A stretch of DNA of 64,000 nucleotides from assembly GCA_017411835.1 (NCBI GenBank), contig JAFQPG010000002.1, positions 62,001 through 126,000 on the forward strand, read 5' to 3'. The notes under the pieces were generated by a model, which was not told the origin of the DNA, made no database searches, and was given only the letters and a program-made list of their open reading frames with translations. The stretch comes from Ruminococcus sp. (lineage in GTDB: Bacteria; Bacillota; Clostridia; Oscillospirales; Acutalibacteraceae). Shown here piece after piece: positions 1 through 64,000 of this stretch (its first letter is position 1; every line of letters starts with the position of its first letter). Position numbers and translations under genes: made by a program.

Positions 1-1820
1 TGACTGTTATATAGCTCTGCGTAAAAGCCACCCGGACTGATGAGTTCATCGTGGGTGCCTACAGAGTTGATGTCGCCGTCTTTTAGTACAAGTATGAGGT
101 CAGCGTTTTTGATGGTAGAAAGTCTGTGCGCGATAACAAACGAGGTTCTGCCGACGGTGAGCTCATCCATAGCCGACTGAATAATACGCTCGGTTCTTGT
201 GTCTACCGAGCTGGTTGCTTCGTCTAAAATGAGAAGTGGTGCGTTTTCTATCATAGCACGCGCAATAGTGAGCTGTTGCTTCTGACCTGACGAGAGCGTG
301 GTTTTGTCGTCAAGCACGGTGTCGTAGCCGTTTGGCAGTGTCCTAATAAAATGATGTATGCCTACTGCCTTACACGCTTTTTCAAGCTCTTCATCGGTTA
401 CGTCTTTTTTAGAGTAAACGAGGTTTTCCCTTACGGTACCCTCAAATAACCACGTATCCTGTAGTACCATACAAAACAGGTCGTGCACATTTTCTCTGGT
501 CAATTCATCAATCGGTATGCCATCGATAAGGATATCGCCCGAGTTTATTTCGTAAAAACGCATCAGCAGATTAACAATCGTTGTTTTGCCCGCACCCGTC
601 GGACCGACAATAGCGATTTTTTGTCCTGCTTTAACCTTAAGGCTGAAATCTTTAATGATGATTTTGTCCTTTGTGTAGCCAAATTTTACGTTTTTAAATT
701 CGACATCGCCTTTAACATTTGTAAGCACTTTTGTTTTGTGCGACTCATTTTCAAGCTCGTCTGCATTAAGATACTCAAATACTCGCTCGCTTGCTGCTGC
801 GGTTGACTGCATACTTGTAAAAGCCTGTGCAATCTGTGACAGAGGGTTTGTAAAAAGTCGTACATAAATCATAAATGCAACGATAACACCAAAGGATATG
901 TGCCCGTTAAATGCAAGCAATGCGCCAATAATGCAAACCGCAACATAACCTAAATTGCCGATAAAAGTCATAAGCGGTTGCATCAGACCTGAAAGCGCTG
1001 ATGCTTTAAATGCGCTGTCACGCAGGTGACGGTTAATGCGCTCAAAATCAGCCTTTGACGATTCTTCTGCGTTAAATGCTTTTACGACAATGTGTCCCGA
1101 GTAAATTTCCTCTACGTGACCATTTATAGCGCCTAAGTGTCTTTGCTGACGCGAAAAGTGTTTTTGTGAGTGTTTCATAATAACACTCATCAGTATAAAG
1201 CCTAAAAGCGAGGTTGCTACTGCTGTAAATGCAAGGATGTAGTTTGTGATAAACATCATAAGCAACGAACCGAAAAACAGAGTCAAAGACGATACAAGCA
1301 TACCGATGCTCTGGTTTAAGGTCATGCCGATTGTATCGATATCATTTGTAATACGTGATAGCACATCGCCGTAGCTTACCTTGTCAAAGTAGTTAAACGG
1401 CAGTCGGTTAGTTTTTTCGATTATGTCAGTACGCAGGCGTTTAGAAAGCTTTTGCGTTACTGTCGCCATAATGTAGTGCTGGGAAAAATTGAGTATCCAG
1501 CTTATACCGTACATTACCATCATAATGATGCAGAGTCTTGATACTGCAGATGTATCTACACTTGACATAAGACCTGCAGTTATTATATCGGTAATATTGC
1601 TTAACAGCTTTGGTCCGATTAAAGCGATAATCGTGCCTACCATCGCACAAACAATAGCGATAATTACAAACGGAACGTATCTCTTTGAGTAATTGATAAG
1701 TTTTTTCCAGGTTTTCTTAAAATCTTTTGGTTTTTCACCGTGGAATTTGTTATTACCACGAGGTGCAATAGGAGGTCTCTTAGTATTTGCGCCGACTAAA
1801 GTGTTTTTATTTTTAATCAT
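1..1820 (-). CDS. ABC exporter half-transporter, catalytic-type subunit (3' end missing)
   Basis: Reading is open from ATG at 1820 through the left edge, so the last residues are missing; about 606 residues are visible. It has an N-terminal six-helix exporter membrane domain and a C-terminal nucleotide-binding domain with Walker A GPTGAGKTT, signature LSSGQKQQ, Walker B LLILDEATSS with the catalytic Glu, and H-loop IAHRLST. All ATPase motifs are canonical, unlike its partner encoded just upstream, so the two probably form a heterodimeric exporter of the BmrCD/TM287-288 type in which this chain carries the intact Walker B/His set. Its ATG overlaps the partner's stop codon by 4 bases (ATGA), implying translational coupling. 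The substrate (drug, lipid or peptide) cannot be read from the sequence. Confidence 0.93.
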   Translation of the reverse strand, partial: MIKNKNTLVGANTKRPPIAPRGNNKFHGEKPKDFKKTWKKLINYSKRYVPFVIIAIVCAMVGTIIALIGPKLLSNITDIITAGLMSSVDTSAVSRLCIIMMVMYGISWILNFSQHYIMATVTQKLSKRLRTDIIEKTNRLPFNYFDKVSYGDVLSRITNDIDTIGMTLNQSIGMLVSSLTLFFGSLLMMFITNYILAFTAVATSLLGFILMSVIMKHSQKHFSRQQRHLGAINGHVEEIYSGHIVVKAFNAEESSKADFERINRHLRDSAFKASALSGLMQPLMTFIGNLGYVAVCIIGALLAFNGHISFGVIVAFMIYVRLFTNPLSQIAQAFTSMQSTAAASERVFEYLNADELENESHKTKVLTNVKGDVEFKNVKFGYTKDKIIIKDFSLKVKAGQKIAIVGPTGAGKTTIVNLLMRFYEINSGDILIDGIPIDELTRENVHDLFCMVLQDTWLFEGTVRENLVYSKKDVTDEELEKACKAVGIHHFIRTLPNGYDTVLDDKTTLSSGQKQQLTIARAMIENAPLLILDEATSSVDTRTERIIQSAMDELTVGRTSFVIAHRLSTIKNADLILVLKDGDINSVGTHDELISPGGFYAELYNS

Positions 1821-3577
1821 TTTTGAAGCTCCTCCTGTGATAACTGTGATAAAGCAATTTCTTTATATACCTTACAGGTATCAAGCAGCTCTTTGTGTTT
1901 GCCTATACCGGCAATTTTACCTTCGTCAAGCACTATAATAAGGTCGGCGTCTTTTATAGTACCAATACGTTGAGCAACTATGATATTTGTAGTACCCTGT
2001 GTTTCTTCTTTTAAAGCTTGCCTTAAAACGCGGTCGGTTTTGTAGTCAAGCGCAGAGAACGAATCGTCAAAAATAAGAATTTCAGGATTTCTGCAAATAG
2101 CGCGTGCAATACAAAGTCGCTGTCGCTGACCGCCCGATACATTTGTACCGCCCTGAGCAATTTCCGAGTTGTACTGATACGGCATTTTTTCTACAAAATC
2201 CTGCGCTTGAGCGATTTTTATCGCGCGCTTTACATCGTCCTCGGTGTATTCGTCTTTACCGTTTGAGCCGTAAGCGACATTAGTATTGACAGTACCCGCA
2301 AAAAGCAGAGCCTTTTGAGGTACAAAGCCTAGCTTGTTGTGCAAAGCATCAAGCTTATACTCCTTTACATTTATGCCGTCAACAAGCACTTCGCCCACGG
2401 TTGCATCGTAGAATCTCGGAATAAGATTAATCAGGGTAGATTTGCCGCAACCTGTCGAACCGATAATGGCAACTGTATGACCCTTCATCGCTTTAAAAGA
2501 AATGTTTTCTAAAACATAGTCAGCCGCATCAGGGTATTTAAAGCTGACGTTTTTAAATTCTATTTCACCTAAAACAGAGCAGTTGGTATTATCAATAGTG
2601 CCGTCAAATATAGTCGGTTTTGTGTCGAGCACCTCATTAATACGCTTAGCAGCTACAATCGCACGCGGCGCCATAATGAATATCATATTGAGCACCATAA
2701 ACGAAATGATAACCTGCATAGCATATTGTGAGAAAACAACCATTTCCGAGAAAACAGCGAGCTTATCCATAGTGCTTACAGAATTTATAAGATAAGCACC
2801 TATCCAGTAAATGATTACGGAAAGACCATTCATAACAATGGTCATACTTGGTCCCATAATTGCCATAATTCTGTGTGCACTTAAGTTGTTAGAGGTTATT
2901 TCTTCGTTTGCTTTTTCAAACTTATTTTCTTGATAATCTTCAGCGTTATAAGCCCTGATTACCCTTAAGCCGGTTAAGTTTTCTCTTGTGATACGGTTGA
3001 TGTTGTCAGTAAGTGACTGGATTTTTTTAAATTTTGGTAATGCAAAGAAATAGCATATTAAAAGTACGATACATACAAACGCTACTGCACCTGCTGTAGC
3101 TACAGTCCATTGCCAATGCTTTGTAGAGATTTTTGTGATAGCCCAGACGCTCATCACAGGAGCTTTGATAATCGCCATCATACCGAAAACAATGATGTTT
3201 TGAACCTGAGTAATGTCGTTTGTTGAGCGGGTAATCAGCGATGGGGTAGAGAACTTGTTCATTTGCTCTAAGGAGAAGGACTCTACCTTGTCGTATAATT
3301 TTGTTCGCACGCTCCACGAATAGTCTGCTGCAACCTTTGCCGCGATTACGTGTATAATTACGGCGAGTAAAAGACTGAGTATTGCGCAGCTAAGCATTTT
3401 AGAGCCTGCGACGAGAATTCCCGAGATTTCACCGCCTGGTGTTTGAGTAAGTTTAGTTATTTGTGCCATATAGTCGGGCATTTTAAGCTCTAAGTAAACC
3501 TGTACTAATATACATACAGCGTTTAATAAAACATATAGCCAACTTTTTTTAGGAAAATGTTTAAGTATATGCTTCAC
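1817..3577 (-). CDS. ABC exporter half-transporter, degenerate-site subunit
   Basis: A 586-residue exporter-type ABC protein with membrane helices in the first 300 residues or so and an ATPase domain after about residue 345. Walker A is GSTGCGKST and the signature is VSGGQRQR. Walker B reads LIFDDSFSALD, with Asp where the catalytic Glu is expected, and the switch histidine is replaced by Gln (VAQRIGT). Such changes mark the degenerate-site chain of heterodimeric exporters, and the neighbouring downstream gene supplies the canonical chain. Both ends of the gene overlap neighbours by 4 bases: the MarR gene upstream and the partner downstream. The three genes therefore form a coupled operon, in which the MarR protein probably senses an exported compound; that link is inferred. 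Confidence 0.93.
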   Translation of the reverse strand: MKHILKHFPKKSWLYVLLNAVCILVQVYLELKMPDYMAQITKLTQTPGGEISGILVAGSKMLSCAILSLLLAVIIHVIAAKVAADYSWSVRTKLYDKVESFSLEQMNKFSTPSLITRSTNDITQVQNIIVFGMMAIIKAPVMSVWAITKISTKHWQWTVATAGAVAFVCIVLLICYFFALPKFKKIQSLTDNINRITRENLTGLRVIRAYNAEDYQENKFEKANEEITSNNLSAHRIMAIMGPSMTIVMNGLSVIIYWIGAYLINSVSTMDKLAVFSEMVVFSQYAMQVIISFMVLNMIFIMAPRAIVAAKRINEVLDTKPTIFDGTIDNTNCSVLGEIEFKNVSFKYPDAADYVLENISFKAMKGHTVAIIGSTGCGKSTLINLIPRFYDATVGEVLVDGINVKEYKLDALHNKLGFVPQKALLFAGTVNTNVAYGSNGKDEYTEDDVKRAIKIAQAQDFVEKMPYQYNSEIAQGGTNVSGGQRQRLCIARAICRNPEILIFDDSFSALDYKTDRVLRQALKEETQGTTNIIVAQRIGTIKDADLIIVLDEGKIAGIGKHKELLDTCKVYKEIALSQLSQEELQK

Positions 3578-4038
3578 GCTTTTTCTGCCTCCTTAAGATT
3601 TTGCTTTATTTTTTCTAAAGTCTTTTTAAACTGTGTAAGTTCATCAATGCTGATGCCCTTAACCATCTTTTCTTCAAGCTGTGTTCTGTGAGCTTTGAGC
3701 TTATCAGCAACTAAAACGGTTTTTTGAGTAATCGCGATTTTTTTGAGTCTTTTATCTGAGTCGACCGCTTCTCGCTTGATATAGCCTTTTTGCTCAAGTA
3801 GCGTAAGCACCTTTGACATTGTAGAGCGACGAACAGAAAACTCCTGCTCTAAATCTTTTTGAAATACATCAGTATCATTATGGTCGTATAAATACGATAT
3901 GATGCACGACGATGCCCCCGAAATGGACTTATCTTCTTCATTACACAAGGGGTTGTTTTGAATACTGCTTCTTATAATTTCACGATGAATAAGGTTGTTT
4001 AGCTCGGCTAAATGCCTGCCGATGTCTTTATCTGCCAT
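3574..4038 (-). CDS. MarR-family transcriptional regulator
   Basis: A 154-residue protein with a winged-helix DNA-binding region at about residues 50-110: a helix pair around FQKDLEQEFSVRRSTMSKVL followed by the wing sequence QKGYIKREAVDSDKRLKK. This is the usual MarR size and layout, with helices at both ends for dimerisation. It is the first gene of the operon with the two ABC exporter chains and its stop overlaps the next start (ATGA). A near-perfect 29-bp palindrome lies directly downstream of its -10 box, so self-repression relieved by a ligand, and co-regulation of the exporter, is the likely arrangement. The ligand is unknown. Confidence 0.93.
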   Translation of the reverse strand: MADKDIGRHLAELNNLIHREIIRSSIQNNPLCNEEDKSISGASSCIISYLYDHNDTDVFQKDLEQEFSVRRSTMSKVLTLLEQKGYIKREAVDSDKRLKKIAITQKTVLVADKLKAHRTQLEEKMVKGISIDELTQFKKTLEKIKQNLKEAEKA

Positions 4039-4051
4039 AAGTCACCTCTTT

Positions 4052-4109
4052 GTTAGATGTCAAACTGTTTGCTATCTAACATTATATTATTATATATTCA
4101 TACTGTCAA
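4052..4109 (-). promoter_or_regulatory. MarR operon promoter with palindromic operator
   Basis: On the minus strand TTGACA (4109-4104) and TATAAT (4086-4081) are separated by 17 bp. The palindrome GTTAGAT-GT-CAAAC-T-GTTTG-CT-ATCTAAC occupies 4052-4080, immediately after the -10 box and covering the expected start site. Two arms of 14 bases match at 12 positions. MarR dimers usually bind such sites, so this is the probable autoregulatory operator. Confidence 0.8.
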
Positions 4110-4150
4110 TGAAAAAAGCATCATTAAGAATGAAAATATTGTCGAAGAAT

Positions 4151-4180
4151 GTTGAAATTTCAACATTTTGGTGCTATACT
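4151..4180 (+). promoter_or_regulatory. Lipid kinase promoter overlapped by a 14-bp palindrome
   Basis: TTGAAA (4152-4157), 17-bp spacer, TATACT (4175-4180) form a good vegetative promoter for the lipid kinase gene. The perfect palindrome GTTGAAATTTCAAC (4151-4164) contains the -35 box, so a repressor could bind there. The regulator is not identified. Confidence 0.6.
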
Positions 4181-4207
4181 CTTTTTTAGTAAAAAGAGGT
4201 GGAAACA

Positions 4208-5107
4208 ATGATACATATATTGTATAATCCGAAATCTAATTGCGGTAAGAACATAGATGAGGTTATATTTAGCGTTAAAAGCTATTACGCTCAAAGCGAA
4301 ACTGTTACATACAATATTACACAAATCAGCGATTTAGAAGAACTTTTTGATACCTTTGATAAAAATGATGAAGTGGTCGTAGTCGGTGGTGACGGTACAT
4401 TAAATGTATTGTGTAACCATTTGCGTGGATATAAGCTTAAGAACAATATTTATTTGTTCAAGGCTGGTACAGGCAACGACTTTTTACGAGATGTTGACGA
4501 TGTAAACTCAAATGAAATCAAGGCTGTTAAGATAAATGAGTATATTGATAATCTTCCTGTTGTAACCGTAAATGGTAAGGAATATCTTTTTATCAATAAT
4601 GTGGGCTACGGAATAGACGGTAAGGTTTGTACTGCCGGTGAAGAGCTTAGAGAAAAGGGCAAAAAAGATATCAATTATACTACACTTGCTATAAAGCTTT
4701 TACTTACGGCATATAAAAGCAACGGCGCAACCGTTACAGTTGACGGAAATAAGCATAGCTTTAAAAGAGTATGGATGGCACCTGTAATGAACGGACTTTA
4801 CTATGGTGGTGGTATGATGCCTACACCAAATCAGGACAGAAATTCAGACTTGCTTTCCTGCTGTGTTGTACACGATACAAACGCGTTGCAGACATTGTTA
4901 ATCTTTCCGTCAATTTTCAAAGGTGAGCACATCAAGTATAAGAAGAAAGTTACCATTTTAAGCGGTAAAGAAATGAAAATCGAGTTTGATAAGCCTCAGG
5001 ACGTTCAGATTGACGGCGAAGTTATACGTGATGTCAGCGAAATTTCAGTAAAAAAGTATGCTCAAATAAAAGAGCGAGATGAAAAATTAATAAAAGCAAA
5101 TGCTTGA
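4208..5107 (+). CDS. Diacylglycerol kinase-family lipid kinase
   Basis: A 299-residue protein of the DagK/YegS/BmrU family, which phosphorylates diacylglycerol or related lipids at the cytoplasmic membrane face with ATP. The nucleotide-binding motif VVGGDGTLN lies near residue 60, and the second conserved block AGTGNDFLRD near residue 90. The C-terminal beta-rich domain ends with DVQIDGEV, typical of the family. A GTG at 4199 is in frame but lies inside the AGAGGTGG ribosome binding site, so ATG 4208 is taken as the start. The gene stands alone between its own promoter and a terminator and is divergent from the MarR operon. The exact lipid substrate is not determined. Confidence 0.88.
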   Translation: MIHILYNPKSNCGKNIDEVIFSVKSYYAQSETVTYNITQISDLEELFDTFDKNDEVVVVGGDGTLNVLCNHLRGYKLKNNIYLFKAGTGNDFLRDVDDVNSNEIKAVKINEYIDNLPVVTVNGKEYLFINNVGYGIDGKVCTAGEELREKGKKDINYTTLAIKLLLTAYKSNGATVTVDGNKHSFKRVWMAPVMNGLYYGGGMMPTPNQDRNSDLLSCCVVHDTNALQTLLIFPSIFKGEHIKYKKKVTILSGKEMKIEFDKPQDVQIDGEVIRDVSEISVKKYAQIKERDEKLIKANA

Positions 5108-5114
5108 TTTTATG

Positions 5115-5146
5115 ATATGGAGGGTTTTTACCCTCTATATTTTTTG
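5115..5146 (+). terminator. Intrinsic terminator after the lipid kinase gene
   Basis: A 10-bp stem (5115-5124 with 5131-5140, one G-T wobble) with a 6-base loop is followed by a run of six T. Confidence 0.85.
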
Positions 5147-5224
5147 AAAATTAATCATATTTGAACATAAACGCTATTTTGATTGTTAAAATTTGAACAA
5201 AAAGCCGAAAACACAGCCGATTTG

Positions 5225-5253
5225 TTGACATCTTGGGTGTATTGGTGTAAAAT
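5225..5253 (+). promoter_or_regulatory. hppA promoter
   Basis: TTGACA (5225-5230), 17-bp spacer, TAAAAT (5248-5253), about 30 bases upstream of the hppA start region. Confidence 0.75.
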
Positions 5254-5288
5254 TTTTATTAAACTTTATAAGGAGGATTGCCCTTTTT

Positions 5289-7406
5289 ATGGAAAAATAT
5301 CTTGTTATTGCAACCTTCGTTGGTTCAGTTTTAGCTATTCTTTTTGCCCTTTTTATGGCAAAGAAGGTTTTAAACTTTGATGAAGGCACAGAAAAAATGA
5401 AGAAAATCTCGGCATCTATCCGCGAAGGTGCTAACGCATACCTCAAGAGACAGTACACTATTGTTGCTGTTTTCTTTGCAGCTATGTTTGTTATTCTTTG
5501 CGTAATGGCAACATTTAAGATGCTAACTTGGTATGTACCATTTGCGTTTGTAACAGGTGGTTTGTTCTCCGGTCTTTCAGGCTTTATCGGCATGAAGATT
5601 GCTACAGCCGCAAATGCAAGAACTGCAAACGCATGTAGAACAGGTCTTAACAAAGGTTTAAGAGTTGCGTTTTCTGCCGGTTCCGTTATGGGCTTTACAG
5701 TAGTAGGTTTAGGCCTTTTAGATATTTCTATCTGGTTCTTCCTGCTCAGATATGTTTTTGATTGTAATGCTTCAGAAATCACTTCAGCTATGCTGACATT
5801 CGGTATGGGTGCTTCATCTATGGCGTTGTTTGCTAGAGTTGGTGGCGGTATCTTTACTAAGGCTGCTGACGTTGGTGCTGACCTTGTTGGTAAGGTTGAA
5901 GCAGGTATCCCTGAGGACGACCCTCGTAACCCTGCTTGTATCGCTGATAACGTAGGCGATAACGTAGGTGACGTTGCAGGTATGGGTGCTGACCTTTATG
6001 AGTCTTATGTTGGCTCTGTAATTTCTGCGTCTGCACTCGGTGTTGCTGCTTTTTCTGACTTGCATAACGGCTCATACGGTTTCAGAGCAATGGCTGTTCC
6101 GATGCTTATCGCAGCAGTTGGTATTATCTGTTCTATTTTAGGAACATTTTTCGTACGTACAAAAGAGAATGCTGACCAGAAAGCACTCTTGAAATCACTG
6201 TCACGTGGTACTAACTTCTCTGCTGTTGTAATTGCTATCGCAGCTTTCCCACTTCTGTATTTTGTATTAGGTAAAGAGAATATCGGTTTCTACTTTGCTA
6301 TTATTGCCGGTCTTTTAGCAGGTGTGCTCATTGGTCTTTCAACCGAGTATTTCACATCTGATTCTTATAAACCTACAAAGAACCTTGCTTCAAAATCCGA
6401 GACAGGTTCAGCAACTATCATTATTGGTGGTTTAGGCTTAGGTATGCTTTCAACTATACTTCCAATCGTTATTGTTGGTGCTTGTGTACTTGTTGCTTAC
6501 TTTGTATCAGCAGGTAACTTAACAGAAGCAGGCGGTGCTTCAGCCGGTCTTTACGGTATTGCACTTGCTGCTGTTGGTATGCTCTCAACACTTGGTATCA
6601 CATTAGCAACAGACGCTTACGGTCCTGTTGCTGATAACGCTGGTGGTATAGCAGAGATGTCAGGTCTTGAACCAGAGGTAAGACAGAGAACTGACGCACT
6701 TGATGCTCTTGGTAACACAACCGCTGCTACAGGTAAAGGTTTTGCTATCGGTTCTGCAGCGCTTACTGCTCTTGCACTTATCGCTTCATATATCGAGAAA
6801 GCTCAGGAAGTTGGTTCAAACGTAAACTTTGATTCATTTACAGTTATGGATCCACTTGTACTTGTAGGCTTATTTATTGGTGCTTGTTTACCATTCGTAT
6901 TTGCAGCTCTTACTATGGATGCTGTTGGTCGTGCTGCTCAGTCAGTTGTTATTGAGGTTAGACGTCAGTTTAAGAAAATTGTTGGTCTTATTGACGGCAA
7001 GGCTGATGCTGATTACGCAAGATGCGTTGACCTTTGCACAAAGTCAAGCTTAAAGGAAATGATTCTTCCAACTATCGTTGCTGTTGTAACACCAATCGCT
7101 GTTGGTATGATTTTAGGCGTTGGCGGTGTTGTTGGTATGCTCGCAGGCGCTACTGTAACAGGCTTCTTACTCGCAGTATTTATGTCTAACTCAGGCGGTG
7201 CTTGGGATAACGCTAAGAAGTACATCGAGTCCGGTGTACACGGCGGTAAGGGTAGTGACCAGCACAAAGCTGCTGTCGTTGGTGATACAGTAGGTGACCC
7301 ATTCAAGGATACATCAGGCCCTGCTATCAACATTCTTATCAAGCTTCTTTCAATGGTATCAATCGTGTTTGCAGCACTTGTTGTAAACTTCTCTATTTTA
7401 GGTTAA
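5289..7406 (+). CDS. hppA: Membrane-bound ion-translocating pyrophosphatase, K+-dependent type
   Basis: A 705-residue, very hydrophobic protein of full family length. It couples hydrolysis of cytosolic pyrophosphate to export of H+ or Na+ through about 16 membrane helices. The signature catalytic block is complete: KAADVGADLVGKVE, EDDPRNPACIADNVGDNVGD and, near the C-terminus, DTVGDPFKDTSGPA with the Mg-PPi-binding Asp residues. The determinant region reads GNTTAATGKG, with Ala rather than Lys after GNTT, which marks the K+-dependent subfamily. Many clostridial members of that group pump Na+, but the pumped ion cannot be settled here. AAGGAGG at 5270-5276 is 12 bases upstream of the ATG, a slightly long spacing. 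It is a single-gene unit with its own promoter and terminator. Confidence 0.97.
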   Translation: MEKYLVIATFVGSVLAILFALFMAKKVLNFDEGTEKMKKISASIREGANAYLKRQYTIVAVFFAAMFVILCVMATFKMLTWYVPFAFVTGGLFSGLSGFIGMKIATAANARTANACRTGLNKGLRVAFSAGSVMGFTVVGLGLLDISIWFFLLRYVFDCNASEITSAMLTFGMGASSMALFARVGGGIFTKAADVGADLVGKVEAGIPEDDPRNPACIADNVGDNVGDVAGMGADLYESYVGSVISASALGVAAFSDLHNGSYGFRAMAVPMLIAAVGIICSILGTFFVRTKENADQKALLKSLSRGTNFSAVVIAIAAFPLLYFVLGKENIGFYFAIIAGLLAGVLIGLSTEYFTSDSYKPTKNLASKSETGSATIIIGGLGLGMLSTILPIVIVGACVLVAYFVSAGNLTEAGGASAGLYGIALAAVGMLSTLGITLATDAYGPVADNAGGIAEMSGLEPEVRQRTDALDALGNTTAATGKGFAIGSAALTALALIASYIEKAQEVGSNVNFDSFTVMDPLVLVGLFIGACLPFVFAALTMDAVGRAAQSVVIEVRRQFKKIVGLIDGKADADYARCVDLCTKSSLKEMILPTIVAVVTPIAVGMILGVGGVVGMLAGATVTGFLLAVFMSNSGGAWDNAKKYIESGVHGGKGSDQHKAAVVGDTVGDPFKDTSGPAINILIKLLSMVSIVFAALVVNFSILG

Positions 7407-7432
7407 TTTGATATCACACATTGATATAAATT

Positions 7433-7467
7433 ACGGCACATTTGCTTTTGCAGATGTGCCGTTTTTG
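7433..7467 (+). terminator. Intrinsic terminator after hppA
   Basis: Stem ACGGCACAT (7433-7441) with ATGTGCCGT (7454-7462) is followed by TTTTT. The loop contains a small secondary pairing TGC/GCA. Confidence 0.9.
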
Positions 7468-7489
7468 TATTTATTGCAGAATTTTGTAA

Positions 7490-7515
7490 AATATTCGAAC
7501 ATATAATCGAATATT
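7490..7515. repeat. Perfect inverted repeat in the hppA/small-ORF intergenic region
   Basis: AATATTCGA (7490-7498) and TCGAATATT (7507-7515) are separated by 8 bases. There is no strong T tract after it, so it looks more like a protein-binding site than a terminator. Role unknown. Confidence 0.6.
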
Positions 7516-7524
7516 TTCTTAAAA

Positions 7525-7622
7525 GAATTAACAATTACAGACTGAAATCTTTTTATCTTTTTAAGAATTAACTATTACAGAGCACCTGTTTTTTTATCCT
7601 GACGGGAATTAACAATTAATAA
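7525..7622 (+). repeat. Three spaced direct repeats (GAATTAAC-A/T-ATTA) in a gene-free stretch
   Basis: The 352-bp stretch 7407-7758 has no gene beyond the hppA terminator. It holds three related copies starting at 7525, 7565 and 7606 (GAATTAACAATTACAGA, GAATTAACTATTACAGA, GAATTAACAATTAATAA). The copies are 40 and 41 bp apart, close to four helical turns, with T-rich tracts between them. Regularly spaced sites suggest a regulator or nucleoid protein acting on the next gene. No matching regulator was recognised. Confidence 0.6.
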
Positions 7623-7758
7623 ACTGTAAGTGAGACATTCAAAGGTGTAACTGGAAGTATGGGTACATATCTGCTAAAATATAAGTGTAAGATAAATAGA
7701 AAAACAAAAGTTTTTTTGATATACATTTTAGAACAAATTTTAGTTAGGAGATGATATT

Positions 7759-7929
7759 GTGCGCATTAAGGTATTAGGAGAAAAGGTTTCGGACACAGTT
7801 GTAAAAATGTACGTAAACGAACTAGTCAAGGCACACCCTGAAAAAAGGATATCAGCAGTAGATATCATCGTTGAGGGAGATTTTTTGAAAATCAAGTGCA
7901 AATACGAAGAGCTTGACTATATTGCTTAA
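7759..7929 (+). CDS. Small conserved-looking hypothetical protein, 56 aa
   Basis: GTG start at 7759 with TTAGGAG eight bases upstream; 56 codons end in TAA. The protein starts MRIKVLGEKV and ends EELDYIA. It is mixed alpha/beta, highly charged and has no signal peptide or membrane helix. The alternation of hydrophobic residues near AVDIIVEGDFLKIKCKYE suggests a beta hairpin after a helix. I do not recognise the family. A good ribosome binding site, an efficient terminator directly downstream and a long upstream region with direct repeats all support a real, separately regulated gene. Confidence 0.7.
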   Translation: MRIKVLGEKVSDTVVKMYVNELVKAHPEKRISAVDIIVEGDFLKIKCKYEELDYIA

Positions 7930-7955
7930 GAAATAAGGATAAGTCCGCCTGAAAG

Positions 7956-7987
7956 AATCCTCCTGCTGTGCAGGGGGATTTTTTTAT
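7956..7987 (+). terminator. Intrinsic terminator after the small ORF
   Basis: An 11-bp stem (7956-7966 with 7970-7980, including one T-G pair) with a TGT loop is followed by seven T including those ending the stem. Confidence 0.9.
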
Positions 7988-7992
7988 AAATA

Positions 7993-8021
7993 TTGACATC
8001 TAAAAAATATAAGTTTATAAT
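7993..8021 (+). promoter_or_regulatory. Promoter of the riboswitch-controlled exchanger
   Basis: TTGACA (7993-7998), 17-bp spacer, TATAAT (8016-8021): a consensus promoter whose transcript begins just before the riboswitch aptamer. Confidence 0.9.
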
Positions 8022-8025
8022 CGAT

Positions 8026-8137
8026 ACTGTAAAGGGGAGTAGGAAGCAGTAACTTGACTGCGGTTTGATTCGTCATCGCGTAGAAATACCGGATCTTACC
8101 CGAAGCATTAATTTGTTTTGTGACGAGACTTTTACTG
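8026..8137 (+). ncRNA. yybP-ykoY (manganese) riboswitch aptamer
   Basis: The segment begins with GTAAAGGGGAGTAG, matching the conserved first-loop sequence AAAGGGGAGUAG of yybP-ykoY RNAs. It ends with GACGAGACTTTTAC, matching the second conserved loop and the closing strand of P1. P1 pairs GTAAAG (8029-8034) with CTTTTAC (8129-8135). The class binds Mn2+ and commonly controls metal exporters and cation/Ca2+ exchangers, which fits the gene 57 bases downstream. The P1 3' strand is shared with the terminator, so ligand binding should prevent termination and turn the gene on. Confidence 0.87.
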
Positions 8138-8166
8138 TGTATGGGCGCAGTAGAAGTCTTTTTTTA
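8126..8166 (+). terminator. Riboswitch expression-platform terminator
   Basis: AGACTTTTACTG (8126-8137) pairs with CAGTAGAAGTCT (8148-8159), one wobble, followed by eight T. The left arm includes the 3' strand of aptamer P1, so aptamer and terminator are mutually exclusive. Confidence 0.88.
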
Positions 8167-8193
8167 TGTAAATACTTGTTTGGAGGCTAGTAT

Positions 8194-9129
8194 ATGATAG
8201 TTTTAAATATCCTGCTGCTTATCGTAGGCTTTGTGCTGTTGATTAAGGGTGCCGATTTTTTTGTAGACGGTAGCTCGTCAGTTGCTCGACTATTAAAGGT
8301 GCCGTCTGTAATAATTGGCCTTACGATTGTTGCGATGGGTACCAGCGCGCCTGAAGCATCTGTCAGCATTTCTGCAGCAATCGCAGGCAGTAATGAGATT
8401 GCAGTCAGCAATGTAGTGGGCTCTAACATTTTTAATATGTTGGTGGTTGTCGGCGTTTGTGCAGCGATGAAGCCGTTTGACCTCAATAAAAAAATATTAA
8501 AGCGTGATTTCCCGATAAATATCGTTGCAAACGCGGTTGTGCTTTTGTTTATCGTAATCGGTAGTTCTATTGCACGAATAGATGGTATTATAATGCTTTT
8601 GATTATGGCGGCTTATATATCTTATTTGGTTATAGATGCTATGAGAAACCGTGAGGAAGTAAGCGAAGATGTAAAGGTGATGTCACCGCTTGTCAGTATT
8701 ATTTGCATTATCGGTGGTTTAGCGGCTATTATCTTCGGTGGTAATCTGGTAGTAAATAATGCGACCGAAATCGCCAGAGCTGTCGGCTGGAGTGAAACCT
8801 TTATCGGGCTGACCATTGTTGCTGTCGGAACATCATTGCCTGAGCTTGTCACCAGTGCTGTTGCTGCAAAGAAAGGCGAAAACGGATTAGCACTTGGTAA
8901 TGTTGTAGGCTCTAACATTTTCAACCTCTTATTAATCTTAGGTCTGTCAGGTTCTATTTCACCAATTACGGTTGATACCCGCGCTATAATAAACACATCA
9001 GTTTTGCTGATTATGACTGTAGCGATGTATCTTGTTTGTTTAATAAAAAAGAAGCTTGGACGAGGCATCGGTATCGCAATGGTATCCTTATACGTTGCAT
9101 ATACAGTTTATCTTGTGATTGTAGGTTAA
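8194..9129 (+). CDS. Calcium/sodium antiporter-family (CaCA) cation exchanger
   Basis: A 311-residue membrane protein with two inverted halves, each carrying an alpha repeat: GLTIVAMGTSAPE near residue 48 with SNVVGSNIFN, and GLTIVAVGTSLPE near residue 208 with GNVVGSNIFN. The acidic Glu in each GTS-x-PE motif is the cation-binding residue. The family (YrbG-like) normally exchanges Ca2+ for Na+ or H+. Control by a Mn2+-class riboswitch suggests that here the physiological cargo may be Mn2+ exported when in excess; that is an inference. TTGGAGGC supplies the ribosome binding site. The gene is monocistronic and convergent with the large dockerin gene. Confidence 0.93.
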   Translation: MIVLNILLLIVGFVLLIKGADFFVDGSSSVARLLKVPSVIIGLTIVAMGTSAPEASVSISAAIAGSNEIAVSNVVGSNIFNMLVVVGVCAAMKPFDLNKKILKRDFPINIVANAVVLLFIVIGSSIARIDGIIMLLIMAAYISYLVIDAMRNREEVSEDVKVMSPLVSIICIIGGLAAIIFGGNLVVNNATEIARAVGWSETFIGLTIVAVGTSLPELVTSAVAAKKGENGLALGNVVGSNIFNLLLILGLSGSISPITVDTRAIINTSVLLIMTVAMYLVCLIKKKLGRGIGIAMVSLYVAYTVYLVIVG

Positions 9130-9140
9130 TATTATTTAAG

Positions 9141-9182
9141 TATATAAAAAAGCACCCCGCAGTTTTCTGCGGGGTGCTTACT
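9141..9182. terminator. Bidirectional terminator between exchanger and dockerin glycosidase
   Basis: A 13-bp perfect stem (9150-9162 with 9167-9179), TTTT loop. On the minus strand it is followed by a strong U tract (A run at 9146-9151); on the plus strand the tail is weaker. Confidence 0.9.
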
Positions 9183-9198
9183 TTATTTAAAGTATAAC

Positions 9199-12100
9199 TT
9201 ATTTAGTTTTGTATTCGCCGATTGCGTAATCAGTTTTGATATCAGCAACATACTTCTGAATTAATGTAGCATCAATTACATTAATATCACCGTCGCCGTT
9301 AACGTCACCTGCAACCTCATCAATAGCTCCTGTTTCTAAGCTTGCAGCGAGCTTCTGAATGATTGTAGCGTCAATGATGTTAACCTCGTCGTTTGAGTCA
9401 ATATCGCCGAGCATATACTGCTCTGGTTCTGTACCGATGCAGATTGTATCAGCCTTGTCAAGTACAAAGTAGTCGTACTGAACTGTGTTGTCAGGGTTGT
9501 ATACTTCCTGACCATAGGTGTGCTTATCCTGAGACATATTGTAGTCGAAGTAGTTGTCCTTATCAAACTTAACTACGATCTCGTGGTCACCCTCGCTAAG
9601 CTGTAGTAACAGGTGTGTACTTGTCTGATAGTCGTAGTTTACTACAGGGAATACAAGTGCGCCTACGTCTTTGCCGTCAACAAATACTGAACGGATAGCA
9701 GCATTTGAGCAGGATGTTGGGTCATTTGAGCTACAGTCATTGTAGCAAGCCCAGAATACGTACTGACCAGCTTCTTTGATGTTTGCTTTGATAGTGATAG
9801 TACCGCTCTGCTGAGTCTTTGAGTAAACGTCAGTGAGGTGGTTTTTACCATTTTTAGTTTCTTTAAAGATACCGTTGCCTGTAAATGTGCAGTTTTCAGC
9901 CTCAATCTTAATGCGGTCAGGGCTTACGATAATTGGTCTGCTCATTTCAGACCATGTGCCGTCCTTTGCAACAGCAACAACTGAGTATGCGCGGTACTCA
10001 CTTGTGTCAACTGTCATTGATGTAAGAGTTGTAGCCTTATATTCAGCGCCGTCCCATACAAGGTATGTGCAACCAGCCTGAGCGTTCCAAGAAAGTGTTG
10101 TGCCTGAAAGCTTAACGTCTGGGAGTGATGGGCAAACAACGTGGTTCTGCTCATCATCAAGGTTGATGATTTCTTCCTCTGTATCTGTATCAGCAACAAC
10201 AATCTTGATGTCGTAGTTGCCTGAAGCACCAAGTGGAAGAGTATATGATGTGCCCACGTTTTCGCCGTTTACTGTGATTGACTGAATTACAGAGCCTTCA
10301 CCCTCGAGAGTGAGGTCAACTGTAGCGTCGCAGTATTTAAAGTCGTTTAAGTAGAATGGGCCTTCCATCCACTGTGGGATATATGGCTCAAATGTGATAC
10401 CGTCTGTATCGTAAATCATACCGAAGAGAACCTTGTAGTAACCGGAAAGTGTGGAAGCGATAGACCACAGCTGGTGGTTAACGTGGATACCTTCACCTGT
10501 TGTAAAGTCTACAACCTCTTTGTTAACGAGAGATGTAGCAGCAGCAGTGATACAAGAGTTCCAGATTTCTTCAGATAACAGGTCGTAGCCGTGCTCTGCG
10601 CCTGCAAGCATAAGCTGAGCTTCCCAACCAGGCCATACGCCGCGGTTGTGGTAAACTCTGTCTTTGTGTTCGAGTGTACCCTGTTTTGTAGGATATGTTA
10701 CATTTGCACCATAAGTAACGAGTGGATAGTTTTCAGCGATAGACTGGAGCTGTTCGTCAGAACCGATGCCGAACCAAAGAGCATAACCGTTTGCGATAGA
10801 GTCAACCTTGTATGCAAGTGGTGAACCCATATAGCTTGGATATTCCCAAGCAGCGTAACAACCGAGCTCGTCGTGCCACAGTCTTGTGGTAACAGCTTCG
10901 TATAAATCATCGTACTTAGCCTGTAAGCCAGCTATATCAGCGTCCTTGCCTAAGATTTCAGCAGACTGAATCATTCTGTCTAAAACGCCTAAGTAGATAA
11001 GGTTAACTGATGCTGCCTTACCCTCTGCGATATTTGCAAGAGACTCTTCAACCTCGTTGCCCATCCAGTCAGGATATGTCTGTGAACGCCAGTCAAGACC
11101 GCAGGTCTCGCCCTTCATAAGGCCGGATTCGCTGTCCCATACTGTGTTGTAATCCTGTGCGATGTTGTTCATACAGATGTCGTAGAAGTATTCAAGAACA
11201 CTCTCGTCACCTGTTGAGAGGTAAATCTCCCAAACGGAGAGGTATGTGATAATCTTATCGGTCGAAACAGGGTAAGAACCGCCTGTACCTGTATCTTCTT
11301 CAAATACTGAGTAAAGATTTTCGTAGGAAACTACCTTTTCTTTAGCACAGTTTAAAGAGATTTCAGGGTAGATAGCAGCGAGTGAAAATTCACAAGCCAT
11401 AGCAGTATCTCTTGTCCAAACTTTTCTCCAAGTTTCGCCTGTGTAGAAAGCAGTACCAAATTCTGACTGGAATTTGTTGATTACTGTTTCTTCCATAGAG
11501 AGGTTGTAAACAGCCTCAGCAAGTGGAGTGTTAGGAGCACTAAACTTTGGCATATCAGATGTGTCCTTTACCTGATTCCAAGTTTTTGCTGTGCCTGAAG
11601 TGTTTGATGTAATTGATGTAGCAGAGTTAGCTTTAGCTGTACCCTTAGTATCCTCAACTCTGTCAGGATAGAGTGTGTAGTCGTAGTTATATACATACTT
11701 AAGGTCAGCATCGAACTGTGAGCTTAAGTAGAAAGCAGGGTAGTGAGTAGCCTGAACATAGCCGTCCTGCTTTTCTGTATTAAGGGAGAGTAATGTTGAG
11801 GCAAGGCAGTAGATTTTATAATTGCCAGTTGATGTGTCAACAAACCATTTGCCTGAATCTTTTGTGTTGCCGTCTGCAGATGCTAAAACTGTAGAATCAG
11901 CTTTGCTCTCTGGAACATAAAGGTAGTTCTTTGTTACAGCATTCTGAATATAGCATACTGTAGGGTCAGCGTCGTCAGCAGGAATAAAGTTCCATGTTGT
12001 AGCAGCATTTGCGTAAGCAGCATCATTTAAGCTTACATAAGCAAGCTTGCCGTCTTTTTCGCAAAGCACCTGATCAGCGTGGTCGCCCCAAGCGCTGCTG

Positions 12101-12768
12101 ATGGTAACGTTTTCCTGAGTTTCATTAAATGAGTAAAGGTTTTTAGTGTCGCCTGTAAGTACAGTAGCGTTGTAAGCACCTGTTAATGTGCTTACTTCAA
12201 ATAAAACCTGACTTTCCTCAGAAAGTGTGATTTTTGAGTTGTCACCGGAAGGAACTGCCCATGACCAGTCCTCAACTGCAAGCTTGTACTCGTGAGTGCC
12301 TGCAGGCAGAGTTACTGTCTGATAGAAGCAGTTGTTGCCCAAAGAAGCCATCGCGGTTGATGCTTCCCATTCGTTGAAAGAGCCTCTTACAAATACGTCA
12401 GCAGTAGGAGCAGTAACGATAGTAGCACTCTGTGTGAAAGCAGTAGGGTTCATAGTGAATTTAACCATACTTGTTTCAGTAAGGGTGAGACTAGCATCCT
12501 GATTTGGTACAGACCAAGACCAGTCCTGTACTGCCATCTTATACTTGTATGAGCCGGCATCAAGTGAGATGGTGATTGAATAGGTGCCGTCACCGTTGTC
12601 TGCAAGCTTGTATTCGTCTTTTGCATCCCAGTTGTTAAAAGTACCTCTGAGATAGTAGGTTGTTGCAGCAGAAGCAGTAAATGTCAGCGCAAGAACAGAG
12701 CCCATCAAAAGAGCCAGAACTAACACGACAGAAACTATTTTTGCCAACAAAGTTTTAGATTTTGTCAT
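9199..12768 (-). CDS. Secreted dockerin-bearing multidomain glycosidase, six-hairpin type
   Basis: A 1189-residue secreted protein. Residues 1-34 are a signal peptide (LVLALLMGSVLALTFTASAA). Two tandem beta-sandwich modules, each with FNNW/FNEW and DAGSYKYKMAVQDWSW-like segments, lie at about 35-205 and resemble alpha-glucan-binding CBM modules. A region at 210-375 has ricin-like short repeats. An (alpha/alpha)6 domain at about 405-850 carries ETWRKVWTRDTAM, GLDWRSQTYPDW and YHNRGVWPGWEAQ, as in glycogen-debranching/GH63-like six-hairpin glycosidases. Then follow an FN3-like linker, a CBM6/35-like module (about 947-1105, starting IEAENCTFTGNG) and a C-terminal type I dockerin (1116-1180) with two Ca-binding repeats ending DATIIQKLAA and DATLIQKYVA. 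The dockerin implies docking to a cohesin scaffold outside the cell. A starch-like substrate is suggested by the N-terminal modules only. Confidence 0.88.
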   Translation of the reverse strand: MTKSKTLLAKIVSVVLVLALLMGSVLALTFTASAATTYYLRGTFNNWDAKDEYKLADNGDGTYSITISLDAGSYKYKMAVQDWSWSVPNQDASLTLTETSMVKFTMNPTAFTQSATIVTAPTADVFVRGSFNEWEASTAMASLGNNCFYQTVTLPAGTHEYKLAVEDWSWAVPSGDNSKITLSEESQVLFEVSTLTGAYNATVLTGDTKNLYSFNETQENVTISSAWGDHADQVLCEKDGKLAYVSLNDAAYANAATTWNFIPADDADPTVCYIQNAVTKNYLYVPESKADSTVLASADGNTKDSGKWFVDTSTGNYKIYCLASTLLSLNTEKQDGYVQATHYPAFYLSSQFDADLKYVYNYDYTLYPDRVEDTKGTAKANSATSITSNTSGTAKTWNQVKDTSDMPKFSAPNTPLAEAVYNLSMEETVINKFQSEFGTAFYTGETWRKVWTRDTAMACEFSLAAIYPEISLNCAKEKVVSYENLYSVFEEDTGTGGSYPVSTDKIITYLSVWEIYLSTGDESVLEYFYDICMNNIAQDYNTVWDSESGLMKGETCGLDWRSQTYPDWMGNEVEESLANIAEGKAASVNLIYLGVLDRMIQSAEILGKDADIAGLQAKYDDLYEAVTTRLWHDELGCYAAWEYPSYMGSPLAYKVDSIANGYALWFGIGSDEQLQSIAENYPLVTYGANVTYPTKQGTLEHKDRVYHNRGVWPGWEAQLMLAGAEHGYDLLSEEIWNSCITAAATSLVNKEVVDFTTGEGIHVNHQLWSIASTLSGYYKVLFGMIYDTDGITFEPYIPQWMEGPFYLNDFKYCDATVDLTLEGEGSVIQSITVNGENVGTSYTLPLGASGNYDIKIVVADTDTEEEIINLDDEQNHVVCPSLPDVKLSGTTLSWNAQAGCTYLVWDGAEYKATTLTSMTVDTSEYRAYSVVAVAKDGTWSEMSRPIIVSPDRIKIEAENCTFTGNGIFKETKNGKNHLTDVYSKTQQSGTITIKANIKEAGQYVFWACYNDCSSNDPTSCSNAAIRSVFVDGKDVGALVFPVVNYDYQTSTHLLLQLSEGDHEIVVKFDKDNYFDYNMSQDKHTYGQEVYNPDNTVQYDYFVLDKADTICIGTEPEQYMLGDIDSNDEVNIIDATIIQKLAASLETGAIDEVAGDVNGDGDINVIDATLIQKYVADIKTDYAIGEYKTK

Positions 12769-12797
12769 AAGTTATACCTCCGTACATTAGTAAAAAT

Positions 12798-12826
12798 ATT
12801 ATACAAAATTTCTCAAAGATTTACAA
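12798..12826 (-). promoter_or_regulatory. Promoter of the dockerin glycosidase
   Basis: Minus-strand TTGTAA (12826-12821), 17-bp spacer, TATAAT (12803-12798), followed by a GGAGGT ribosome binding site before the ATG. Confidence 0.7.
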
Positions 12827-12960
12827 TAGGCTTTATCATATTTGGTAAAAACATCTAGAAATAAAGCTCAAAATATGCCACCTTGCACAACTTAGATTTT
12901 TCAAGCCGATACAACTTGTGCTTTGTAAATTTTAAGGCACAAATTGTGGGGTGAAAATTC

Positions 12961-12995
12961 AAAGAAAAAAGGCGACTACTAAAAGTAGCCGCCTT
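12961..12995 (-). terminator. Terminator of the NhaC-type transporter gene
   Basis: AAGGCGGCTACT-type stem (12984-12995 with 12969-12980, one mismatch) is followed on the minus strand by TTTTTTC. The rest of the 12,827-13,017 gap shows no gene. Confidence 0.85.
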
Positions 12996-13017
12996 AAACA
13001 TATAAACGTTTATTAGA

Positions 13018-14682
13018 TTATTCGTACTTTTTGTTCTTTGTGATAGCTTTGATAACAAAGAGTGTAGCAACTGTCAGTACAGCACCGATAGGAAGTACGA
13101 TGTACCAGCTCTGGATAAAGCCTGCTAAGATGTAGCATACAAATGAGATGCCTGCAATAGTCAAAGCGTAAGGAATCTGAGTTGATACGTGGTTCAAGTG
13201 GTCACACTGAGCACCTGCTGAAGACATAATTGTTGTATCAGAGATTGGTGAGCAGTGGTCACCGCAAACAGCACCGGCAAGACAAGCTGACATACAGATG
13301 ATTAACAGTGGGTTGCCGTCTGGGAACAGGTTGTAAACGATAGGGATGAGAATACCGAATGTACCCCATGATGTACCTGTAGCAAAAGCAAGCACACAAG
13401 CAACTAAGAAGATGATAGCTGGTAAGAAGTTCTGGAGCAATGGAGCTGCATTTTGCATCATATAGCCTACATAGAACTTAGCACCGAGTAAACTTGTCAT
13501 TTCCTTAAGAGCAGTAGCAAATGTGAGGATGAGGATAGCCGGTACCATTGCGATAAAGCCCTTTGGAACAGCGTCCATAGCCTCTTTAAAGCTGATGATG
13601 CCTCTTAGCATGAAGTAAGCGACAGCAATAATAAGAGCAATCAGACCGCCCCATGGTAGACCAACGGTTGCGTCTGTGTTAGCAAATGCATCGATAAATG
13701 AAGCGCCGTCTAAGATACCACCGTTGTAAACGAGAGCGAATACGCAAATACCAACGAGAATAACTATAGGAAGGATAAGGTCAATAACTCTGCCTTTAGG
13801 ATTATAGTTCTCTTCTTCACTCTCTTGCTTCTCGCCACTGAACAAATCGCCATACTCTCTTGCTCTGTATTCGTGCATAGCCATTTTGCCATAGTCAAAG
13901 TTCATCAAAACGATAGCGATGATGAATACAAATGTTAAGAGTGAATAGAAGTTATATGGGATAGCCGCAATAAACAGGTTAAGACCCTTGCCGTCAGCCG
14001 CATATTTTGATACAGCAGCAGCCCATGATGAAATAGGAGCTATCATACATACAGGAGCTGCAGTAGCGTCGATGATAAATGCAAGCTTAGAACGTGAGAT
14101 TTTGTGCGCATCTGTAACAGGTCGCATAACAGAACCTACAGTTAAGCAGTTGAAATAGTCATCAATAAAGATGAGCACGCCGAGTACGAATGTAGCAAGC
14201 AGTGCGCCAATCTTAGTTTTAATGTGCTTAGCAGCCCATCTGCCAAATGCAGCAGAACCACCAGCCTTGTTAACAAGAGCAACAAGTATGCCGAGCTCTA
14301 CAAGGAAGATAAAGATACCTGCTGTGCCCGAAACAGCGCCGATAAGACCGCCGTTAACTACAGTATCTACTGTACCAAGGAAATTGAAGTTTGAGTAAAT
14401 CAAACCACCTGTTACGATACCAACGAGCAGAGAAGAGTAAACTTCTTTAGTGATGAGTGCAAGACCGATAGCAATGAAAGGTGGAAGCAGTGCCCATAAT
14501 GAACCCTGTGGGTTTCCTACGCCATCGCAGTTGTCACATGCTTCGCCAAGAACTTCGCCGGTGCCTGAGCATTCAACGCAAGGAACTGTGTTCATGTATC
14601 CGCCTGATACTGCTGCAAAAATGAGCAGACCGACGATAACAACAGCAGCGATTGCAAGAACAATCTTGTTTGTTTTTGACAT
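13018..14682 (-). CDS. NhaC-family antiporter-like transporter, probable lysine transporter (LysW type)
   Basis: A 554-residue membrane protein of the NhaC Na+/H+ antiporter superfamily with about 12 helices and family motifs such as ATGTSWGTFGI and GDHCSPISDTTIMSS. An unusual loop near residues 35-60 carries CVECSGTGE and CDNCDGVG, a CxxC pair resembling a small zinc-binding knuckle. ATG 14682 is chosen because AAGGGGGAC lies upstream; a 24-codon in-frame extension overlaps the riboswitch terminator and is not translated sensibly. A lysine riboswitch precedes the gene. Comparative genomics has linked lysine-riboswitch-controlled NhaC members (LysW) to lysine uptake, so lysine import is the best guess, not ion exchange. 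Confidence 0.85.
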   Translation of the reverse strand: MSKTNKIVLAIAAVVIVGLLIFAAVSGGYMNTVPCVECSGTGEVLGEACDNCDGVGNPQGSLWALLPPFIAIGLALITKEVYSSLLVGIVTGGLIYSNFNFLGTVDTVVNGGLIGAVSGTAGIFIFLVELGILVALVNKAGGSAAFGRWAAKHIKTKIGALLATFVLGVLIFIDDYFNCLTVGSVMRPVTDAHKISRSKLAFIIDATAAPVCMIAPISSWAAAVSKYAADGKGLNLFIAAIPYNFYSLLTFVFIIAIVLMNFDYGKMAMHEYRAREYGDLFSGEKQESEEENYNPKGRVIDLILPIVILVGICVFALVYNGGILDGASFIDAFANTDATVGLPWGGLIALIIAVAYFMLRGIISFKEAMDAVPKGFIAMVPAILILTFATALKEMTSLLGAKFYVGYMMQNAAPLLQNFLPAIIFLVACVLAFATGTSWGTFGILIPIVYNLFPDGNPLLIICMSACLAGAVCGDHCSPISDTTIMSSAGAQCDHLNHVSTQIPYALTIAGISFVCYILAGFIQSWYIVLPIGAVLTVATLFVIKAITKNKKYE

Positions 14683-14704
14683 TTTTATGTCCCCCTTAAA
14701 TTTT

Positions 14705-14738
14705 TTAAAAACAAAAACCGTGGCAAAAGTGCCACGGT
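14705..14738 (-). terminator. Lysine riboswitch terminator
   Basis: ACCGTGGCA (14738-14730 read on the minus strand) pairs with TGCCACGGT (14725-14717), four-base loop, followed by TTTTGTTTTT. It lies between the aptamer and the transporter start, so lysine binding should favour termination. Confidence 0.88.
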
Positions 14739-14750
14739 CAAAACGTTCAA

Positions 14751-14922
14751 CCAAAATAGCACTCCACCCAATATTTGGGTGACAGTGTAATACATATTCT
14801 GCATCACACCAGCCCGATTTGCTCGGAAATCAAACCAGGCTTCGGCGGTGATTCCTTTCATACACGAATATAATTCCGTACCTTGTGTGCATTACTGATA
14901 AGCACCGCGCCTCTATTTTTGC
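14751..14922 (-). ncRNA. Lysine riboswitch (L box)
   Basis: Read on the minus strand the segment opens with AAAATAGAGGCGCGG and shows the core elements of lysine riboswitches in order: AGAGG-CGCG after P1, CACCGCCGAAG, a GGGCTGGTG segment, ACTGTCAC and GGTGGAGTGCTA before the P1 3' strand CTATTTT. P1 pairs AAAATAG with CTATTTT. About 170 nucleotides is the usual aptamer size. It sits in the leader of the NhaC-type transporter and is followed by an intrinsic terminator, predicting repression by lysine. Confidence 0.92.
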
Positions 14923-14932
14923 TTATGTAACG

Positions 14933-14960
14933 ATTATAGCAAAAATCGACGTTTCGTCAA
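14933..14960 (-). promoter_or_regulatory. Promoter of the lysine riboswitch transcript
   Basis: Minus-strand TTGACG (14960-14955), 16-bp spacer, TATAAT (14938-14933), placing the transcript start just before the aptamer. Confidence 0.85.
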
Positions 14961-14983
14961 CCTTTTCGGCAAAAAAATATCGC

Positions 14984-15024
14984 TAAATAAAAAAATAAAA
15001 GCCTTCCTGTAAAAGAAGGCTTTT
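14984..15024 (-). terminator. Terminator of the beta-CASP hydrolase transcript
   Basis: AAAAGCCTTC and GAAGGCTTTT (14997-15006, 15015-15024) form a 10-bp stem; on the minus strand the tail is TTTTATTTTTTTATTT. Confidence 0.88.
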
Positions 15025-15043
15025 AGTAAACGGAAAAATTTAG

Positions 15044-16660
15044 TTATATTTTTTTATAATCTTTCCATTGCAAGATAAGTTTTTCGATTTCTGATGTCAG
15101 CTTTTCAATATCTTTATTAGGTATGCCGTCGAGGTCCTTTGCAATAGCTGTCAGCCTGCGAGTGCTTTCTATCAGATTGTGATGAAGCACATTGCTCTTT
15201 GACGTACTGCTGTGCTTGTGCTCTATTCGCACCCCTTGGGTTATGTCTATAAACTCACCCGTTTTAAGGTCGTAGGTAGTACCGCTAAATGGTGCAAAAG
15301 CGTTGTAGCCTAAATCTTTTAAAGTGCTGACAAAGCTGTCTGCAGAGCTTTCGTCGCCATGGTTGACAAATACCTGTAGCGGCTTTTTCTCAAAATGTGA
15401 CAGCCAATTTATCAGACCGTCTTTATCAGCGTGACCGCTGACACCTTGCAAGGTGCAGATTTCAGCATTTACTGCGATGTCGTCTTTAAAAAGTCGTACA
15501 GATGTAGCGCCGTCGTGGATAAGTCGTCCAAGCGTGCCCACAGCCTGATAACCTACAAAGAGTATGGTGCATTCTTTTCGCCATAAATTATATTTTAAAT
15601 GGTGACATACTCGTCCTGCTTCGCACATACCGCTTGCAGAGATAATAACCTTTGGTGTTCTGTCTGAATTGAGCTTCATTGACTCATCGGTTGTGACGTA
15701 GGTGTGCAAGTTTGAAAAAACTAGTGGGTTTTCACCATTTTTCATTACTTGTAAAATCTCGTCGTCAAGACAGTCCATATCACATTGCTGATAAATACTT
15801 GTCGCTTCATTCGCAAGCGGAGAGTCAACATAAACAGGAAAATCACCCACAGAGTCTTCTATCATTTTAGAATTTTTAATCTCGCGGATAAAATACAGCA
15901 TTTCCTGTGTTCTGCCTACAGCAAACGACGGTATAATCAGATTACCACCGCGTGACAGAGTACGCTCTATATGGTCTGCAAGAGTGTTTATAGAGTCTAT
16001 TCGTCTTTGAGTGTGCAGTCTGTCGCCGTAGGTTGACTCAATAACTAAATAATCAGCATCAGATACAAAATCAGGGTCTTTGATAATAGGCTGATTTGTG
16101 TTGCCTACATCACCGGAAAAGACAATCTTTTTTGTCACATCGTCTTCGGTAAGCCACATTTCAATGCACGCGGAGCCGAGCAGATGTCCGATGTCCGTAA
16201 ATCTAACGGTGATGTTTTCGTTTACCTGAATAAGTCTTTGATATTCGCATCGTCTGAAATGCTTGCAAACATTTTCTGCATCAGCTAAAGAGTAAAGCGG
16301 TTCGACAAGATTTGAACCCGAGCGCTTTCTTTTTCTGTTTTTATATTTTGCTTCGCTTTCCTGTATATGCGCACAATCTCTAAGCATTATATTGCACAGG
16401 TTTGCGGTTTCATTTGTAGAAAAGATATCTCCTCGAAAACCGTTTTTGTAAAGAAGTGGCAGATGCCCCGAGTGGTCAACGTGTGCGTGAGTAAGAAAAA
16501 CAAGGTCGATTTCATTTTCTCCGACAGGTAAAGGAGCGTTTTCGAAAACATTGATGCCTTGCTCCATACCATAGTCAACAAGTATTTTTTTATCGCCTAC
16601 TTCAATGTAGGTACAGCTACCCGTTACCTCGTGAGCGGCACCGATGAACATAATTTTCAT
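15044..16660 (-). CDS. Metallo-beta-lactamase-fold beta-CASP hydrolase (putative RNA-processing)
   Basis: A 538-residue protein with an N-terminal metallo-beta-lactamase domain: GAAHEVTGSCT, the metal-binding HAHVDHSG near residue 58, GHLLGSA and a VFSGDVG segment. A beta-CASP insert includes IPSFAVGRTQEML, PVYVDSPLA and IISASGMCEAGR. The C-terminal RMMBL-like part includes GVSGHADKDGL and VFVNHGDE. This is the CPSF73/YsrI-like arrangement found in RNA endonucleases of archaea and bacteria. A tail of about 100 residues after the core is rich in charged helices and could bind RNA or a partner. AGAGGTGA supplies the ribosome binding site. The uridine-kinase-like gene ends 20 bp upstream, so the two are likely cotranscribed. 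Confidence 0.9.
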   Translation of the reverse strand: MKIMFIGAAHEVTGSCTYIEVGDKKILVDYGMEQGINVFENAPLPVGENEIDLVFLTHAHVDHSGHLPLLYKNGFRGDIFSTNETANLCNIMLRDCAHIQESEAKYKNRKRKRSGSNLVEPLYSLADAENVCKHFRRCEYQRLIQVNENITVRFTDIGHLLGSACIEMWLTEDDVTKKIVFSGDVGNTNQPIIKDPDFVSDADYLVIESTYGDRLHTQRRIDSINTLADHIERTLSRGGNLIIPSFAVGRTQEMLYFIREIKNSKMIEDSVGDFPVYVDSPLANEATSIYQQCDMDCLDDEILQVMKNGENPLVFSNLHTYVTTDESMKLNSDRTPKVIISASGMCEAGRVCHHLKYNLWRKECTILFVGYQAVGTLGRLIHDGATSVRLFKDDIAVNAEICTLQGVSGHADKDGLINWLSHFEKKPLQVFVNHGDESSADSFVSTLKDLGYNAFAPFSGTTYDLKTGEFIDITQGVRIEHKHSSTSKSNVLHHNLIESTRRLTAIAKDLDGIPNKDIEKLTSEIEKLILQWKDYKKI

Positions 16661-16680
16661 AAAATCACCTCTAAATCTGC

Positions 16681-17601
16681 TTAATATTTGAGCGAACTGT
16701 TTCCGATAAATTCGCGCATCAGAGAATTACTTGGCACAAGCTTGGGGTCAAGTGGCTGAGCGTTTTGTATAAGCTCTTGCAAAAGCGCAACGTCGCTTGT
16801 TTGAGGCAAATCTTTTAGCGTATCTAAAAGCAGAGTGCGATAGATATTGATTTCATATGGGATGGTGGTATCAATAGAGTAGTTGCATCTGCTCATAAAC
16901 GGACGGATATACATATCCTCACCCTCATTTACGCTTTCAAACATATTGAGCGTATCGTTAGGGTCTCTATCTCTAGTTTCTGTATCGCGTAAAATTCTTC
17001 TGCCTAGGCGTATAGTTTTTGAACGCAACTCAAAATCTTTATCTACAAACTGACTGCGTATGCTTACATAAAGTCGTGCACATTCTTCGTCAGGTGTGGT
17101 AATAACCTCCGGATTTAGCGCGTGAGTGCCCTCGAAAATGATGATTTCACCAGGCTTGCGTTTAAGTGTCCAACCCGAAAATTCGCGTTTGCAGGTTGTA
17201 AAATTATATCTCGGGATATCTACAGCGACCTCGTCAAGGATACAGCGAATCTGCATATTCAGATAATCACTGTCGAGCCTTTTTGGGGACTCAAGGTCAA
17301 GCAGTCCATCTTTTGCAAGCTTTATTTCTCTATCGTCTAATTCGCGAAAATAGTTGTCGAGTGAGATGGTGTGAGTTTCATATCCCCAGCCGTCCAAAAG
17401 CTCCTCCAGTCGCATAGCGGTGGTGGTTTTTCCGCTTCCTGACGGACCCGAAATAAGTACCACAGGAGCAACCTTTGCATTATCTGCGATGCCTCTTGCG
17501 GTGGCTTCTATCTGTGCTGAGTATTCAGACTCGCAAAATTCAATAAACTTTTTAGCATTGTTTTTAACTTGATAGTTAATATCGTCAATATAGTATTTCA
17601 T
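16681..17601 (-). CDS. Uridine kinase/phosphoribulokinase-family nucleoside kinase
   Basis: A 306-residue P-loop kinase. The ATP-binding loop GPSGSGKTTT lies at about residue 52. It is followed by SLDNYFRELDDREI, an acceptor-site block typical of uridine kinases, and EGTHALNPEV, the conserved Walker B-like segment. RDTETRDRDP contains the family's Arg-rich lid. Such enzymes phosphorylate uridine/cytidine with ATP or GTP, but divergent paralogues with unknown substrates are common in Clostridia, so the substrate is uncertain. A 45-residue N-terminal helical extension precedes the kinase core. It lies directly upstream of the beta-CASP gene on the same strand. Confidence 0.85.
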   Translation of the reverse strand: MKYYIDDINYQVKNNAKKFIEFCESEYSAQIEATARGIADNAKVAPVVLISGPSGSGKTTTAMRLEELLDGWGYETHTISLDNYFRELDDREIKLAKDGLLDLESPKRLDSDYLNMQIRCILDEVAVDIPRYNFTTCKREFSGWTLKRKPGEIIIFEGTHALNPEVITTPDEECARLYVSIRSQFVDKDFELRSKTIRLGRRILRDTETRDRDPNDTLNMFESVNEGEDMYIRPFMSRCNYSIDTTIPYEINIYRTLLLDTLKDLPQTSDVALLQELIQNAQPLDPKLVPSNSLMREFIGNSSLKY

Positions 17602-17693
17602 AAAGCCTCCTAAAGCTGTCTGTCACCTATATTTTATCACAGCTTTTATGAGAAAAAATGGATAAAGTGTAAAATGAACCTAAGTTCTGTTTT

Positions 17694-18467
17694 TTACGAT
17701 TTCTCCTCAATAATATATCCGCCGTTGATTTTGAAAAATTGATTTTTATTGTCGCCTGCTATGGCTTTTGCATTCAGCAGGGAAAACTCCCTTTCTCCAT
17801 CATTATAGAGTACGTAAAAGCCCGAAAATGCTCGCAGTATTCTGTCAGCAGTTTCAAAATCGGTATCTTTTGTTATGATGTAATCTCGCTCGTTTGGTGC
17901 TTCCCAGTATTCGCCGTCGCCTTGTGCTTTAGCATTATCATAGTAGTACGAAAAATCGCATACAAGCTTTTCTACCATATCGGGTAGCAGGGCATAGATT
18001 TTTTGCATAAAGCTGTTGAGATTTTCATTATCGCTTAGATTAAAAGACTCTTGCAACAAAATATCGCCTGTATCAAAGCTTTCCTCCATTTTGTGAAAAG
18101 TTACGCCACTTTGCTTCATATTATTTAAAATAGTAAGTGGCATCGGCCACGCGCCTCTGCCTATAGGCAAGAGCGATGGATGGATATTCACCATTTTGAA
18201 ATCAGGCAGTATAGGTATGCGATAATAGTATGCACCGCAAATCAGCGCATCAACACCCTCGTTTTTAAGTGCCTTTAAATCTTCTAAAGTGATTTTATCA
18301 AAGGTGATAGGAATATCGTGCTTTTTCGCAAACGCACAAACTTCTTTATTAAACTCAGTTATATTATCAACCTTGCAGGAAAAAATCTTTACAATCTCGC
18401 AGTTTAAGTTGTAAAAGCTTTTTAAAGCAGGATAAAGCAAATCAAAACCCGCGTATGCAATTTTCAT
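17694..18467 (-). CDS. Formyltransferase-fold protein (Fmt/PurN-like)
   Basis: A 257-residue protein with the N10-formyltetrahydrofolate-dependent formyltransferase fold: DALICGAYYYRIP, the catalytic NIHPSLLP segment near residue 105, and FDTGDILLQE with the conserved Asp near residue 143. This N-H-D arrangement is that of methionyl-tRNA formyltransferase and sugar formyltransferases. It lacks the long C-terminal domain of housekeeping Fmt (about 310 residues). A C-terminal domain of about 70 residues (from ERDYIITKD) is reminiscent of the FMT C-domain but divergent. The substrate is therefore not assignable. The gene is alone, with divergent promoters toward the SCIFF gene. Confidence 0.8.
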   Translation of the reverse strand: MKIAYAGFDLLYPALKSFYNLNCEIVKIFSCKVDNITEFNKEVCAFAKKHDIPITFDKITLEDLKALKNEGVDALICGAYYYRIPILPDFKMVNIHPSLLPIGRGAWPMPLTILNNMKQSGVTFHKMEESFDTGDILLQESFNLSDNENLNSFMQKIYALLPDMVEKLVCDFSYYYDNAKAQGDGEYWEAPNERDYIITKDTDFETADRILRAFSGFYVLYNDGEREFSLLNAKAIAGDNKNQFFKINGGYIIEEKS

Positions 18468-18486
18468 ACAATCACCTCTTTTTATT

Positions 18487-18516
18487 ACTATACCATATAT
18501 AATGCGAATATATCAA
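18487..18516 (-). promoter_or_regulatory. Promoter of the formyltransferase-like gene
   Basis: Minus-strand TTGATA (18516-18511), 18-bp spacer, TATAGT (18492-18487), shortly before an AGAGGTGA ribosome binding site. Confidence 0.6.
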
Positions 18517-18537
18517 TCACAGAAATTCATTATCTTA

Positions 18538-18566
18538 TTGACTTTGTGGCTTAATTGCGATAAAAT
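18538..18566 (+). promoter_or_regulatory. SCIFF promoter
   Basis: TTGACT (18538-18543), 17-bp spacer, TAAAAT (18561-18566), followed by ATAGGAGG before the start codon. Confidence 0.8.
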
Positions 18567-18596
18567 ACCTTTAGAATATTATAGGAGGTTACTACT

Positions 18597-18749
18597 ATGA
18601 AACATATCAAGACTATTGAAACTCGTAATCTTTGCGAAAGCGCAAAGAAGGGCGGCTGTGGCGAATGCCAGACTTCTTGTCAGTCTGCTTGCAAAACAAG
18701 CTGCGGTATTGCTAACCAGAAATGTGAGAGCAAAAAGGAAAGCAAGTAA
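18597..18749 (+). CDS. scfA: SCIFF RiPP precursor peptide (six cysteines in forty-five residues)
   Basis: A 50-residue peptide starting MKHIKTIETRNLCESAKKG. It has Cys at positions 13, 21, 24, 28, 32, 36 and 43; the central run CGECQTSCQSACKTSCG is the family hallmark. SCIFF peptides are nearly universal in Clostridia. Their radical SAM maturase links Cys sulfur to the alpha carbon of a Thr downstream to make a thioether. TAGGAGG gives a strong ribosome binding site. An intrinsic terminator separates the gene from the maturase gene 63 bp downstream, which would let the peptide outnumber the enzyme. The final function of the modified peptide is not established. Confidence 0.95.
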   Translation: MKHIKTIETRNLCESAKKGGCGECQTSCQSACKTSCGIANQKCESKKESK

Positions 18750-18762
18750 TCAGTAAAAGGGA

Positions 18763-18790
18763 AATGCCGCTCGTTTGGGCGGCATTTTTT
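18763..18790 (+). terminator. Intercistronic terminator between SCIFF and maturase
   Basis: AATGCCGC (18763-18770) pairs with GCGGCATT (18779-18786), then TTTT. No strong separate promoter is seen before the maturase, so partial read-through is likely. Confidence 0.8.
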
Positions 18791-18812
18791 ATGATATGGG
18801 TAGGTGCATTTT

Positions 18813-20192
18813 ATGATACATCAGTATAAACTTGGCGGATATAATATCGTTTTGGATATATGCTCGGGCGCGGTGCACGCGGTCGACGATGTTGCGTACG
18901 ATATTATCGCTATGTTTGAGAATAACAACAAAGACGAAATCATCAAAGCGATGTCTGACAAGTACTTGGGCGTTGATGATATAACAAAAGAGGATATAAA
19001 CGAATGCTACGAGCAGGTTGTGATACTTAAAAATGAAGGAAAGCTTTTTGTAGAAGACACCTTCGAGCCTATGGCAGGTGAACTTAAACGCAAAACTGCA
19101 GGCGTTGTAAAAGCGCTGTGCTTACATATTGCTCACACTTGCAATTTAAATTGTGCCTATTGCTTTGCTTCTCAAGGAAAGTATCAGGGCGACAGAGCGC
19201 TTATGAGCTTTGAGGTCGGTAAGCGCGCACTTGATTTTCTGATTGAAAACTCAGGTAGCAGACATAATCTTGAGGTCGACTTTTTCGGCGGTGAACCGCT
19301 GATGAATTTCGACGTTGTAAAACAGCTTGTTGAGTACGCACGCAGCATTGAAAAAGAAAAGGGGAAAAATTTCCGCTTTACTCTTACAACAAACGGCGTA
19401 CTTATTGACGACGATGTTATCGACTTCGCGAATAAAGAAATGAGCAATGTAGTGCTTAGTTTAGATGGCAGAAAAGAAGTTCACGACCGATACAGAGTTG
19501 ACTACAACGGTGCAGGCTCTTGGGAAAAAATCGTGCCGAAGTTTAAAAAGCTTGTTGATGCACGAGGCAATAAAGATTACTATATGCGAGGCACCTTTAC
19601 TCACCACAATCCTGACTTTTTAGAGGACATAAAGACTATGCTCGACTTAGGCTTTACAGAGCTTTCGATGGAGCCTGTAGTTTGTTCTGAGGGGGACGAG
19701 TCAGCGCTGACTTGCGACGATTTACCGATTGTGCTTGAGCAGTACGAAAAGCTAGCTTCGCTTATGATTAAACGCAGAAAAGAGGGCAAACCGTTTACCT
19801 TCTACCACTATATGATAGATTTGCAGGGTGGCCCTTGCATTTATAAGCGTATCTCAGGTTGCGGCTCGGGTACCGAATATATGGCGGTTACTCCTTGGGG
19901 CGACCTTTACCCTTGCCACCAGTTTGTTGGCGACGATAAATTTTTACTCGGCAATATTTTTGATGGCGTAAAGAACACTGCTATCCAAAACGAGTTTATG
20001 GAGTGCAACGTTTACTCTAGAGAAGAGTGCAGAGATTGTTGGGCTCGTCTTTACTGCTCGGGTGGTTGTGCCGCAAACGCATACCATGCAACGGGCTCTG
20101 TAAAGGGCATATATAAGTACGGCTGTGAGCTTTTTAAAAAGCGTATGGAATGTGCCATTATGGCAGAAGTTGACAGACTTTTAGAGGACTGA
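18813..20192 (+). CDS. scfB: SCIFF thioether-forming radical SAM/SPASM maturase
   Basis: A 459-residue enzyme. An N-terminal RiPP-recognition-like region (MIHQYKLGGYNIVLDICSGA) is followed by the radical SAM motif CNLNCAYC at about residues 108-115, which binds the SAM-coordinating [4Fe-4S] cluster. A C-terminal SPASM domain from about residue 345 contains CGSGTEYMAVTPWGDLYPCH and CRDCWARLYCSGGCAANA for auxiliary clusters. An in-frame GTG at 18804 lies in the GGGTAGGTG ribosome binding region, so ATG 18813 is preferred; it also gives the family's usual N-terminus. The gene follows the peptide gene across a terminator and is coupled to the decarboxylase gene with a one-base gap. Confidence 0.95.
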   Translation: MIHQYKLGGYNIVLDICSGAVHAVDDVAYDIIAMFENNNKDEIIKAMSDKYLGVDDITKEDINECYEQVVILKNEGKLFVEDTFEPMAGELKRKTAGVVKALCLHIAHTCNLNCAYCFASQGKYQGDRALMSFEVGKRALDFLIENSGSRHNLEVDFFGGEPLMNFDVVKQLVEYARSIEKEKGKNFRFTLTTNGVLIDDDVIDFANKEMSNVVLSLDGRKEVHDRYRVDYNGAGSWEKIVPKFKKLVDARGNKDYYMRGTFTHHNPDFLEDIKTMLDLGFTELSMEPVVCSEGDESALTCDDLPIVLEQYEKLASLMIKRRKEGKPFTFYHYMIDLQGGPCIYKRISGCGSGTEYMAVTPWGDLYPCHQFVGDDKFLLGNIFDGVKNTAIQNEFMECNVYSREECRDCWARLYCSGGCAANAYHATGSVKGIYKYGCELFKKRMECAIMAEVDRLLED

Positions 20193-20193
20193 A

Positions 20194-21528
20194 ATGAACA
20201 CACCGATTTGTGATTTCGTAACTGAATATGCAAACAGCAAAAAGGTAAGAGCGCATATGCCGGGGCATAAGGGCGAAAAGCGTTTAGGTCTTGAGCACCT
20301 TGACATCACCGAAGTTTTTGGCGCAGACAGCTTATTTGAAGCAAGCTCGATTATAAAATCAAGCGAAGAAAACGCAGGCTCTTTATTTGGTGCACACACC
20401 TACTACAGCACAGAGGGCTCGTCACTTAGCATCAGAGCGATGCTGTATCTTGCTTTACTTTACGCTAAGAAAAAGGGCAAAGCAGAGCTTGTTTTAGCAG
20501 CTCGAAACGTGCACAAAAGCTTTGTTTCAGCACTTGCGTTACTCGATTTTTCTGTAGAGTGGCTCTACAACGAAGAAAGCAACTATCTGTCGTGTAGGGT
20601 AGACGCAAAAGCGCTTGATAAAAAATTAAGCGAAATGACTACAAAGCCTGTTGCTTTTTACCTTACAAGTCCTGATTATTTAGGAAATGTTGCCGATATA
20701 AAATCAATAGCAGACGTGTGCTTAAAGCACGACGTATTACTGCTTGTAGATAACGCTCACGGAGCATACTTGAAGTTTTTATCAAAGTCCGAGCACCCTA
20801 TAGATTTAGGGGCTACTATGTGCTGTGATTCTGCGCACAAAACCTTGAGCGTTTTGACAGGAGGAGCGTATCTGCATATTTCAAAAACGGCGGATAGTAT
20901 CTTCAAAGATAAAGCAAAAAACGCTTTATCACTTTTTGCGTCTACCAGCCCGTCGTACCTTATTTTGCAGTCGCTTGATATGGCAAACAAGTTTTTAGCT
21001 AACGGCTATAAAGAAAGTCTTAACGCTTTTGTAAAAGAGGTAGATGCATTAAAGTGCAGTCTGACAGAAAACGGCTACACCTTAGTCGGTAATGAAAAAT
21101 TGAAAATCACAATCGCAACAAAAGACTACGGCTATACGGGCAACCGCTTTGCTGATATCTTACGTGAAAATAATATCGAGTGCGAGTTTTCTGACCCTGA
21201 TTTTGTGGTGTTGATGCTCACACCGTCATTAAGCAAAAAAGCACTTTTAAAAATCAAGACTGCTCTGTTAGCTATAAAAAAGAAAGAGGAAATAACAGAC
21301 AAACCGCCAAAGCTTTTTATACCGAAAAAGGTAATGAGCGTGCGTGATGCCGTAATGAGCAACAGCGCTACAGTAAATGCCTTAGAAAGTTGCGGTAAAA
21401 TTTTAAGCACAATAACGGTTTCGTGTCCGCCTGCAGTCGTGATTTTAGTAAGCGGGGAAAAAATAGACGAAAACCTCATTGACATTTTTAAATACTACTC
21501 AATCAAAACCTGCGAGGTTGTCGAATAA
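20194..21528 (+). CDS. PLP-dependent Orn/Lys/Arg decarboxylase-family enzyme
   Basis: A 444-residue fold-type I PLP protein. The N-terminus MNTPICDFVTEYANSKKVRAHMPGHK-like segment contains the family HMPGHKG motif. The cofactor-binding block is CDSAHKTLSVLTGGAYLH with the Schiff-base Lys at about residue 216, and VDNAHGAYL carries the PLP-nitrogen Asp. A C-terminal Orn_DAP_Arg_deC-like domain includes CPPAVVILVSGEKID. It resembles the YaaO-type biosynthetic branch, which decarboxylates lysine or arginine to polyamine precursors. Its start lies one base after the maturase stop and its GAGGACTG ribosome binding site is within the maturase gene, so the two are translationally coupled. Whether the enzyme acts in the SCIFF pathway is unknown. 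Confidence 0.88.
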   Translation: MNTPICDFVTEYANSKKVRAHMPGHKGEKRLGLEHLDITEVFGADSLFEASSIIKSSEENAGSLFGAHTYYSTEGSSLSIRAMLYLALLYAKKKGKAELVLAARNVHKSFVSALALLDFSVEWLYNEESNYLSCRVDAKALDKKLSEMTTKPVAFYLTSPDYLGNVADIKSIADVCLKHDVLLLVDNAHGAYLKFLSKSEHPIDLGATMCCDSAHKTLSVLTGGAYLHISKTADSIFKDKAKNALSLFASTSPSYLILQSLDMANKFLANGYKESLNAFVKEVDALKCSLTENGYTLVGNEKLKITIATKDYGYTGNRFADILRENNIECEFSDPDFVVLMLTPSLSKKALLKIKTALLAIKKKEEITDKPPKLFIPKKVMSVRDAVMSNSATVNALESCGKILSTITVSCPPAVVILVSGEKIDENLIDIFKYYSIKTCEVVE

Positions 21529-21530
21529 AA

Positions 21531-21570
21531 AACAAACCCCTTGATACAGCTTGTATCAAGGGGTATTTTT
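21531..21570. terminator. Bidirectional terminator between decarboxylase and hypothetical gene
   Basis: A 12-bp perfect stem ACCCCTTGATAC (21536-21547) with 21553-21564, five-base loop, T run on the plus side and A run (T on the minus strand) on the other. Confidence 0.9.
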
Positions 21571-22177
21571 ATGGTGCGCTTTTAGGCAGGTTCCAGTAAT
21601 TATTGCTAAATCTACTTACAGAAAAAATTCGCAGGTCGGCGTCATAAGCTACCTTAATAAAATTATACTTTCCTGCTTTATCCGGCATAGTATTAAATTC
21701 TTGTGTGTCCATGATATACACCATTTTGTACTCGTCAAGGTTATCTCCGCCAACGCTTCTGATAAGAACCTTTAAATCGCCTAAAGTTTCTATAAATCTT
21801 TCGTCTTCTTCTAATTGTTTTTCAATACTTTCAATTTCCTTTTCTGAAAGTTTATTAAGCTTTATAACGCAGTGATATTTGGGTGTACCGAAATAAGGCG
21901 GAAGCGGCACTTTGTTTTCAGTATAGGAGGTCAAATCGTAAGTTACATTATCCTTAGGAAACTCAAAATTTATATGCTCTTCAATATATTCTATAAATTC
22001 AGATGGACTGTTTACATGCGTAGACGCAACTGTAGAGATGTGCTTTTGAGAATCGGTGACTTTAGTTTTTTCGTCGTGATTTTGCGAAAATTTCAGCAAA
22101 ATAAAGAGAAAAGCTATAAGCACTACGACAAAAATAATCGCAATAATGATAAAGGTTTTTCGTTTACTTTTTTCCAT
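21569..22177 (-). CDS. Hypothetical membrane-anchored protein
   Basis: A 202-residue protein with a positively charged N-terminus and one membrane helix at about residues 9-28 (IIIAIIFVVVLIAFLFILL). The rest is hydrophilic and probably extracellular, with an acidic helical segment LSEKEIESIEKQLEEDE near residue 115. ATG 22177 is chosen because GGGAGGTGC precedes it; an upstream in-frame ATG at 22228 lacks a ribosome binding site. No family was recognised. It is convergent with the decarboxylase and divergent from the blaI-like gene, whose promoter region it shares. Confidence 0.75.
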   Translation of the reverse strand: MEKSKRKTFIIIAIIFVVVLIAFLFILLKFSQNHDEKTKVTDSQKHISTVASTHVNSPSEFIEYIEEHINFEFPKDNVTYDLTSYTENKVPLPPYFGTPKYHCVIKLNKLSEKEIESIEKQLEEDERFIETLGDLKVLIRSVGGDNLDEYKMVYIMDTQEFNTMPDKAGKYNFIKVAYDADLRIFSVSRFSNNYWNLPKSAP

Positions 22178-22234
22178 AAAAGCACCTCCCTTTGATTTGA
22201 TAATATAGCAGTAAAATTTAAAAGTCAATATTTA

Positions 22235-22276
22235 TTGACAAATTTGTCTACAAGGTGTAGACTAAACTTGTAGACA
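22235..22276 (+). promoter_or_regulatory. Promoter and BlaI-type operator of the blaI/blaR-like operon
   Basis: TTGACA (22235-22240), 17-bp spacer, TAGACT (22258-22263). The palindrome GTCTAC-AAGGT-GTAGAC (22246-22262) lies between and over the boxes and contains TACA/TGTA half-sites as in BlaI/MecI operators. A further TTGTAGACA half-site is at 22268-22276. Confidence 0.78.
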
Positions 22277-22342
22277 CGGGTATAAAAAGAGAAAAGTGGA
22301 TATTTTAAACAAATTCTACTTTAAATAAAATGAGGTGTATTT

Positions 22343-22705
22343 ATGACAGAAAAACGACTTGGCGTTATTGAAACACGCTTTGCAAACCTAATCTGGGAGA
22401 ACGAGCCCCTCGCTACTTCACAGCTCATAAAAATGTGTGAAGAGGAGTTTTCGTGGAAACGCACGACCACATATACGGTACTAAAGCGTTTAAGCGAGAG
22501 AGGCTTATTTGAAAATAAAGACGGCACCGTTTCGTCCCTTGTGTCACGTGACGATTATTATGCTACTCAAAGCGAAAGCTTTATTGAGGAGTCGTTTGGC
22601 GGTTCACTGCCTGCATTTTTGACGGCGTTTACTTCGAAAAACCGACTGTCAAAAAAGGATGTTGAAAAAATCAAAAAGATGATCAAGGACTACGAGGAGC
22701 AATAA
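22343..22705 (+). CDS. BlaI/MecI-family transcriptional repressor
   Basis: A 120-residue winged-helix protein of standard BlaI length. The start MTEKRLGVIETRFANLIWENEPLATS, the recognition region SWKRTTTYTVLKRLSERGLFE, and a C-terminal dimerisation helix near LSKKDVEKIKKMIKDYEEQ match the family. BlaI repressors bind TACA-TGTA palindromes and are inactivated by proteolysis triggered by the partner BlaR1-type membrane protease. Here that partner gene follows after one base, and a matching palindrome overlaps the promoter. No beta-lactamase gene lies nearby, so the regulon is probably the surface protein downstream. Confidence 0.92.
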   Translation: MTEKRLGVIETRFANLIWENEPLATSQLIKMCEEEFSWKRTTTYTVLKRLSERGLFENKDGTVSSLVSRDDYYATQSESFIEESFGGSLPAFLTAFTSKNRLSKKDVEKIKKMIKDYEEQ

Positions 22706-22706
22706 A

Positions 22707-24029
22707 ATGGACGCTGTATTTTTAAGAATTCTTAATTTGAGCATACCTGCGTCTTTGATGATAATTGCGGTTATAATTTTAAGGGCAGTTTTTTCTAAGT
22801 CGCCAAAGTGGATAAGATACGTTTTGTGGGCGATGGTTGCGCTAAGGCTCGCTATTCCCGTTTCGTTTGAAAGCAGTATAAGCCTTGTGCCAAATGCTCA
22901 GAAAATCGACAGCACAAGTCAGAGCTCGACGACCTATATTACCCAAAGTGCTGTTGAAAATACTCAGCTTGCTGTATCAGATAAGCTTGAGGTGATGGAC
23001 ATTTTGCCGTACGTATGGTTAGCGGGTGTAGCGATTTTTGCTTTATATATGGCTGTAAGCTACATAAGAGTTAAGCTGCAGGTACGTGAAAGCGTAAAGC
23101 TAAAAGATAACATATATATCTGTGACCATATCCAGAGCCCGTTTGTGCTTGGTTTTGTAAACCCTAAAATATATCTCAATTCCGCAATGAGCGAGGAAGA
23201 CGCACAGTACATCATAGCTCACGAAAAAACTCACATAAAGCATTTTGACTATATATTAAAGCCATTTGGCTTTTTGTTGCTATGTGTTTATTGGTTTAAT
23301 CCGCTTTGCTATATTGCTTACTTTTTGTTTGTAAAGGATATTGAGCTTTTCTGCGACGAAAGTGTTATCAAGACGCTTAGCCCGAATGGTAAAAAAGAGT
23401 ATTCCACCGTGCTTTTGGAATGTGGACTATCTTCAAGAGCGATGTCACGCTGTCCGCTTGCGTTTTCCGAAAGCAATTTAAAACAGAGAATTAAAAGCAT
23501 ATTAAAATACAAAAAACCACCGATGCTTTTAGTGATCACGTCTGTTACGGTTTGCTCTGTGGTGCTTATGATGTTTATGTCAAACCCTGTATCTATACAG
23601 GCAAAAGAGGTGGAAGAAACAAAACCGACACAAACCGTTGTAGAAACACAAGCACCGACTGAAAAACCTACCGAAGCACCAACGGAAAAGCCGACTGAAA
23701 AGCCGACCGAAAAACCAACGGAGAAACCGACCGAGGCAGAGTATGTTGAAGAGTCCTACGAGTACTCAAACTACAACAGTTATTATAGCGACCCTACTGT
23801 ACCGCCACTTAAGCAGTATGATTTCCCGGAAATGGTACCGTTTGAGCCTAGTTATCCTGATTCTTCGGGTATATCTGGCAATTATAATTCATCAAACTTT
23901 TCTTCAAACTCATCAAATGGTGTTCAGAATCCGTATAATGAGGTTATAGTGTGGGACTATGCAAATGCACCCGAAAACCCGACATCAGGAGTCCAGAGAG
24001 CCGACAGCTGGATAACCGGAATATACTAA
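22707..24029 (+). CDS. BlaR1-like M56 membrane metalloprotease with a Thr-Pro-rich tail
   Basis: A 440-residue protein with membrane helices near residues 5-27, 36-52, 95-115, 190-212 and 275-297. The zinc-protease motif AHEKTH (HExxH type) is at about residue 172, with ELFCDE downstream as the probable third-ligand region. These are M56/BlaR1 features. After the last helix the usual penicillin-binding sensor domain is absent. Instead there is a repeated PTEK/PTEA segment (about residues 315-345) and a Tyr/Ser/Asn-rich tail of roughly 95 residues. The gene starts one base after the blaI-like stop and ends 16 bp before the surface-protein gene. It probably cleaves or triggers cleavage of the repressor in response to an unknown surface signal. 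Confidence 0.88.
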   Translation: MDAVFLRILNLSIPASLMIIAVIILRAVFSKSPKWIRYVLWAMVALRLAIPVSFESSISLVPNAQKIDSTSQSSTTYITQSAVENTQLAVSDKLEVMDILPYVWLAGVAIFALYMAVSYIRVKLQVRESVKLKDNIYICDHIQSPFVLGFVNPKIYLNSAMSEEDAQYIIAHEKTHIKHFDYILKPFGFLLLCVYWFNPLCYIAYFLFVKDIELFCDESVIKTLSPNGKKEYSTVLLECGLSSRAMSRCPLAFSESNLKQRIKSILKYKKPPMLLVITSVTVCSVVLMMFMSNPVSIQAKEVEETKPTQTVVETQAPTEKPTEAPTEKPTEKPTEKPTEKPTEAEYVEESYEYSNYNSYYSDPTVPPLKQYDFPEMVPFEPSYPDSSGISGNYNSSNFSSNSSNGVQNPYNEVIVWDYANAPENPTSGVQRADSWITGIY

Positions 24030-24045
24030 CTAAGGAGGAAATAAT

Positions 24046-26364
24046 ATGAAAACAAAAAACTTTTTAAACCGCACATTATCCATACTTTTATGTATGGTTA
24101 TGTTGCTAACAGTATTTATGTGTGTGCCATTTACAGCTAACGCACAGCAGGCTAATGTCAATCTCATAAATGACATGGTAACTATCGGAAACAGCGACAG
24201 TTTAGATAATAAAAACAGTGCTGACGGAGAGAAAGCAGATATTGCTGATACATCATATAACGATAATTCAAGATATGAGTATGAAAATATCATACAAGAT
24301 GGTGTAGTGTACTCAATTGATGAGTCGGGCTATTTGTACCTTACAGGTTACAAAGACAGCGAGTTACCAGAACATTTAGTTATTCCAAAAGAGGTAAACG
24401 GTTATCCATTAGAGGATATTTGGCATAGTGCATTCCAAGGTTCTACAAAGCTCAAAAGTGTAGTTATCCCGAACACTATTAAAAGAGATATTGATGATTA
24501 CGTGTTTAGAGATTGTGTAAATCTTGAGAGTGTAGTTTTTGAAGAGGGTATACAAATCAAGTATCTCGGCGAGTGGACATTTGCAGGATGTAAAAGCCTT
24601 AAAAGTATCACAATTCCTGCAAGCGTAGAAAAGGTTGTTCACTATACGTTTGAAGATTGCACCAGTTTAAAAACGGTTACTTTTGAAGAAAATTCAAAGC
24701 TAGAAGAAATTGGTATGAAGTCTTTCTATAATTGCACTTCTCTTGAGACAATTGACATACCTTCAACTTGCCTGGAAATACGTAGCAGTGCCTTTATGAA
24801 CTGCGAATCACTATACGAAATTGACCTAAAATCAGGACTTAAGACAATTGGTGAAAAGGCGTTTTTTAACTGCTTTAGTTTGTACTATATTACTATTCCG
24901 AAAAGCGTTGAATCTATTGGCTCAATGGCACTTGGTTGTTTTGAAGAAGATGGAGTAAACTACTCATTTGGAGATTTTGTCGTTGTTGGTGTGAGCAGTT
25001 CACTTGCTGATGAATACGCAGACGCTTACAACGTATATTGGGCGCTGTCAGCACCTAAGTTGACTAAAATTTCAAACACATCAAGCGGTGTTAAAATAAC
25101 TTTCTCTAAACCGTCGGGCGCATCAAGCGGTAAGTACGAAATATATAGATGTACTGAGAGCACAGAGTGGAAAAAGATTGGTACGACAAGCTCTTTGTCT
25201 TATACAGACAAAACCGCAAAAGCAGGTAAAAAGTATTACTATACCGTTCAATTTGTCGGCAAACCAACAAATTCTTTAAACGACCTTCCACTTGAGATAG
25301 TAAGACTTACTAACCCATCTGTATCTAAAATTACAAATACCACTACAGGTGCAAAGATCACTTGGGGAAAGGTGACAGGTGCAGCAGAATACAAAGTATA
25401 TGTAAAATCAGGCACAAGCTGGAAAACACTTGGCAGTACAAGCGGGACTTCATATACCCATACAAGTGCCGCGTCAGGTAAAACCTATACCTATACCGTA
25501 AAAGCGTATGATAGTAGCGGAGATTACGCAAGCGGATACAAAACCGCAGGCTGGAGCAAAAAGTATATTGCTTCTCCAAAAATCAAGTCAATTTCAAATA
25601 CCTCAACGGGTGCAAAGATAACTTGGGGCAAGGTATCGGGTGCTGCAAAGTACAGAGTATTTGTTAAGTCGGGCGATAGCTGGAAAAAGCTTAAGGATAC
25701 AACCTCGACTTCTTATACCCACACAGGTCTTACCTCGGGCAAGACTTATACGTACACAGTACGCTGTATTTCTTCAACCGGCAAGTCTTACACAAGCTCA
25801 TATGATACCACAGGTACCAAAAACACTTACGTAAAAAGACCGTCTATATCAAAAATCACAAATACCGTAGACGGACCAAAACTAAGCTGGAGCAAGGTAG
25901 CAGGTGCTACAAAATACAATGTATATGTAAAATCGGGTTCAAGTTGGAAGTTACTCGGATGCACAGACTCAACTTCACTCGTTCACGAAACTGCAACATC
26001 AGGCAAAACATATACCTACACCCTGCGCTGTGCAGATAGCGACGGCAAAAATATAAGCGCGTATAATTCAACAGGTTGGCAAAATAAGTATATTGCCGCT
26101 CCTGTTATCACATCTCTTGAAAACACCTCAAAGGGTGTAAAAATTACTTGGGACAAGGTATCGGGTGCTGCAAAGTACAGAGTATTTGTTAAGTCGGGCG
26201 ATAGTTGGAAAAAGCTTAAGGATACAACCTCGACTTCTTATACCCACACAGGTCTTACCTCAGGCAAGACTTATACGTACACAGTACGCTGCATTTCTTC
26301 AACCGGCAAGTCATACACAAGCTCGTATGACACCGTAGGTCAGGCAATAGTTTTTGAAAAGTAA
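24046..26364 (+). CDS. Secreted BspA-type leucine-rich repeat and FN3-repeat protein
   Basis: A 772-residue secreted protein. A signal peptide (residues 1-33) ends at TANAQQ. BspA-like LRR_5 repeats occupy about residues 97-330, recognisable by units such as AFQGSTKLKSVVIP and TFAGCKSLKSITIPASV. Five fibronectin III-like repeats of about 87 residues follow (roughly 334-772), each with KITWGKVSGAAKYRVFVKSG and SGKTYTYTVR-type strands. Repeats 3 and 5 are almost identical, also in DNA. There is no LPXTG anchor, dockerin or membrane helix at the C-terminus. Such proteins bind host or polysaccharide ligands. It is in an operon with the BlaI/BlaR1-like pair, separated from it by 16 bp carrying TAAGGAGG. 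Confidence 0.88.
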   Translation: MKTKNFLNRTLSILLCMVMLLTVFMCVPFTANAQQANVNLINDMVTIGNSDSLDNKNSADGEKADIADTSYNDNSRYEYENIIQDGVVYSIDESGYLYLTGYKDSELPEHLVIPKEVNGYPLEDIWHSAFQGSTKLKSVVIPNTIKRDIDDYVFRDCVNLESVVFEEGIQIKYLGEWTFAGCKSLKSITIPASVEKVVHYTFEDCTSLKTVTFEENSKLEEIGMKSFYNCTSLETIDIPSTCLEIRSSAFMNCESLYEIDLKSGLKTIGEKAFFNCFSLYYITIPKSVESIGSMALGCFEEDGVNYSFGDFVVVGVSSSLADEYADAYNVYWALSAPKLTKISNTSSGVKITFSKPSGASSGKYEIYRCTESTEWKKIGTTSSLSYTDKTAKAGKKYYYTVQFVGKPTNSLNDLPLEIVRLTNPSVSKITNTTTGAKITWGKVTGAAEYKVYVKSGTSWKTLGSTSGTSYTHTSAASGKTYTYTVKAYDSSGDYASGYKTAGWSKKYIASPKIKSISNTSTGAKITWGKVSGAAKYRVFVKSGDSWKKLKDTTSTSYTHTGLTSGKTYTYTVRCISSTGKSYTSSYDTTGTKNTYVKRPSISKITNTVDGPKLSWSKVAGATKYNVYVKSGSSWKLLGCTDSTSLVHETATSGKTYTYTLRCADSDGKNISAYNSTGWQNKYIAAPVITSLENTSKGVKITWDKVSGAAKYRVFVKSGDSWKKLKDTTSTSYTHTGLTSGKTYTYTVRCISSTGKSYTSSYDTVGQAIVFEK
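25629..25807 (+). repeat. FN3-repeat DNA duplication, copy 1
   Basis: This 179-bp stretch recurs at 26154-26332, exactly 525 bp (175 codons) later, with only a handful of mostly synonymous substitutions. The period equals two FN3 units, pointing to a recent in-frame duplication or gene conversion. Confidence 0.9.
26154..26332 (+). repeat. FN3-repeat DNA duplication, copy 2
   Basis: Second copy of the near-identical 179-bp segment at 25629-25807, in the same reading frame of the surface protein. Confidence 0.9.
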
Positions 26365-26371
26365 AATCAAA

Positions 26372-26408
26372 ATAAAAAAAGCACTGCAAAACTGCAGTGC
26401 TTTTTGTT
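26372..26408. terminator. Bidirectional terminator after the surface protein
   Basis: GCACTGCA (26381-26388) pairs with TGCAGTGC (26393-26400), extended by A/T pairs, with T runs on both strands. It also serves the convergent small membrane protein gene. Confidence 0.9.
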
Positions 26409-26428
26409 TTGAGTGAGTTTTTTAATAG

Positions 26429-26638
26429 TTAAGCCTCTTGAGCGTATGTACTCTTATCACAAAGAAGCAGAATGCCTGCGATTGTGTTTACAAACAAGAG
26501 AACCACAACAGCCCAACCGGTTGTCATTGTGTTTGTGTTGATTTTCTTAAGTGCGATGATACCTAATACTAATGGGAAAATCAACCAGAAACCGGCAATC
26601 ATAGTTAAAATGATTAAAACTTTTGAAGCAATTGTCAT
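26429..26638 (-). CDS. Small two-helix membrane protein
   Basis: A 69-residue protein with two hydrophobic helices, about residues 7-30 (VLIILTMIAGFWLIFPLVLG) and 40-60 (TGWAVVVLLFVNTIAGILLL), joined by ALKKINTNTMT. The layout resembles small DUF4190-like membrane proteins, but that family is not established here. The ribosome binding region GAGGGGTAAAG lies just before the ATG. It stands alone between the surface-protein terminator and the FliB-like gene on the same strand. Function unknown. Confidence 0.7.
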   Translation of the reverse strand: MTIASKVLIILTMIAGFWLIFPLVLGIIALKKINTNTMTTGWAVVVLLFVNTIAGILLLCDKSTYAQEA

Positions 26639-26721
26639 AATTCTTTACCCCTCATAAAAATATTTGCAATAAATTGCAATTTCATATTACCCTATATTTT
26701 GTTATGTGTCAACTGCAAGTA

Positions 26722-27645
26722 TCAAAATATAGCGTAAATGGTGTATATATTCTCGTCGGAATACTCTATTTCTGACGAGAAAAGTCGAGCAATCTCTACC
26801 TGTGCTTCAAAGTCAAATTCATTTGTAGTTGAAAAAATCACAGCACCGATAGCATAAAGCATTTCATAAGCAAACTTAGTAAAGCACGCACGCTTTTTTG
26901 CTTGTGATAAATCAGGAGAATTTGCAAAATGTCGGTAAATAAGATAAACAGCAAATTGCTCGTACTCGTGCTGTCTGTTTTGCATATATTCATCAAAAGC
27001 TTTTAAATCAGCGTTGTGATAATTTTCCTTGGTTTTCTTTATAATCTCGGTCCATTTTTCGTCCATACATTCAAGACTTAAAAGAAGATTACACCAACGC
27101 TCTATAGAGTAGTCTGTAGGCTTTGCATCGCAAAGAGAAAGCATATCGCTGATACGTTTGTTGATATTTTTTTCGCGGTTTTGTAAAACAGAGATTACTT
27201 TGTCGCGAAGGAGAATAATCTCGTCGTCTGTTTTGCAGTCTTTTTTACAGACAAAGGTGAGCTTTTCTTTTTTGCTTAGTATCATTCTACACGCCTGCTC
27301 ACAGCAAAGCCCTAAGCCCGATTCTATTCTATTTGGAAGCTCGTTGTGAAAACGCGGGTGCTGCGCACAAATATCGCACAAATAGTCTTCACCTAAGGTG
27401 CAGATTATGTCGCACAGGTTTTCATCATTTAAAAAAGGGCATCGCTCGTTTTTATCAAGTACAAAATGCGGTGTTTGCTTAAACGAAATGCTGTCTTTAA
27501 AACGCTTTGAAAACTCACCCTCGATATTTTTATAAAGAGAAAGGGTATCGTCATCAATATCAATTTCCCAGCCGATACAGCAGTTGTGACGGCATTTTGA
27601 TGCAATGCACTTAAAATCAAAGTAGTAGTCAGGATAATAATGCAT
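26722..27645 (-). CDS. FliB-family cysteine-rich protein (flagellin lysine-N-methylase-like)
   Basis: A 307-residue protein starting MHYYPDYYFDFKCIASKC. Its N-terminal third carries the cysteine cluster of the FliB/YkgJ group: CIASKCRHNCC, CPFLNDENLCDIIC, CDICAQHPR and CCEQAC, which probably binds an Fe-S cluster or zinc. The C-terminal two thirds are helical. ATG 27645 follows AAAGGAGA; a 19-codon upstream extension to 27702 has no ribosome binding site. In Salmonella FliB methylates flagellin lysines, but no flagellar gene is present in this window and clostridial homologues often occur in non-motile species, so the substrate is open. Confidence 0.83.
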   Translation of the reverse strand: MHYYPDYYFDFKCIASKCRHNCCIGWEIDIDDDTLSLYKNIEGEFSKRFKDSISFKQTPHFVLDKNERCPFLNDENLCDIICTLGEDYLCDICAQHPRFHNELPNRIESGLGLCCEQACRMILSKKEKLTFVCKKDCKTDDEIILLRDKVISVLQNREKNINKRISDMLSLCDAKPTDYSIERWCNLLLSLECMDEKWTEIIKKTKENYHNADLKAFDEYMQNRQHEYEQFAVYLIYRHFANSPDLSQAKKRACFTKFAYEMLYAIGAVIFSTTNEFDFEAQVEIARLFSSEIEYSDENIYTIYAIF

Positions 27646-27767
27646 TTTTATCTCCTTTGAAACATTTGACATTATTGTAGCATATTTAGCACCTTGTGGC
27701 AAAAAAATATGGTAAAAATATAGTTTTTTGTAGAATGAGTAAAAATATTGCTATTGCGGTTTTTTGC

Positions 27768-27796
27768 TTGCTTTATGTAAAATTAAGTGATATAAT
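27768..27796 (+). promoter_or_regulatory. Promoter of the SGNH-like gene
   Basis: TTGCTT (27768-27773), 17-bp spacer, TATAAT (27791-27796), about 70 bases before the chosen start. Confidence 0.6.
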
Positions 27797-27868
27797 CAGT
27801 CTGTTAATACATAATTAGTTGTACTATGGATTACTATGGGTACGAGATTGATTGGAGTAATAACATTT

Positions 27869-28948
27869 ATGAAGAAAATACAAGTTTTTCGTATGATTGC
27901 TTTTTTGCTGGTTGTTGCTTTACTTGTTTCCGGCTTAACCGCCGTAGCATTAATGCAGCCTGACTTTTCGCAGACAGCACAGCGATATGACGACTTTAAA
28001 GATTTAGAAGAAAACACAGTTGATGTTATTTTTACCGGTACAAGCGGTATTGACAGATACTGGATTGCGCCTAAGGCTTTTGAAGAATACGGCATGACAG
28101 CGTACAATCTTTCTTCTGACGCACAGCCTACATGGCTTGTAAAAAATGTGCTTGAAGAAGCGACTAAAACACAGTCTCCTAAGCTTGTAGTTATTGACAC
28201 TCGTGCGTTTACTACAAAATACGGTAAGCAAATCGGTAACATCGAAATCGGTGCTCGTTATCTTACAGACGGCGACTGCTTCTCATTTAAAAACAGAATT
28301 GATGCTATCGAGAGAACACTCGTTGCCCTAAAAACCATCAAGCCTGAAAAAGATTTTGACAGAAAGACTTTCTATCTGCCTCTTATCAAGCACCATGGCG
28401 CATGGGCTAATATTCAGGACTTTGTAGACGAGTATTCTTATTCTGTAATGGGTTACTATATGTGCTCCATTAGAACACCTGTTACCACTAAAGAGATTGA
28501 AGATTTCTCTTATGAAACAACGCAAGTCGGCGAGATGCACCCGATAGCACAGGGCTATCTGTACGAGTTGCTTGACTATCTTGATACAAAAGATTATGAA
28601 GTGCTTTTCTTAAATACTCCGCAGGGTCGCTCAGAGGGTGAAATGAGAACTGTTAACGCAGTTACACAGGTTTTAGAGTCACGCGGATACAAGCACCTTG
28701 TATGTTATGTAGACGAAACCTACGACAAGTCAAAGGACTTTTATAATCAGGGTCATGTAAACTTCCATGGTGCAGAAAAATTCACCGATTTCTTTGCTCA
28801 GTATTTAAAGGATAATTACGACCTTGAAGACCATAGAGACGACGAAAGATGTCAGCAGTGGTATGGTCATTATGATGAAATCAAAGCCACCGTTGCCCAG
28901 TGGGAAGCTGAAATCGAGGCTGAAAAAGAGGCTAAAGCTAAAAAATAA
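27869..28948 (+). CDS. Membrane-anchored SGNH/DltD-like hydrolase family protein
   Basis: A 359-residue protein with an N-terminal signal anchor (residues 1-28, MIAFLLVVALLVSGLTAVAL) and an extracellular domain. VDVIFTGTSGIDRYWIAP resembles the first block of SGNH/GDSL hydrolases, where the nucleophile is the Ser after the GTS/GDS motif. GHVNFHGAEKFTDF near the C-terminus resembles the final His block. This pattern is shared with AlgJ/AlgX and DltD-like proteins that modify cell-surface polymers. The C-terminus is a charged helical tail. ATG 27869 follows TTGGAGTAA; the in-frame ATG at 27836 has no ribosome binding site. Enzymatic activity is inferred from fold motifs only. Confidence 0.72.
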   Translation: MKKIQVFRMIAFLLVVALLVSGLTAVALMQPDFSQTAQRYDDFKDLEENTVDVIFTGTSGIDRYWIAPKAFEEYGMTAYNLSSDAQPTWLVKNVLEEATKTQSPKLVVIDTRAFTTKYGKQIGNIEIGARYLTDGDCFSFKNRIDAIERTLVALKTIKPEKDFDRKTFYLPLIKHHGAWANIQDFVDEYSYSVMGYYMCSIRTPVTTKEIEDFSYETTQVGEMHPIAQGYLYELLDYLDTKDYEVLFLNTPQGRSEGEMRTVNAVTQVLESRGYKHLVCYVDETYDKSKDFYNQGHVNFHGAEKFTDFFAQYLKDNYDLEDHRDDERCQQWYGHYDEIKATVAQWEAEIEAEKEAKAKK

Positions 28949-28958
28949 GTTCATAATA

Positions 28959-28990
28959 AAGGTAGGTGTTTGTGCACCTGCCTTTTTTTA
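28959..28990 (+). terminator. Terminator after the SGNH-like gene
   Basis: AAGGTAGGTG (28959-28968) pairs with CACCTGCCTT (28975-28984), one wobble, followed by a T run. Confidence 0.88.
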
Positions 28991-29064
28991 TGCTTAATAA
29001 TAGTGAGCAATAAATCCATTTATTAACTAAAAGTAAAATGTTTATGAACATCGACTTTATATTA

Positions 29065-29110
29065 TTGAAAACAAAGCCTTATTTTGCTAAACTTATGAAA
29101 ACTAAGTTTA
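29065..29110 (+). promoter_or_regulatory. P-type ATPase promoter with inverted repeat over the -10 box
   Basis: TTGAAA (29065-29070), 17-bp spacer, TAAACT (29088-29093). The perfect inverted repeat TAAACTTA (29088-29095) / TAAGTTTA (29103-29110) with a 7-base spacer begins at the -10 box, a good position for a repressor operator. The regulator is not known. Confidence 0.6.
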
Positions 29111-29143
29111 TTAAATTATGATATTGTATGGTAGGCGATCTAA

Positions 29144-31750
29144 GTGTACGGATTAACAGATAAACAGGTTTTAGAAAGCAGAGAGCAATACGGCTCAAAC
29201 AAGCTTCCAAACCCTAAACAAAAGAAATGGTATAACTTTGCGCTTGAAGCACTCAGCGAAAAAATTACTATGATACTGATTGCTATCTCGGTTATACAGA
29301 TAATACTATCTACACTCGGCATTATGGAAGTTTCCGAGCCGATTATGATTATTCTTGTTTTAGGTATTGTAACGGCGATTGCTATACGCACGGGGCTGGG
29401 AGTACAGAAATCTGCAAATGAGCTCAGAATGCGTAGCGCTGTGCGATATTGCGATGTTATCAGAAACTCAAAAAGAATCACCATCAATAAAGATGAGCTT
29501 GTCGTAGGGGATATCGTTTTTATCGAAACAGGTAAGGAGATATTTGCCGATGGCTATATTATTGAGGGCAAGGTTGATGTCAATAATGCCGCTATAAATG
29601 GCGAAACAAAAGAGTGCAGAAAAACTCCTGTAGAGGGTTATGTTCACGTGAAAACTACCTCTACAGATGCATATACAAATCAGAACTGTCTTTTTGCCGG
29701 TACAAGTGTTATGAGTGGCGAAGGCAAAATGCTTGTTAGTGATGTCGGTGTAAATACCGTAAACGGCGATACCTTAGTAAAGATGCAAACGCTTGAGGCG
29801 CCTAAGACCGCTTTGGATATTGCTCTCGACAAGTTAAGCGGGTTTATTTCGAAATGGGGTACACTCGCTGCTGTCGTTACATTTATTATTCTTACCTTAA
29901 GCGGTATTTTAGAAGTTGGCTTTGAAAGTTATTTTTCGGGTGGCTTACTCGATATAGTTCAGAAGATTGCTTCCAATGTCGCAGTTGCACTTACGATTAT
30001 AGTTGCCGCTGTTCCGGAAGGCTTGCCTCTTATTGTAAAGCTTGTTACTAAGCAGAATGTAAAGACAATGGAGAAAAGCAATATCCTTGCAAAAAATCCC
30101 GGAAAAATTCCGGAGCTTGCGTATGTTAATCTTATTTGCACCGATAAAACAGGCACACTTACAACCGGTGTGATGTCTCCTAAATGTGTTGTTGATAGCT
30201 TTGGTGAGAAGATAGATACGCAAAGTGTTTTATATAGTGAGATAATAAATAATATAGTTTTGAATAACAGTGCGGCATTTGATAATGAAGAAAACATTAC
30301 AGGTGGCAACTCGATTGACCGCGCTGTGCTGTCGCTCGTAACAGCTCAGCTTGCAAGAGATATAAAGAAAAACAACGAGATGCTTGACAGACAGGCATTT
30401 AACAGCGCAAATAAATACTCTGCATTTGCCAGCGCAAAAGGTAAAGTGTATTACAAGGGCGCTTCGGAAAAAATAATTGATGCGTGCAGTAAAATGATGC
30501 TTCAAAACGGCGAGGTTGTACCATTTGATTGCGAAGATAAAATAAAAAGTAAAATTACGTCGCTCACATCAAATTCTGTCAGATGTATTGCGCTTGCCGT
30601 AGATGACGGAAAAATCACCGAAAACGAGATACCGCAGGGTATGACACTTTTGGGCGTTATCGGTGTTGTTGATCCGATAAGAGTTGAGGTGCCTAATGCA
30701 GTAGAGATTGCGCATAATGCTGGAGTGCAGGTTATCGAAATAACCGGTGACAGCATAGAAACGGCAGTTGCGGTTGCCAAAGAATGTGGCATTTATAAAG
30801 ACGGCGAGCTTGCTATTACAAACGACGAGTTTGAAAATATGAGCGATGAAGAAATCAAAGAAAAGCTCCCGCTTTTAAGAGTAATTGCACGTTGCTCACC
30901 AAACACAAAATTGCGACTTGTAACTCTTGCACAGCAGATTGGAATTTCGTGTGCTATGACGGGTGACGGAGTTAACGACTCACCTGCATTAAAGCGTGCA
31001 GATGTCGGCTTTGCGATGCAGACCGGTAGCGATGTTGCAAAGGAAGCATCGGATATTATACTTACCGACGACAACTTTGCATCTGTCGTAAAAGCAGTTG
31101 AGCTTGGCAGAACATTTATGCACAACATTATGATGTTTTTAGAATTCCAGCTTCCAATCAACATTTCTTTGCTTATTTTAAGTATGCTGTATCCTATTTT
31201 TGCAGTGGGTTCGATACTTGCATCGGTTCAGATTCTTATAATCAATATTATTATGGACTCACTAAATTCTCTGTCGTTTGGTAGCGAGCCTCCAAAGGCA
31301 GAGTATATGAAAGAAAAACCGATTAAAAAAGGCCTTGGACTTTTTGTAAATGGTGCAAAATCAAGAATCGCAGTAAGCACAGTATCCTTTATCTTTGCCT
31401 ATGCAATTTTACTGTTCATTCAAATGAATGGTCTGTTTGAAAATGAACAGACAGCGCTTACTGCACGATTTGCTTTGATGTGCTTTATGGCGGCTGTAAA
31501 TGGCTTTAATATCAGAACAGAGAAGATTAACCTCTTTAGCGGACTGAAAAACAACAAGCTGTTTGTACGCATTACAATTTCTATTATAATCGGCGTAATA
31601 CTAGCGTGCACGTTATTAGGAAATGCTATCAAGGTTTGCCCGTTAAGTCTTAAACAGTGGCTTGCTGTAGCACTATTATCATTGATTGTAATACCGATAG
31701 ATATCGTAAGAAAGCTGATAGTAAAAGCTAAAAACAAAAAGAATAATTAA
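29144..31750 (+). CDS. P2-type (calcium-type) cation-transporting ATPase
   Basis: An 868-residue P-type ATPase starting at GTG 29144 with GGTAGGCGAT upstream. DKTGTLTTG with the phosphorylated Asp is near residue 332, TGDGVNDSPALKRAD near residue 605, and PEGLP in helix M4 together with INIIMDSLNS in M6 gives the Ca2+ site II pattern of PMCA/LMCA1-like pumps. Ten membrane helices can be placed. The actuator-domain loop reads INGETKE instead of TGES, replacing the usual Thr by Asn and Ser by Thr while keeping the catalytic Gly-Glu. Export of Ca2+ is most likely, but Mn2+ or another divalent ion is possible. It is monocistronic. Confidence 0.92.
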   Translation: MYGLTDKQVLESREQYGSNKLPNPKQKKWYNFALEALSEKITMILIAISVIQIILSTLGIMEVSEPIMIILVLGIVTAIAIRTGLGVQKSANELRMRSAVRYCDVIRNSKRITINKDELVVGDIVFIETGKEIFADGYIIEGKVDVNNAAINGETKECRKTPVEGYVHVKTTSTDAYTNQNCLFAGTSVMSGEGKMLVSDVGVNTVNGDTLVKMQTLEAPKTALDIALDKLSGFISKWGTLAAVVTFIILTLSGILEVGFESYFSGGLLDIVQKIASNVAVALTIIVAAVPEGLPLIVKLVTKQNVKTMEKSNILAKNPGKIPELAYVNLICTDKTGTLTTGVMSPKCVVDSFGEKIDTQSVLYSEIINNIVLNNSAAFDNEENITGGNSIDRAVLSLVTAQLARDIKKNNEMLDRQAFNSANKYSAFASAKGKVYYKGASEKIIDACSKMMLQNGEVVPFDCEDKIKSKITSLTSNSVRCIALAVDDGKITENEIPQGMTLLGVIGVVDPIRVEVPNAVEIAHNAGVQVIEITGDSIETAVAVAKECGIYKDGELAITNDEFENMSDEEIKEKLPLLRVIARCSPNTKLRLVTLAQQIGISCAMTGDGVNDSPALKRADVGFAMQTGSDVAKEASDIILTDDNFASVVKAVELGRTFMHNIMMFLEFQLPINISLLILSMLYPIFAVGSILASVQILIINIIMDSLNSLSFGSEPPKAEYMKEKPIKKGLGLFVNGAKSRIAVSTVSFIFAYAILLFIQMNGLFENEQTALTARFALMCFMAAVNGFNIRTEKINLFSGLKNNKLFVRITISIIIGVILACTLLGNAIKVCPLSLKQWLAVALLSLIVIPIDIVRKLIVKAKNKKNN

Positions 31751-31751
31751 C

Positions 31752-31787
31752 AAAAAAGCCTGAGTAAAAACTCAGGCTTTTTATTTG
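31752..31787. terminator. Bidirectional terminator between ATPase and TetR genes
   Basis: AAAAAGCCTGAGT and ACTCAGGCTTTTT (31753-31765 and 31770-31782) form a 13-bp stem with T runs on both strands. Confidence 0.9.
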
Positions 31788-31806
31788 TAGCAAGACAAAT
31801 TATTGC

Positions 31807-32373
31807 TTATGCGTTGATTGCTCTTAAAAAATAGTCGTTTATTTCTTCGGGTGATTTTTGTAGCTTTTCATTTATCCACCATCTTACTGTTTCAACAAAG
31901 GTTGATGCAATATGGTTTGTCCAAAAGTCAGTCGGTAGCTTTGCTTTTTCGCTGTATTTGTATAGCTGATGCTGGCTTTCGATAAGTCGGTATAAGCCAC
32001 TTTTAAAATACTGCAGAAATAAATCATTATTTTGACACGACAGCAGCTCTAAAATGTTGTTGTCGTTTTTCTTTAGGTGGGTGAACAGATGCAAAAACAC
32101 CGAGTCGGGAGCATCGCATTCAAAGATGTGGCGGTGGCTATGATTGTTGTCAACAGAATCGAAAATATGGCAGAAAAGTTCTTCGCATAGCTCTTTTAAA
32201 AGGAAGTCCTTTGTCTCAAAATGAGCGTAAAAGGTTGCTCGTCCGACATCGGCGCGGGTGATAATATCCTCAACGGTAATCTTGTTGACATTTTTTTCTG
32301 ATAATAGTGCAATAAATGCTTTAAATATCGCTTCTCTTGATTTTCTTTGTCGCCTGTCCATAGTTTTTTTCAT
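31807..32373 (-). CDS. TetR-family transcriptional regulator
   Basis: A 188-residue protein. The N-terminal helix-turn-helix covers about residues 8-55, with ITVEDIITRADVGRATFYAHFETKDFLLKEL as the typical TetR recognition region. The C-terminal ligand and dimer domain is of the DhaS/YcnC-like type (TetR_C). ATG 32373 follows GGAGAATTT; the in-frame ATG at 32409 lacks a ribosome binding site. It is divergent from a CDF metal efflux gene 146 bp away and is the obvious candidate for controlling it. Its ligand is unknown. Confidence 0.9.
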   Translation of the reverse strand: MKKTMDRRQRKSREAIFKAFIALLSEKNVNKITVEDIITRADVGRATFYAHFETKDFLLKELCEELFCHIFDSVDNNHSHRHIFECDAPDSVFLHLFTHLKKNDNNILELLSCQNNDLFLQYFKSGLYRLIESQHQLYKYSEKAKLPTDFWTNHIASTFVETVRWWINEKLQKSPEEINDYFLRAINA

Positions 32374-32422
32374 ACAAATTCTCCAAAATGTTCGGTAAGA
32401 TACAAGCACTAAAAATCATATA

Positions 32423-32486
32423 TTGATAATGCTTTGGTTACGAATATAATACTGAATAGAGTGTTCGATAGCATATACATTGTATA
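32423..32486 (+). promoter_or_regulatory. CDF efflux promoter and candidate TetR operator
   Basis: TTGATA (32423-32428), 16-bp spacer, TATAAT (32445-32450). Downstream lies TATACA-T-TGTATA (32474-32486), a 13-bp inverted repeat in the transcribed leader, a possible site for the divergent TetR protein. Confidence 0.6.
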
Positions 32487-32519
32487 GAAAATATGACATA
32501 AAGTCAATATGGAGGTACT

Positions 32520-33422
32520 ATGAAAACGAGTAAAAATTTACTGATGGCATTTATTTTGAATTTAGCCTTTTCAGTTTTCGAGCTTTTTGGAGGATTTTTT
32601 ACATCGAGTGTTGCGATTATGTCTGATGCAGTCCACGATATGGGCGATGCTTTAAGCATCGGTTTGTCGTATTTTTTCGAGCGAAAAAGCACAAAAGCAC
32701 CTGACGAAAAATACACCTACGGCTACGCACGATTTTCTGTGCTCGGTTCGATAATTACGACGCTTGTGCTGATTGTCGGCTCGGTTGCGGTTATTATAAA
32801 TGCAATAATAAGAATGATAAACCCTGTACAAATTAATTACAACGGTATGATAATATTCGCTGTAGTTGGAGTGTGCGTAAATTTTTGTGCCGCATATTTT
32901 ACGCATGGCTCTGCTTCACTAAATCAGAAAGCCGTATATCTTCACATGGTTGAAGATGTGCTCGGGTGGGTAGTGGTGCTTGTTGGTGCTGTGGTAATGA
33001 AATTCACGCAAATCCCACTGATTGATCCGATAATGTCTATTTTAGTTGCTGTATATATTTTGTATAACGCGATTAAAAATTTAAAAGTAGGTATTGATAT
33101 ATTTTTGCTGAAAACACCTAAAGGCTTTTCCGTTGAAAAAGTGAAAAGTATTGTTTTGCAGATTGAAGGAGTTTTAGATGCGCACCATATTCATATATGG
33201 ACAATAAACGGTGTTGACGCGTATATAACCTTGCATATCGTGACAAATGAAGAAAGCCATGCTATAAAAGAAAAAGTAAGAGCTGTATTAAAGGAAAAAG
33301 GGGTAGTACACTCCACCATAGAAATCGAAAAAGACGACGAGCATTGTGATGGATATAGTTGTGAAATAAAAGACCATCATAACCATTCCCATTGTTGCCA
33401 TCACCACCAATTGGTACAGTAA
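32520..33422 (+). CDS. Cation diffusion facilitator (CDF) metal efflux protein
   Basis: A 300-residue CDF transporter. Six helices span about residues 5-200, with metal-site motifs SDAVHDMGDAL (near residue 37) and HMVEDVLGW (near residue 141). The cytoplasmic C-terminal domain includes AHHIHIWTINGVDAYITLHI and ends in a His/Cys-rich tail (HCDGYSCEIKDHHNHSHCC) likely to bind Zn2+ or a related ion. HDxxD in helix 2 is the zinc-type signature of CzcD. It exchanges the metal for protons. GGAGGT precedes the ATG. The divergent TetR gene probably regulates it. Confidence 0.93.
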   Translation: MKTSKNLLMAFILNLAFSVFELFGGFFTSSVAIMSDAVHDMGDALSIGLSYFFERKSTKAPDEKYTYGYARFSVLGSIITTLVLIVGSVAVIINAIIRMINPVQINYNGMIIFAVVGVCVNFCAAYFTHGSASLNQKAVYLHMVEDVLGWVVVLVGAVVMKFTQIPLIDPIMSILVAVYILYNAIKNLKVGIDIFLLKTPKGFSVEKVKSIVLQIEGVLDAHHIHIWTINGVDAYITLHIVTNEESHAIKEKVRAVLKEKGVVHSTIEIEKDDEHCDGYSCEIKDHHNHSHCCHHHQLVQ

Positions 33423-33488
33423 ATGCAAACGGCAGCGTTGTATTCTGCTTTAAGAACGGGAGCGAGGTGGAGGTGTGAAAGATATTAA

Positions 33489-33542
33489 GTTTATATTGCT
33501 ATCATTTTATTTGTTGTGCTATAATCAACTCGATAAACTAGA
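33489..33542 (+). promoter_or_regulatory. Promoter of the membrane XRE gene, related to other promoters in this block
   Basis: TTGCTA (33496-33501), 18-bp spacer, TATAAT (33520-33525), followed by a CGATAAACTAGAAC segment. The whole stretch is closely similar to 36589-36645 and its right part to 35128-35162, upstream of two other genes. The gene-free bases 33423-33488 show nothing else. Confidence 0.7.
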
Positions 33543-33582
33543 ACTTAACATATAGTGGTTATTTTAGGAAAGAGCAGATATT

Positions 33583-34188
33583 ATGGAATTTTACGAAAAA
33601 TTACAGGAACTCCGAAAGCAAAAAAGACTTACACAGGAAGAACTTGCAGAGGTTCTTTTTGTGTCCAGAACTGCTGTTTCAAAATGGGAGTCAGGCAGAG
33701 GATATCCAAATATAGATTCTTTGAAAGCAATCTCAAATTTTTTTGGGGTAACAATTGACGAACTGCTGTCTGGTGATGAATTACTGACCATAGCAGAAGA
33801 AGATACTAAGCAAAAACAAAAGCATTTTTTTGACTTGGTATTTGGATTGCTCGATTGCAGTATTGCAATGTTTTTCTTTCTGCCTTTCTTTGGGCAGAAG
33901 TCAGATGCGATTATACAGGAAGTGTCTCTTTTATCCCTTACCGAAATTGCACCATATTTGAGGATAGCATATTTTGTTGTTGTAATTGGAATTATAGTAT
34001 CTGGAATTTTAACCCTTGCTCTGCAAAATTGCTATCAAGCGTTTTGGGTGAAGAATAAAAGCAAAATATCGTTAGCATTAAATGCAGCTGGAGTACTCCT
34101 TTTTATCATTAGTTCGCAACCGTATGCAGCAGCATTTTTGTTCATCTTCTTAATAATAAAGGTGTTGATGCTCGTAAAATGGAAATGA
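33583..34188 (+). CDS. Membrane-anchored XRE-family regulator
   Basis: A 201-residue protein with an N-terminal helix-turn-helix at about residues 6-60 (LQELRKQKRLTQEELAEVLFVSRTAVSKWESGRG region), followed by a short linker and four hydrophobic segments near residues 85-105, 122-145, 160-180 and 178-196. Such HTH-plus-membrane proteins are common in Firmicutes accessory regions and may respond to membrane-active compounds. The ribosome binding site is AGGAAAGAG. It is the first gene of the repeat-punctuated block, and a weak stem GATACgaagaGTATC overlaps its stop codon. Target genes are unknown. Confidence 0.85.
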   Translation: MEFYEKLQELRKQKRLTQEELAEVLFVSRTAVSKWESGRGYPNIDSLKAISNFFGVTIDELLSGDELLTIAEEDTKQKQKHFFDLVFGLLDCSIAMFFFLPFFGQKSDAIIQEVSLLSLTEIAPYLRIAYFVVVIGIIVSGILTLALQNCYQAFWVKNKSKISLALNAAGVLLFIISSQPYAAAFLFIFLIIKVLMLVKWK

Positions 34189-34250
34189 TACGAAGAGTAT
34201 CATCGTTGTGATGCCCCGTTTCTTGTGGTTGTTCATACCCTCTCTTAAAA

Positions 34251-34275
34251 TGTATTTAGGCAAGAGCCAAATACA
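34251..34275. other. Hairpin upstream of the PAP2-like gene
   Basis: TGTATTTAGGC and GCCAAATACA form a stem with one bulged A and a four-base loop. An A run follows, so it would terminate only minus-strand transcription; on the plus strand it lies 20 bases before the start and may affect translation. Confidence 0.5.
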
Positions 34276-34294
34276 AAAAAGGTAGGTTGAACAA

Positions 34295-34951
34295 ATGAAA
34301 AAAGTAAACCAGAAAAACTTCTGCTTTGCAATATGTATGCTTATTGCATTTGTGATGTGGACGATAGCAGTTCGTTTTATTGATGTGCAAGCAATCGGAC
34401 CGCAAGAGTCATCTGTTGGATTTGCAACGATTAACCGGTTCGTTCATAACCTTACAGGTGTGCATATGTCCCTGTATACTATCACGGATTGGTTGAGTCT
34501 GGTGCCACTCGTTTTCGTAATGGGGTTTAGCACTCTCGGACTTATTCAATGGATTAAGAGAAAACACCTCTTGAAAGTGGATTATAATATCCTTATTCTT
34601 GGTGGTTTCTATATTGCCACTATGGCGGTATATGTGCTATTTGAAATGCTTGTTGTAAATTACAGACCAATACTCATTAACGGATATCTGGAAGCCTCTT
34701 ATCCATCATCAACAACAATGCTCATAATGTGTGTTATGCCAACTGCTATAATGCAGTTTAATTCTCGCATCAAAAACGAAGTTTTTAAACGATGTGTCGC
34801 TACTGCAATTACTATATTTATTATTTTTATGGTAATCGGCAGACTTATTTCGGGCGTGCATTGGTTTACTGATATTGTTGGCGGTGCTTTGCTTAGTGCA
34901 GGGCTCGTTCTGATGTATCGTGCCATCATCTACAAATTTGATGTTAGATAA
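34295..34951 (+). CDS. PAP2-like membrane phosphatase family protein with altered active site
   Basis: A 218-residue membrane protein with about six helices. The third PAP2 motif is clear: GRLISGVHWFTDIVGG with the nucleophilic His and assisting Asp near residues 188-192. The first motif appears as NYRP without the usual Lys, and the second as SYPSSTTML where most members have PSGH, so the acid-base His is absent. Members hydrolyse lipid phosphates or undecaprenyl pyrophosphate at the outer membrane face; here activity is uncertain. AAGGTAGG gives the ribosome binding site. It follows the XRE gene on the same strand and is followed by repeat copy A. Confidence 0.78.
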   Translation: MKKVNQKNFCFAICMLIAFVMWTIAVRFIDVQAIGPQESSVGFATINRFVHNLTGVHMSLYTITDWLSLVPLVFVMGFSTLGLIQWIKRKHLLKVDYNILILGGFYIATMAVYVLFEMLVVNYRPILINGYLEASYPSSTTMLIMCVMPTAIMQFNSRIKNEVFKRCVATAITIFIIFMVIGRLISGVHWFTDIVGGALLSAGLVLMYRAIIYKFDVR

Positions 34952-34972
34952 ATTCATTTTGTGGATATAAAA

Positions 34973-35122
34973 CAGCCGTTTAACGATACCCCTACAATTT
35001 AACGATAGGTTTGGGGTAATTGCCGGCAAAAACATAAAACTTAATATTTTTACACAACAAAAAAGCGTTGCGGATGGAGGAGAGTATCAATTTACTCCTT
35101 CAAACTGCAACGCTTGTTTTTA
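34973..35122 (+). repeat. Bipartite intergenic repeat, copy A
   Basis: The left part has two direct TTTAACGATA units (34979-34988 and 34998-35007) followed by GGTTT. The right part is a long hairpin with arms AAGCGTTGC (35063-35071) and GCAACGCTT (35107-35115), an inner stem AGGAG/CTCCT, and a T tract. It can act as terminator for the PAP2-like gene. The same layout recurs at copies B and C. The -35 box of the next gene (TTGTTT 35114-35119, 17 bp, TATAAT 35137-35142) lies in the hairpin's T tract. Confidence 0.88.
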
Positions 35123-35177
35123 GTTTGTGCGAATGCTATAATTATCCCGACAAACTTGAATTTGATGGGGAGATAGT

Positions 35178-35618
35178 ATGAATCAGAAAGTAAGAATTTT
35201 TGAAGAACGAATTTCAGCAGAAGAATATATAGACTTTTTGAAAAGAACGGACTTGGGCTCCCAATATCCAAAAGAGCGATTCGAAAATCGAATTGCCAAA
35301 CTTGTCAAAACCGTTTCTATCAGTCTTGTCGCACGAAATGAATGCGGTACGGTTGTTGGAGTTTTGTTTGGCTTGACCGACTTTGCATATTGGCTTTATG
35401 TAACAGATTTGGGAGTTGACAGAACCTACACGGGACAGGGTATCGGCAGACAGCTAATGAAAACAGCCCATGAAATTGCGGGCGGCGAAAAAGATATTGC
35501 GGTTTATTTGATAGCCAACGAAAATGCAATTCCATTCTACGAAAAGCTGGGCATGAAGAAATCTGTGGATGTCATGCAGTATAACAAAATTGAGTGGACA
35601 GAATTTACGGTAGTATAA
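35178..35618 (+). CDS. GNAT-family N-acetyltransferase
   Basis: A 146-residue acetyltransferase of standard single-domain length. The acetyl-CoA-binding loop is VDRTYTGQGIGRQLM (R/Q-x-x-G-x-G/A type) near residue 85, and FYEKLGMKKS near residue 117 is the usual C-terminal motif. The N-terminal 40 residues (EERISAEEYIDFLKRTDLGSQYPKERF) would form the acceptor site. The acceptor, whether a drug, peptide or metabolite, is unknown. A GGGGAGATAGT ribosome binding region precedes the ATG. It lies between repeat copies A and B with its own promoter. Confidence 0.9.
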   Translation: MNQKVRIFEERISAEEYIDFLKRTDLGSQYPKERFENRIAKLVKTVSISLVARNECGTVVGVLFGLTDFAYWLYVTDLGVDRTYTGQGIGRQLMKTAHEIAGGEKDIAVYLIANENAIPFYEKLGMKKSVDVMQYNKIEWTEFTVV

Positions 35619-35651
35619 CAAATTCCAATTTGCCGAGCTGAAACAAAAATT

Positions 35652-35757
35652 CAGCCGTTTAACGATACCCTATAATTTAACGATAGGTTTATTGTTTTTA
35701 CCGGCTTAATTAAATAACCACATAAAAAATCACAACAAAAAAGCGTTGCACTGCAAA
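35652..35757 (+). repeat. Bipartite intergenic repeat, copy B (hairpin deleted)
   Basis: Two TTTAACGATA units at 35658-35667 and 35676-35685, then a region aligning with copy C up to AAGCGTTGC (35741-35749). The hairpin is cut short: the left arm runs straight into ACTGCAA, as if the loop and part of the right arm had been deleted. It therefore lacks a functional terminator. Confidence 0.85.
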
Positions 35758-35860
35758 TAATTAACACGGAATTTGAATTGTGTATCTATTCACTTTGCGC
35801 TTAAACAATAATTATGATACAATTATTTCTGTGACAAAACTCATCTTTATGGAGGTTATG

Positions 35861-36334
35861 ATGGATATTTTGATTAGGTTTGCCGAAAAAGAAGAACTCA
35901 GAAAAGTTAATATGCTTCGTAAACAAGTAAATGATCTACATGTAAATGGAAGACCTGACATATTCAGAGAAGGATTCTGCACTCAAATGCAAGATCACAT
36001 TTACACTATGTATGAATCAGAAAATTCCGATATCATTGTGGCTGTAAGCGGTGATGATATCTTAGGGTTCGCTACTGTAGAATACATACTAAAGCCATTA
36101 TCTCCATACAGTCTCGAGAGGAAGATATATCAGATTTGCGAATTCGGTGTAGATAAAAAGCACCATCGTAAAGGTATAGCTACAAAACTTGTGGATTTTA
36201 TAAAACAAGATGCTGCGTCAAAGGGCTATAGTAGAATTGAACTCGATGTATGGGAATTTAACGAAACTGCTATTGAATTTTACAACGCAATCGGATTTAA
36301 ACCTTATCGCAGGTATATGGAACTACCAATTTGA
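35861..36334 (+). CDS. GNAT-family N-acetyltransferase
   Basis: A 157-residue protein with the GNAT acetyl-CoA loop VDKKHHRKGIATKLVDF near residue 103 and the C-terminal block FYNAIGFKPYRRYMEL typical of ribosomal-protein or small-molecule acetyltransferases. GGAGG at 35851-35855 points to ATG 35861; longer in-frame starts back to 35780 run through the promoter region. The acceptor is unknown. The gene lies between repeat copies B and C and its upstream region (GATACAAT, then GACAAAAC) resembles the other promoters of this block. Confidence 0.88.
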   Translation: MDILIRFAEKEELRKVNMLRKQVNDLHVNGRPDIFREGFCTQMQDHIYTMYESENSDIIVAVSGDDILGFATVEYILKPLSPYSLERKIYQICEFGVDKKHHRKGIATKLVDFIKQDAASKGYSRIELDVWEFNETAIEFYNAIGFKPYRRYMELPI

Positions 36335-36399
36335 ATAATCATCCCAAACGTGAATTTCCGTTATTAATCACTTTACACTAAACAGTTTTTATTCCTTTT

Positions 36400-36564
36400 C
36401 GATTGTTTAACGATAACCCTATAATTTAACGATAGGTTTATGGTTTTCACCGGCATCATTACAAAATCACATATAAAATCACAACAAAAAAGCGTTGCGG
36501 ATGAGGAGTAGCATCAATATATGTCCTCAAACTGCAACGCTTGTTTTTTATTCTCTGCTTATTT
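36400..36564 (+). repeat. Bipartite intergenic repeat, copy C
   Basis: Two TTTAACGATA units (36406-36415, 36425-36434) and a full hairpin: AAGCGTTGC (36490-36498) with GCAACGCTT (36534-36542). The inner stem is GAGGA/TCCTC (36503-36507, 36524-36528), different in sequence from copy A but again complementary. The right 31 bases to 36564 are identical to the same part of copy D at 40129-40159. Confidence 0.9.
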
Positions 36565-36588
36565 CAAAGCGGAGGAGCAACAGATAAC

Positions 36589-36645
36589 AAGTTTTATATT
36601 GCTATTATTTTATTTGATGTGATATAATTAACGCTATAAACTTGA
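36589..36645 (+). promoter_or_regulatory. Promoter of the double-GNAT gene, near-duplicate of the XRE promoter
   Basis: TTGCTA (36599-36604), 18-bp spacer, TATAAT (36623-36628), then CGCTATAAACTTGAG. It aligns over about 55 bases with 33489-33542, including identical -35 and -10 boxes and spacing. Confidence 0.75.
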
Positions 36646-36663
36646 GTTTTCGGAGGATGACCG

Positions 36664-37509
36664 ATGTTAAAAATAACAGACAAAGTTGATTTAAAAGATA
36701 TTTATGATTTTCAGTTGAGCTTCAAAACACCATACTTTTTTAGTGTAAATTTTGAAGAGTGGAAGAAGTCATTTGAGCGTGACATCGACGGCGAAGGTAG
36801 AGAACTATTCAACGAGCTTTTTGTAAAAGCAGTTTATGATAACGATAAACTTGTAGGCTTTGTCCAGTATGGAAAAACTGCCTTTGGCTTTGATAATAAA
36901 GGCGAGATTTCAGATGAAATTTCGTACCCTGTTATCCGCAACCTGTTTTTCAAAGAAGACCGAGCAGACGCAGGTGAATTGCTGTTAAATGATGCTATGA
37001 AAAACCTTGGTACAGATGAGCGAGTATATGCGTTCTTCCATTACTTTGGTATGAGTTGTTTCGCTCGACACGGCAAGCTCTTTGAAAATCATGCTCATAT
37101 TGATTCTTTGCTTAAAGAAAATGGCTTTGAAGTTGAACATGAAAACGTGTACTACTCATCTGTTTTAGTTGAGAGCGAAAACTCAGATGTAGTAATCAAA
37201 GCTAATGATTTGACTAAAGGCAATCAACAGTATATTGATTTTAAAATCGACGGCAATCAGGTTGGCGGTTGCGAGGTGCATTATCTGAGTGACACAACAG
37301 CATATCTTCGCTGGATTTATGTCAACGGCGATATAGTAGGCAAAGGTATCGGCACAAAATGTATGACTGCGTTAAAGAGCTTTCTTTTTGAAAAAGGTAT
37401 CAGAAGATTTGACACCGACACAGCTATCAACAATACAGTCGCTCAGCACTACTATGAGAAAAACAGTTTTGTTCGTGAGGGTGTTACAAGAAGTTATTTT
37501 AAAATTTGA
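36664..37509 (+). CDS. Tandem GNAT-fold acetyltransferase
   Basis: A 281-residue protein, about twice the length of a single GNAT domain. The first half (residues 1-150) has beta strands such as LFVKAVYDNDKLVGFVQYG but a weak cofactor loop. The second half has a clear acetyl-CoA loop VGKGIGTKCMTALKSF near residue 225 and HYYEKNSFVREGVTRSYF at the end. One active and one degenerate domain is the likely arrangement. CGGAGGA precedes the ATG. It lies after repeat copy C. A hairpin ATTGCAGA/TCTGCAAT (37544-37568) without a T tract follows. The substrate is unknown. Confidence 0.85.
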   Translation: MLKITDKVDLKDIYDFQLSFKTPYFFSVNFEEWKKSFERDIDGEGRELFNELFVKAVYDNDKLVGFVQYGKTAFGFDNKGEISDEISYPVIRNLFFKEDRADAGELLLNDAMKNLGTDERVYAFFHYFGMSCFARHGKLFENHAHIDSLLKENGFEVEHENVYYSSVLVESENSDVVIKANDLTKGNQQYIDFKIDGNQVGGCEVHYLSDTTAYLRWIYVNGDIVGKGIGTKCMTALKSFLFEKGIRRFDTDTAINNTVAQHYYEKNSFVREGVTRSYFKI

Positions 37510-37592
37510 CTGACAAGGAATAGATTTTTGTTATCAGCACAGTATTGCAGAGTTATTCGTTCTGCAATGCAAGCTTTAAAGGTTAAAAAACG

Positions 37593-37621
37593 TTGACAAA
37601 ATATAATTTTAGTAGTACACT
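37593..37621 (+). promoter_or_regulatory. Promoter of the rsgA-GNAT-GNAT operon leader
   Basis: TTGACA (37593-37598), 17-bp spacer, TACACT (37616-37621). The transcript would carry a leader of about 370 nucleotides before rsgA. Confidence 0.8.
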
Positions 37622-37630
37622 ACGGACAGA

Positions 37631-37675
37631 ATAGTTTGCTTCATTAAATTTAATAGTTTGCTTCAATAAATTTTA
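37631..37675 (+). repeat. Tandem 22-bp duplication in the operon leader
   Basis: AATAGTTTGCTTCATTAAAT and AATAGTTTGCTTCAATAAAT occur back to back in the untranslated leader, just after the transcript start and before the leader-peptide ribosome binding site. Confidence 0.85.
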
Positions 37676-37702
37676 TGGCAAACGAGAAAGGAGAATTTCA
37701 GT

Positions 37703-37732
37703 ATGATTTACAGCGAGGTAATTAACTGCTAA
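37703..37732 (+). CDS. Leader peptide of 9 residues (MIYSEVINC)
   Basis: ATG at 37703 with a very good ribosome binding site (AAAGGAGA, spacer 9) opens a 9-codon reading frame MIYSEVINC ending in TAA. It is followed 9 bases later by the first of three terminator-like hairpins and about 260 bases later by rsgA. This is the layout of ribosome-mediated attenuators of antibiotic-response genes, in which stalling on the leader changes downstream RNA folding. The sequence is not one I recognise. Confidence 0.72.
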   Translation: MIYSEVINC

Positions 37733-37741
37733 CTGAATATT

Positions 37742-37797
37742 GGCACGCTTTTAATAGTTTTGGGACTTCCAAGCCCCTTTATTTGTCGTGCCGTTTT
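37742..37797 (+). terminator. Leader hairpin 1
   Basis: GGCACG (37742-37747) pairs with CGTGCC (37787-37792), with an inner GGG/CCC pairing, followed by GTTTT. The GTGCC of its right arm can also pair with GGCAC at 37833-37837, an alternative that would disrupt both hairpin 1 and hairpin 2. Confidence 0.7.
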
Positions 37798-37833
37798 AAA
37801 GAACCTTTCGTGAATTCTATGACTGACGTTATG

Positions 37834-37860
37834 GCACACTCAAAGGGGTGTGCTTTTTTA
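37834..37860 (+). terminator. Leader hairpin 2 (intrinsic terminator)
   Basis: GCACACT (37834-37840) pairs with GGTGTGC (37847-37853), six-base loop, then six T. It stands upstream of rsgA and would stop transcription before the operon. Confidence 0.8.
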
Positions 37861-37879
37861 TGCCCAAAATTATTTTCAG

Positions 37880-37919
37880 CCGCAGAAATCCCTCAAGGGT
37901 TGCTTTCTGCGGTTTTTTC
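37880..37919 (+). terminator. Leader hairpin 3 (intrinsic terminator)
   Basis: CCGCAGAAA (37880-37888) pairs with TTTCTGCGG (37904-37912), inner CCCT/AGGG, followed by TTTTTT. It is the strongest of the three and lies 75 bases before rsgA. Confidence 0.85.
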
Positions 37920-37994
37920 GTCCATTTTCAGTTAGCAGTAACATTTATAAAATTTATGATTTAAAAGACAGAACTGATTTTGGAGGAATAAAAG

Positions 37995-39032
37995 TTGAAG
38001 ATAAATGATTTTGGATTTAATCCTGATTTGAATCCTAAAAATAAAGGCGGTATACCTGCAAGGATAACCGCAGTACACAAAGGTCGCTTTGGTATTGTGT
38101 CAGATTTTGGCGAGGGCTATGCAAGCCTCAAGTCAAAGGAATATTATTTTAATGGCGAAGATTTTCCCACGGTTGGTGACTTTGTGCTGATAGATTATGT
38201 TGAGAACGGCGACAGCCGAATTACAGCAACACTTAAACGAAAAACCTACTTTTCTCGCCGTGACCCCGATAAAGGCAGAGGAGAGCAGGCTATCGCCGCA
38301 AACTTTGATTACGTTTTTATTATGCAGTCGCTGAATAATGACTTTAATCCAAAGCGGATTGAGCGTTATCTTACTGCTGCTCGTCAATCGGGAGCAGAGC
38401 CTGTAATTATACTTACAAAAGCTGACTTAACGGATGATTACTTGCCATATATTTTAGAAATCAGTCGAGTAGCCGAGGGGGTAGAAACCTACATCGTAAG
38501 TGCCAAGACAGGTATTGGTATTGCCAAACTCTCAAAATATATGCAAAAGGGTAATACCCTTGTTTTCTTAGGCTCATCGGGCGTTGGCAAGTCAAGCTTA
38601 GTGAATACTCTTGCAGGCGAAGAGATTATGGATGTAAATGGTATCCGTGAAGATGACTCAATGGGCAGACACACCACCACTCACAGAGAGCTTATTATGC
38701 TCAAAAATGGCGTGATGATAATTGATACCCCAGGTATGCGTGAGCTTGGTATGTGGGATGTAACTGAAGGTTTATCCGACGCCTTTGCAGATGTTGAAAA
38801 ATTTATAGACAAGTGTAAATTCCGTGACTGCAAACACGAAAACGAGCCAGGTTGTGCTGTGCGTGAGGCCATAGAAAACGGCGAACTTGCCCCTTCCCGT
38901 TTGGAAAGTTACAAAAAGCTTAAAACCGAGGCAAAATTCAGTGATGACGGTTATGAATATAAAAAACAAAAACAACAGTGGGAGAAAGCCCTCAGAATCA
39001 GCGATAAGAAAAAGAGAAAGGAAAGATTTTAA
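37995..39032 (+). CDS. rsgA: RsgA-family circularly permuted ribosome-associated GTPase
   Basis: A 345-residue GTPase with the permuted motif order of RsgA/YjeQ: G4-like ILTKAD near residue 137, then P-loop GSSGVGKSSL near residue 192, TTTHRE, and DTPGMRELG. An N-terminal OB fold precedes it and a C-terminal zinc knuckle (CKFRDCKHENEPGC) follows. RsgA acts in late 30S maturation. The protein is about 45 residues longer than typical Bacillus RsgA. It begins at TTG 37995, eight bases after TGGAGGAA. Its setting, behind an attenuator-like leader and with two GNAT genes, is not that of the housekeeping gene and suggests a stress or drug-response paralogue. Confidence 0.88.
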   Translation: MKINDFGFNPDLNPKNKGGIPARITAVHKGRFGIVSDFGEGYASLKSKEYYFNGEDFPTVGDFVLIDYVENGDSRITATLKRKTYFSRRDPDKGRGEQAIAANFDYVFIMQSLNNDFNPKRIERYLTAARQSGAEPVIILTKADLTDDYLPYILEISRVAEGVETYIVSAKTGIGIAKLSKYMQKGNTLVFLGSSGVGKSSLVNTLAGEEIMDVNGIREDDSMGRHTTTHRELIMLKNGVMIIDTPGMRELGMWDVTEGLSDAFADVEKFIDKCKFRDCKHENEPGCAVREAIENGELAPSRLESYKKLKTEAKFSDDGYEYKKQKQQWEKALRISDKKKRKERF

Positions 39033-39033
39033 A

Positions 39034-39582
39034 ATGAACAGAACAATTAAATCAATGGAAAATAAATATTTGCAGAGTTCTCTTGATATGATAAGGAGAA
39101 CATTTACAAACAGCGAGAGTGCTGAGGATGCACAGATTGTTGTAAATTTGGTTCAGGAAATCAGGTCAATGAAATATTATTTGCCCGAGCTTGAGCTTAT
39201 TATGGTGGATGAAAACGACGAGGTGATAGGCTATTCAATGTTTTCAAGGTTCCACCTTGGTGGTAAGTTTAGGGATGAGCTTCTTATCCTTACTCCTGTG
39301 GCAGTAAAGACAGAATTACAGCGTCAGCACATTTCAAAAGAGATTATCGAGGCAGGCTTTGAAAAAGCAAAGAATATGGGCTTTAAGGTCGTGCTTGTAG
39401 AAGGTAACCCTCAGAATTATTGTAATCGAGGCTTTGTGACCTCTGCAGATTTTGGCATAGTTGCAGGAGAGAGTGTGGGCTTGCCTGCACCTGAGTGCCT
39501 TATGGTAAAAGAACTTGAAAACGGTGCTTTAGAGTGCATTAGCGGTGTCTTAGAGTACACCGAATACAAAAGCCTTAAATAA
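39034..39582 (+). CDS. GNAT-family N-acetyltransferase
   Basis: A 182-residue GNAT protein. ATG 39034 lies one base after the rsgA stop, with GAAAGGAAAG as ribosome binding site inside the rsgA gene; a 49-codon in-frame extension into rsgA is a shadow. The cofactor-binding region is VKTELQRQHISKEIIEAGFEKA near residue 90, with Gln/His instead of the usual Gly pair (Q-R-Q-H-I-S), followed by VLVEGNPQNYCNRGFVTSA. This resembles the YhbS-like N-acetyltransferases. The acceptor is unknown. Translational coupling to rsgA implies joint function. Confidence 0.85.
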   Translation: MNRTIKSMENKYLQSSLDMIRRTFTNSESAEDAQIVVNLVQEIRSMKYYLPELELIMVDENDEVIGYSMFSRFHLGGKFRDELLILTPVAVKTELQRQHISKEIIEAGFEKAKNMGFKVVLVEGNPQNYCNRGFVTSADFGIVAGESVGLPAPECLMVKELENGALECISGVLEYTEYKSLK

Positions 39583-39597
39583 GAAAGGAAAATTAAA

Positions 39598-40050
39598 ATG
39601 AGTGAACTTAAATATATAACATTAAGAGAAAAGCCTGAGCTTATGGAGAATGCCGCTTTGTGGTTTAATAGCAAGTGGGGTGTACCAAAAGAAGCATATC
39701 TTGAGTGTATGGAAAGCTACCTCAGCGGTGAAACTGAGCTTGGTTGGTATCTTTGCTTAGATGGTGATAAGATTGTTGGTGGAATGGGTGTAATTGAAAA
39801 CGACTTTCACGACAGAAAAGACCTGACTCCTAACGTCTGTGCAGTTTACACAGAAGAAAGCTACCGCAAGCAAGGAATTGCAGGCGCGCTACTGAATATG
39901 GTGGTAGATGATCTTAAATCAAAGGGTATCTCGCCTGTTTATTTAGTTACCGACCACACAAGCTTTTATGAGCGTTACGGCTGGGAATTTTTCTGTATGG
40001 CACAGGGCGACGGCGAAGAGGATATGACACGACTCTATATTCACAGATAA
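39598..40050 (+). CDS. GNAT-family N-acetyltransferase
   Basis: A 150-residue GNAT protein starting MSELKYITLREKPELMENAALWF. The acetyl-CoA loop TEESYRKQGIAGALLNMV lies near residue 82 and YLVTDHTSFYERYGWEFFC near residue 118, matching aminoglycoside-like and YhbS-like branches. It is 15 bp after the previous GNAT gene with AAGAAAGGA as ribosome binding site, so rsgA and the two GNAT genes form one operon, ended by the hairpin of repeat copy D. Confidence 0.88.
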   Translation: MSELKYITLREKPELMENAALWFNSKWGVPKEAYLECMESYLSGETELGWYLCLDGDKIVGGMGVIENDFHDRKDLTPNVCAVYTEESYRKQGIAGALLNMVVDDLKSKGISPVYLVTDHTSFYERYGWEFFCMAQGDGEEDMTRLYIHR

Positions 40051-40069
40051 CTTTAAAATCTGAGCCAAG

Positions 40070-40159
40070 GAAAACACAGCAAAAAAGCGTTGTAGCTGGA
40101 GGAGAGTATCAATTTACTCCTTCAAACTGCAACGCTTGTTTTTTATTCTCTGCTTATTT
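40070..40159 (+). repeat. Intergenic repeat, copy D (hairpin part only)
   Basis: AAGCGTTG (40085-40092) pairs with CAACGCTT (40130-40137). The loop region is nearly identical to copy A (GGAGGAGAGTATC then ACTCCTTCAAACTGC) while the right flank to 40159 is identical to copy C. The TTTAACGATA part is missing. It serves as terminator of the rsgA operon. Confidence 0.88.
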
Positions 40160-40185
40160 ACTTATCTTTTCGCTACAAAATAACG

Positions 40186-40229
40186 ATAAAACGACGAAAC
40201 CTCTATTGACACGATTGTATCAATAGAGG
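40186..40229 (-). terminator. Terminator of the initiator tRNA gene
   Basis: CCTCTATTGA (40200-40209) and TCAATAGAGG (40220-40229) form a 10-bp stem, followed on the minus strand by TTTCGTCGTTTTA. Confidence 0.75.
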
Positions 40230-40238
40230 AATCTGATT

Positions 40239-40315
<77 letters not shown>

Positions 40316-40431
40316 ATAGATGCTTTTTTGTCAGCCACATTATATTATCACTATTTACTCAATTTGTCAAGCCTAAAGCATATAAGTGCTCAAATTCAGC
40401 AAAAATACATAGTGCATATATAACTATTATA

Positions 40432-40459
40432 TTGCAATTTTTGGCTTTTATGCTATAAT
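40432..40459 (+). promoter_or_regulatory. metG promoter
   Basis: TTGCAA (40432-40437), 16-bp spacer, TATAAT (40454-40459). The leader is short and shows no T box. Confidence 0.7.
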
Positions 40460-40498
40460 TATTTAGTATGATTAATTTTTAATTAAGGAGTGACGATT

Positions 40499-42448
40499 AT
40501 GTGTGAGAAAAAACCTTTTTACATTACCACACCGATTTACTATCCATCAGGAAATCCACATATAGGCCACTGCTATACAACAGTAGCCTGCGATTCTATT
40601 GCGAGATACAAGCGAATGCAGGGCTACGACGTAATGTTTTTGACAGGTACTGACGAGCATGGTCAGAAGATAGAGCAAAAAGCCAAGGACAAAGGCGTTA
40701 CACCTAAACAGTATGTTGATGAAATCGTAGAGATTTTTAAAAAGCTCTGGGATTATATGAATATCGACTATGATAGATATATCCGTACAACCGACGACTA
40801 CCATGTAGAGTCTGTGCAAAAGATTTTTAAAGCACTTTACAACAAAGGTTATATCTATAAGGGCGAGTATTCCGGTAAGTACTGTACTCCTTGCGAGAGC
40901 TTCTGGACTGATAGCCAGCTTGTTGACGGCAAATGCCCTGAATGTGGCAGAGAGGTTATAGAAGCAAAGGAAGAGGCATACTTTTTCAGAATGTCTGACT
41001 TTGCTCAGAGAATCGAAGAATTGCTTACACAGACAGATTTTTTACAGCCTAAAACTCGTGCTGTCGAGCTTGTTAACAACTTTATCAAGCCTGGCCTTGA
41101 AGATTTGTGCGTATCTAGAACTAGCTTTACCTGGGGCGTGCCTGTTACATTTGACGAAAAGCACGTTGTTTACGTTTGGATTGACGCGCTTTCTAACTAT
41201 ATCACAGCATTAGGTTATGAAAATCAGGCTTATAATGATTTTAATAAATACTGGCCTGCTGACACCCATATGGTTGCAAAGGATATTATGCGTTTCCATG
41301 CTATTATCTGGCCTGCTATGCTTATGGCTCTTGAGCTTCCGCTCCCTAAGCACTTGGCTGTTCATGGCTGGATTACCTTTAACGGTCAGAAAATGAGTAA
41401 ATCACTCGGCAATGTGGTTGACCCGTTCGTTTTAGGCGAGCGCTACGGTGCTGACGCTATCCGTTACCACATTTTAAGAGAGATGGCTCTTGGTGCTGAT
41501 AGTTCTTTCTCAAACGAGATTATGATTAATCGTATCAACTCTGATTTAGCAAACGGTCTTGGCAACCTCGTTTCCCGTACTGTCGCTATGATTGACAAGT
41601 ACTTTGGTGGCACATTGCCTTTAGAGCGCGAAGCAGGTGAGTTTGACGACGATTTGAAAAACACTGCTGTTTCACTTAAAGCAGAAGTTGATAGCTATAT
41701 CGAGAAAACACAGATTAACAACGCTCTTGCTGAGATTTTCAAGGTAGTTTCACGTGCTAACAAGTACATCGACGAAACAACTCCTTGGGTGCTTGGCAAG
41801 GACGAGAGCAAGCGCGCGCGTCTTGCAACAGTTCTTTATAATCTGCTTGAGAGTATTCGTATTGCGTCTACTTTACTTTCAGCTTTTATGCCTACAACTA
41901 TGCCTAAGGTGTTTGAGCAGATTGGCGCTACTGATTTTGCTACCTACGAAAATGCCGATAAGTGGGACGTGCTTCCTCTTGATACAAAGGTTACTCGCGG
42001 TGAAGTACTCTTCCCACGAATTGACGTAGATAAAGAGATTGAAGAACTCAACGCTATAATTCAGAAGAACGTTGAAAAAGCACAGGCTCAGGAAAATAAG
42101 GAAGATAAAAAAATCGAAGGGCTCCTTCAGATTGGTATCGACGATTTCTGCAAGGTAGAACTGCGCGTTGCACAGGTTAAAGAGTGCGAAAAGGTTAAGA
42201 AGTCAAAGAAGCTTTTAAAGCTTACACTCCTTGATGGCGAAGGTGAACGCACAGTTGCCTCAGGTATTGCAAACTACTATGAGCCACAAGATTTGATAGG
42301 CAAGAAGGTTATCTTAGTTGCAAACTTAAAGCCTGTTACACTTTGCAAGGTTGAAAGCCACGGTATGATTTTAGCAGCATCATCGGGTGATGATGTCAAG
42401 GTCGTATTTGTGGACGACAGTGTCGAGGTTGGTAGCCGTATTAGCTAA
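40499..42448 (+). CDS. metG: Methionyl-tRNA synthetase
   Basis: A 649-residue class I synthetase that charges tRNA-Met. The HIGH-type motif is PSGNPHIGH at about residues 15-23, a zinc knuckle has CTPCESF and CPECG near residues 127-147, and the KMSKS loop is NGQKMSKSLG near residue 300. A C-terminal tRNA-binding OB domain (about residues 545-649, starting DDFCKVELRVAQV) is fused, as in Bacillus MetG. ATG 40499 with AAGGAG eight bases upstream is preferred over the in-frame GTG 40490 inside that site. The initiator tRNA gene lies divergently 184 bp upstream. Confidence 0.97.
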   Translation: MCEKKPFYITTPIYYPSGNPHIGHCYTTVACDSIARYKRMQGYDVMFLTGTDEHGQKIEQKAKDKGVTPKQYVDEIVEIFKKLWDYMNIDYDRYIRTTDDYHVESVQKIFKALYNKGYIYKGEYSGKYCTPCESFWTDSQLVDGKCPECGREVIEAKEEAYFFRMSDFAQRIEELLTQTDFLQPKTRAVELVNNFIKPGLEDLCVSRTSFTWGVPVTFDEKHVVYVWIDALSNYITALGYENQAYNDFNKYWPADTHMVAKDIMRFHAIIWPAMLMALELPLPKHLAVHGWITFNGQKMSKSLGNVVDPFVLGERYGADAIRYHILREMALGADSSFSNEIMINRINSDLANGLGNLVSRTVAMIDKYFGGTLPLEREAGEFDDDLKNTAVSLKAEVDSYIEKTQINNALAEIFKVVSRANKYIDETTPWVLGKDESKRARLATVLYNLLESIRIASTLLSAFMPTTMPKVFEQIGATDFATYENADKWDVLPLDTKVTRGEVLFPRIDVDKEIEELNAIIQKNVEKAQAQENKEDKKIEGLLQIGIDDFCKVELRVAQVKECEKVKKSKKLLKLTLLDGEGERTVASGIANYYEPQDLIGKKVILVANLKPVTLCKVESHGMILAASSGDDVKVVFVDDSVEVGSRIS

Positions 42449-42462
42449 TAGGGACTACAAAT

Positions 42463-42490
42463 AGGGACGGGCAACCGTCCCTTTGTTTTT
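42463..42490 (+). terminator. Terminator after metG
   Basis: AGGGACGG (42463-42470) pairs with CCGTCCCT (42475-42482), GCAA tetraloop, then TTGTTTTT. Confidence 0.85.
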
Positions 42491-42513
42491 ACAAAGATTA
42501 GTCAGGTGAATTT

Positions 42514-43275
42514 ATGAACAACATTTTTGATGCTCACGCGCATTTCGACGACGACTGGTTTGACAGCGACAGAGAGGAGCTTTTAGAGTCTTTACCGTCA
42601 AAGGGCGTGAGCGCAGTAGTCAACGCAGCGGTTGATTTAAAGACCGCAAAAATCGCACAGGGGTTTGCTGAAAAATACGACTATATGTATTTTACTGTCG
42701 GTTTTCATCCTGAAAATTTAGAGGATATGCCGAGTGATTATTTACAACAGATTGCAAAAATGCTTGAGCATAAAAAGGCGGTAGCACTTGGTGAAATCGG
42801 ACTTGACTATCATTGGGACATTGAAAAGTCTTTGCAACAGCGTGTTTTTGAAGAACAACTCAAGCTTTCCAAAGAGCTTGATGTGCCCGTCGTTATTCAC
42901 GACCGAGAAGCTCACGGCGACGTTTTGAATATGCTAATAAAATATAAGCCAAAGGGTTTGATGCATTGCTTTTCGGGAAGTGTCGAGATGCTCAAAGAGG
43001 TGCTCAAACTTGGTATGAGCATATCTTTAGGCGGAACGGTCACATTTAAAAACGCACGAGTGCCTGTTGAAGTAGCACAAGCGGTTGCGCTTGACAGACT
43101 GCTTTTAGAAACCGACTCTCCGTATTTGTCGCCTGTACCATTTCGCGGTAAACGCAACGATTCCTCTAACATTATTTATACCGCGACAAAAATCGCAGAA
43201 ATTAAGGGAATAGGCGTGCAACAGTTGCTTGATATTACGGCAGAAAATGCAAAAAAATTGTACGAAATTGAATAA
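42514..43275 (+). CDS. tatD: TatD-family metal-dependent deoxyribonuclease
   Basis: A 253-residue TIM-barrel hydrolase of TatD length. Metal-binding motifs are in order: DAHAHFDD at residues 4-11, ALGEIGLDYHW near residue 90, VVIHDREAHGD near residue 128, LMHCFSGS near residue 150 and LLETDSPYLSP near residue 203. TatD enzymes are Mg2+-dependent 3'-5' exonucleases acting in DNA repair. It follows metG, as is usual in Firmicutes, though a terminator-like hairpin lies between. GTCAGGTGAA precedes the ATG. Confidence 0.95.
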   Translation: MNNIFDAHAHFDDDWFDSDREELLESLPSKGVSAVVNAAVDLKTAKIAQGFAEKYDYMYFTVGFHPENLEDMPSDYLQQIAKMLEHKKAVALGEIGLDYHWDIEKSLQQRVFEEQLKLSKELDVPVVIHDREAHGDVLNMLIKYKPKGLMHCFSGSVEMLKEVLKLGMSISLGGTVTFKNARVPVEVAQAVALDRLLLETDSPYLSPVPFRGKRNDSSNIIYTATKIAEIKGIGVQQLLDITAENAKKLYEIE

Positions 43276-43336
43276 TAAGATGCAAAAGCATCTTTGAATT
43301 ATATTTATTAATACTTTACATAAAGGAGTGTATTAA

Positions 43337-45397
43337 ATGAACGAAAAGTACAATGCGTTGTTTACGCCTTGGAAAATCGGCAACGTTGAAATCAAAAACC
43401 GTATTGTAATGTGTCCGATGGGTGGCACATCGCTTTTTGGTTGGTTTGAGCTTACCGGTTGCCACTTTGACAAAGAAGCTGCAAAGCTTTTTTTAGAGCG
43501 TGCAAACAATAACGTAGGCTTGATTATCCCGGGCATCGCACCACTAAGAGATACTTTCTGGGGTAAATGGCTGTGGCAGAACCCGAAAATGTTTGATGAA
43601 TTAAAAGGGTTTATGGATGAAATTCATAAGACTGGCGCAAAGCTGTTTGTTCAGCTTACAGCCGGTATGGGTCGTTCATGGGCTATTACAGAGCTCGTAG
43701 CTCCTTTACATAAAAACAAGTTTACACGAGCACTGGTTAAACCTATTATCGATACATCCCACGAGCTTGCTTGTCCATCTCCTCAGAAATCTAGATGGGC
43801 TCACGATATTGAGTGCCCTCAGATGACAGTAGAGCAGATTCACGAAATTATCGAAGCTTTTGCAAAAACTGCGAAACTCTGTAAAGACGCGGGCGTTGAC
43901 GGCGTTGAAGTACACGCTGTGCACGAGGGATATCTTTTAGACCAGTTTGCTATCGAATTTTTCAATAAGCGTACTGACGAGTACGGCGGTAATTTCGAAA
44001 ACCGCTATCGTTTTGCAAAGGAAGTTGTTACCGCTATCAAAGAGGCTTGTGGCGATGACTACCCTGTATCTCTTCGCTACTCGGTTGAATCTAAGATGAA
44101 GGGCTTCTGCGAGGGTGCTATGCCAGACGAAGACTATGTTGAAGTCGGTAGAAATATGGAAGAGTCAGAAAAAGCAGCAAAGTATCTGCAGGACTGCGGT
44201 TACGATATGCTCAATGCGGATAACGGCACATACGACTCCTGGTACTGGGCACATCCACCGATGTATATGCCTCAAAACTGTAATCTAAACGATGTTGCTC
44301 ACATCAAAAAGTTTGTAGATATTCCTGTTGTATGCGCAGGTAGAATGGAAATGGATGCCGGTGCAAAAGCGGTTGAAGAAGGATTAATTGACGGCGTCGG
44401 TGTTGCAAGACAGTTCTTGACTGACCCTAGTTGGGTTACAAAGATGATTGAAGACAGATTAGAAGACATTAAGCCTTGCATCTGCTGTCACTCAGGCTGT
44501 TTTAACTTCTCTTCTTCTAAGGGCCACGCTAATACTCAGGACCTTACAGATACTATGGGTCTTGCGCGTTGTGCATTAAACCCTGAAACTATGCAGTCTA
44601 AAAAGTACAAGGTAGAAAAAGCAAAGAAGCAAAAGAAAATCGCTATCGTTGGTGGCGGTATCGGCGGTATGGAGGCGGCTATCCTTTGTGCAAAACGCGG
44701 ACATACTGTTACACTTTATGAAAAGACATCAGAGCTTGGCGGTGTATTTATTGCGGCGGCTGCACCATCATTTAAAGAAAAAGACAAAGAGCTTATCTTG
44801 TGGTACAAGCGCGAGATTTCAAAATATCCGATTGATGTAAAGCTCAATACAGAGATTAAAGACATCAAGTCACTTGACGCAGACGAAGTAATTATTGCAA
44901 CAGGTGCAAAAGCTAAAAACTTACCGATAAATGGTGCAGATAAGGCGATTGAGGCAATCGATTACTTACTCGAAAATAAATCGGTAGGCGAAAATGTAGT
45001 TGTTATCGGTGGCGGTTTAACAGGTTGTGAAATCGCTTACGACCTTTATCTTAAGGGCAAAAAACCTACTATCGTTGAGATGTGTGACGACCTTATTGTA
45101 ACAAAAGGTGTTTGCCTTGCAAACACAAGCTTTTTACGTGATTTCTTCAAGACTAACAAAGTGCCTGTGCACCTTGAAACATCCCTTTCAGAAATCACAG
45201 AAAACGGCGTTAAGGTTAAAGATAAAGATGGAAAAGAATTTGAAATTGAGGCTGACTCGGTTATTTTGTCAGTCGGCTATAATCCATCACCACTTGCTAA
45301 AAAGTCCAGACACGTTCACGTTATCGGTGACGCAAATGAGGTTGGCAACCTGCGTAGCGTTATCTGGGGCGCGTGGGACGTATGTATGAAGCTGTAA
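43337..45397 (+). CDS. Old yellow enzyme-family NADH:flavin oxidoreductase, 2,4-dienoyl-CoA reductase type
   Basis: A 686-residue flavoprotein with the three-part architecture of FadH/BaiCD-like enzymes. A TIM-barrel FMN domain spans residues 1-375, with VDGVEVHAVHEGYLLDQF. A [4Fe-4S] site is CICCHSGC near residue 382 with a further Cys at GLARCALNPE. The C-terminal FAD/NAD domain has IAIVGGGIGGMEAA near residue 435 and VVVIGGGLTGCEIA near residue 555. Such enzymes transfer electrons from NAD(P)H to activated C=C bonds. The gene is followed after 12 bp by the two aconitase X genes, so a role in a pathway involving an AcnX-catalysed dehydration is likely. AAAGGAG precedes the ATG. Confidence 0.9.
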   Translation: MNEKYNALFTPWKIGNVEIKNRIVMCPMGGTSLFGWFELTGCHFDKEAAKLFLERANNNVGLIIPGIAPLRDTFWGKWLWQNPKMFDELKGFMDEIHKTGAKLFVQLTAGMGRSWAITELVAPLHKNKFTRALVKPIIDTSHELACPSPQKSRWAHDIECPQMTVEQIHEIIEAFAKTAKLCKDAGVDGVEVHAVHEGYLLDQFAIEFFNKRTDEYGGNFENRYRFAKEVVTAIKEACGDDYPVSLRYSVESKMKGFCEGAMPDEDYVEVGRNMEESEKAAKYLQDCGYDMLNADNGTYDSWYWAHPPMYMPQNCNLNDVAHIKKFVDIPVVCAGRMEMDAGAKAVEEGLIDGVGVARQFLTDPSWVTKMIEDRLEDIKPCICCHSGCFNFSSSKGHANTQDLTDTMGLARCALNPETMQSKKYKVEKAKKQKKIAIVGGGIGGMEAAILCAKRGHTVTLYEKTSELGGVFIAAAAPSFKEKDKELILWYKREISKYPIDVKLNTEIKDIKSLDADEVIIATGAKAKNLPINGADKAIEAIDYLLENKSVGENVVVIGGGLTGCEIAYDLYLKGKKPTIVEMCDDLIVTKGVCLANTSFLRDFFKTNKVPVHLETSLSEITENGVKVKDKDGKEFEIEADSVILSVGYNPSPLAKKSRHVHVIGDANEVGNLRSVIWGAWDVCMKL

Positions 45398-45409
45398 GGA
45401 GGTAGAAAA

Positions 45410-46684
45410 ATGATTTTAACAGATAAGCAACAGCAAATTTTAGACGGCAAACAAGGCGAAGTTATGGCAAAGGTTATGAAAACCCTTGTTATGTACGGTG
45501 AAGCCTTTGGTGCCGAAAAGATGATAGATGTAACAGCTAAGCACAACCATCTTGTTACTTCATTTGGTCTTAAAATGATTACTCCTGTATATGACCTTAT
45601 GGATAAGCTGATTGATGCAGGGGCAATTTCACAGCAGACATTTTCTGTTGACCCTAGACCACTTGATAAAAACGTTCCTGCAAACTTTTTGCAGAAACTG
45701 ATTTTTAACAAATTTATGTATTCAAAGCAGGACTTCTACGAGGACCAGCTTAATAAACTCGGCTTGATGGATAAAGACGCATTTACTTGTGCTTGCTATA
45801 TGGACGAGGTAGGCAATAAACCTGAAAAAGGCGATATTCTAAGCTGGGCAGAGAGTTCAGCCGTAGTATATGCTAACTCGGTTTTAGGTGCTAGATGTAA
45901 CCGTAACTCCGGTATTATGGATATTATGGGTTCGGTTGCAGGATGCGTACCATACTTCGGACTTTTAACAGACGAGGGCAGAAAAGCATCGTGGGTAATC
46001 AAGATTGAAACCACTAAAAAGCCACAGGCTCAGCTTTTAGGTTCTGCAATCGGTATGAAGGTTATGGAGGACGTGCCTTATGTTATCGGTCTTGATAAAT
46101 TCTTAGGTGACGAGCTTACCGATTCAGCTTGCACATATTTAAAAGACTTTGGTGCGGCTACTGCATCAAACGGTGCGGTTGGTCTTTATCACATCGAAAA
46201 CTTGACACCTGAAGCAAAAGAACAGGGCAAAGACCTTATCTTAGAGGGCGCAAAAGAATATATTATTGATGACGCTGAACTCGAAAGAGTAAAGAACAAC
46301 TACCCTGTTATCTGGAAAAACAAAGATGCAAAGCCAAAGCTTTGCTTTATGGGTTGTCCTCATATGAGCTTACAGCAACTTAAAGACTGGACAGATATGG
46401 TAGAGTCTGCACTAAAAGAAGCAGGCAACAAAAAGGTACTTATCCCTACTGTGTTTACTGCAGCGCCTGCAGTGCTTGAAGAGTTTAATAAGACACAGTA
46501 CGCAGAGCGTTTAAAGAACACAGGCATTATCACTTCATACATTTGTCCGCTTATGTATATGAACAACCCGCTGTGTGCTAAGATGCCTGTAATAACATCT
46601 TCAAATAAATTAAGAACCTACACAACAGCCCGTTATTACACAGACGACGAGATTTTGGCACAGATTACAAAAGGAGGTAACTAA
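45410..46684 (+). CDS. Aconitase X catalytic (large) subunit
   Basis: A 424-residue protein of the aconitase X family (DUF521). Recognisable blocks are KQQQILDGKQGEVMAKVMKT at the N-terminus, SWAESSAVVYANSVLGARCNRNSG near residue 150, and FMGCPHMSLQQL near residue 310. The Cys residues in the last two blocks are candidates for the Fe-S cluster. Known AcnX enzymes are cis-3-hydroxy-L-proline dehydratase in bacteria and phosphomevalonate dehydratase in archaea. The swivelling small subunit is a separate gene directly downstream, the two-chain arrangement. AAGGAGGTAG gives a strong ribosome binding site. The substrate here cannot be assigned. Confidence 0.9.
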   Translation: MILTDKQQQILDGKQGEVMAKVMKTLVMYGEAFGAEKMIDVTAKHNHLVTSFGLKMITPVYDLMDKLIDAGAISQQTFSVDPRPLDKNVPANFLQKLIFNKFMYSKQDFYEDQLNKLGLMDKDAFTCACYMDEVGNKPEKGDILSWAESSAVVYANSVLGARCNRNSGIMDIMGSVAGCVPYFGLLTDEGRKASWVIKIETTKKPQAQLLGSAIGMKVMEDVPYVIGLDKFLGDELTDSACTYLKDFGAATASNGAVGLYHIENLTPEAKEQGKDLILEGAKEYIIDDAELERVKNNYPVIWKNKDAKPKLCFMGCPHMSLQQLKDWTDMVESALKEAGNKKVLIPTVFTAAPAVLEEFNKTQYAERLKNTGIITSYICPLMYMNNPLCAKMPVITSSNKLRTYTTARYYTDDEILAQITKGGN

Positions 46685-46686
46685 AT

Positions 46687-47130
46687 ATGAAAGAATTTAA
46701 AGGCAGAGTAGTTACTCCGGGTACCTGCAGCGCAAAAGCTGTAGTTACAAAAGCAGGCTTTAATACGCTTGCATCTTTGCAGAAAGCGTTACAGTTTGGC
46801 GATGAAAAAGCAACCTGTAATGACCAGAACAACCCTGATATCTATGGCGAACCGCTAAGGGGCAACGCTCTTGTTTTGCCACAGACCATCGGTTCAACAA
46901 CAGGCGGTATGGTGCTTTACTGTGCATGTGCCATGAAGCGTCAGCCGGCTTGTATGCTGTTTACAAATCACATCGATTCACTTGCAGCTGCCGGTGCGAT
47001 TTTAGCTGACGTGTGGCTTGACGACATCACAATGCCTGTTATCGATAATTTGGGCGACGAATTTTTAGATTATGTAAAAACAGGTATGCAGATTACTATT
47101 AAAGAAGACGGCGTTGTAGTCGTAGAGTAA
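46687..47130 (+). CDS. Aconitase X swivel (small) subunit
   Basis: A 147-residue protein of the DUF126 family, equivalent to the aconitase swivelling domain. It contains PLRGNALVLPQTIGSTTGG near residue 57, the conserved P-x-x-x-GSTxG substrate-binding block. It starts two bases after the large subunit stop, with AAAGGAGG located in that gene's end, so equal expression of the two subunits is expected. In single-chain AcnX proteins the same domain is fused to the catalytic part. Confidence 0.9.
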   Translation: MKEFKGRVVTPGTCSAKAVVTKAGFNTLASLQKALQFGDEKATCNDQNNPDIYGEPLRGNALVLPQTIGSTTGGMVLYCACAMKRQPACMLFTNHIDSLAAAGAILADVWLDDITMPVIDNLGDEFLDYVKTGMQITIKEDGVVVVE

Positions 47131-47145
47131 TTTAAGACATAAAGA

Positions 47146-47178
47146 AAACCGACCGAAAATTTCGGTCGGTTTTTTGTT
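47146..47178. terminator. Bidirectional terminator between AcnX and xth
   Basis: ACCGACCGAA (47148-47157) pairs with TTCGGTCGGT (47161-47170), followed by six T on the plus strand and an A-rich (T on minus) flank on the left. Confidence 0.88.
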
Positions 47179-47934
47179 TTATAAGTTGATATCAAGTTCA
47201 ACAGGGCAGTGGTCAGAGCCGAAGATATCACAGTGAATTTTAGCGTCGTTAATTTTGTCGTTTAAACGCTCACTGCAGACAAAGTAGTCGATTCTCCAAC
47301 CCGAGTTTTTCTCGCGAGCGTGGAAACGGTAGGACCACCAAGAGTATATCTGCTCCTTATCAGGATAGAGGTAGCGGAAGGTGTCGGTAAAGCCGCTCTC
47401 AAGCACATTAGACATCTTACCTCGCTCCTCGTCGGTAAAGCCCGGATTTTTGCGATTCGTCTTTGGGTTTTTAAGGTCGATTTCTTTATGCGCAACATTT
47501 AAATCACCGCAGTAGACAACAGGCTTTTTGCTGTCAAGTGACTTGATGTAGGAAAGAAAATCGTCTTCCCAGCGCATACGATATTCAAGACGCTTCAAGC
47601 CGTCCTGCGCATTTGGGGTATATACAGTCACAAAGTAGAAGTTTTCAAATTCAAGGGTGATTACTCGTCCTTCATGGTCGTGCTCTTCAATGCCGATGCC
47701 GTAAGAAACCGATAAAGGCTCCTGCTTTGTAAAAATCGCAGTACCGGAGTAGCCCTTTTTTTCGGCATAGTTCCAGTAGCCGTAATAGCCGTTTGGTGCA
47801 AAGTCTATCTGACCTTCCTGAAGCTTTGTTTCCTGTAAGCAGAAGATGTCAGCATCAAGTGCATTAAAGTTGTCCATAAAGCCTTTATTCATAATTGCTC
47901 TAAGACCGTTAACATTCCATGATATAAATTTCAT
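47179..47934 (-). CDS. xth: Exodeoxyribonuclease III
   Basis: A 251-residue endonuclease/exonuclease/phosphatase-fold protein. [13 protein letters not shown] opens the protein, [12 protein letters not shown] carries the metal-binding Glu, [12 protein letters not shown] the central Asp-Asn pair, and [11 protein letters not shown] the terminal Asp-His. It cleaves at abasic sites in base excision repair. ATG 47934 follows AAGAGGTTACTT; the 17-codon extension to 47985 overlaps murF. It is the last gene of the MIF-yjbQ-ddl-murF-xth unit. Confidence 0.96.
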
Positions 47935-47944
47935 AAGTAACCTC

Positions 47945-49297
47945 TTAATCAAATTTAGAGTTGAGAGCATCAACGATTTTTTCAAAGTTCATACTGTGTG
48001 ATGCCTTTACAAGAATAGTGTCGTTTTGCTCAATAATATCGTTGCAGTTTTCTATATATTCTTCAACAGTTTCAAAGTAATATCCATTGTTGCCTGCACC
48101 TTCATACAGATGCTTTGCAAGTTCGCCGATAGCGACAATAACATCGATGCCTTTATCAGCGATGAATTTACCCGTTTCATAGTGCAGTTCGGTTTCGTTT
48201 TCGCCGAGCTCCTTCATATCTCCGATAACAGCAACGCGTCTACCATCAAATTTTCCTAAAGTATCTACAGACGCTTTAACCGATGTCGGGTTAGCGTTGT
48301 AGCAGTCGTCTATGATAGTGACTGTGTTTTTGCGGATAACATTACTGCGTGAGCCTACAGTCTTGTACGCTTCTACGCCCTGCTTTATCTGCTCTTTAGT
48401 CATACCTAAGCTTTCGCCGATAGCAGCCGCGCACAAAGCGTTTGCAACCATATGACTTTCAACCGACGGAACAGTCGCTTTAACTACTCCTGATTTTAAG
48501 TAAAGCTTGCAGTCTATACCGCCCTTTAGTAAATCGGTTTTTATAATTTCTGCTTTGTAGTCGTTGTGCTCGTCAAAGCCGTAGAATATAGTTTTGATGC
48601 CGTTGTGCTCTTTAACGGTGAAAAGCTTGTCATCGTCACCGCAGAAAAACATTTTGCCGTCTTTTGCAAGGAACTGCAGCATCTCGGTTTTTGCTTTTAG
48701 TACACCGTCACGGTCAATCAGATTTTCTAAATGACAGCAACCGATGTTGGTGATAACAGAAATATCTGGACAAACAATCTGGGATAGTCTTGTCATTTCC
48801 GAAAAGTCGGAAATGCCCATCTCGATAACCGCGATTTCGTGCTCTTCTTCGAGCTTGAAAATAGTTAGAGGAACACCGAGCTCGTTGTTGAAATTACCTT
48901 GAGTTTTATGCACATTGAACTTCTGTGACAAAACGGCAAAAATCATTTCTTTTGTCGATGTTTTACCAACCGAACCCGTAATGCCGATGAACGGGATGGT
49001 AAAAAGCGAGCGGTAGTATTTAGCAATAAATTTAAGCGCAACGAGAGTAGATTCAACTAAAATGTAGTTGCACTCGATTTCGGGCTTTTCCTCGCACAGC
49101 ACGCACACCGCACCTGAATTGATACACTGCTTAATAAACTTATGGCCGTCTACTCGTTCACCTTTAATAGCGGCAAAAAGCGAGCCGTTTTCTACTTGTC
49201 GGCTGTCAGTAACTATGGAAGTAACCTCAACAGTTTCGTCGCCGAAAAGCTTGCCTGAGCAGGAATTTGCAATTTCAAGTAAAGTAATAGGTTTCAT
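47945..49297 (-). CDS. murF: UDP-N-acetylmuramoyl-tripeptide--D-alanyl-D-alanine ligase
   Basis: A 450-residue Mur ligase of normal length. The ATP-binding loop is [14 protein letters not shown] near residue 108, [11 protein letters not shown] the UDP-substrate region, and [13 protein letters not shown] near residue 325 a C-terminal MurF block. It adds D-Ala-D-Ala to the UDP-MurNAc-tripeptide in the cytosol, directly using the product of the ddl gene located upstream in the same operon. ATG 49297 follows AAAGGTGA; a 7-codon upstream extension lacks a ribosome binding site. Confidence 0.96.
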
Positions 49298-49342
49298 AAA
49301 ATCACCTTTATATAGCATAGGCGGTCAATGACCGCCTGCAAA

Positions 49343-50398
49343 TCAGTTGTATTTTAAAAGAGAAAGCTCAACGATTTTTTCGCACAAATCAGGGAAGTTC
49401 AGACCATCAGCTTGTGCTTCCTGTGGGAGCAGACTAATCGGGGTCATACCCGGCAGGGTATTAGCTTCTAAACAATAGATTTTGCCGTCTTTTTCATCGA
49501 GTAAAAAGTCGATTCGAGCGTAGCTTTCAAGATGGAGCTCATAAAAAGCGTGCAGGGCTTCATTTTGCAAAAGCTTGGTAGTTTTTTCGTCGAGCACAGC
49601 AGGGCAGATTTCTTCGGTGTTGCCTGCTTGATACTTATTGACATAGTCGTAAAAGCCGGTTTTCGGGATAATCTCAATGATAGGCAAAGCCTTGTCGCCC
49701 AGTACGCCGATAGAAAACTCTCTGCCTTTGATGTACTGCTCAACAAGCACCTGACCCTCATATTTAAACGCGTCTATCATAGCCTGTTTAAAGTCGTCTT
49801 TAGTCTGTACGATGGATACGCCGACCGAGCTACCTGCAGAGCAAGGCTTTACAACGCAAGGGAAGTCCTCCCAGCTGTTAAGCTCGCCGCTTGTAAGAGC
49901 TTCTTTGTGGTACAGCTTTGACATCGGAGTAGGAACGCCCGAATGTAAGAAAACAGCCTTTGTAACTCCTTTATCCATAGCGATAGCAGAGCCTAAATAT
50001 CCTGCACCCGTGTATTTGATGCCGAGCATATCAAGCGACGCTTGAAGCTGACCGTTTTCGCCAACACCGCCGTGTAATGCTAAAAAGCATATATCGGCAC
50101 TTTTGCATATATCAATAACGTTCTCGCCGAAAATCGAATCTGACTGGTCTTTACGCATCGCTTTGATTTTATCTAAATCAGGAATTTGAGTTGACACACC
50201 TGTGATAGATTTTGTGAAATCGTATCCGTCCTCAAACAAAGTATCAACGCTGTCGATTTTTTCCTCGATGCCCATAAATACATCAAGCAAAACTACCTTG
50301 TGTCCTTTTTCTTTTAAGGCTGCTGCAACCTTAGAGCCTGATGTGATAGACACATCGCGCTCGGTGCTCAAGCCTCCTGCAAGTACAACAATTTTCAT
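49343..50398 (-). CDS. ddl: D-alanine--D-alanine ligase
   Basis: A 351-residue ATP-grasp enzyme. LAGGLSTERDVSITSG opens the protein, FLALHGGVGENGQLQ carries the D-Ala-binding His-Gly-Gly, PCVVKPCSAGSSVGV the ATP-binding lysine loop, and CLEANTLPGMTPISLLP the metal-binding Glu-Asn. It makes D-Ala-D-Ala for MurF, its neighbour. AAGAGGTTACTT precedes the ATG and is the same ribosome binding segment as at xth. Confidence 0.96.
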   Translation of the reverse strand: MKIVVLAGGLSTERDVSITSGSKVAAALKEKGHKVVLLDVFMGIEEKIDSVDTLFEDGYDFTKSITGVSTQIPDLDKIKAMRKDQSDSIFGENVIDICKSADICFLALHGGVGENGQLQASLDMLGIKYTGAGYLGSAIAMDKGVTKAVFLHSGVPTPMSKLYHKEALTSGELNSWEDFPCVVKPCSAGSSVGVSIVQTKDDFKQAMIDAFKYEGQVLVEQYIKGREFSIGVLGDKALPIIEIIPKTGFYDYVNKYQAGNTEEICPAVLDEKTTKLLQNEALHAFYELHLESYARIDFLLDEKDGKIYCLEANTLPGMTPISLLPQEAQADGLNFPDLCEKIVELSLLKYN

Positions 50399-50410
50399 AT
50401 AAGTAACCTC

Positions 50411-50827
50411 TTATTCTCCGATGATTTTAATTAGAGCGTGTTTGTTTCTTTTGCCGTCAAGCTCGTAGTAAAAAATCTGTTCCCACGTGCCGAAATCGAG
50501 CTCGCCGTTTGTAATAGCGCAGACCACTTCGCGACCCATAACCGTACGTTTCAAATGAGCATCGGCGTTGTCCTCAAAGCCGTTGTGCGCGTACTGGTTG
50601 TATGGCTTTTCAGGAGCAAGTTTTTCAAGCCATCGCTCGTAGTCCGAGTGCAAACCGCTCTCGTCGTCGTTTATAAAAACAGATGCGGTGATGTTCATCG
50701 CATTTACAAGCACCAAGCCTTCTTTTATACCGCTTTCGTCAATAGCTTTTTGAACGTCACGAGTGATGTTGACGATTTTTCTGCGTTGCGGAATATTAAA
50801 CCACAGCTCTTTACGATAACTTTTCAT
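50411..50827 (-). CDS. yjbQ: YjbQ/UPF0047-family protein
   Basis: A 138-residue protein of the UPF0047 family. [19 protein letters not shown] and [21 protein letters not shown] with conserved His/Asp residues, then [19 protein letters not shown] at the end, match the family pattern. Members show weak thiamine-phosphate synthase activity and form a beta barrel trimer with a metal or sulfate site; the biological role is unsettled. It lies between ddl and the MIF-like gene with short gaps, in one operon. Confidence 0.9.
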
Positions 50828-50836
50828 AGCTACCTC

Positions 50837-51178
50837 TTAAAACATAAAGGAGTCGTAACCCCAAAATTCACACTCTTCAAATTTAACGTAGACTCTGTCG
50901 CCCGAAATGCCTAATTCAGAAGTAGCAAGCTTGCACAAAGCGGTAGTTAAATCAGTGTACTGACTTTTGCTTGCTTTACCTAAAAGCTTTACCTCAAAGT
51001 ACGCAGAGTCAGCGTCCTTGTTACCTTTAAAATAAAGGTTGCAGTCACCCTCTACCTGTACCATAAGGTAGGCTTCGCTTTTGCCGATAAGAGTGATAGC
51101 CTCACCAAGCTTTTTCTTAATACTTTCTTTTTGTGTTTCATTTACAGGGGTTGAAAATCTAGCATCGATAAATGGCAT
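50837..51178 (-). CDS. MIF/tautomerase-superfamily protein
   Basis: A 113-residue protein, the size of macrophage migration inhibitory factor (MIF). After Met the chain begins Pro-Phe, so the catalytic Pro1 is available. KSEAYLMVQVEGD near residue 34 corresponds to the Lys32-containing strand, and the C-terminal block GISGDRVYVKFEECEFWGYDSFMF resembles the MIF end. MIF-type enzymes tautomerise phenylpyruvate-like enols; bacterial homologues can also mimic host cytokine. It is the first gene of the yjbQ-ddl-murF-xth operon, with GGAGGGA before the ATG. Confidence 0.88.
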   Translation of the reverse strand: MPFIDARFSTPVNETQKESIKKKLGEAITLIGKSEAYLMVQVEGDCNLYFKGNKDADSAYFEVKLLGKASKSQYTDLTTALCKLATSELGISGDRVYVKFEECEFWGYDSFMF

Positions 51179-51207
51179 ATTTATCCCTCCATTACATATA
51201 TGGGTTT

Positions 51208-51236
51208 ATTATAATACTATATGCGTTTTTTATCAA
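51208..51236 (-). promoter_or_regulatory. Promoter of the MIF-yjbQ-ddl-murF-xth operon
   Basis: Minus-strand TTGATA (51236-51231), 17-bp spacer, TATAAT (51213-51208), about 30 bases before the MIF-like start. Confidence 0.85.
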
Positions 51237-51237
51237 G

Positions 51238-51280
51238 CAAAAAAGCACTACCGACTAAAAAATAGTCGGCAGCGCTTTTG
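51238..51280 (-). terminator. Terminator after the dockerin protein gene
   Basis: A long imperfect stem (AAAAGCGCTGCCGACTA with TAGTCGGTAGTGCTTTT on the minus strand, 51279-51240) is followed by TTTTTTG. Confidence 0.85.
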
Positions 51281-51325
51281 CAAAGGGGATGTGTTTAATT
51301 TGATTGCGAAGGGGAGTTCGCACAA

Positions 51326-52237
51326 TTAAGCAGGGGCAACAGCTTCTGTTTCGAAATCATAGATTTCTGTTACAGTATTGCCTGCACTATCCTTAACCTC
51401 TACTAAAACTGAATAGTAACCCGGCACCGGGAATCTGTCGCCAAAATCTACTTGGAATATGTTGCTTTCTGAGAAATCTTGAGTTTTTATTACTTCTCTG
51501 CCACTATAGATAGACAGCGTGAATTTATACTGATATGGCGCTGTGCCAAACTGAGCGATTGCTGTGATTTCCGGCTCATTGTGATGACTGCTATCTCTGT
51601 AAACACCCGTGATAACAGGCTGTGACTTATCTTCTGGTACATCCAAAACTACATAATCATCGATTCTCTTGCTTATGCCATAGCCCCATTTGTCGCACAT
51701 AAATACTCTTATCTGATATGTGCCGGCTTTTTCGAAAGTGTAGCTTAATGTATAATCGTAAAAGCTTGTTTGCTCTTGTGTTTGTGCAACCAGTTCTTCG
51801 TTTATGTAAAGCTTAACTATAGTAGGAGAAGGCTCACAGTAGCCGTCCATATAAAATGTCACAGGCATGCCTGCCATTGCTTTACCGCTGTCGTAGTCTG
51901 CGTGCAAGTCATAGAAATATTTGTCAATATAGTATTCTTCACCCGCAGGGAATTCGGTGATAATACCCGCAATATACTGTTGAATTATAGTAGCATCTAT
52001 AACAGTGATTTCTGCATCGCCGTCAACATCTGCGGCTTCATACGAGCCAATAAAAATTTCCTCAATAGATGCAATATGCTTTTGTATCATTGCAGCATCA
52101 ATTACATCAATAGAGTAATTGCCGTCTACATCACCCATTTTCTGTGGTGGGATAGCTGCATTTGTATTAATCAAGCAACAGCTAAAAAGAATAGATACAA
52201 CGAGAACAAGTGCAAATAATTTTTTTATATTTTTCAT
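51326..52237 (-). CDS. Secreted dockerin protein with Ig-like domains
   Basis: A 303-residue secreted protein. A signal peptide (1-27) is followed at once by an N-terminal type I dockerin: GDVDGNYSIDVIDAAMIQKHIA and ADVDGDAEITVIDATIIQQYIA, at about residues 34-95, each with the Ca-binding Asp pattern. The remaining 200 residues form two Ig/beta-sandwich-like domains (from about 115 and 205) with KAGTYQIRVF and GYYSVLVEVKDSAGNTV strands. No catalytic motif is visible. It may be a cell-surface or scaffold accessory component rather than an enzyme. AAAGGAGG precedes the ATG. It is 39 bp downstream of another dockerin gene and probably cotranscribed. Confidence 0.85.
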   Translation of the reverse strand: MKNIKKLFALVLVVSILFSCCLINTNAAIPPQKMGDVDGNYSIDVIDAAMIQKHIASIEEIFIGSYEAADVDGDAEITVIDATIIQQYIAGIITEFPAGEEYYIDKYFYDLHADYDSGKAMAGMPVTFYMDGYCEPSPTIVKLYINEELVAQTQEQTSFYDYTLSYTFEKAGTYQIRVFMCDKWGYGISKRIDDYVVLDVPEDKSQPVITGVYRDSSHHNEPEITAIAQFGTAPYQYKFTLSIYSGREVIKTQDFSESNIFQVDFGDRFPVPGYYSVLVEVKDSAGNTVTEIYDFETEAVAPA

Positions 52238-52276
52238 AGTATAACCTCCTTTGCCTTTTTAATCTATGTTATTAAG

Positions 52277-53170
52277 TTATGGTAAGTTTGGCTGATACAA
52301 ATTGTCATAATCTAAGCCGTTGTATGGCATAAATGAGTCGCGATACCAATAGAACAAAGAGTTGTTAAGTAGCTGTCTTTTGTATGTATTTTTCTGCAAG
52401 TTTTCTAATTCTAACGAACCTTTGTAGGCTTCGATATTTGCTATAGCTTTTTGTATTTGTGTTGCGTCGAGGATAGTAACACTCGCACCACATAGTGTTT
52501 TCTGTGAGGAGTTAAACGCACATAGTTGTGCAACGTTTTTCTGAATGAAGGTTGCATCAATGACAGTAAGATTACCATCAAAATCAACATCGCCCGAAAC
52601 AGGATTAATAATACACAGCTCGTTAAAAGCAAACAGTAAATCCCAGTAAGCGTTACTGACTTCGATTGTATCTTCACCCTTATCATAAACCTCTTGTGCA
52701 ACAGTCAGCTTGTTCTGGAAATTCTCCCAGACATCAGACGGATAGTACAAATCGTTATTTTTTTCGAGATTACAAAAATCTAACAGATACTTGAGCTCTT
52801 TTGTCACAATAATTACCTGTGAGGCTTCTTCGTTCATCTTTGCGTAGTAATAATTTATTTTTTCCATATTCGGTTCTGTGCCTGAATTTTCATCGCTATA
52901 GTTCCAGACTTCAGTTATTGTCTGATTCAACGCCTGTGCACTTTCTTTGTCACATTCGATACGATCGTCTAAGTATTTATCAACAAATCTGAAAGTGCGC
53001 CAATAATCATCAGCTTCATCCCAAAGTGCCAAATGTGGTCCTATGCCTGTTTGCACTATATCTTTATCGGCGCAAACACCTGCTATATTGTTTTCCTGAG
53101 CAAATGCTTGTACAAGTGCCACACCCAAAAGCATTGTAAATATCAATATAAATGATATTATCTTTTTCAT
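52277..53170 (-). CDS. Secreted dockerin-containing protein of unknown function
   Basis: A 297-residue secreted protein. A signal peptide (1-24) ends at VQAFAQEN. Residues 25-190 are mostly helical, with no family recognised. A dockerin lies at about 197-255: SGDVDFDGNLTVIDATFIQKNVA is canonical, but the second repeat (LCGASVTILDATQIQKAIA) lacks the Asp-rich calcium loop. A short tail of about 40 residues, rich in Asn and Tyr, follows. TAAGGAGGA precedes the ATG. It is upstream of a second dockerin gene and downstream of the sigma/anti-sigma pair on the same strand. Confidence 0.82.
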   Translation of the reverse strand: MKKIISFILIFTMLLGVALVQAFAQENNIAGVCADKDIVQTGIGPHLALWDEADDYWRTFRFVDKYLDDRIECDKESAQALNQTITEVWNYSDENSGTEPNMEKINYYYAKMNEEASQVIIVTKELKYLLDFCNLEKNNDLYYPSDVWENFQNKLTVAQEVYDKGEDTIEVSNAYWDLLFAFNELCIINPVSGDVDFDGNLTVIDATFIQKNVAQLCAFNSSQKTLCGASVTILDATQIQKAIANIEAYKGSLELENLQKNTYKRQLLNNSLFYWYRDSFMPYNGLDYDNLYQPNLP

Positions 53171-53212
53171 AGTAAATCCTCCTTAGTTGGTACGCTTGAA
53201 TTTTAGTTTGAC

Positions 53213-53240
53213 ATTATAAAATGGCAATCATAGTGGCAAA
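53213..53240 (-). promoter_or_regulatory. Candidate promoter of the two-gene dockerin unit
   Basis: Minus-strand TATAAT (53218-53213) with TTTGCC (53240-53235) 16 bp upstream. The -35 box is weak. No clear ECF-type promoter pair was found. Confidence 0.45.
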
Positions 53241-53293
53241 ATGATAACAACATCCTATGTTTTCTGTAAATCGATCACCGTTGTTGCAGGTTA

Positions 53294-54220
53294 TTATAGA
53301 TATTTTAATCTTGTATCAAGAATTTGACCGCTTTCGTTGTATATGATGAAGAGGTATTGTGCGCCGTGCTCGATTTCATAGCTTTGCGGGATATCGTAGG
53401 CAAAGTAGGTGTAACCGTCTTTTACCATCCATATTGTGCAAAGATGGTCAGCACCACAGTAATCAGAGCTACCAAGCCAAGGTTCTGATAAACCTCTCTT
53501 TGATAGCTGGCAATAAACATTTCCGCTACCCGTTAGGTGTTTTGTTTCAATATAACCAATTATCTCACAGTAATCGTGAACGCTCTGATAGTGAGCGATT
53601 GCAGCAATGTCGGGCTTTCCGATTGTTTCTTCCGTAGGTTCTTGAGGTGAACCCGGAGCAGGGTTATTAGGTGTTTGCGTTGGTTGCAACGGATTTGTAG
53701 GTTCAGTAGCAGGGGGTTGCGGAGAAGAGGTATTGTCCGTATTATTATTTGACGGTAGTGTTGGTTCAGGTGTACCACCGTCTGTAGGAGTTACCGGTTT
53801 ATCCGTTTCAGGTTTGTTTGTAGAAGGAAGAGTTTCGTCTTCGAGTGGTGCTCCTCCATTTAAGTTTTGTTGATTATTTGAGTCAGGTTTAGAGTCTTGT
53901 TTGCTATCTGTTGCTGTTTTCGCTTTTTCTTGTTCTGTGTTTTCTACGTCGCTTTCTTGTGTAGCTTGTGTGCTGTTCAAAGCCTCCTGTGTACTTGAAT
54001 AAGTGGGCTCAATCTTTAATATATCATTGTTTTGATGCAAAAAGAGCGTTATGCTTATTGCACAAACCAGTACAAAGGTCGCGGCAAAAGCAACAGCTCG
54101 ACTGTACTTAAAGAAAAAAACAGGAGGAGCTTTTTTAGTTTGAGGGATATTGATAGCATTTTCAATCCAGCTTTTTGGAGCTTCTAAGCTTTTCAGACTA
54201 TCAAAATTCACTTTTTTCAT
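53294..54220 (-). CDS. Membrane anti-sigma-like protein with a Pro/Thr-rich linker
   Basis: A 308-residue single-pass protein. About 40 cytoplasmic residues (MKKVNFDSLKSLEAPKSWIE at the start) precede one membrane helix near residues 43-62 (AVAFAATFVLVCAISITLFL). Outside, a Thr/Pro/Gln-rich linker spans roughly residues 75-205 and a folded C-terminal domain of about 100 residues follows, with YCQLSKRGLSEPWLGSSDYC and HLCTIWMVKDGYTYFAYD, where the Cys pair could form a disulfide. It overlaps the ECF sigma gene by 4 bases, the standard sigma/anti-sigma arrangement. The N-terminus has no classic zinc anti-sigma motif. Anti-sigma function is inferred from position and topology. Confidence 0.75.
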   Translation of the reverse strand: MKKVNFDSLKSLEAPKSWIENAINIPQTKKAPPVFFFKYSRAVAFAATFVLVCAISITLFLHQNNDILKIEPTYSSTQEALNSTQATQESDVENTEQEKAKTATDSKQDSKPDSNNQQNLNGGAPLEDETLPSTNKPETDKPVTPTDGGTPEPTLPSNNNTDNTSSPQPPATEPTNPLQPTQTPNNPAPGSPQEPTEETIGKPDIAAIAHYQSVHDYCEIIGYIETKHLTGSGNVYCQLSKRGLSEPWLGSSDYCGADHLCTIWMVKDGYTYFAYDIPQSYEIEHGAQYLFIIYNESGQILDTRLKYL

Positions 54221-54702
54221 ATGCCGTCACCTCCATATATTTGCTTGAGTTTTTCTCGTCCGCGCTTGAGATTTGTTTTAATTGTATTTGGATTTTTTTG
54301 TAAAATTTCGGCGATTTCATCAACCTTGTACCGCTCTACATAGTACAAAAACAGTATATCTCGGTACTTGGTTTCAAGTTGCATTAAAGCCCACGAAACA
54401 TCAAGGCTGTCCAAAGGGAATTCTACAGCACAGTTTGTTTGCTCTTCAAAAGATAAGGTCTTTTTGTTTTTTCGTATGTAGTTATTACATTCATTTATAG
54501 CGACGCGTATCAGCCACGCTTTTAAGTGACTTTCGTCGTTGATTTTAGGGGTTTTCTGATAAAGTCTGATAAATGTATTTTGGAAGCAGTCCTCGGCGTC
54601 TGCCCAGTTTTTAAGTCGCATTATGCAGACTGAAACAACAGTCTGGTTGTACTTGTTGACAACCTGCTCATATGATAAGCCTGCAAACTCAATATCAGCC
54701 AT
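54217..54702 (-). CDS. ECF-type RNA polymerase sigma factor
   Basis: A 161-residue sigma-70 family protein. Region 2 includes NWADAEDCFQNTFIRLYQKTPK near residues 32-53 and AWLIRVAINECNNYIRKNKK. Region 4 at about 105-155 has YRDILFLYYVERYKVDEIAEILQKNPNTIKTNLKRGREKL, the -35-binding helix-turn-helix. No region 1 or 3 is present, as in ECF factors. ATG 54702 follows AAGGGGGG; a 6-codon extension upstream starts within that site. Its stop overlaps the next gene (ATGA). Likely targets include its own operon and possibly the neighbouring dockerin genes. Confidence 0.92.
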   Translation of the reverse strand: MADIEFAGLSYEQVVNKYNQTVVSVCIMRLKNWADAEDCFQNTFIRLYQKTPKINDESHLKAWLIRVAINECNNYIRKNKKTLSFEEQTNCAVEFPLDSLDVSWALMQLETKYRDILFLYYVERYKVDEIAEILQKNPNTIKTNLKRGREKLKQIYGGDGI

Positions 54703-54885
54703 TCGAATTCCCCCCTTCATTAATAAAACAATTCAAAATACGTTTTGGTTTCAACATTTTTAAAAAAATATAAAAATATATATTAATTATAAAAATGTCG
54801 CGGGAGCTTCTCAATATTTATGATAATAATGTAATATAAAATTGTCATTTTTCCTCTAAGGATATTATTCTCTTTAACTTTGATG

Positions 54886-54918
54886 TATAATACAAAGTGA
54901 ATGAAAGTGTTTTTCATT
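54886..54918 (+). promoter_or_regulatory. fba promoter -10 box and leader palindrome
   Basis: TATAAT at 54886-54891 with a poor -35. The inverted repeat AATGAAA (54900-54906) / TTTCATT (54912-54918), spacer 5, lies at or just after the start point. The rest of the gap 54703-54885 is very A+T-rich and holds nothing else identifiable, including no clear promoter for the divergent sigma gene. Confidence 0.55.
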
Positions 54919-54953
54919 GAGAATCAATAAATTACATTTTGGAGGAATTTACA

Positions 54954-55820
54954 ATGCCATTAGTTAATGCAAAAGAAATGCTCACAAAAGCAAAGGCTGG
55001 TCACTACGCTGTAGGTCAGTTCAACATCAACAACCTTGAGTGGACAAAGGCAATCCTGCTTACAGCTCAGGAGTTAAACTCTCCTGTTATCCTTGGTGTA
55101 TCTGAGGGTGCCGGCAAATATATGTGCGGTTACAAAACCGTAGTTGGTATGGTTAACGGTATGCTCGAAGAGCTCAACATCACCGTTCCGGTAGCTTTAC
55201 ACCTTGACCACGGTTCATACGACGGTGCAAAGGCTTGTATCGAAGCAGGCTTCTCATCAGTTATGTTCGATGGCTCACATTACTCAATCGAAGAGAACAT
55301 TGAAAAGACAAAAGAGCTCGTTGCTATCTGCGACGATTTAGGTCTTTCTCTTGAGGCTGAGGTTGGTTCTATCGGCGGCGAAGAAGACGGCGTTGTTGGT
55401 GCTGGTGAATGTGCTGACCCTGACGAGTGCAAAATGATTGCTGATTTAGGCATCACTATGCTCGCTGCAGGTATCGGTAATATCCACGGTAAGTATCCTG
55501 AAAACTGGGCTGGCCTTTCATTCGACACACTTGATGCTATCCAGCAGAAAACTGGTGATATGCCACTCGTACTTCACGGCGGCACAGGTATCCCTGCTGA
55601 TATGATTAAAAAGGCTATCTCTTTAGGCGTTTCTAAGATTAACGTTAACACAGAGTGCCAGCTCTCATTCGCTGAGGCTACAAGAAAGTACATCGAAGAC
55701 GGCAAGGACCTTGCTGGTAAGGGCTTTGACCCAAGAAAGCTTTTAGCTCCTGGCTTTGAAGCTATTAAAGCTACAGTTAAAGAAAAGATGGAACTCTTCG
55801 GTTCAGTTGACAAAGCTTAA
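54954..55820 (+). CDS. fba: Class II fructose-bisphosphate aldolase
   Basis: A 288-residue zinc-dependent aldolase splitting fructose 1,6-bisphosphate into two triose phosphates. Metal and active-site motifs are ALHLDHGSYDGA near residue 80, FDGSHYSIEEN near residue 105, EAEVGSIGGEEDG near residue 135, GIGNIHGKYP and LHGGTGIP near residue 210, and KINVNTECQL. An in-frame TTG at 54939 lies in the TTGGAGGAA ribosome binding site, so ATG 54954 is the start. Codon usage is that of a highly expressed gene. It is monocistronic. Confidence 0.97.
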   Translation: MPLVNAKEMLTKAKAGHYAVGQFNINNLEWTKAILLTAQELNSPVILGVSEGAGKYMCGYKTVVGMVNGMLEELNITVPVALHLDHGSYDGAKACIEAGFSSVMFDGSHYSIEENIEKTKELVAICDDLGLSLEAEVGSIGGEEDGVVGAGECADPDECKMIADLGITMLAAGIGNIHGKYPENWAGLSFDTLDAIQQKTGDMPLVLHGGTGIPADMIKKAISLGVSKINVNTECQLSFAEATRKYIEDGKDLAGKGFDPRKLLAPGFEAIKATVKEKMELFGSVDKA

Positions 55821-55827
55821 TTAAGAT

Positions 55828-55862
55828 TTAAGAGGGACATTCACTGTCCCTCTTAATTTTTT
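55828..55862 (+). terminator. Terminator after fba
   Basis: TTAAGAGGGACA (55828-55839) pairs perfectly with TGTCCCTCTTAA (55845-55856), five-base loop, followed by six T. Confidence 0.92.
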
Positions 55863-55899
55863 GTGTAATAGCAAAGTGCTGATAACGGAGGTATATAAG

Positions 55900-56808
55900 A
55901 TGAGAATTCTTGTGACAGGTGGTACAACTTTTGTCAGTAAGTTTGTAGCTGAATATTTTGTAAAGCGTTGTGACGAGGTTTTTGTCATAAACCGAAACAC
56001 CAGAGAACAGGTAAATGGAGTTAATCTTATAAATTGTGATAGGTCGGAGCTGAAAGACAGATTAAAAAGCATTAAATTTGATGCTGTGCTAGACATTTGT
56101 ACATACAACGAAGAACAGCTTGGTTTTCTTCTCGATGCTTTGGGTGAATTTGAAGATTATGTTTTTATCAGCTCAAGTGCTGTTTATCCTCAAACGAATG
56201 AACAACCTTTTACAGAGAGTCAACCGTGTGGAAATAACGCCATCTGGGGTGATTACGGTATTAATAAACTCAAAGCTGAGGAGCTTTTGCAAAAGCGGAT
56301 CAATAACGCATATATCTTACGCCCGCCATACTTATATGGTATTTATGAAAATTTATATCGAGAGGCTTTTGTATTTGATTGTGCCGAAAACAACCGTCCT
56401 TTTTATATTCCCGACAATGGCGAAATGAAAATGCAGTTTTTTAATGTGCGAGATTTGTGCAGATTTATTGAGATTATACTTAAAGAACACCCAAAAGAAA
56501 AGATTTTCAATATTGGTAATAAAGAGTCTGTTTCGATTAAAGAATGGGCATCTCTTTGTTATAAAGCAGTTGGAAAAGAGGCTAGATTCGTAAGCGTTGA
56601 CAGATCAATAAATCAGCGCGAATATTTTCCGTTTTATAACTACGAGTATGAACTTGATGTTTCAAAACAAGAAACCTTGATGAAAAATACTATACCGTTT
56701 TATGATGGGCTTAAAGAAGAGTACGAGTGGTATCGTGATAACAAAGACAGCGTTTATAATCGCAAACCTTATATCGAGTTTATCGATAACAATTTAAAGG
56801 TAAGCTAA
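55900..56808 (+). CDS. Extended SDR NAD-dependent epimerase/reductase family protein
   Basis: A 302-residue Rossmann-fold protein starting MRILVTGGTTFVSKFVAEYF, with the dinucleotide-binding TGGTTFVS in place of the usual TGGxGFIG. The catalytic YGINKLKAEELL (YxxxK) is near residue 126. NVRDLCRFIEIIL and FNIGNKESVSIKEWA near residues 180-220 are typical of sugar-nucleotide epimerases. Residues 225-302 form the substrate domain. Substrate unknown. GGAGG 9 bases before ATG 55900 sets the start; the in-frame ATG at 55861 lacks one. It stands alone between two terminators. Confidence 0.88.
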   Translation: MRILVTGGTTFVSKFVAEYFVKRCDEVFVINRNTREQVNGVNLINCDRSELKDRLKSIKFDAVLDICTYNEEQLGFLLDALGEFEDYVFISSSAVYPQTNEQPFTESQPCGNNAIWGDYGINKLKAEELLQKRINNAYILRPPYLYGIYENLYREAFVFDCAENNRPFYIPDNGEMKMQFFNVRDLCRFIEIILKEHPKEKIFNIGNKESVSIKEWASLCYKAVGKEARFVSVDRSINQREYFPFYNYEYELDVSKQETLMKNTIPFYDGLKEEYEWYRDNKDSVYNRKPYIEFIDNNLKVS

Positions 56809-56820
56809 AACTTTTAAATA

Positions 56821-56852
56821 AAACGCCCGTACATCTGTGCGGGCGTTTTTTG
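56821..56852 (+). terminator. Terminator after the epimerase gene
   Basis: AACGCCCG (56822-56829) pairs with CGGGCGTT (56840-56847), inner ACA/TGT, followed by a T run. Confidence 0.9.
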
Positions 56853-56963
56853 TATTTATTTGCCTTTTATATGAATAAAAGATTAAACTTTGTCACTTGA
56901 CTTGCAAAAGCGCCGATTTTATGTAAAAATACATTATATACATTTTTGAGAGGACTGAGCGCA

Positions 56964-57890
56964 TTGAAAATTTTTGATAACGTAGCGCAGACTATCGGCA
57001 ACACTCCGATAGTAAGATTTGAAAGATATTCAAAAGCAGTTAATATAGAAAAAGGCGAACTTTTGTGCAAGCTCGAGTGCTTCAACCCTGCCGGAAGTGC
57101 AAAGGACAGAGTAGCACTTTCTATGATAAATGATGCAGAAAATAAAGGCATATTAAAATCGGGTAGCGTGATTATAGAACCGACCTCGGGAAATACGGGC
57201 ATTGGTCTTGCAAGTGTTGCTACACAGCGTGGCTACAAGGTGATACTCACTATGCCTGATACTATGAGTATTGAGCGTAGGAAACTGCTATCTGCTTACG
57301 GTGCGCAAATCGTGCTTACTGACGGAAAGCTTGGTATGGACGGGGCTGTTAAAAAAGCACAGGAGATAAAAGAAAATACAGATAACGCGGTCATACTCGG
57401 ACAGTTTGACAATATGGCAAATCCTCAGGCACATTTTGATACTACGGGCAAAGAGATTTTTGAGCAGACAGATGGCAGTTTAGACGCTTTTGTTGCAACC
57501 GTCGGTACAGGCGGAACTATCTCGGGCGTAGGCAAGTATTTAAAAGAGAAAAACGCTGATATCAGAATCGTTGCAGTTGAACCCCAGTCATCTCCTTTGC
57601 TGTCACAGGGAAAAGCAGGAGCACATAAAATTCAAGGCATAGGTGCAAACTTTGTACCTAATACTTTAGACACCACTATTTACGACGAAATCATTACGGT
57701 AACTGATGAAGAGGCGTATGAAACCGCAAAGCTGATTGCAAAGACCGAGGGCATACTTGTGGGAGTGTCTTCGGGCGCTTCGCTTTGTGCGGCTACTAAA
57801 TATCTTAAAAAAGCACAAGGGGATATACGCGTTGTTGTGTTGCTTACTGACACGGGCGAGAGGTATTTGTCTTCGGGCGTGTTTGACTAA
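56964..57890 (+). CDS. cysK: Cysteine synthase (O-acetylserine sulfhydrylase)
   Basis: A 308-residue fold-type II PLP enzyme making cysteine from O-acetylserine and sulfide. The cofactor Lys is in NPAGSAKDRVALSM near residue 43, EPTSGNTGIGLASVA binds the substrate carboxylate, VGTGGTISGVGKYL is the phosphate-binding Gly loop and VGVSSGASLCA the C-terminal block. TTG 56964 is the probable start, ten bases after GAGAGGA; an earlier in-frame TTG at 56946 overlaps that site. The citrate synthase gene follows after 57 bp. Confidence 0.95.
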   Translation: MKIFDNVAQTIGNTPIVRFERYSKAVNIEKGELLCKLECFNPAGSAKDRVALSMINDAENKGILKSGSVIIEPTSGNTGIGLASVATQRGYKVILTMPDTMSIERRKLLSAYGAQIVLTDGKLGMDGAVKKAQEIKENTDNAVILGQFDNMANPQAHFDTTGKEIFEQTDGSLDAFVATVGTGGTISGVGKYLKEKNADIRIVAVEPQSSPLLSQGKAGAHKIQGIGANFVPNTLDTTIYDEIITVTDEEAYETAKLIAKTEGILVGVSSGASLCAATKYLKKAQGDIRVVVLLTDTGERYLSSGVFD

Positions 57891-57947
57891 TTACTTTAAA
57901 AACTGTATAATGTTATTCTATAAATTATTAATACTTAGGAGGTACGC

Positions 57948-59303
57948 ATGGCGCACCGTAAAGAGGATAAAAGAATCATAGACTTAGCAGGTGTATGCGA
58001 AGCTAATGGTTCGATTGATAAAGAATTATATACTAAATACGATGTAAAAAGAGGCTTGCGTGATTTAAGCGGCGCAGGTGTGCTCACAGGACTTACAGAC
58101 ATTTCTGAAATCCGCCAGAATAAAATCGTCGACGGCAAGGCTGTGCCTACTGACGGCAAGCTTTTTTATCGTGGTGTTGATGTTGAGGATATTATCAAAG
58201 GCTGTATTGAAGATGGTCGTTTTGGTTTTGAAGAAACCGTCTATCTTTTACTTTTCTCAAAACTGCCTAATGAGCAAGAATATAAGGACTTTGTAAAGCT
58301 TTTGTCAGATTGCCGAGTTTTGCCTAAGCATTTTGTACGTGATGTAGTTATGAAGGCTGCGAGTAAAGATATGATGAACTCACTTGCTCGTTCTGTGCTG
58401 ACCCTTGCTTCCTACGACGACAATGCGATGGACACATCTATAGAGAATGTACTAAGACAATGCCTGCAGATCATCTCTGTTTTTCCATTGTTATCGGTTT
58501 ATAGCTACCACGCTTATAATCACTATAACAAGGGTGCAAGCATGTATATTCACAACCCTGATAAAAACATCTCGACAGCAGAGCTCTTATTAAAAACTTT
58601 GCGTCCTGACCAGAAATACACTCAACTTGAGGCGCACGTGCTTGACTTAGCGCTCATCTTACACGCAGAGCATGGTGGCGGTAACAACTCTACCTTTACT
58701 ACCTGCGTTGTTACAAGCTCGGGTACTGATACATACTCCGCTATTGCGGCGGCGCTTTGCTCCTTAAAGGGACCTAAGCACGGCGGTGCAAACAAAAAGG
58801 TTATGGGTATGATGAAGGACATCAAAAAGAATGTCAAAAATTGGGCAGACGAAGAAGAAGTCAGAGCATACCTCACAAAAATCGTTGATAAAGAAGCCTA
58901 CGATAAAGCAGGTCTTATCTATGGTATCGGTCACGCGGTTTACTCAATATCCGACCCTAGAGCAAGAGTTTTCAAGGGCTTTGTTGAACAGCTTGCTAGG
59001 GAAAAGGGTAAGATGAAGGAGTACGGTCTTTACTCCAATATTGAAAAGCTCGCGCCTGAGGTTATCGCACAAAAACGCAAGATGTATAAAGGCGTTTCTG
59101 CAAACGTTGACTTCTACTCCGGCTTTGTTTATAAGATGCTCGGCTTACCGCCGGAGCTTTATACGCCGATATTTGCGGTTGCACGTATTGCTGGTTGGAG
59201 TGCTCATAGAATTGAGGAATTACTGAATGTTTCTAAGATAATTCGTCCTGCTTACATGAGCGTATCCGAAGAAAAGCCATATACAAAAATGATTGACAGA
59301 TAA
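57948..59303 (+). CDS. gltA: Citrate synthase
   Basis: A 451-residue citrate synthase, somewhat longer than the 370-430 typical of Gram-positive enzymes because of an N-terminal extension of about 60 residues. LFYRGVDVEDIIKGC, LHAEHGGGNNSTFT (first catalytic His), GPKHGGANKKVMGM (second His) and YGIGHAVYSISDPRA (with the oxaloacetate-binding region) are all present. It condenses oxaloacetate and acetyl-CoA, probably feeding 2-oxoglutarate and glutamate synthesis in this anaerobe. AGGAGGTACGC precedes the ATG. Confidence 0.95.
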   Translation: MAHRKEDKRIIDLAGVCEANGSIDKELYTKYDVKRGLRDLSGAGVLTGLTDISEIRQNKIVDGKAVPTDGKLFYRGVDVEDIIKGCIEDGRFGFEETVYLLLFSKLPNEQEYKDFVKLLSDCRVLPKHFVRDVVMKAASKDMMNSLARSVLTLASYDDNAMDTSIENVLRQCLQIISVFPLLSVYSYHAYNHYNKGASMYIHNPDKNISTAELLLKTLRPDQKYTQLEAHVLDLALILHAEHGGGNNSTFTTCVVTSSGTDTYSAIAAALCSLKGPKHGGANKKVMGMMKDIKKNVKNWADEEEVRAYLTKIVDKEAYDKAGLIYGIGHAVYSISDPRARVFKGFVEQLAREKGKMKEYGLYSNIEKLAPEVIAQKRKMYKGVSANVDFYSGFVYKMLGLPPELYTPIFAVARIAGWSAHRIEELLNVSKIIRPAYMSVSEEKPYTKMIDR

Positions 59304-59336
59304 GAAAAAGCCACAGTTTTTTGCTGTGGCTTTTTA
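59304..59336 (+). terminator. Terminator after citrate synthase
   Basis: AAAAAGCCACAG (59305-59316) pairs perfectly with CTGTGGCTTTTT (59324-59335). Confidence 0.92.
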
Positions 59337-59348
59337 AAAAGGACAGGT

Positions 59349-60263
59349 ATGAAAAAGTTTTTTTCCAACAAATATATATGTGCTTTAACTGCGGTGATTT
59401 GCACAGTGCTTTGGGGTACTGCATACCCGCTTATAAAGCTTGCATATTCTGATATGAATATCGTATCTGTGCCCGACAAATTGCTTTTTGCGGGACTGAG
59501 ATTTTTCATAGCAGGTTTGATGGTTTTTCTTGTGTGTGCATTCACCAAGAAAAACGTTTTTGACATCGAAAAAAAGAGAATACCGAAAATTTTGCTCTAC
59601 TCGTTACTGCTGACTGTTTTTCACTATACATTTAATTACATCGGCGTAGGTAACGCGTCTGCGACAAAGACGTCGGTGCTTGCATCGTTTTCTGCTTTTT
59701 TAGGAGTGCTTTTAGCACCGATTTTTTTCAAAAGCGAAAAGCTGACTACTAAAAAAATAATAGGTTGTATTATCGGTGCGCTTGGCGTTATTGTTGTTAA
59801 TCTTTCGTTTTTTGAGGGCACGTTCACTTTCCTCGGTGAAGGCTTTATTCTGATTGCGACTGTATGTAGCGCAACGGGCAGTCTGTACGGAAAAATTGTT
59901 TCAAAAGGCAAAATTTTTGAAGTAACCGCGTGGCAGTTGTTTGTTGGCGGTATTATACTTTGCTTAGTTGCTTTGCCGTTTTCTCCATCGGTTGCGTTTA
60001 CCGTAAAAGGTTTTGCAGAGCTTTTGTTTCTAGCCTTTGTTTCGGCGGCATCGTTTTCGCTTTGGACCGCGCTTCTTGTTTACAACGATGCAGGTAATAT
60101 CATGATATATAATTTGCTTATACCTGTATTTGGAACAATGTGGTCGTACATTATTTTAGGCGAAACCGAGATTACAAATCCGCTTTATATAGTAAGCCTG
60201 CTGCTTATATGCATCGGCATTGTGCTTGTAAATTTAAAAGATAAAAGGGAAGTCGAAAAATAA
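59349..60263 (+). CDS. EamA/DMT-superfamily metabolite transporter
   Basis: A 304-residue protein with ten hydrophobic helices arranged as two EamA repeats of five (about residues 9-150 and 158-298). The first repeat opens with LTAVICTVLWGTAYPLIKLA, the second with FILIATVCSATGSLYGKI. DMT proteins export or import amino acids, nucleosides or sugars; the cargo cannot be deduced. It begins 13 bp after the citrate synthase terminator with GGACAGGT as ribosome binding site, so read-through may supply it. Its own terminator overlaps the end of the gene. Confidence 0.9.
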   Translation: MKKFFSNKYICALTAVICTVLWGTAYPLIKLAYSDMNIVSVPDKLLFAGLRFFIAGLMVFLVCAFTKKNVFDIEKKRIPKILLYSLLLTVFHYTFNYIGVGNASATKTSVLASFSAFLGVLLAPIFFKSEKLTTKKIIGCIIGALGVIVVNLSFFEGTFTFLGEGFILIATVCSATGSLYGKIVSKGKIFEVTAWQLFVGGIILCLVALPFSPSVAFTVKGFAELLFLAFVSAASFSLWTALLVYNDAGNIMIYNLLIPVFGTMWSYIILGETEITNPLYIVSLLLICIGIVLVNLKDKREVEK

Positions 60264-60281
60264 TTCGGCTTCCTTTTTTTT
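60248..60281 (+). terminator. Terminator overlapping the EamA stop codon
   Basis: GGAAGTCGAA (60248-60257) pairs with TTCGGCTTCC (60264-60273), one wobble, with the TAA stop in the loop, followed by eight T. Confidence 0.88.
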
Positions 60282-60375
60282 AGCTCTGAAAATTTTGATT
60301 TACATTTTTCGTTTATATGATAGAATTAAAGTATAATTGATTTTATGCGGAAAATTATATTATGGGGTGATGTAA

Positions 60376-61809
60376 GTGAGAATGACAAAAATTGTTTGCA
60401 CTATGGGACCTGCGTGCGATGACGTGGACATTTTAACACATATGATTGATGCGGGTATGAATGTTGCTCGTTTTAATATGTCGCACGGCACTCACGAGGA
60501 GCAAAAAGCACGCTTTGACAGAGTGAAAGAGGCGATTGAAAAATCGGGCAAAAACATTTCCATTTTGCTTGATACTAAAGGCCCTGAAATCCGTATTGGA
60601 CTTTTTCCTGATAAGCATGTAAATGTCAAAGAGGGACAGGAATTCAGACTTTACTCTACTGCTGATATCGGCGACGAAAACGGTGTATCACTTTCATATC
60701 CGAAGCTCGTATCAATTTTTCGCAAAGACAAAAGCAGTATCGGCAGACAGATTCTTTTTGACGATGGAAAAATTGTCGCACAGATTGTTGCAACAGAGCC
60801 TGATGCCATTGTCTGCAAAATATTAAACGGCGGTATATTATCAAATCGCAAGAGTATAAATATCCCGGGATATAACATAAATATGCCGTATATCAGCTCT
60901 GCTGATAGAGCTGACATCGAGTTCGGACTTAAACAGGGCGCGACTGTGGTTGCGGCATCGTTTGTCCGCTCAGCTGACGATGTTTTAAAAATGCGTGACT
61001 TTATCGATAGCTGTGGATATGAGGACGTCGAGATTGTTGCAAAAATTGAAAACCAAAGTGGCGTTAATGATATCGACAGAATCATTGCTGTTGCTGACGG
61101 TATTATGATAGCCAGAGGTGATATGGGCGTTGAAATTCCGTTTATCAAGCTTCCGCAGATTCAGAAGATGATTATCAGAAAATGCGTGCTTGCAGGTAAA
61201 TATGTAATTACTGCGACCCAGATGCTCGAGAGCATGACAACTAATATTCGACCTACACGTGCGGAGATATCCGACGTTGCAAACGCTGTTTACGACGGCA
61301 CAAGTGCTGTAATGCTGTCGGGCGAGTCTGCGGCAGGTGACTATCCTGTCGAGTCTGTAAAAGCTTTGTCCGATATCTGTGCACAGGCGGAAACAAACCA
61401 CGATTTGATGGACCTTAAAAATGTAGTCGGTAAAATTGAGGTTGCAAGTAATTTTAGAGATAACATCTGCTACAGCGCTAAACGCACCGCAGAAAATGTC
61501 GGCGCAAAAGCAATTATCGCAGAAAGCCAGACAGGTGCTGTTGCACGTGCTATGGCACACTACAGACCTGAATGCCCAATTATCGCGGTCGTTACGTCAC
61601 AGCAGGTTTGCAGAAAGCTCTGCCTTAACTGGGGCATTACTGCAGTGCTCGGTGAAGAAAAGCAGACAGCAGACGCGATAAATGACCAGGCGATTTTGAA
61701 AGCTCTTGAAACAGGTATTGTTAATAAGGGCGACACCGTTATTGTTATCAGCTCAAACAAGGTTGTACCGACAGGCGGTACAGATACGCTTAATATTAGA
61801 ATAGTTTAA
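60376..61809 (+). CDS. pyk: Pyruvate kinase
   Basis: A 477-residue pyruvate kinase without the extra PEP-utilising domain of Bacillus enzymes. TKIVCTMGPACDD opens the barrel, ARFNMSHGTHEE carries substrate-binding Arg/Asn, ILLDTKGPEIRIG the phosphate site, and IMIARGDMGVEIP with Glu/Asp metal ligands lies near residue 245. TATQMLESM and RAEISDVANAVYDG follow, then the C-terminal domain. GTG 60376 is taken as the start because GGGGTGATG lies 6-7 bases before it; ATG 60382 is the alternative. It makes ATP and pyruvate from PEP. Confidence 0.96.
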   Translation: MRMTKIVCTMGPACDDVDILTHMIDAGMNVARFNMSHGTHEEQKARFDRVKEAIEKSGKNISILLDTKGPEIRIGLFPDKHVNVKEGQEFRLYSTADIGDENGVSLSYPKLVSIFRKDKSSIGRQILFDDGKIVAQIVATEPDAIVCKILNGGILSNRKSINIPGYNINMPYISSADRADIEFGLKQGATVVAASFVRSADDVLKMRDFIDSCGYEDVEIVAKIENQSGVNDIDRIIAVADGIMIARGDMGVEIPFIKLPQIQKMIIRKCVLAGKYVITATQMLESMTTNIRPTRAEISDVANAVYDGTSAVMLSGESAAGDYPVESVKALSDICAQAETNHDLMDLKNVVGKIEVASNFRDNICYSAKRTAENVGAKAIIAESQTGAVARAMAHYRPECPIIAVVTSQQVCRKLCLNWGITAVLGEEKQTADAINDQAILKALETGIVNKGDTVIVISSNKVVPTGGTDTLNIRIV

Positions 61810-61861
61810 GTGCCGATGCAAATAGCCTTAACAAGTAAAGGTCGGCGCGATATTTAGATAC

Positions 61862-61895
61862 AAAAAGGGACAACCGATTGGTTGTCCCTTTAATT
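61862..61895. terminator. Bidirectional terminator between pyk and pnp
   Basis: AAAGGGACAACC (61864-61875) pairs perfectly with GGTTGTCCCTTT (61880-61891), GATT loop, with T and A flanks. Confidence 0.88.
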
Positions 61896-61909
61896 ATGCC
61901 TTGAATATA

Positions 61910-64000
61910 TTAGTGGCGGTTGTTGTGGTGTCTGTTTGAACCGCGTCTGTCGCCCTGTCTGCGTCTTTGTCTGTCTTCGCTTAAATCGTTTTCAGGAGTA
62001 AGACCGTCAACCTCGATTAAAACATCGCGACGGGAAAGGTTTAATCTGCCCTTGTCGTCGATTTCGAGAACCTTAACTCTGATAACGTCGCCAACGTTTA
62101 CAACATCAGTTACGTTTTCTGTACGCTTAACATCAAGCTGTGAAACGTGAACTAAGCCCTCTTTGCCCGGAGCAATTTCAACAAAAGCGCCGAAGTCCAT
62201 AATGCGTGTAACCTTACCAAGGAAGATTGCACCCGGTTCCGGATCAATAGCGATTGTCTTAACGATTTCAAGAGCACGCTTACATTTATCAGCATCGATA
62301 CCTGATACAAATACCTGACCGAACTCGCCGTCTTCTTCGATATCGATTTTAACTTCGCATTCAGCCTGAATTTCTTTGATAACCTTACCGCCTTTGCCGA
62401 TAACCTCAGCAATCTTGTCAGCAGGAATAGTAGTTGTGAGCATCTTTGGAGCATATTTTGAAAGCTCAGCTCTAGGCTCTGCGATAGCCTTGAGCATAAT
62501 ATCGTCAAGGATATAGTTTCTAGCTTTGTGAGTTTTCTCAAGTGCTTCTTTAACCATTTCAGGTAAAAGACCTGTGATTTTAAGGTCCATCTGGATAGCT
62601 GTGATACCGTCGTGTGTACCGGCTACCTTGAAGTCCATATCGCCGAAGAAGTCTTCAAGACCCTGAATGTCGACCATAGTCATCCATCTGTCACCCTCTG
62701 TGATAAGACCGCAGGAGATACCTGCTACAGGAGCTTTGATAGGAACACCGGCGTCCATTAAAGCGAGTGTAGAACCACATACAGAGCCCTGTGAAGTTGA
62801 ACCGTTTGAAGATACAACCTCGGATACAAGTCTAATAGCGTATGGGAACTCTTCAACTGATGGAATAACAGGTACTAAAGCACGCTCTGCAAGAGCACCG
62901 TGACCGATTTCACGACGGCCAGGACCACGTGATGGTCTTGTCTCACCAACAGAGTAGCTAGGGAAGTTGTAGTGGTGCATATATCTCTTTGTTTCTTCAT
63001 CGTCGATACCGTCGAGTAACTGTGCATCAGATACAGGACCTAATGTAGCGATTGTGAGAACCTGAGTCTGGCCACGTGTGAATAAACCTGAACCGTGAAC
63101 ACGAGGTAAAAGAGAAACCTCTGATGCGAGAGGTCTGATGTCGTCCATACCTCTGCCGTCTACACGCTTTTGCTCGTCAAGTAACCATCTTCTTACGATA
63201 GTTTTCTGTGTCTTATAAAGACACTCGTCGATTTTAGCCTCACACTCCGGATAAATCTCGTCAAAGTGCTCGTGCACCTTTTCGTAGATTGGCTTGAGTC
63301 TTTCATCTCTTACTGTCTTGTCGTCTGTGTCTAAAGCTACCTTGATTTCTTCCTCAGAAAAGCTCTTGATAGCCTCGAACATATCGTGGTCAGGTTCATT
63401 TGATGGGTAAGCAAACTTCTCCTTACCTATTTCAGCCTGAATGCCCTCGATGAATTTAATGATGTGCTGGTTAGCTTCGTGACCTGCCATAATAGCGTTG
63501 TACATTGTTTCATCATCAACGCAGTTAGCACCTGCTTCGATCATAGCGATACGCTCTGATGTAGAAGCAACTGTTGTAGCCATATCTGACTTTGCTCTTT
63601 GCTGTGCATTTGGGTTGATAACGATTTCGCCGTCAACAAGACCAACTGATACAGAAGAGATAGGGCCATTCCAAGGAATGTCAGAAATAGAAAGTGCGAT
63701 TGATGTACCAACCATAGCTGCGATTTCAGGCATACAGTCAGGGTCAACGCTCATTACAGTACAAACGATAGAAACATCGTTTCTCATATCCTTAGGGAAA
63801 AGTGGACGGATAGGTCTGTCGATAACGCGGGAAACAAGCACAGCCTTGTCAGAAGGTCTGCCCTCACGCTTTAAAAAGCTTCCCGGAATCTTACCAACAG
63901 AGTAGAGCTTCTCCTCGAAATCTACAGAAAGAGGGAAGAAGTCGATGCCGTCTCTTGGTTTAGCTGCAGCAGTAGCAGCAACGTGAACAACAGTCTCGCC
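61910..64000 (-). CDS. pnp: Polyribonucleotide nucleotidyltransferase (5' end missing)
   Basis: Reading is open from the right edge to TAA at 61910; 696 residues are visible and the first few dozen are missing. Two RNase PH-like domains are present (LVSRVIDRPIRPLFPKDMRN in the first; RVDGRGMDDIRPL, GETRPSRGPGRREIGHG and STSQGSVCGSTLALMDAG in the second). A KH domain (VIGKGGKVIKEIQAE) and an S1 domain (GKVTRIMDFGAFVEI) follow. The enzyme degrades RNA 3' to 5' using phosphate. The C-terminus is an unusual basic Arg/His/Asn/Gly tail (RRRQGDRRGSNRHHNNRH) that may bind RNA. Confidence 0.97.
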   Translation of the reverse strand, partial: GETVVHVAATAAAKPRDGIDFFPLSVDFEEKLYSVGKIPGSFLKREGRPSDKAVLVSRVIDRPIRPLFPKDMRNDVSIVCTVMSVDPDCMPEIAAMVGTSIALSISDIPWNGPISSVSVGLVDGEIVINPNAQQRAKSDMATTVASTSERIAMIEAGANCVDDETMYNAIMAGHEANQHIIKFIEGIQAEIGKEKFAYPSNEPDHDMFEAIKSFSEEEIKVALDTDDKTVRDERLKPIYEKVHEHFDEIYPECEAKIDECLYKTQKTIVRRWLLDEQKRVDGRGMDDIRPLASEVSLLPRVHGSGLFTRGQTQVLTIATLGPVSDAQLLDGIDDEETKRYMHHYNFPSYSVGETRPSRGPGRREIGHGALAERALVPVIPSVEEFPYAIRLVSEVVSSNGSTSQGSVCGSTLALMDAGVPIKAPVAGISCGLITEGDRWMTMVDIQGLEDFFGDMDFKVAGTHDGITAIQMDLKITGLLPEMVKEALEKTHKARNYILDDIMLKAIAEPRAELSKYAPKMLTTTIPADKIAEVIGKGGKVIKEIQAECEVKIDIEEDGEFGQVFVSGIDADKCKRALEIVKTIAIDPEPGAIFLGKVTRIMDFGAFVEIAPGKEGLVHVSQLDVKRTENVTDVVNVGDVIRVKVLEIDDKGRLNLSRRDVLIEVDGLTPENDLSEDRQRRRQGDRRGSNRHHNNRH

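Follow-up and report, generated by a model that had tools for sequence, protein, structure and literature searches.

A leader RNA family with a short upstream reading frame ahead of RsgA paralogues and resistance-type genes: a candidate ribosome-sensing attenuator

The leader and the operon behind it

The window analysed here is a 64,000-nucleotide stretch of a Ruminococcus sp. genome, in which a structured leader with a short upstream reading frame (uORF) precedes an rsgA paralogue, named RsgA2, and two GNAT acetyltransferase genes. The features are as follows.

37593..37621, + strand: sigma-70-type promoter, TTGACA-17-TACACT (10/12 match)
37686..37693, + strand: Shine-Dalgarno (SD) sequence GAAAGGAG of the uORF, read from the sequence, with similar SDs in protein-found relatives
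37703..37732, + strand: uORF MIYSEVINC-stop, 9 codons, read from the sequence (ATG 37703-37705, stop 37730-37732)
37742..37792, + strand: hairpin HP1 (GGCACG...CGTGCC), 9 nt past the uORF stop, from sequence and covariation
37803..37812, + strand: anti-SD mimic ACCTTTCGTG of 16S type, complementary to the uORF SD and to the T1 and T2 loops
37817..37834, + strand: hairpin HP2, CTATGAC-TGAC-GTTATGG, whose 3' end is common to the base of T1
37831..37859, + strand: terminator T1 with U-tract, listed by both terminator scans
37880..37918, + strand: terminator T2 with U-tract, listed by the fuller scan and missed by the simpler one
37725..37939, + strand: possible long-range helix between 37725-37737, at the uORF stop, and 37927-37939, immediately ahead of the rsgA SD
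37995..39032, + strand: rsgA paralogue (RsgA2), TTG start (TIGR00157, 179.7 bits, cut-off 100)
39034..39582, + strand: GNAT1 acetyltransferase (PF00583)
39598..40050, + strand: GNAT2 acetyltransferase (PF13527/PF00583)

The original prediction had read a promoter, the 9-codon frame MIYSEVINC with its SD, and hairpins before rsgA, and all of these are in place in the sequence. It also counted three terminator-like hairpins. Only two, T1 and T2 (its second and third), deserve that description, because HP1 lacks a U-tract, has only GTTTT behind it and is listed by neither of the two terminator scans. The anti-SD mimic, HP2 and the membership of the leader in a family had been missed.

With an SD-led short reading frame and an intrinsic terminator ahead of the gene, the locus has the arrangement of a uORF-dependent transcription attenuator. 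In folding stability the 366-nt leader surpasses all of 100 dinucleotide shuffles (z -3.3). GGCAC stands at 37742 and again at 37833, with GTGCC at 37788, and an SD-like GAGGU lies inside the uORF at codons -5/-4 from the stop. Promoter-like sites in this stretch hardly exceed chance (12, against a shuffle mean of 8.9, sd 2.9); a site with a match of at least 10/12 is found upstream of the uORF in 46 of the 78 leaders with enough upstream sequence, compared with 4.6% of mononucleotide shuffles.

A known riboswitch or other Rfam family was ruled out for this leader. The gathering scan of the window reports none there, and at 37600-38000 the only Rfam matches are far below gathering scores. Elsewhere in the window the scan reports only tRNA and a lysine riboswitch (RF00168, 120.7 bits; 14749-14923, - strand).

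RsgA2 and its neighbours

RsgA2 exceeds the curated cut-off of the TIGR00157 model and belongs to the RsgA family, sharing protein family and GTPase domain with RsgA/YjeQ as described in the excerpt of PMC4436671 and in PDB entries 5no2, 7boi and 2ykr. Another rsgA, also a strong match, lies on a different contig of the same genome and groups with the rsgA of relatives, so that the window copy, which stands apart, is the paralogue that it had been called from the start. In a tree of 125 RsgA rows, built by a quick method with long-branch warnings and with some identical rows entered twice, a branch with support 100 splits 26 canonical rows from 99 others, with canonical RsgA and RsgA2 on opposite sides; RsgA2 therefore does not qualify as a canonical orthologue. 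In the same tree a Paenibacillus row (L172) pairs with a row taken as Scatolibacter (support 99), which suggests horizontal transfer.

A protein search of 59 genomes, that of the window included, revealed two close RsgA2 paralogues within the genus, with 80% and 78% (partial) identity. Both carry the same leader, with uORF MIYSEVVLS in L010 and MIVSEVLYR in L012, and in both the rsgA start is placed at the same point. Peptide and hairpins are conserved in relatives, the opposite of what the original prediction had named as evidence against itself. At two more distant paralogues (47-49%; L011, L013) no leader was found. More broadly, RsgA2-type matches occur in 30 of 398 family genomes (E <= 1e-60; 20 of 135 genera) and 59 of 341 class genomes (E <= 1e-70; 42 of 203 genera), the window's own genome being counted both times.

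GNAT1 also follows rsgA2 in L117, L135, L169, L182 and others, and the order rsgA2-GNAT1-GNAT2 recurs in L169 and L182. Three consecutive GNAT genes lie upstream of the leader (window 35178-37509), which together with GNAT1 and GNAT2 makes five GNATs around RsgA2. The third of these upstream genes is also near the leader in L117 and L125. Behind rsgA2 in L010 (about 2429-2865) one finds the beginning of a GNAT1-like gene and, in another frame, the final part of a gene resembling the third upstream GNAT.

RsgA2-like proteins (<60% identity) are present in 15 plasmid and 6 phage records, and three such plasmid stretches (L242-L244) have no leader-model match at E <= 1. On one of them, from a Lysinibacillus plasmid (L244, 2432-4617), an rsgA paralogue is followed by the fosfomycin-resistance gene fosM and then by a HAD hydrolase gene. 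Four relatives of RsgA2 that the leader model does not match at E <= 0.01 (L063, L064, L065, L067) have SD-led frames of five codons (for example MEIVP, METVL and MSVSR), which by eye stand before hairpins and perhaps represent another type of attenuator.

Collection and distribution of the leader family

The leader set comprises 80 non-identical members, reduced by removal of duplicates from 86, of which 24 were found by protein, 59 by scan and 3 by an earlier pattern. For the protein-found group, 34 paralogue loci were inspected, 24 were hand-picked as leaders and 10 (L011, L013, L055, L060, L061, L063-L067) were dropped. The scan pattern joined the uORF SD to a downstream ACCTTTCGTGAAT at a distance of 82-111 nt, and its application to the genome_contigs collection (84,980 species) returned 68 loci. 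A covariance model, R1, matches 61 of these 68 at E <= 1e-6, 43 of the 61 having helped to build it; among the seven loci outside R1 (L119, L144, L146, L150, L157, L160, L180), the only match is that of L180, at E 0.72.

At E <= 0.01, R1 matches 35 of 61 RsgA2 loci, 14 of which had gone into its construction, and leaves 26 without a match. Of the 27 class-level loci, all of them unused in building it, 12 match. Among canonical rsgA loci it matches 0 of 26 at E <= 0.01 (best E 0.28). Counted by genome, with the window's own included each time, matches occur in 17 of 180 in the family (E <= 0.01) and 12 of 221 in the class (E <= 0.001). The window's own genome holds one clear copy and two further, weak model matches (E 0.8 and 5.2). 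Of 394 genomes of the order, a strict DNA pattern found this one alone. The anti-SD pattern hit 14 genomes out of 398 in the family; we read 11 of these hits as leaders and consider the other 3 (L109, L111, L114) chance matches. Its reversed control matched in six genomes.

Carriage of the leader on sequenced plasmids or phages was ruled out by searches with leader DNA taken from the window and from L132, which returned nothing from plasmids and no more than short, weak matches from phages; viral contigs yielded 0 leader matches.

Conserved elements of the leader

Across the family the uORF is short, with 9-11 codons in 77 of 80 leaders, a figure that is partly built in for the pattern loci, where the frame was picked from candidates of 9-13 codons with ATG starts taking precedence. 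At codon -5 from the stop, 63 of the 80 have GAG, 10 ATG, 4 AAG and 0 GAA, and codon -4 is GTA or GTG in 70. Where Glu occupies position -5 and a long open reading frame is available for comparison, the codon is GAG in 62 of 62 leaders versus 40% GAG among the Glu codons of those frames (a count that ignores kinship), so the constraint on codon -5 probably acts on the RNA. GAGGU is presumably complementary to the 3' end of 16S rRNA, as is GGUGAU in leaders of the ATG class, and if a ribosome stopped at the uORF stop codon, either would be at the usual SD distance from it.

HP1 begins 9-12 nt past the stop in 54 of the 58 leaders that make up alignment A1, the alignment used for column covariation tests. 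Changes on both sides of the helix are seen among these 58 at 6/6 outer pairs of HP1, 5/6 pairs of HP2 and 4/5 of T1. The covariation score of the whole structure is 0.218, which 0 of 500 shuffles reach, versus 0.166 in shuffles. Slid controls pair at most 55.3% of cells versus 88.7% observed, and give 17-28 double-changed cells versus 49; they also reach 5-15 double-changed pairs versus the 15 observed, so this last count alone proves little. An unbiased mutual-information scan did not single out the helices, its signal being dominated by background.

The anti-SD element is complementary to the uORF SD with a mean of -10.9 kcal/mol, compared with -5.0 in shuffles (28 clusters). A swap test found no pair-specific covariation between the two strings, which form a helix that hardly varies. 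This near-invariance in A1 is partly built in, since the pattern search fixed both strings; the 24 protein-found leaders are free of that bias. Complementarity of the anti-SD to the T2 loops reaches -5.6 to -5.3 versus about -2.8, with no significant result in the swap test (p 0.14-0.28). The terminators themselves vary: T2 was not seen in L012 and L118, and L040, L041, L044 and L059 have only a T2-type terminator. The long-range helix of the stop region is possible in 10 of 10 leaders of the window's clade (-10.2 to -20.5 kcal/mol) and is not exclusive to it, as 14 other leaders span -4.8 to -21.1.

A proposed antiterminator switch

The original prediction had GTGCC of hairpin 1 (37788) leave its partner at 37742 for GGCAC at 37833, thereby breaking both hairpin 1 and hairpin 2. 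In the window the RNA does fold in this way when computed: removing the RNA up to stop+13, which is a generous ribosome footprint, cuts the probability of T1 from 0.93 to 0.03. Across the family the outcome is mixed. In an RNAfold equilibrium test on the 68 leaders for which both an anti-SD and a terminator were found, only 3 of 68 lose T1 when the RNA is occluded to stop+13 (the window, its close relative L125, and L126), and T1 is predicted to be stable in most states of most leaders. With occlusion to stop+30 its probability falls below 0.1 in 13 of 68, although L059 is below this value in every state. Among the close relatives, L010, L117, L135 and L162 need this longer occlusion for the exchange, and in L169 the exchange does not appear under occlusion in RNAfold.

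Comparative evidence for this pairing is likewise divided. A column test on the 5-bp antiterminator core found 83.4% of cells paired (shuffles 80.4%) and 12 double-changed cells versus 2.7. A duplex test of native against swapped HP1:T1 partners was negative (native -8.80, swapped -8.95, 1288/2000). A control, in which the 24 nt that follow the stop were set against T1, gave a lower p (82/2000). The swap test thus found no pair-specific covariation of the HP1 3' arm with the T1 5' arm.

Genes behind the leader

First genes were typed by tblastn with a reference set in which single kinds represent themselves. Behind 61 R1-matching loci these are RsgA2 in 42 cases, one APH-superfamily kinase family in 10, and nine single kinds. 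The singles include kinases (L121, L126), APH-type kinases (L130, L174), a GNAT related to GNAT1 of the window and present without rsgA (L162), a Tet-protection-like GTPase from Acetatifactor muris (L166), an ABC exporter (L179), a SAM methyltransferase (L156) and a Vps62-like protein (L145). At L161, rsgA2 comes first after the leader and an APH-type kinase second. A search for the same leader ahead of other rsgA or resistance genes had been suggested originally, and it has turned up RsgA2, APH-type kinases and other resistance-type genes.

The assignments differ in firmness. For the L130 kinase the best solved relative is an amicoumacin kinase (E 3.9e-29). With NF012153, the model for Tet protection, L166 reaches 650.6 bits, compared with 329.7 for the best elongation factor G model; it falls below the curated NF012153 cut-off of 775 and is not assigned to the Tet ribosomal protection proteins. 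The L174 kinase has only weak PDB matches, and a PDB sequence search at E <= 0.01 gave none for the L115 kinase family. L121, for which neither Pfam nor NCBIfam offers a match and PDB offers none at E <= 0.1, is labelled a kinase by eye only. Further searches contribute four loci, labelled by reading of the sequences: L231 with an open frame that fuses APH and GNAT, L241 with an ABC ATPase, L217 with a methyltransferase, and L228, where a GNAT is joined to a serine-hydrolase-like part. Inspection of the uORF covered the first two of these. Some cargo is not resistance-like, namely the Vps62-like protein and, again by reading, an AAA ATPase and a CD3324-like protein.

Judged by their sequences, the genes behind the leader would often serve in resistance. 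We take the drug targets connected with the Tet-protection-like protein and the amicoumacin-kinase homologue to lie on the small ribosomal subunit. Together with RsgA2, these gene kinds may point to the small subunit, a tentative idea given that two of the three are single cases.

Interpretation

On the observed anatomy of the leader, its conservation and the genes behind it, we favour a ribosome-sensing transcription attenuator of resistance-type genes, with a probability of roughly 0.66. This preserves much of the original prediction of a ribosome-stalling attenuator of resistance, since peptide and hairpins are conserved and the genes are often of resistance type; its exchange between hairpins 1 and 2 is not fully supported. 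The general scheme, in which a ribosome on the uORF controls T1 and T2, is likely. We infer that stalling would be the signal and that the inducers would be translation inhibitors, most likely of the small subunit; the exact antiterminator may be the one described below, and the leader is perhaps an attenuator for small-subunit drugs.

When ribosomes are healthy, the 9-codon uORF would be read quickly and HP1 would form 9 nt past the stop. The anti-SD mimic could then close over the vacated uORF SD, and T1, followed by T2, would end transcription. Some drugs might hold ribosomes at the start codon, or a ribosome could be held at the stop with GAGGU at SD spacing. In either event the SD would be occupied and HP1 blocked or delayed. 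The HP1 3' arm together with HP2 could then compete for the 5' arm of T1, which would allow rsgA2-GNAT-GNAT to be transcribed.

Other explanations must be weighed against this proposal. The leader could be linked to translation without sensing drugs, as a general gauge of how fast initiation proceeds or how many ribosomes are available, by which a ribosome-assembly GTPase is tuned. RsgA2, the commonest first gene, would be its primary client, in keeping with the action of the RsgA family in 30S assembly (per the excerpt of PMC4436671), and the complementarity of SD and anti-SD would report SD occupancy. We nevertheless consider this unlikely, given that APH-type kinases, a Tet-protection-like protein, a GNAT and an exporter also stand behind this leader, while the model matches none of the 26 canonical rsgA loci at E <= 0.01. 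It is also quite improbable that the uORF senses amino-acid supply through a shortage of charged tRNA. Many uORFs do contain two Val codons, and the model match at L226 lies upstream of a valyl-tRNA synthetase-like gene. However, by reading, that gene begins several hundred nucleotides past the leader, with promoter-like sequence between, and the first genes of the family are not biosynthetic. By eye, none of the 80 uORF peptides has a run of any codon, and an attenuator of the trp type was rejected for this reason. The L226 leader itself is a variant with a VKWxCVSCVR-type frame, nearly alike in a second genome of the genus (L053), where it stands before rsgA2.

A constitutive leader whose hairpins merely insulate the operon or protect its RNA would agree with the predicted stability of T1 in most leaders. 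Such a role would hardly account for the fixed spacing and conserved codons of the uORF, or for the reuse of the leader ahead of unrelated genes, and we give it very little credence.

Several described systems resemble the proposed ribosome-sensing attenuator in part. The excerpt of PMC12121999 reports that ribosomes stalled on the uORF of the E. coli toiL-topAI leader remodel its RNA in response to several drug classes, with tetracycline and retapamulin acting at the start codon, a precedent for ribosomes parked on a uORF by drugs. Both leaders have a short uORF whose occupation by stalled ribosomes remodels the RNA (here as a proposal). However, toiL governs translation and Rho-dependent termination of a toxin-antitoxin operon, whereas the present leader has intrinsic terminators, an anti-SD mimic and other genes behind it. 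The excerpts on vmlR, cplR and msrD (PMC9226507, PMC10201436, PMC10314930; vmlR and cplR also in PMC12121999) likewise describe antibiotic-resistance factors under uORF control, by transcription attenuation for vmlR. Those are ABCF factors, whereas RsgA2, APH-type kinases, GNAT and Tet-protection-like proteins follow the present leader, a distinction made by the genes behind and not by leader sequence. For RsgA2 itself, HflXr offers a precedent as a homologue of a housekeeping ribosome-associated GTPase in antibiotic resistance (excerpt of PMC6310831). HflXr is related to a ribosome-splitting factor, whereas RsgA2 is of the RsgA family and its resistance role is putative. No leader of this kind, and no RsgA paralogue behind one, appeared in the titles and opening lines of abstracts among the open-licence papers listed, although an earlier description is possible.

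A bolder extension, which we regard as possible rather than probable, is that of a regulon spanning the Bacillota. One leader would read the occupancy of its own SD through a copy of the 16S anti-SD and be induced by small-subunit antibiotics. RsgA2, its main output, would then represent a new type of resistance factor: a GTPase that binds the 30S subunit and either clears small subunits of bound drug or protects them, much as Tet(M) does for tetracycline. If true, one short RNA signature would mark as yet unrecognised resistance genes in Bacillota of gut, rumen and soil, so that a scan could reveal new factors with no need to guess from protein families. It would also allow RsgA2-type assembly-GTPase paralogues to be tested directly as protectors of the small subunit from drugs, and the sensing of SD occupancy by RNA through an anti-SD mimic to be tested in the same way.

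In two cases the leader occurs in more than one copy. At L143, tandem model matches (116-263 and 466-627) lie ahead of a single rsgA2. One genome (G867) bears three leaders, which precede the APH-GNAT fusion frame (L231), an RsgA2 gene (L239) and the ABC ATPase gene (L241).
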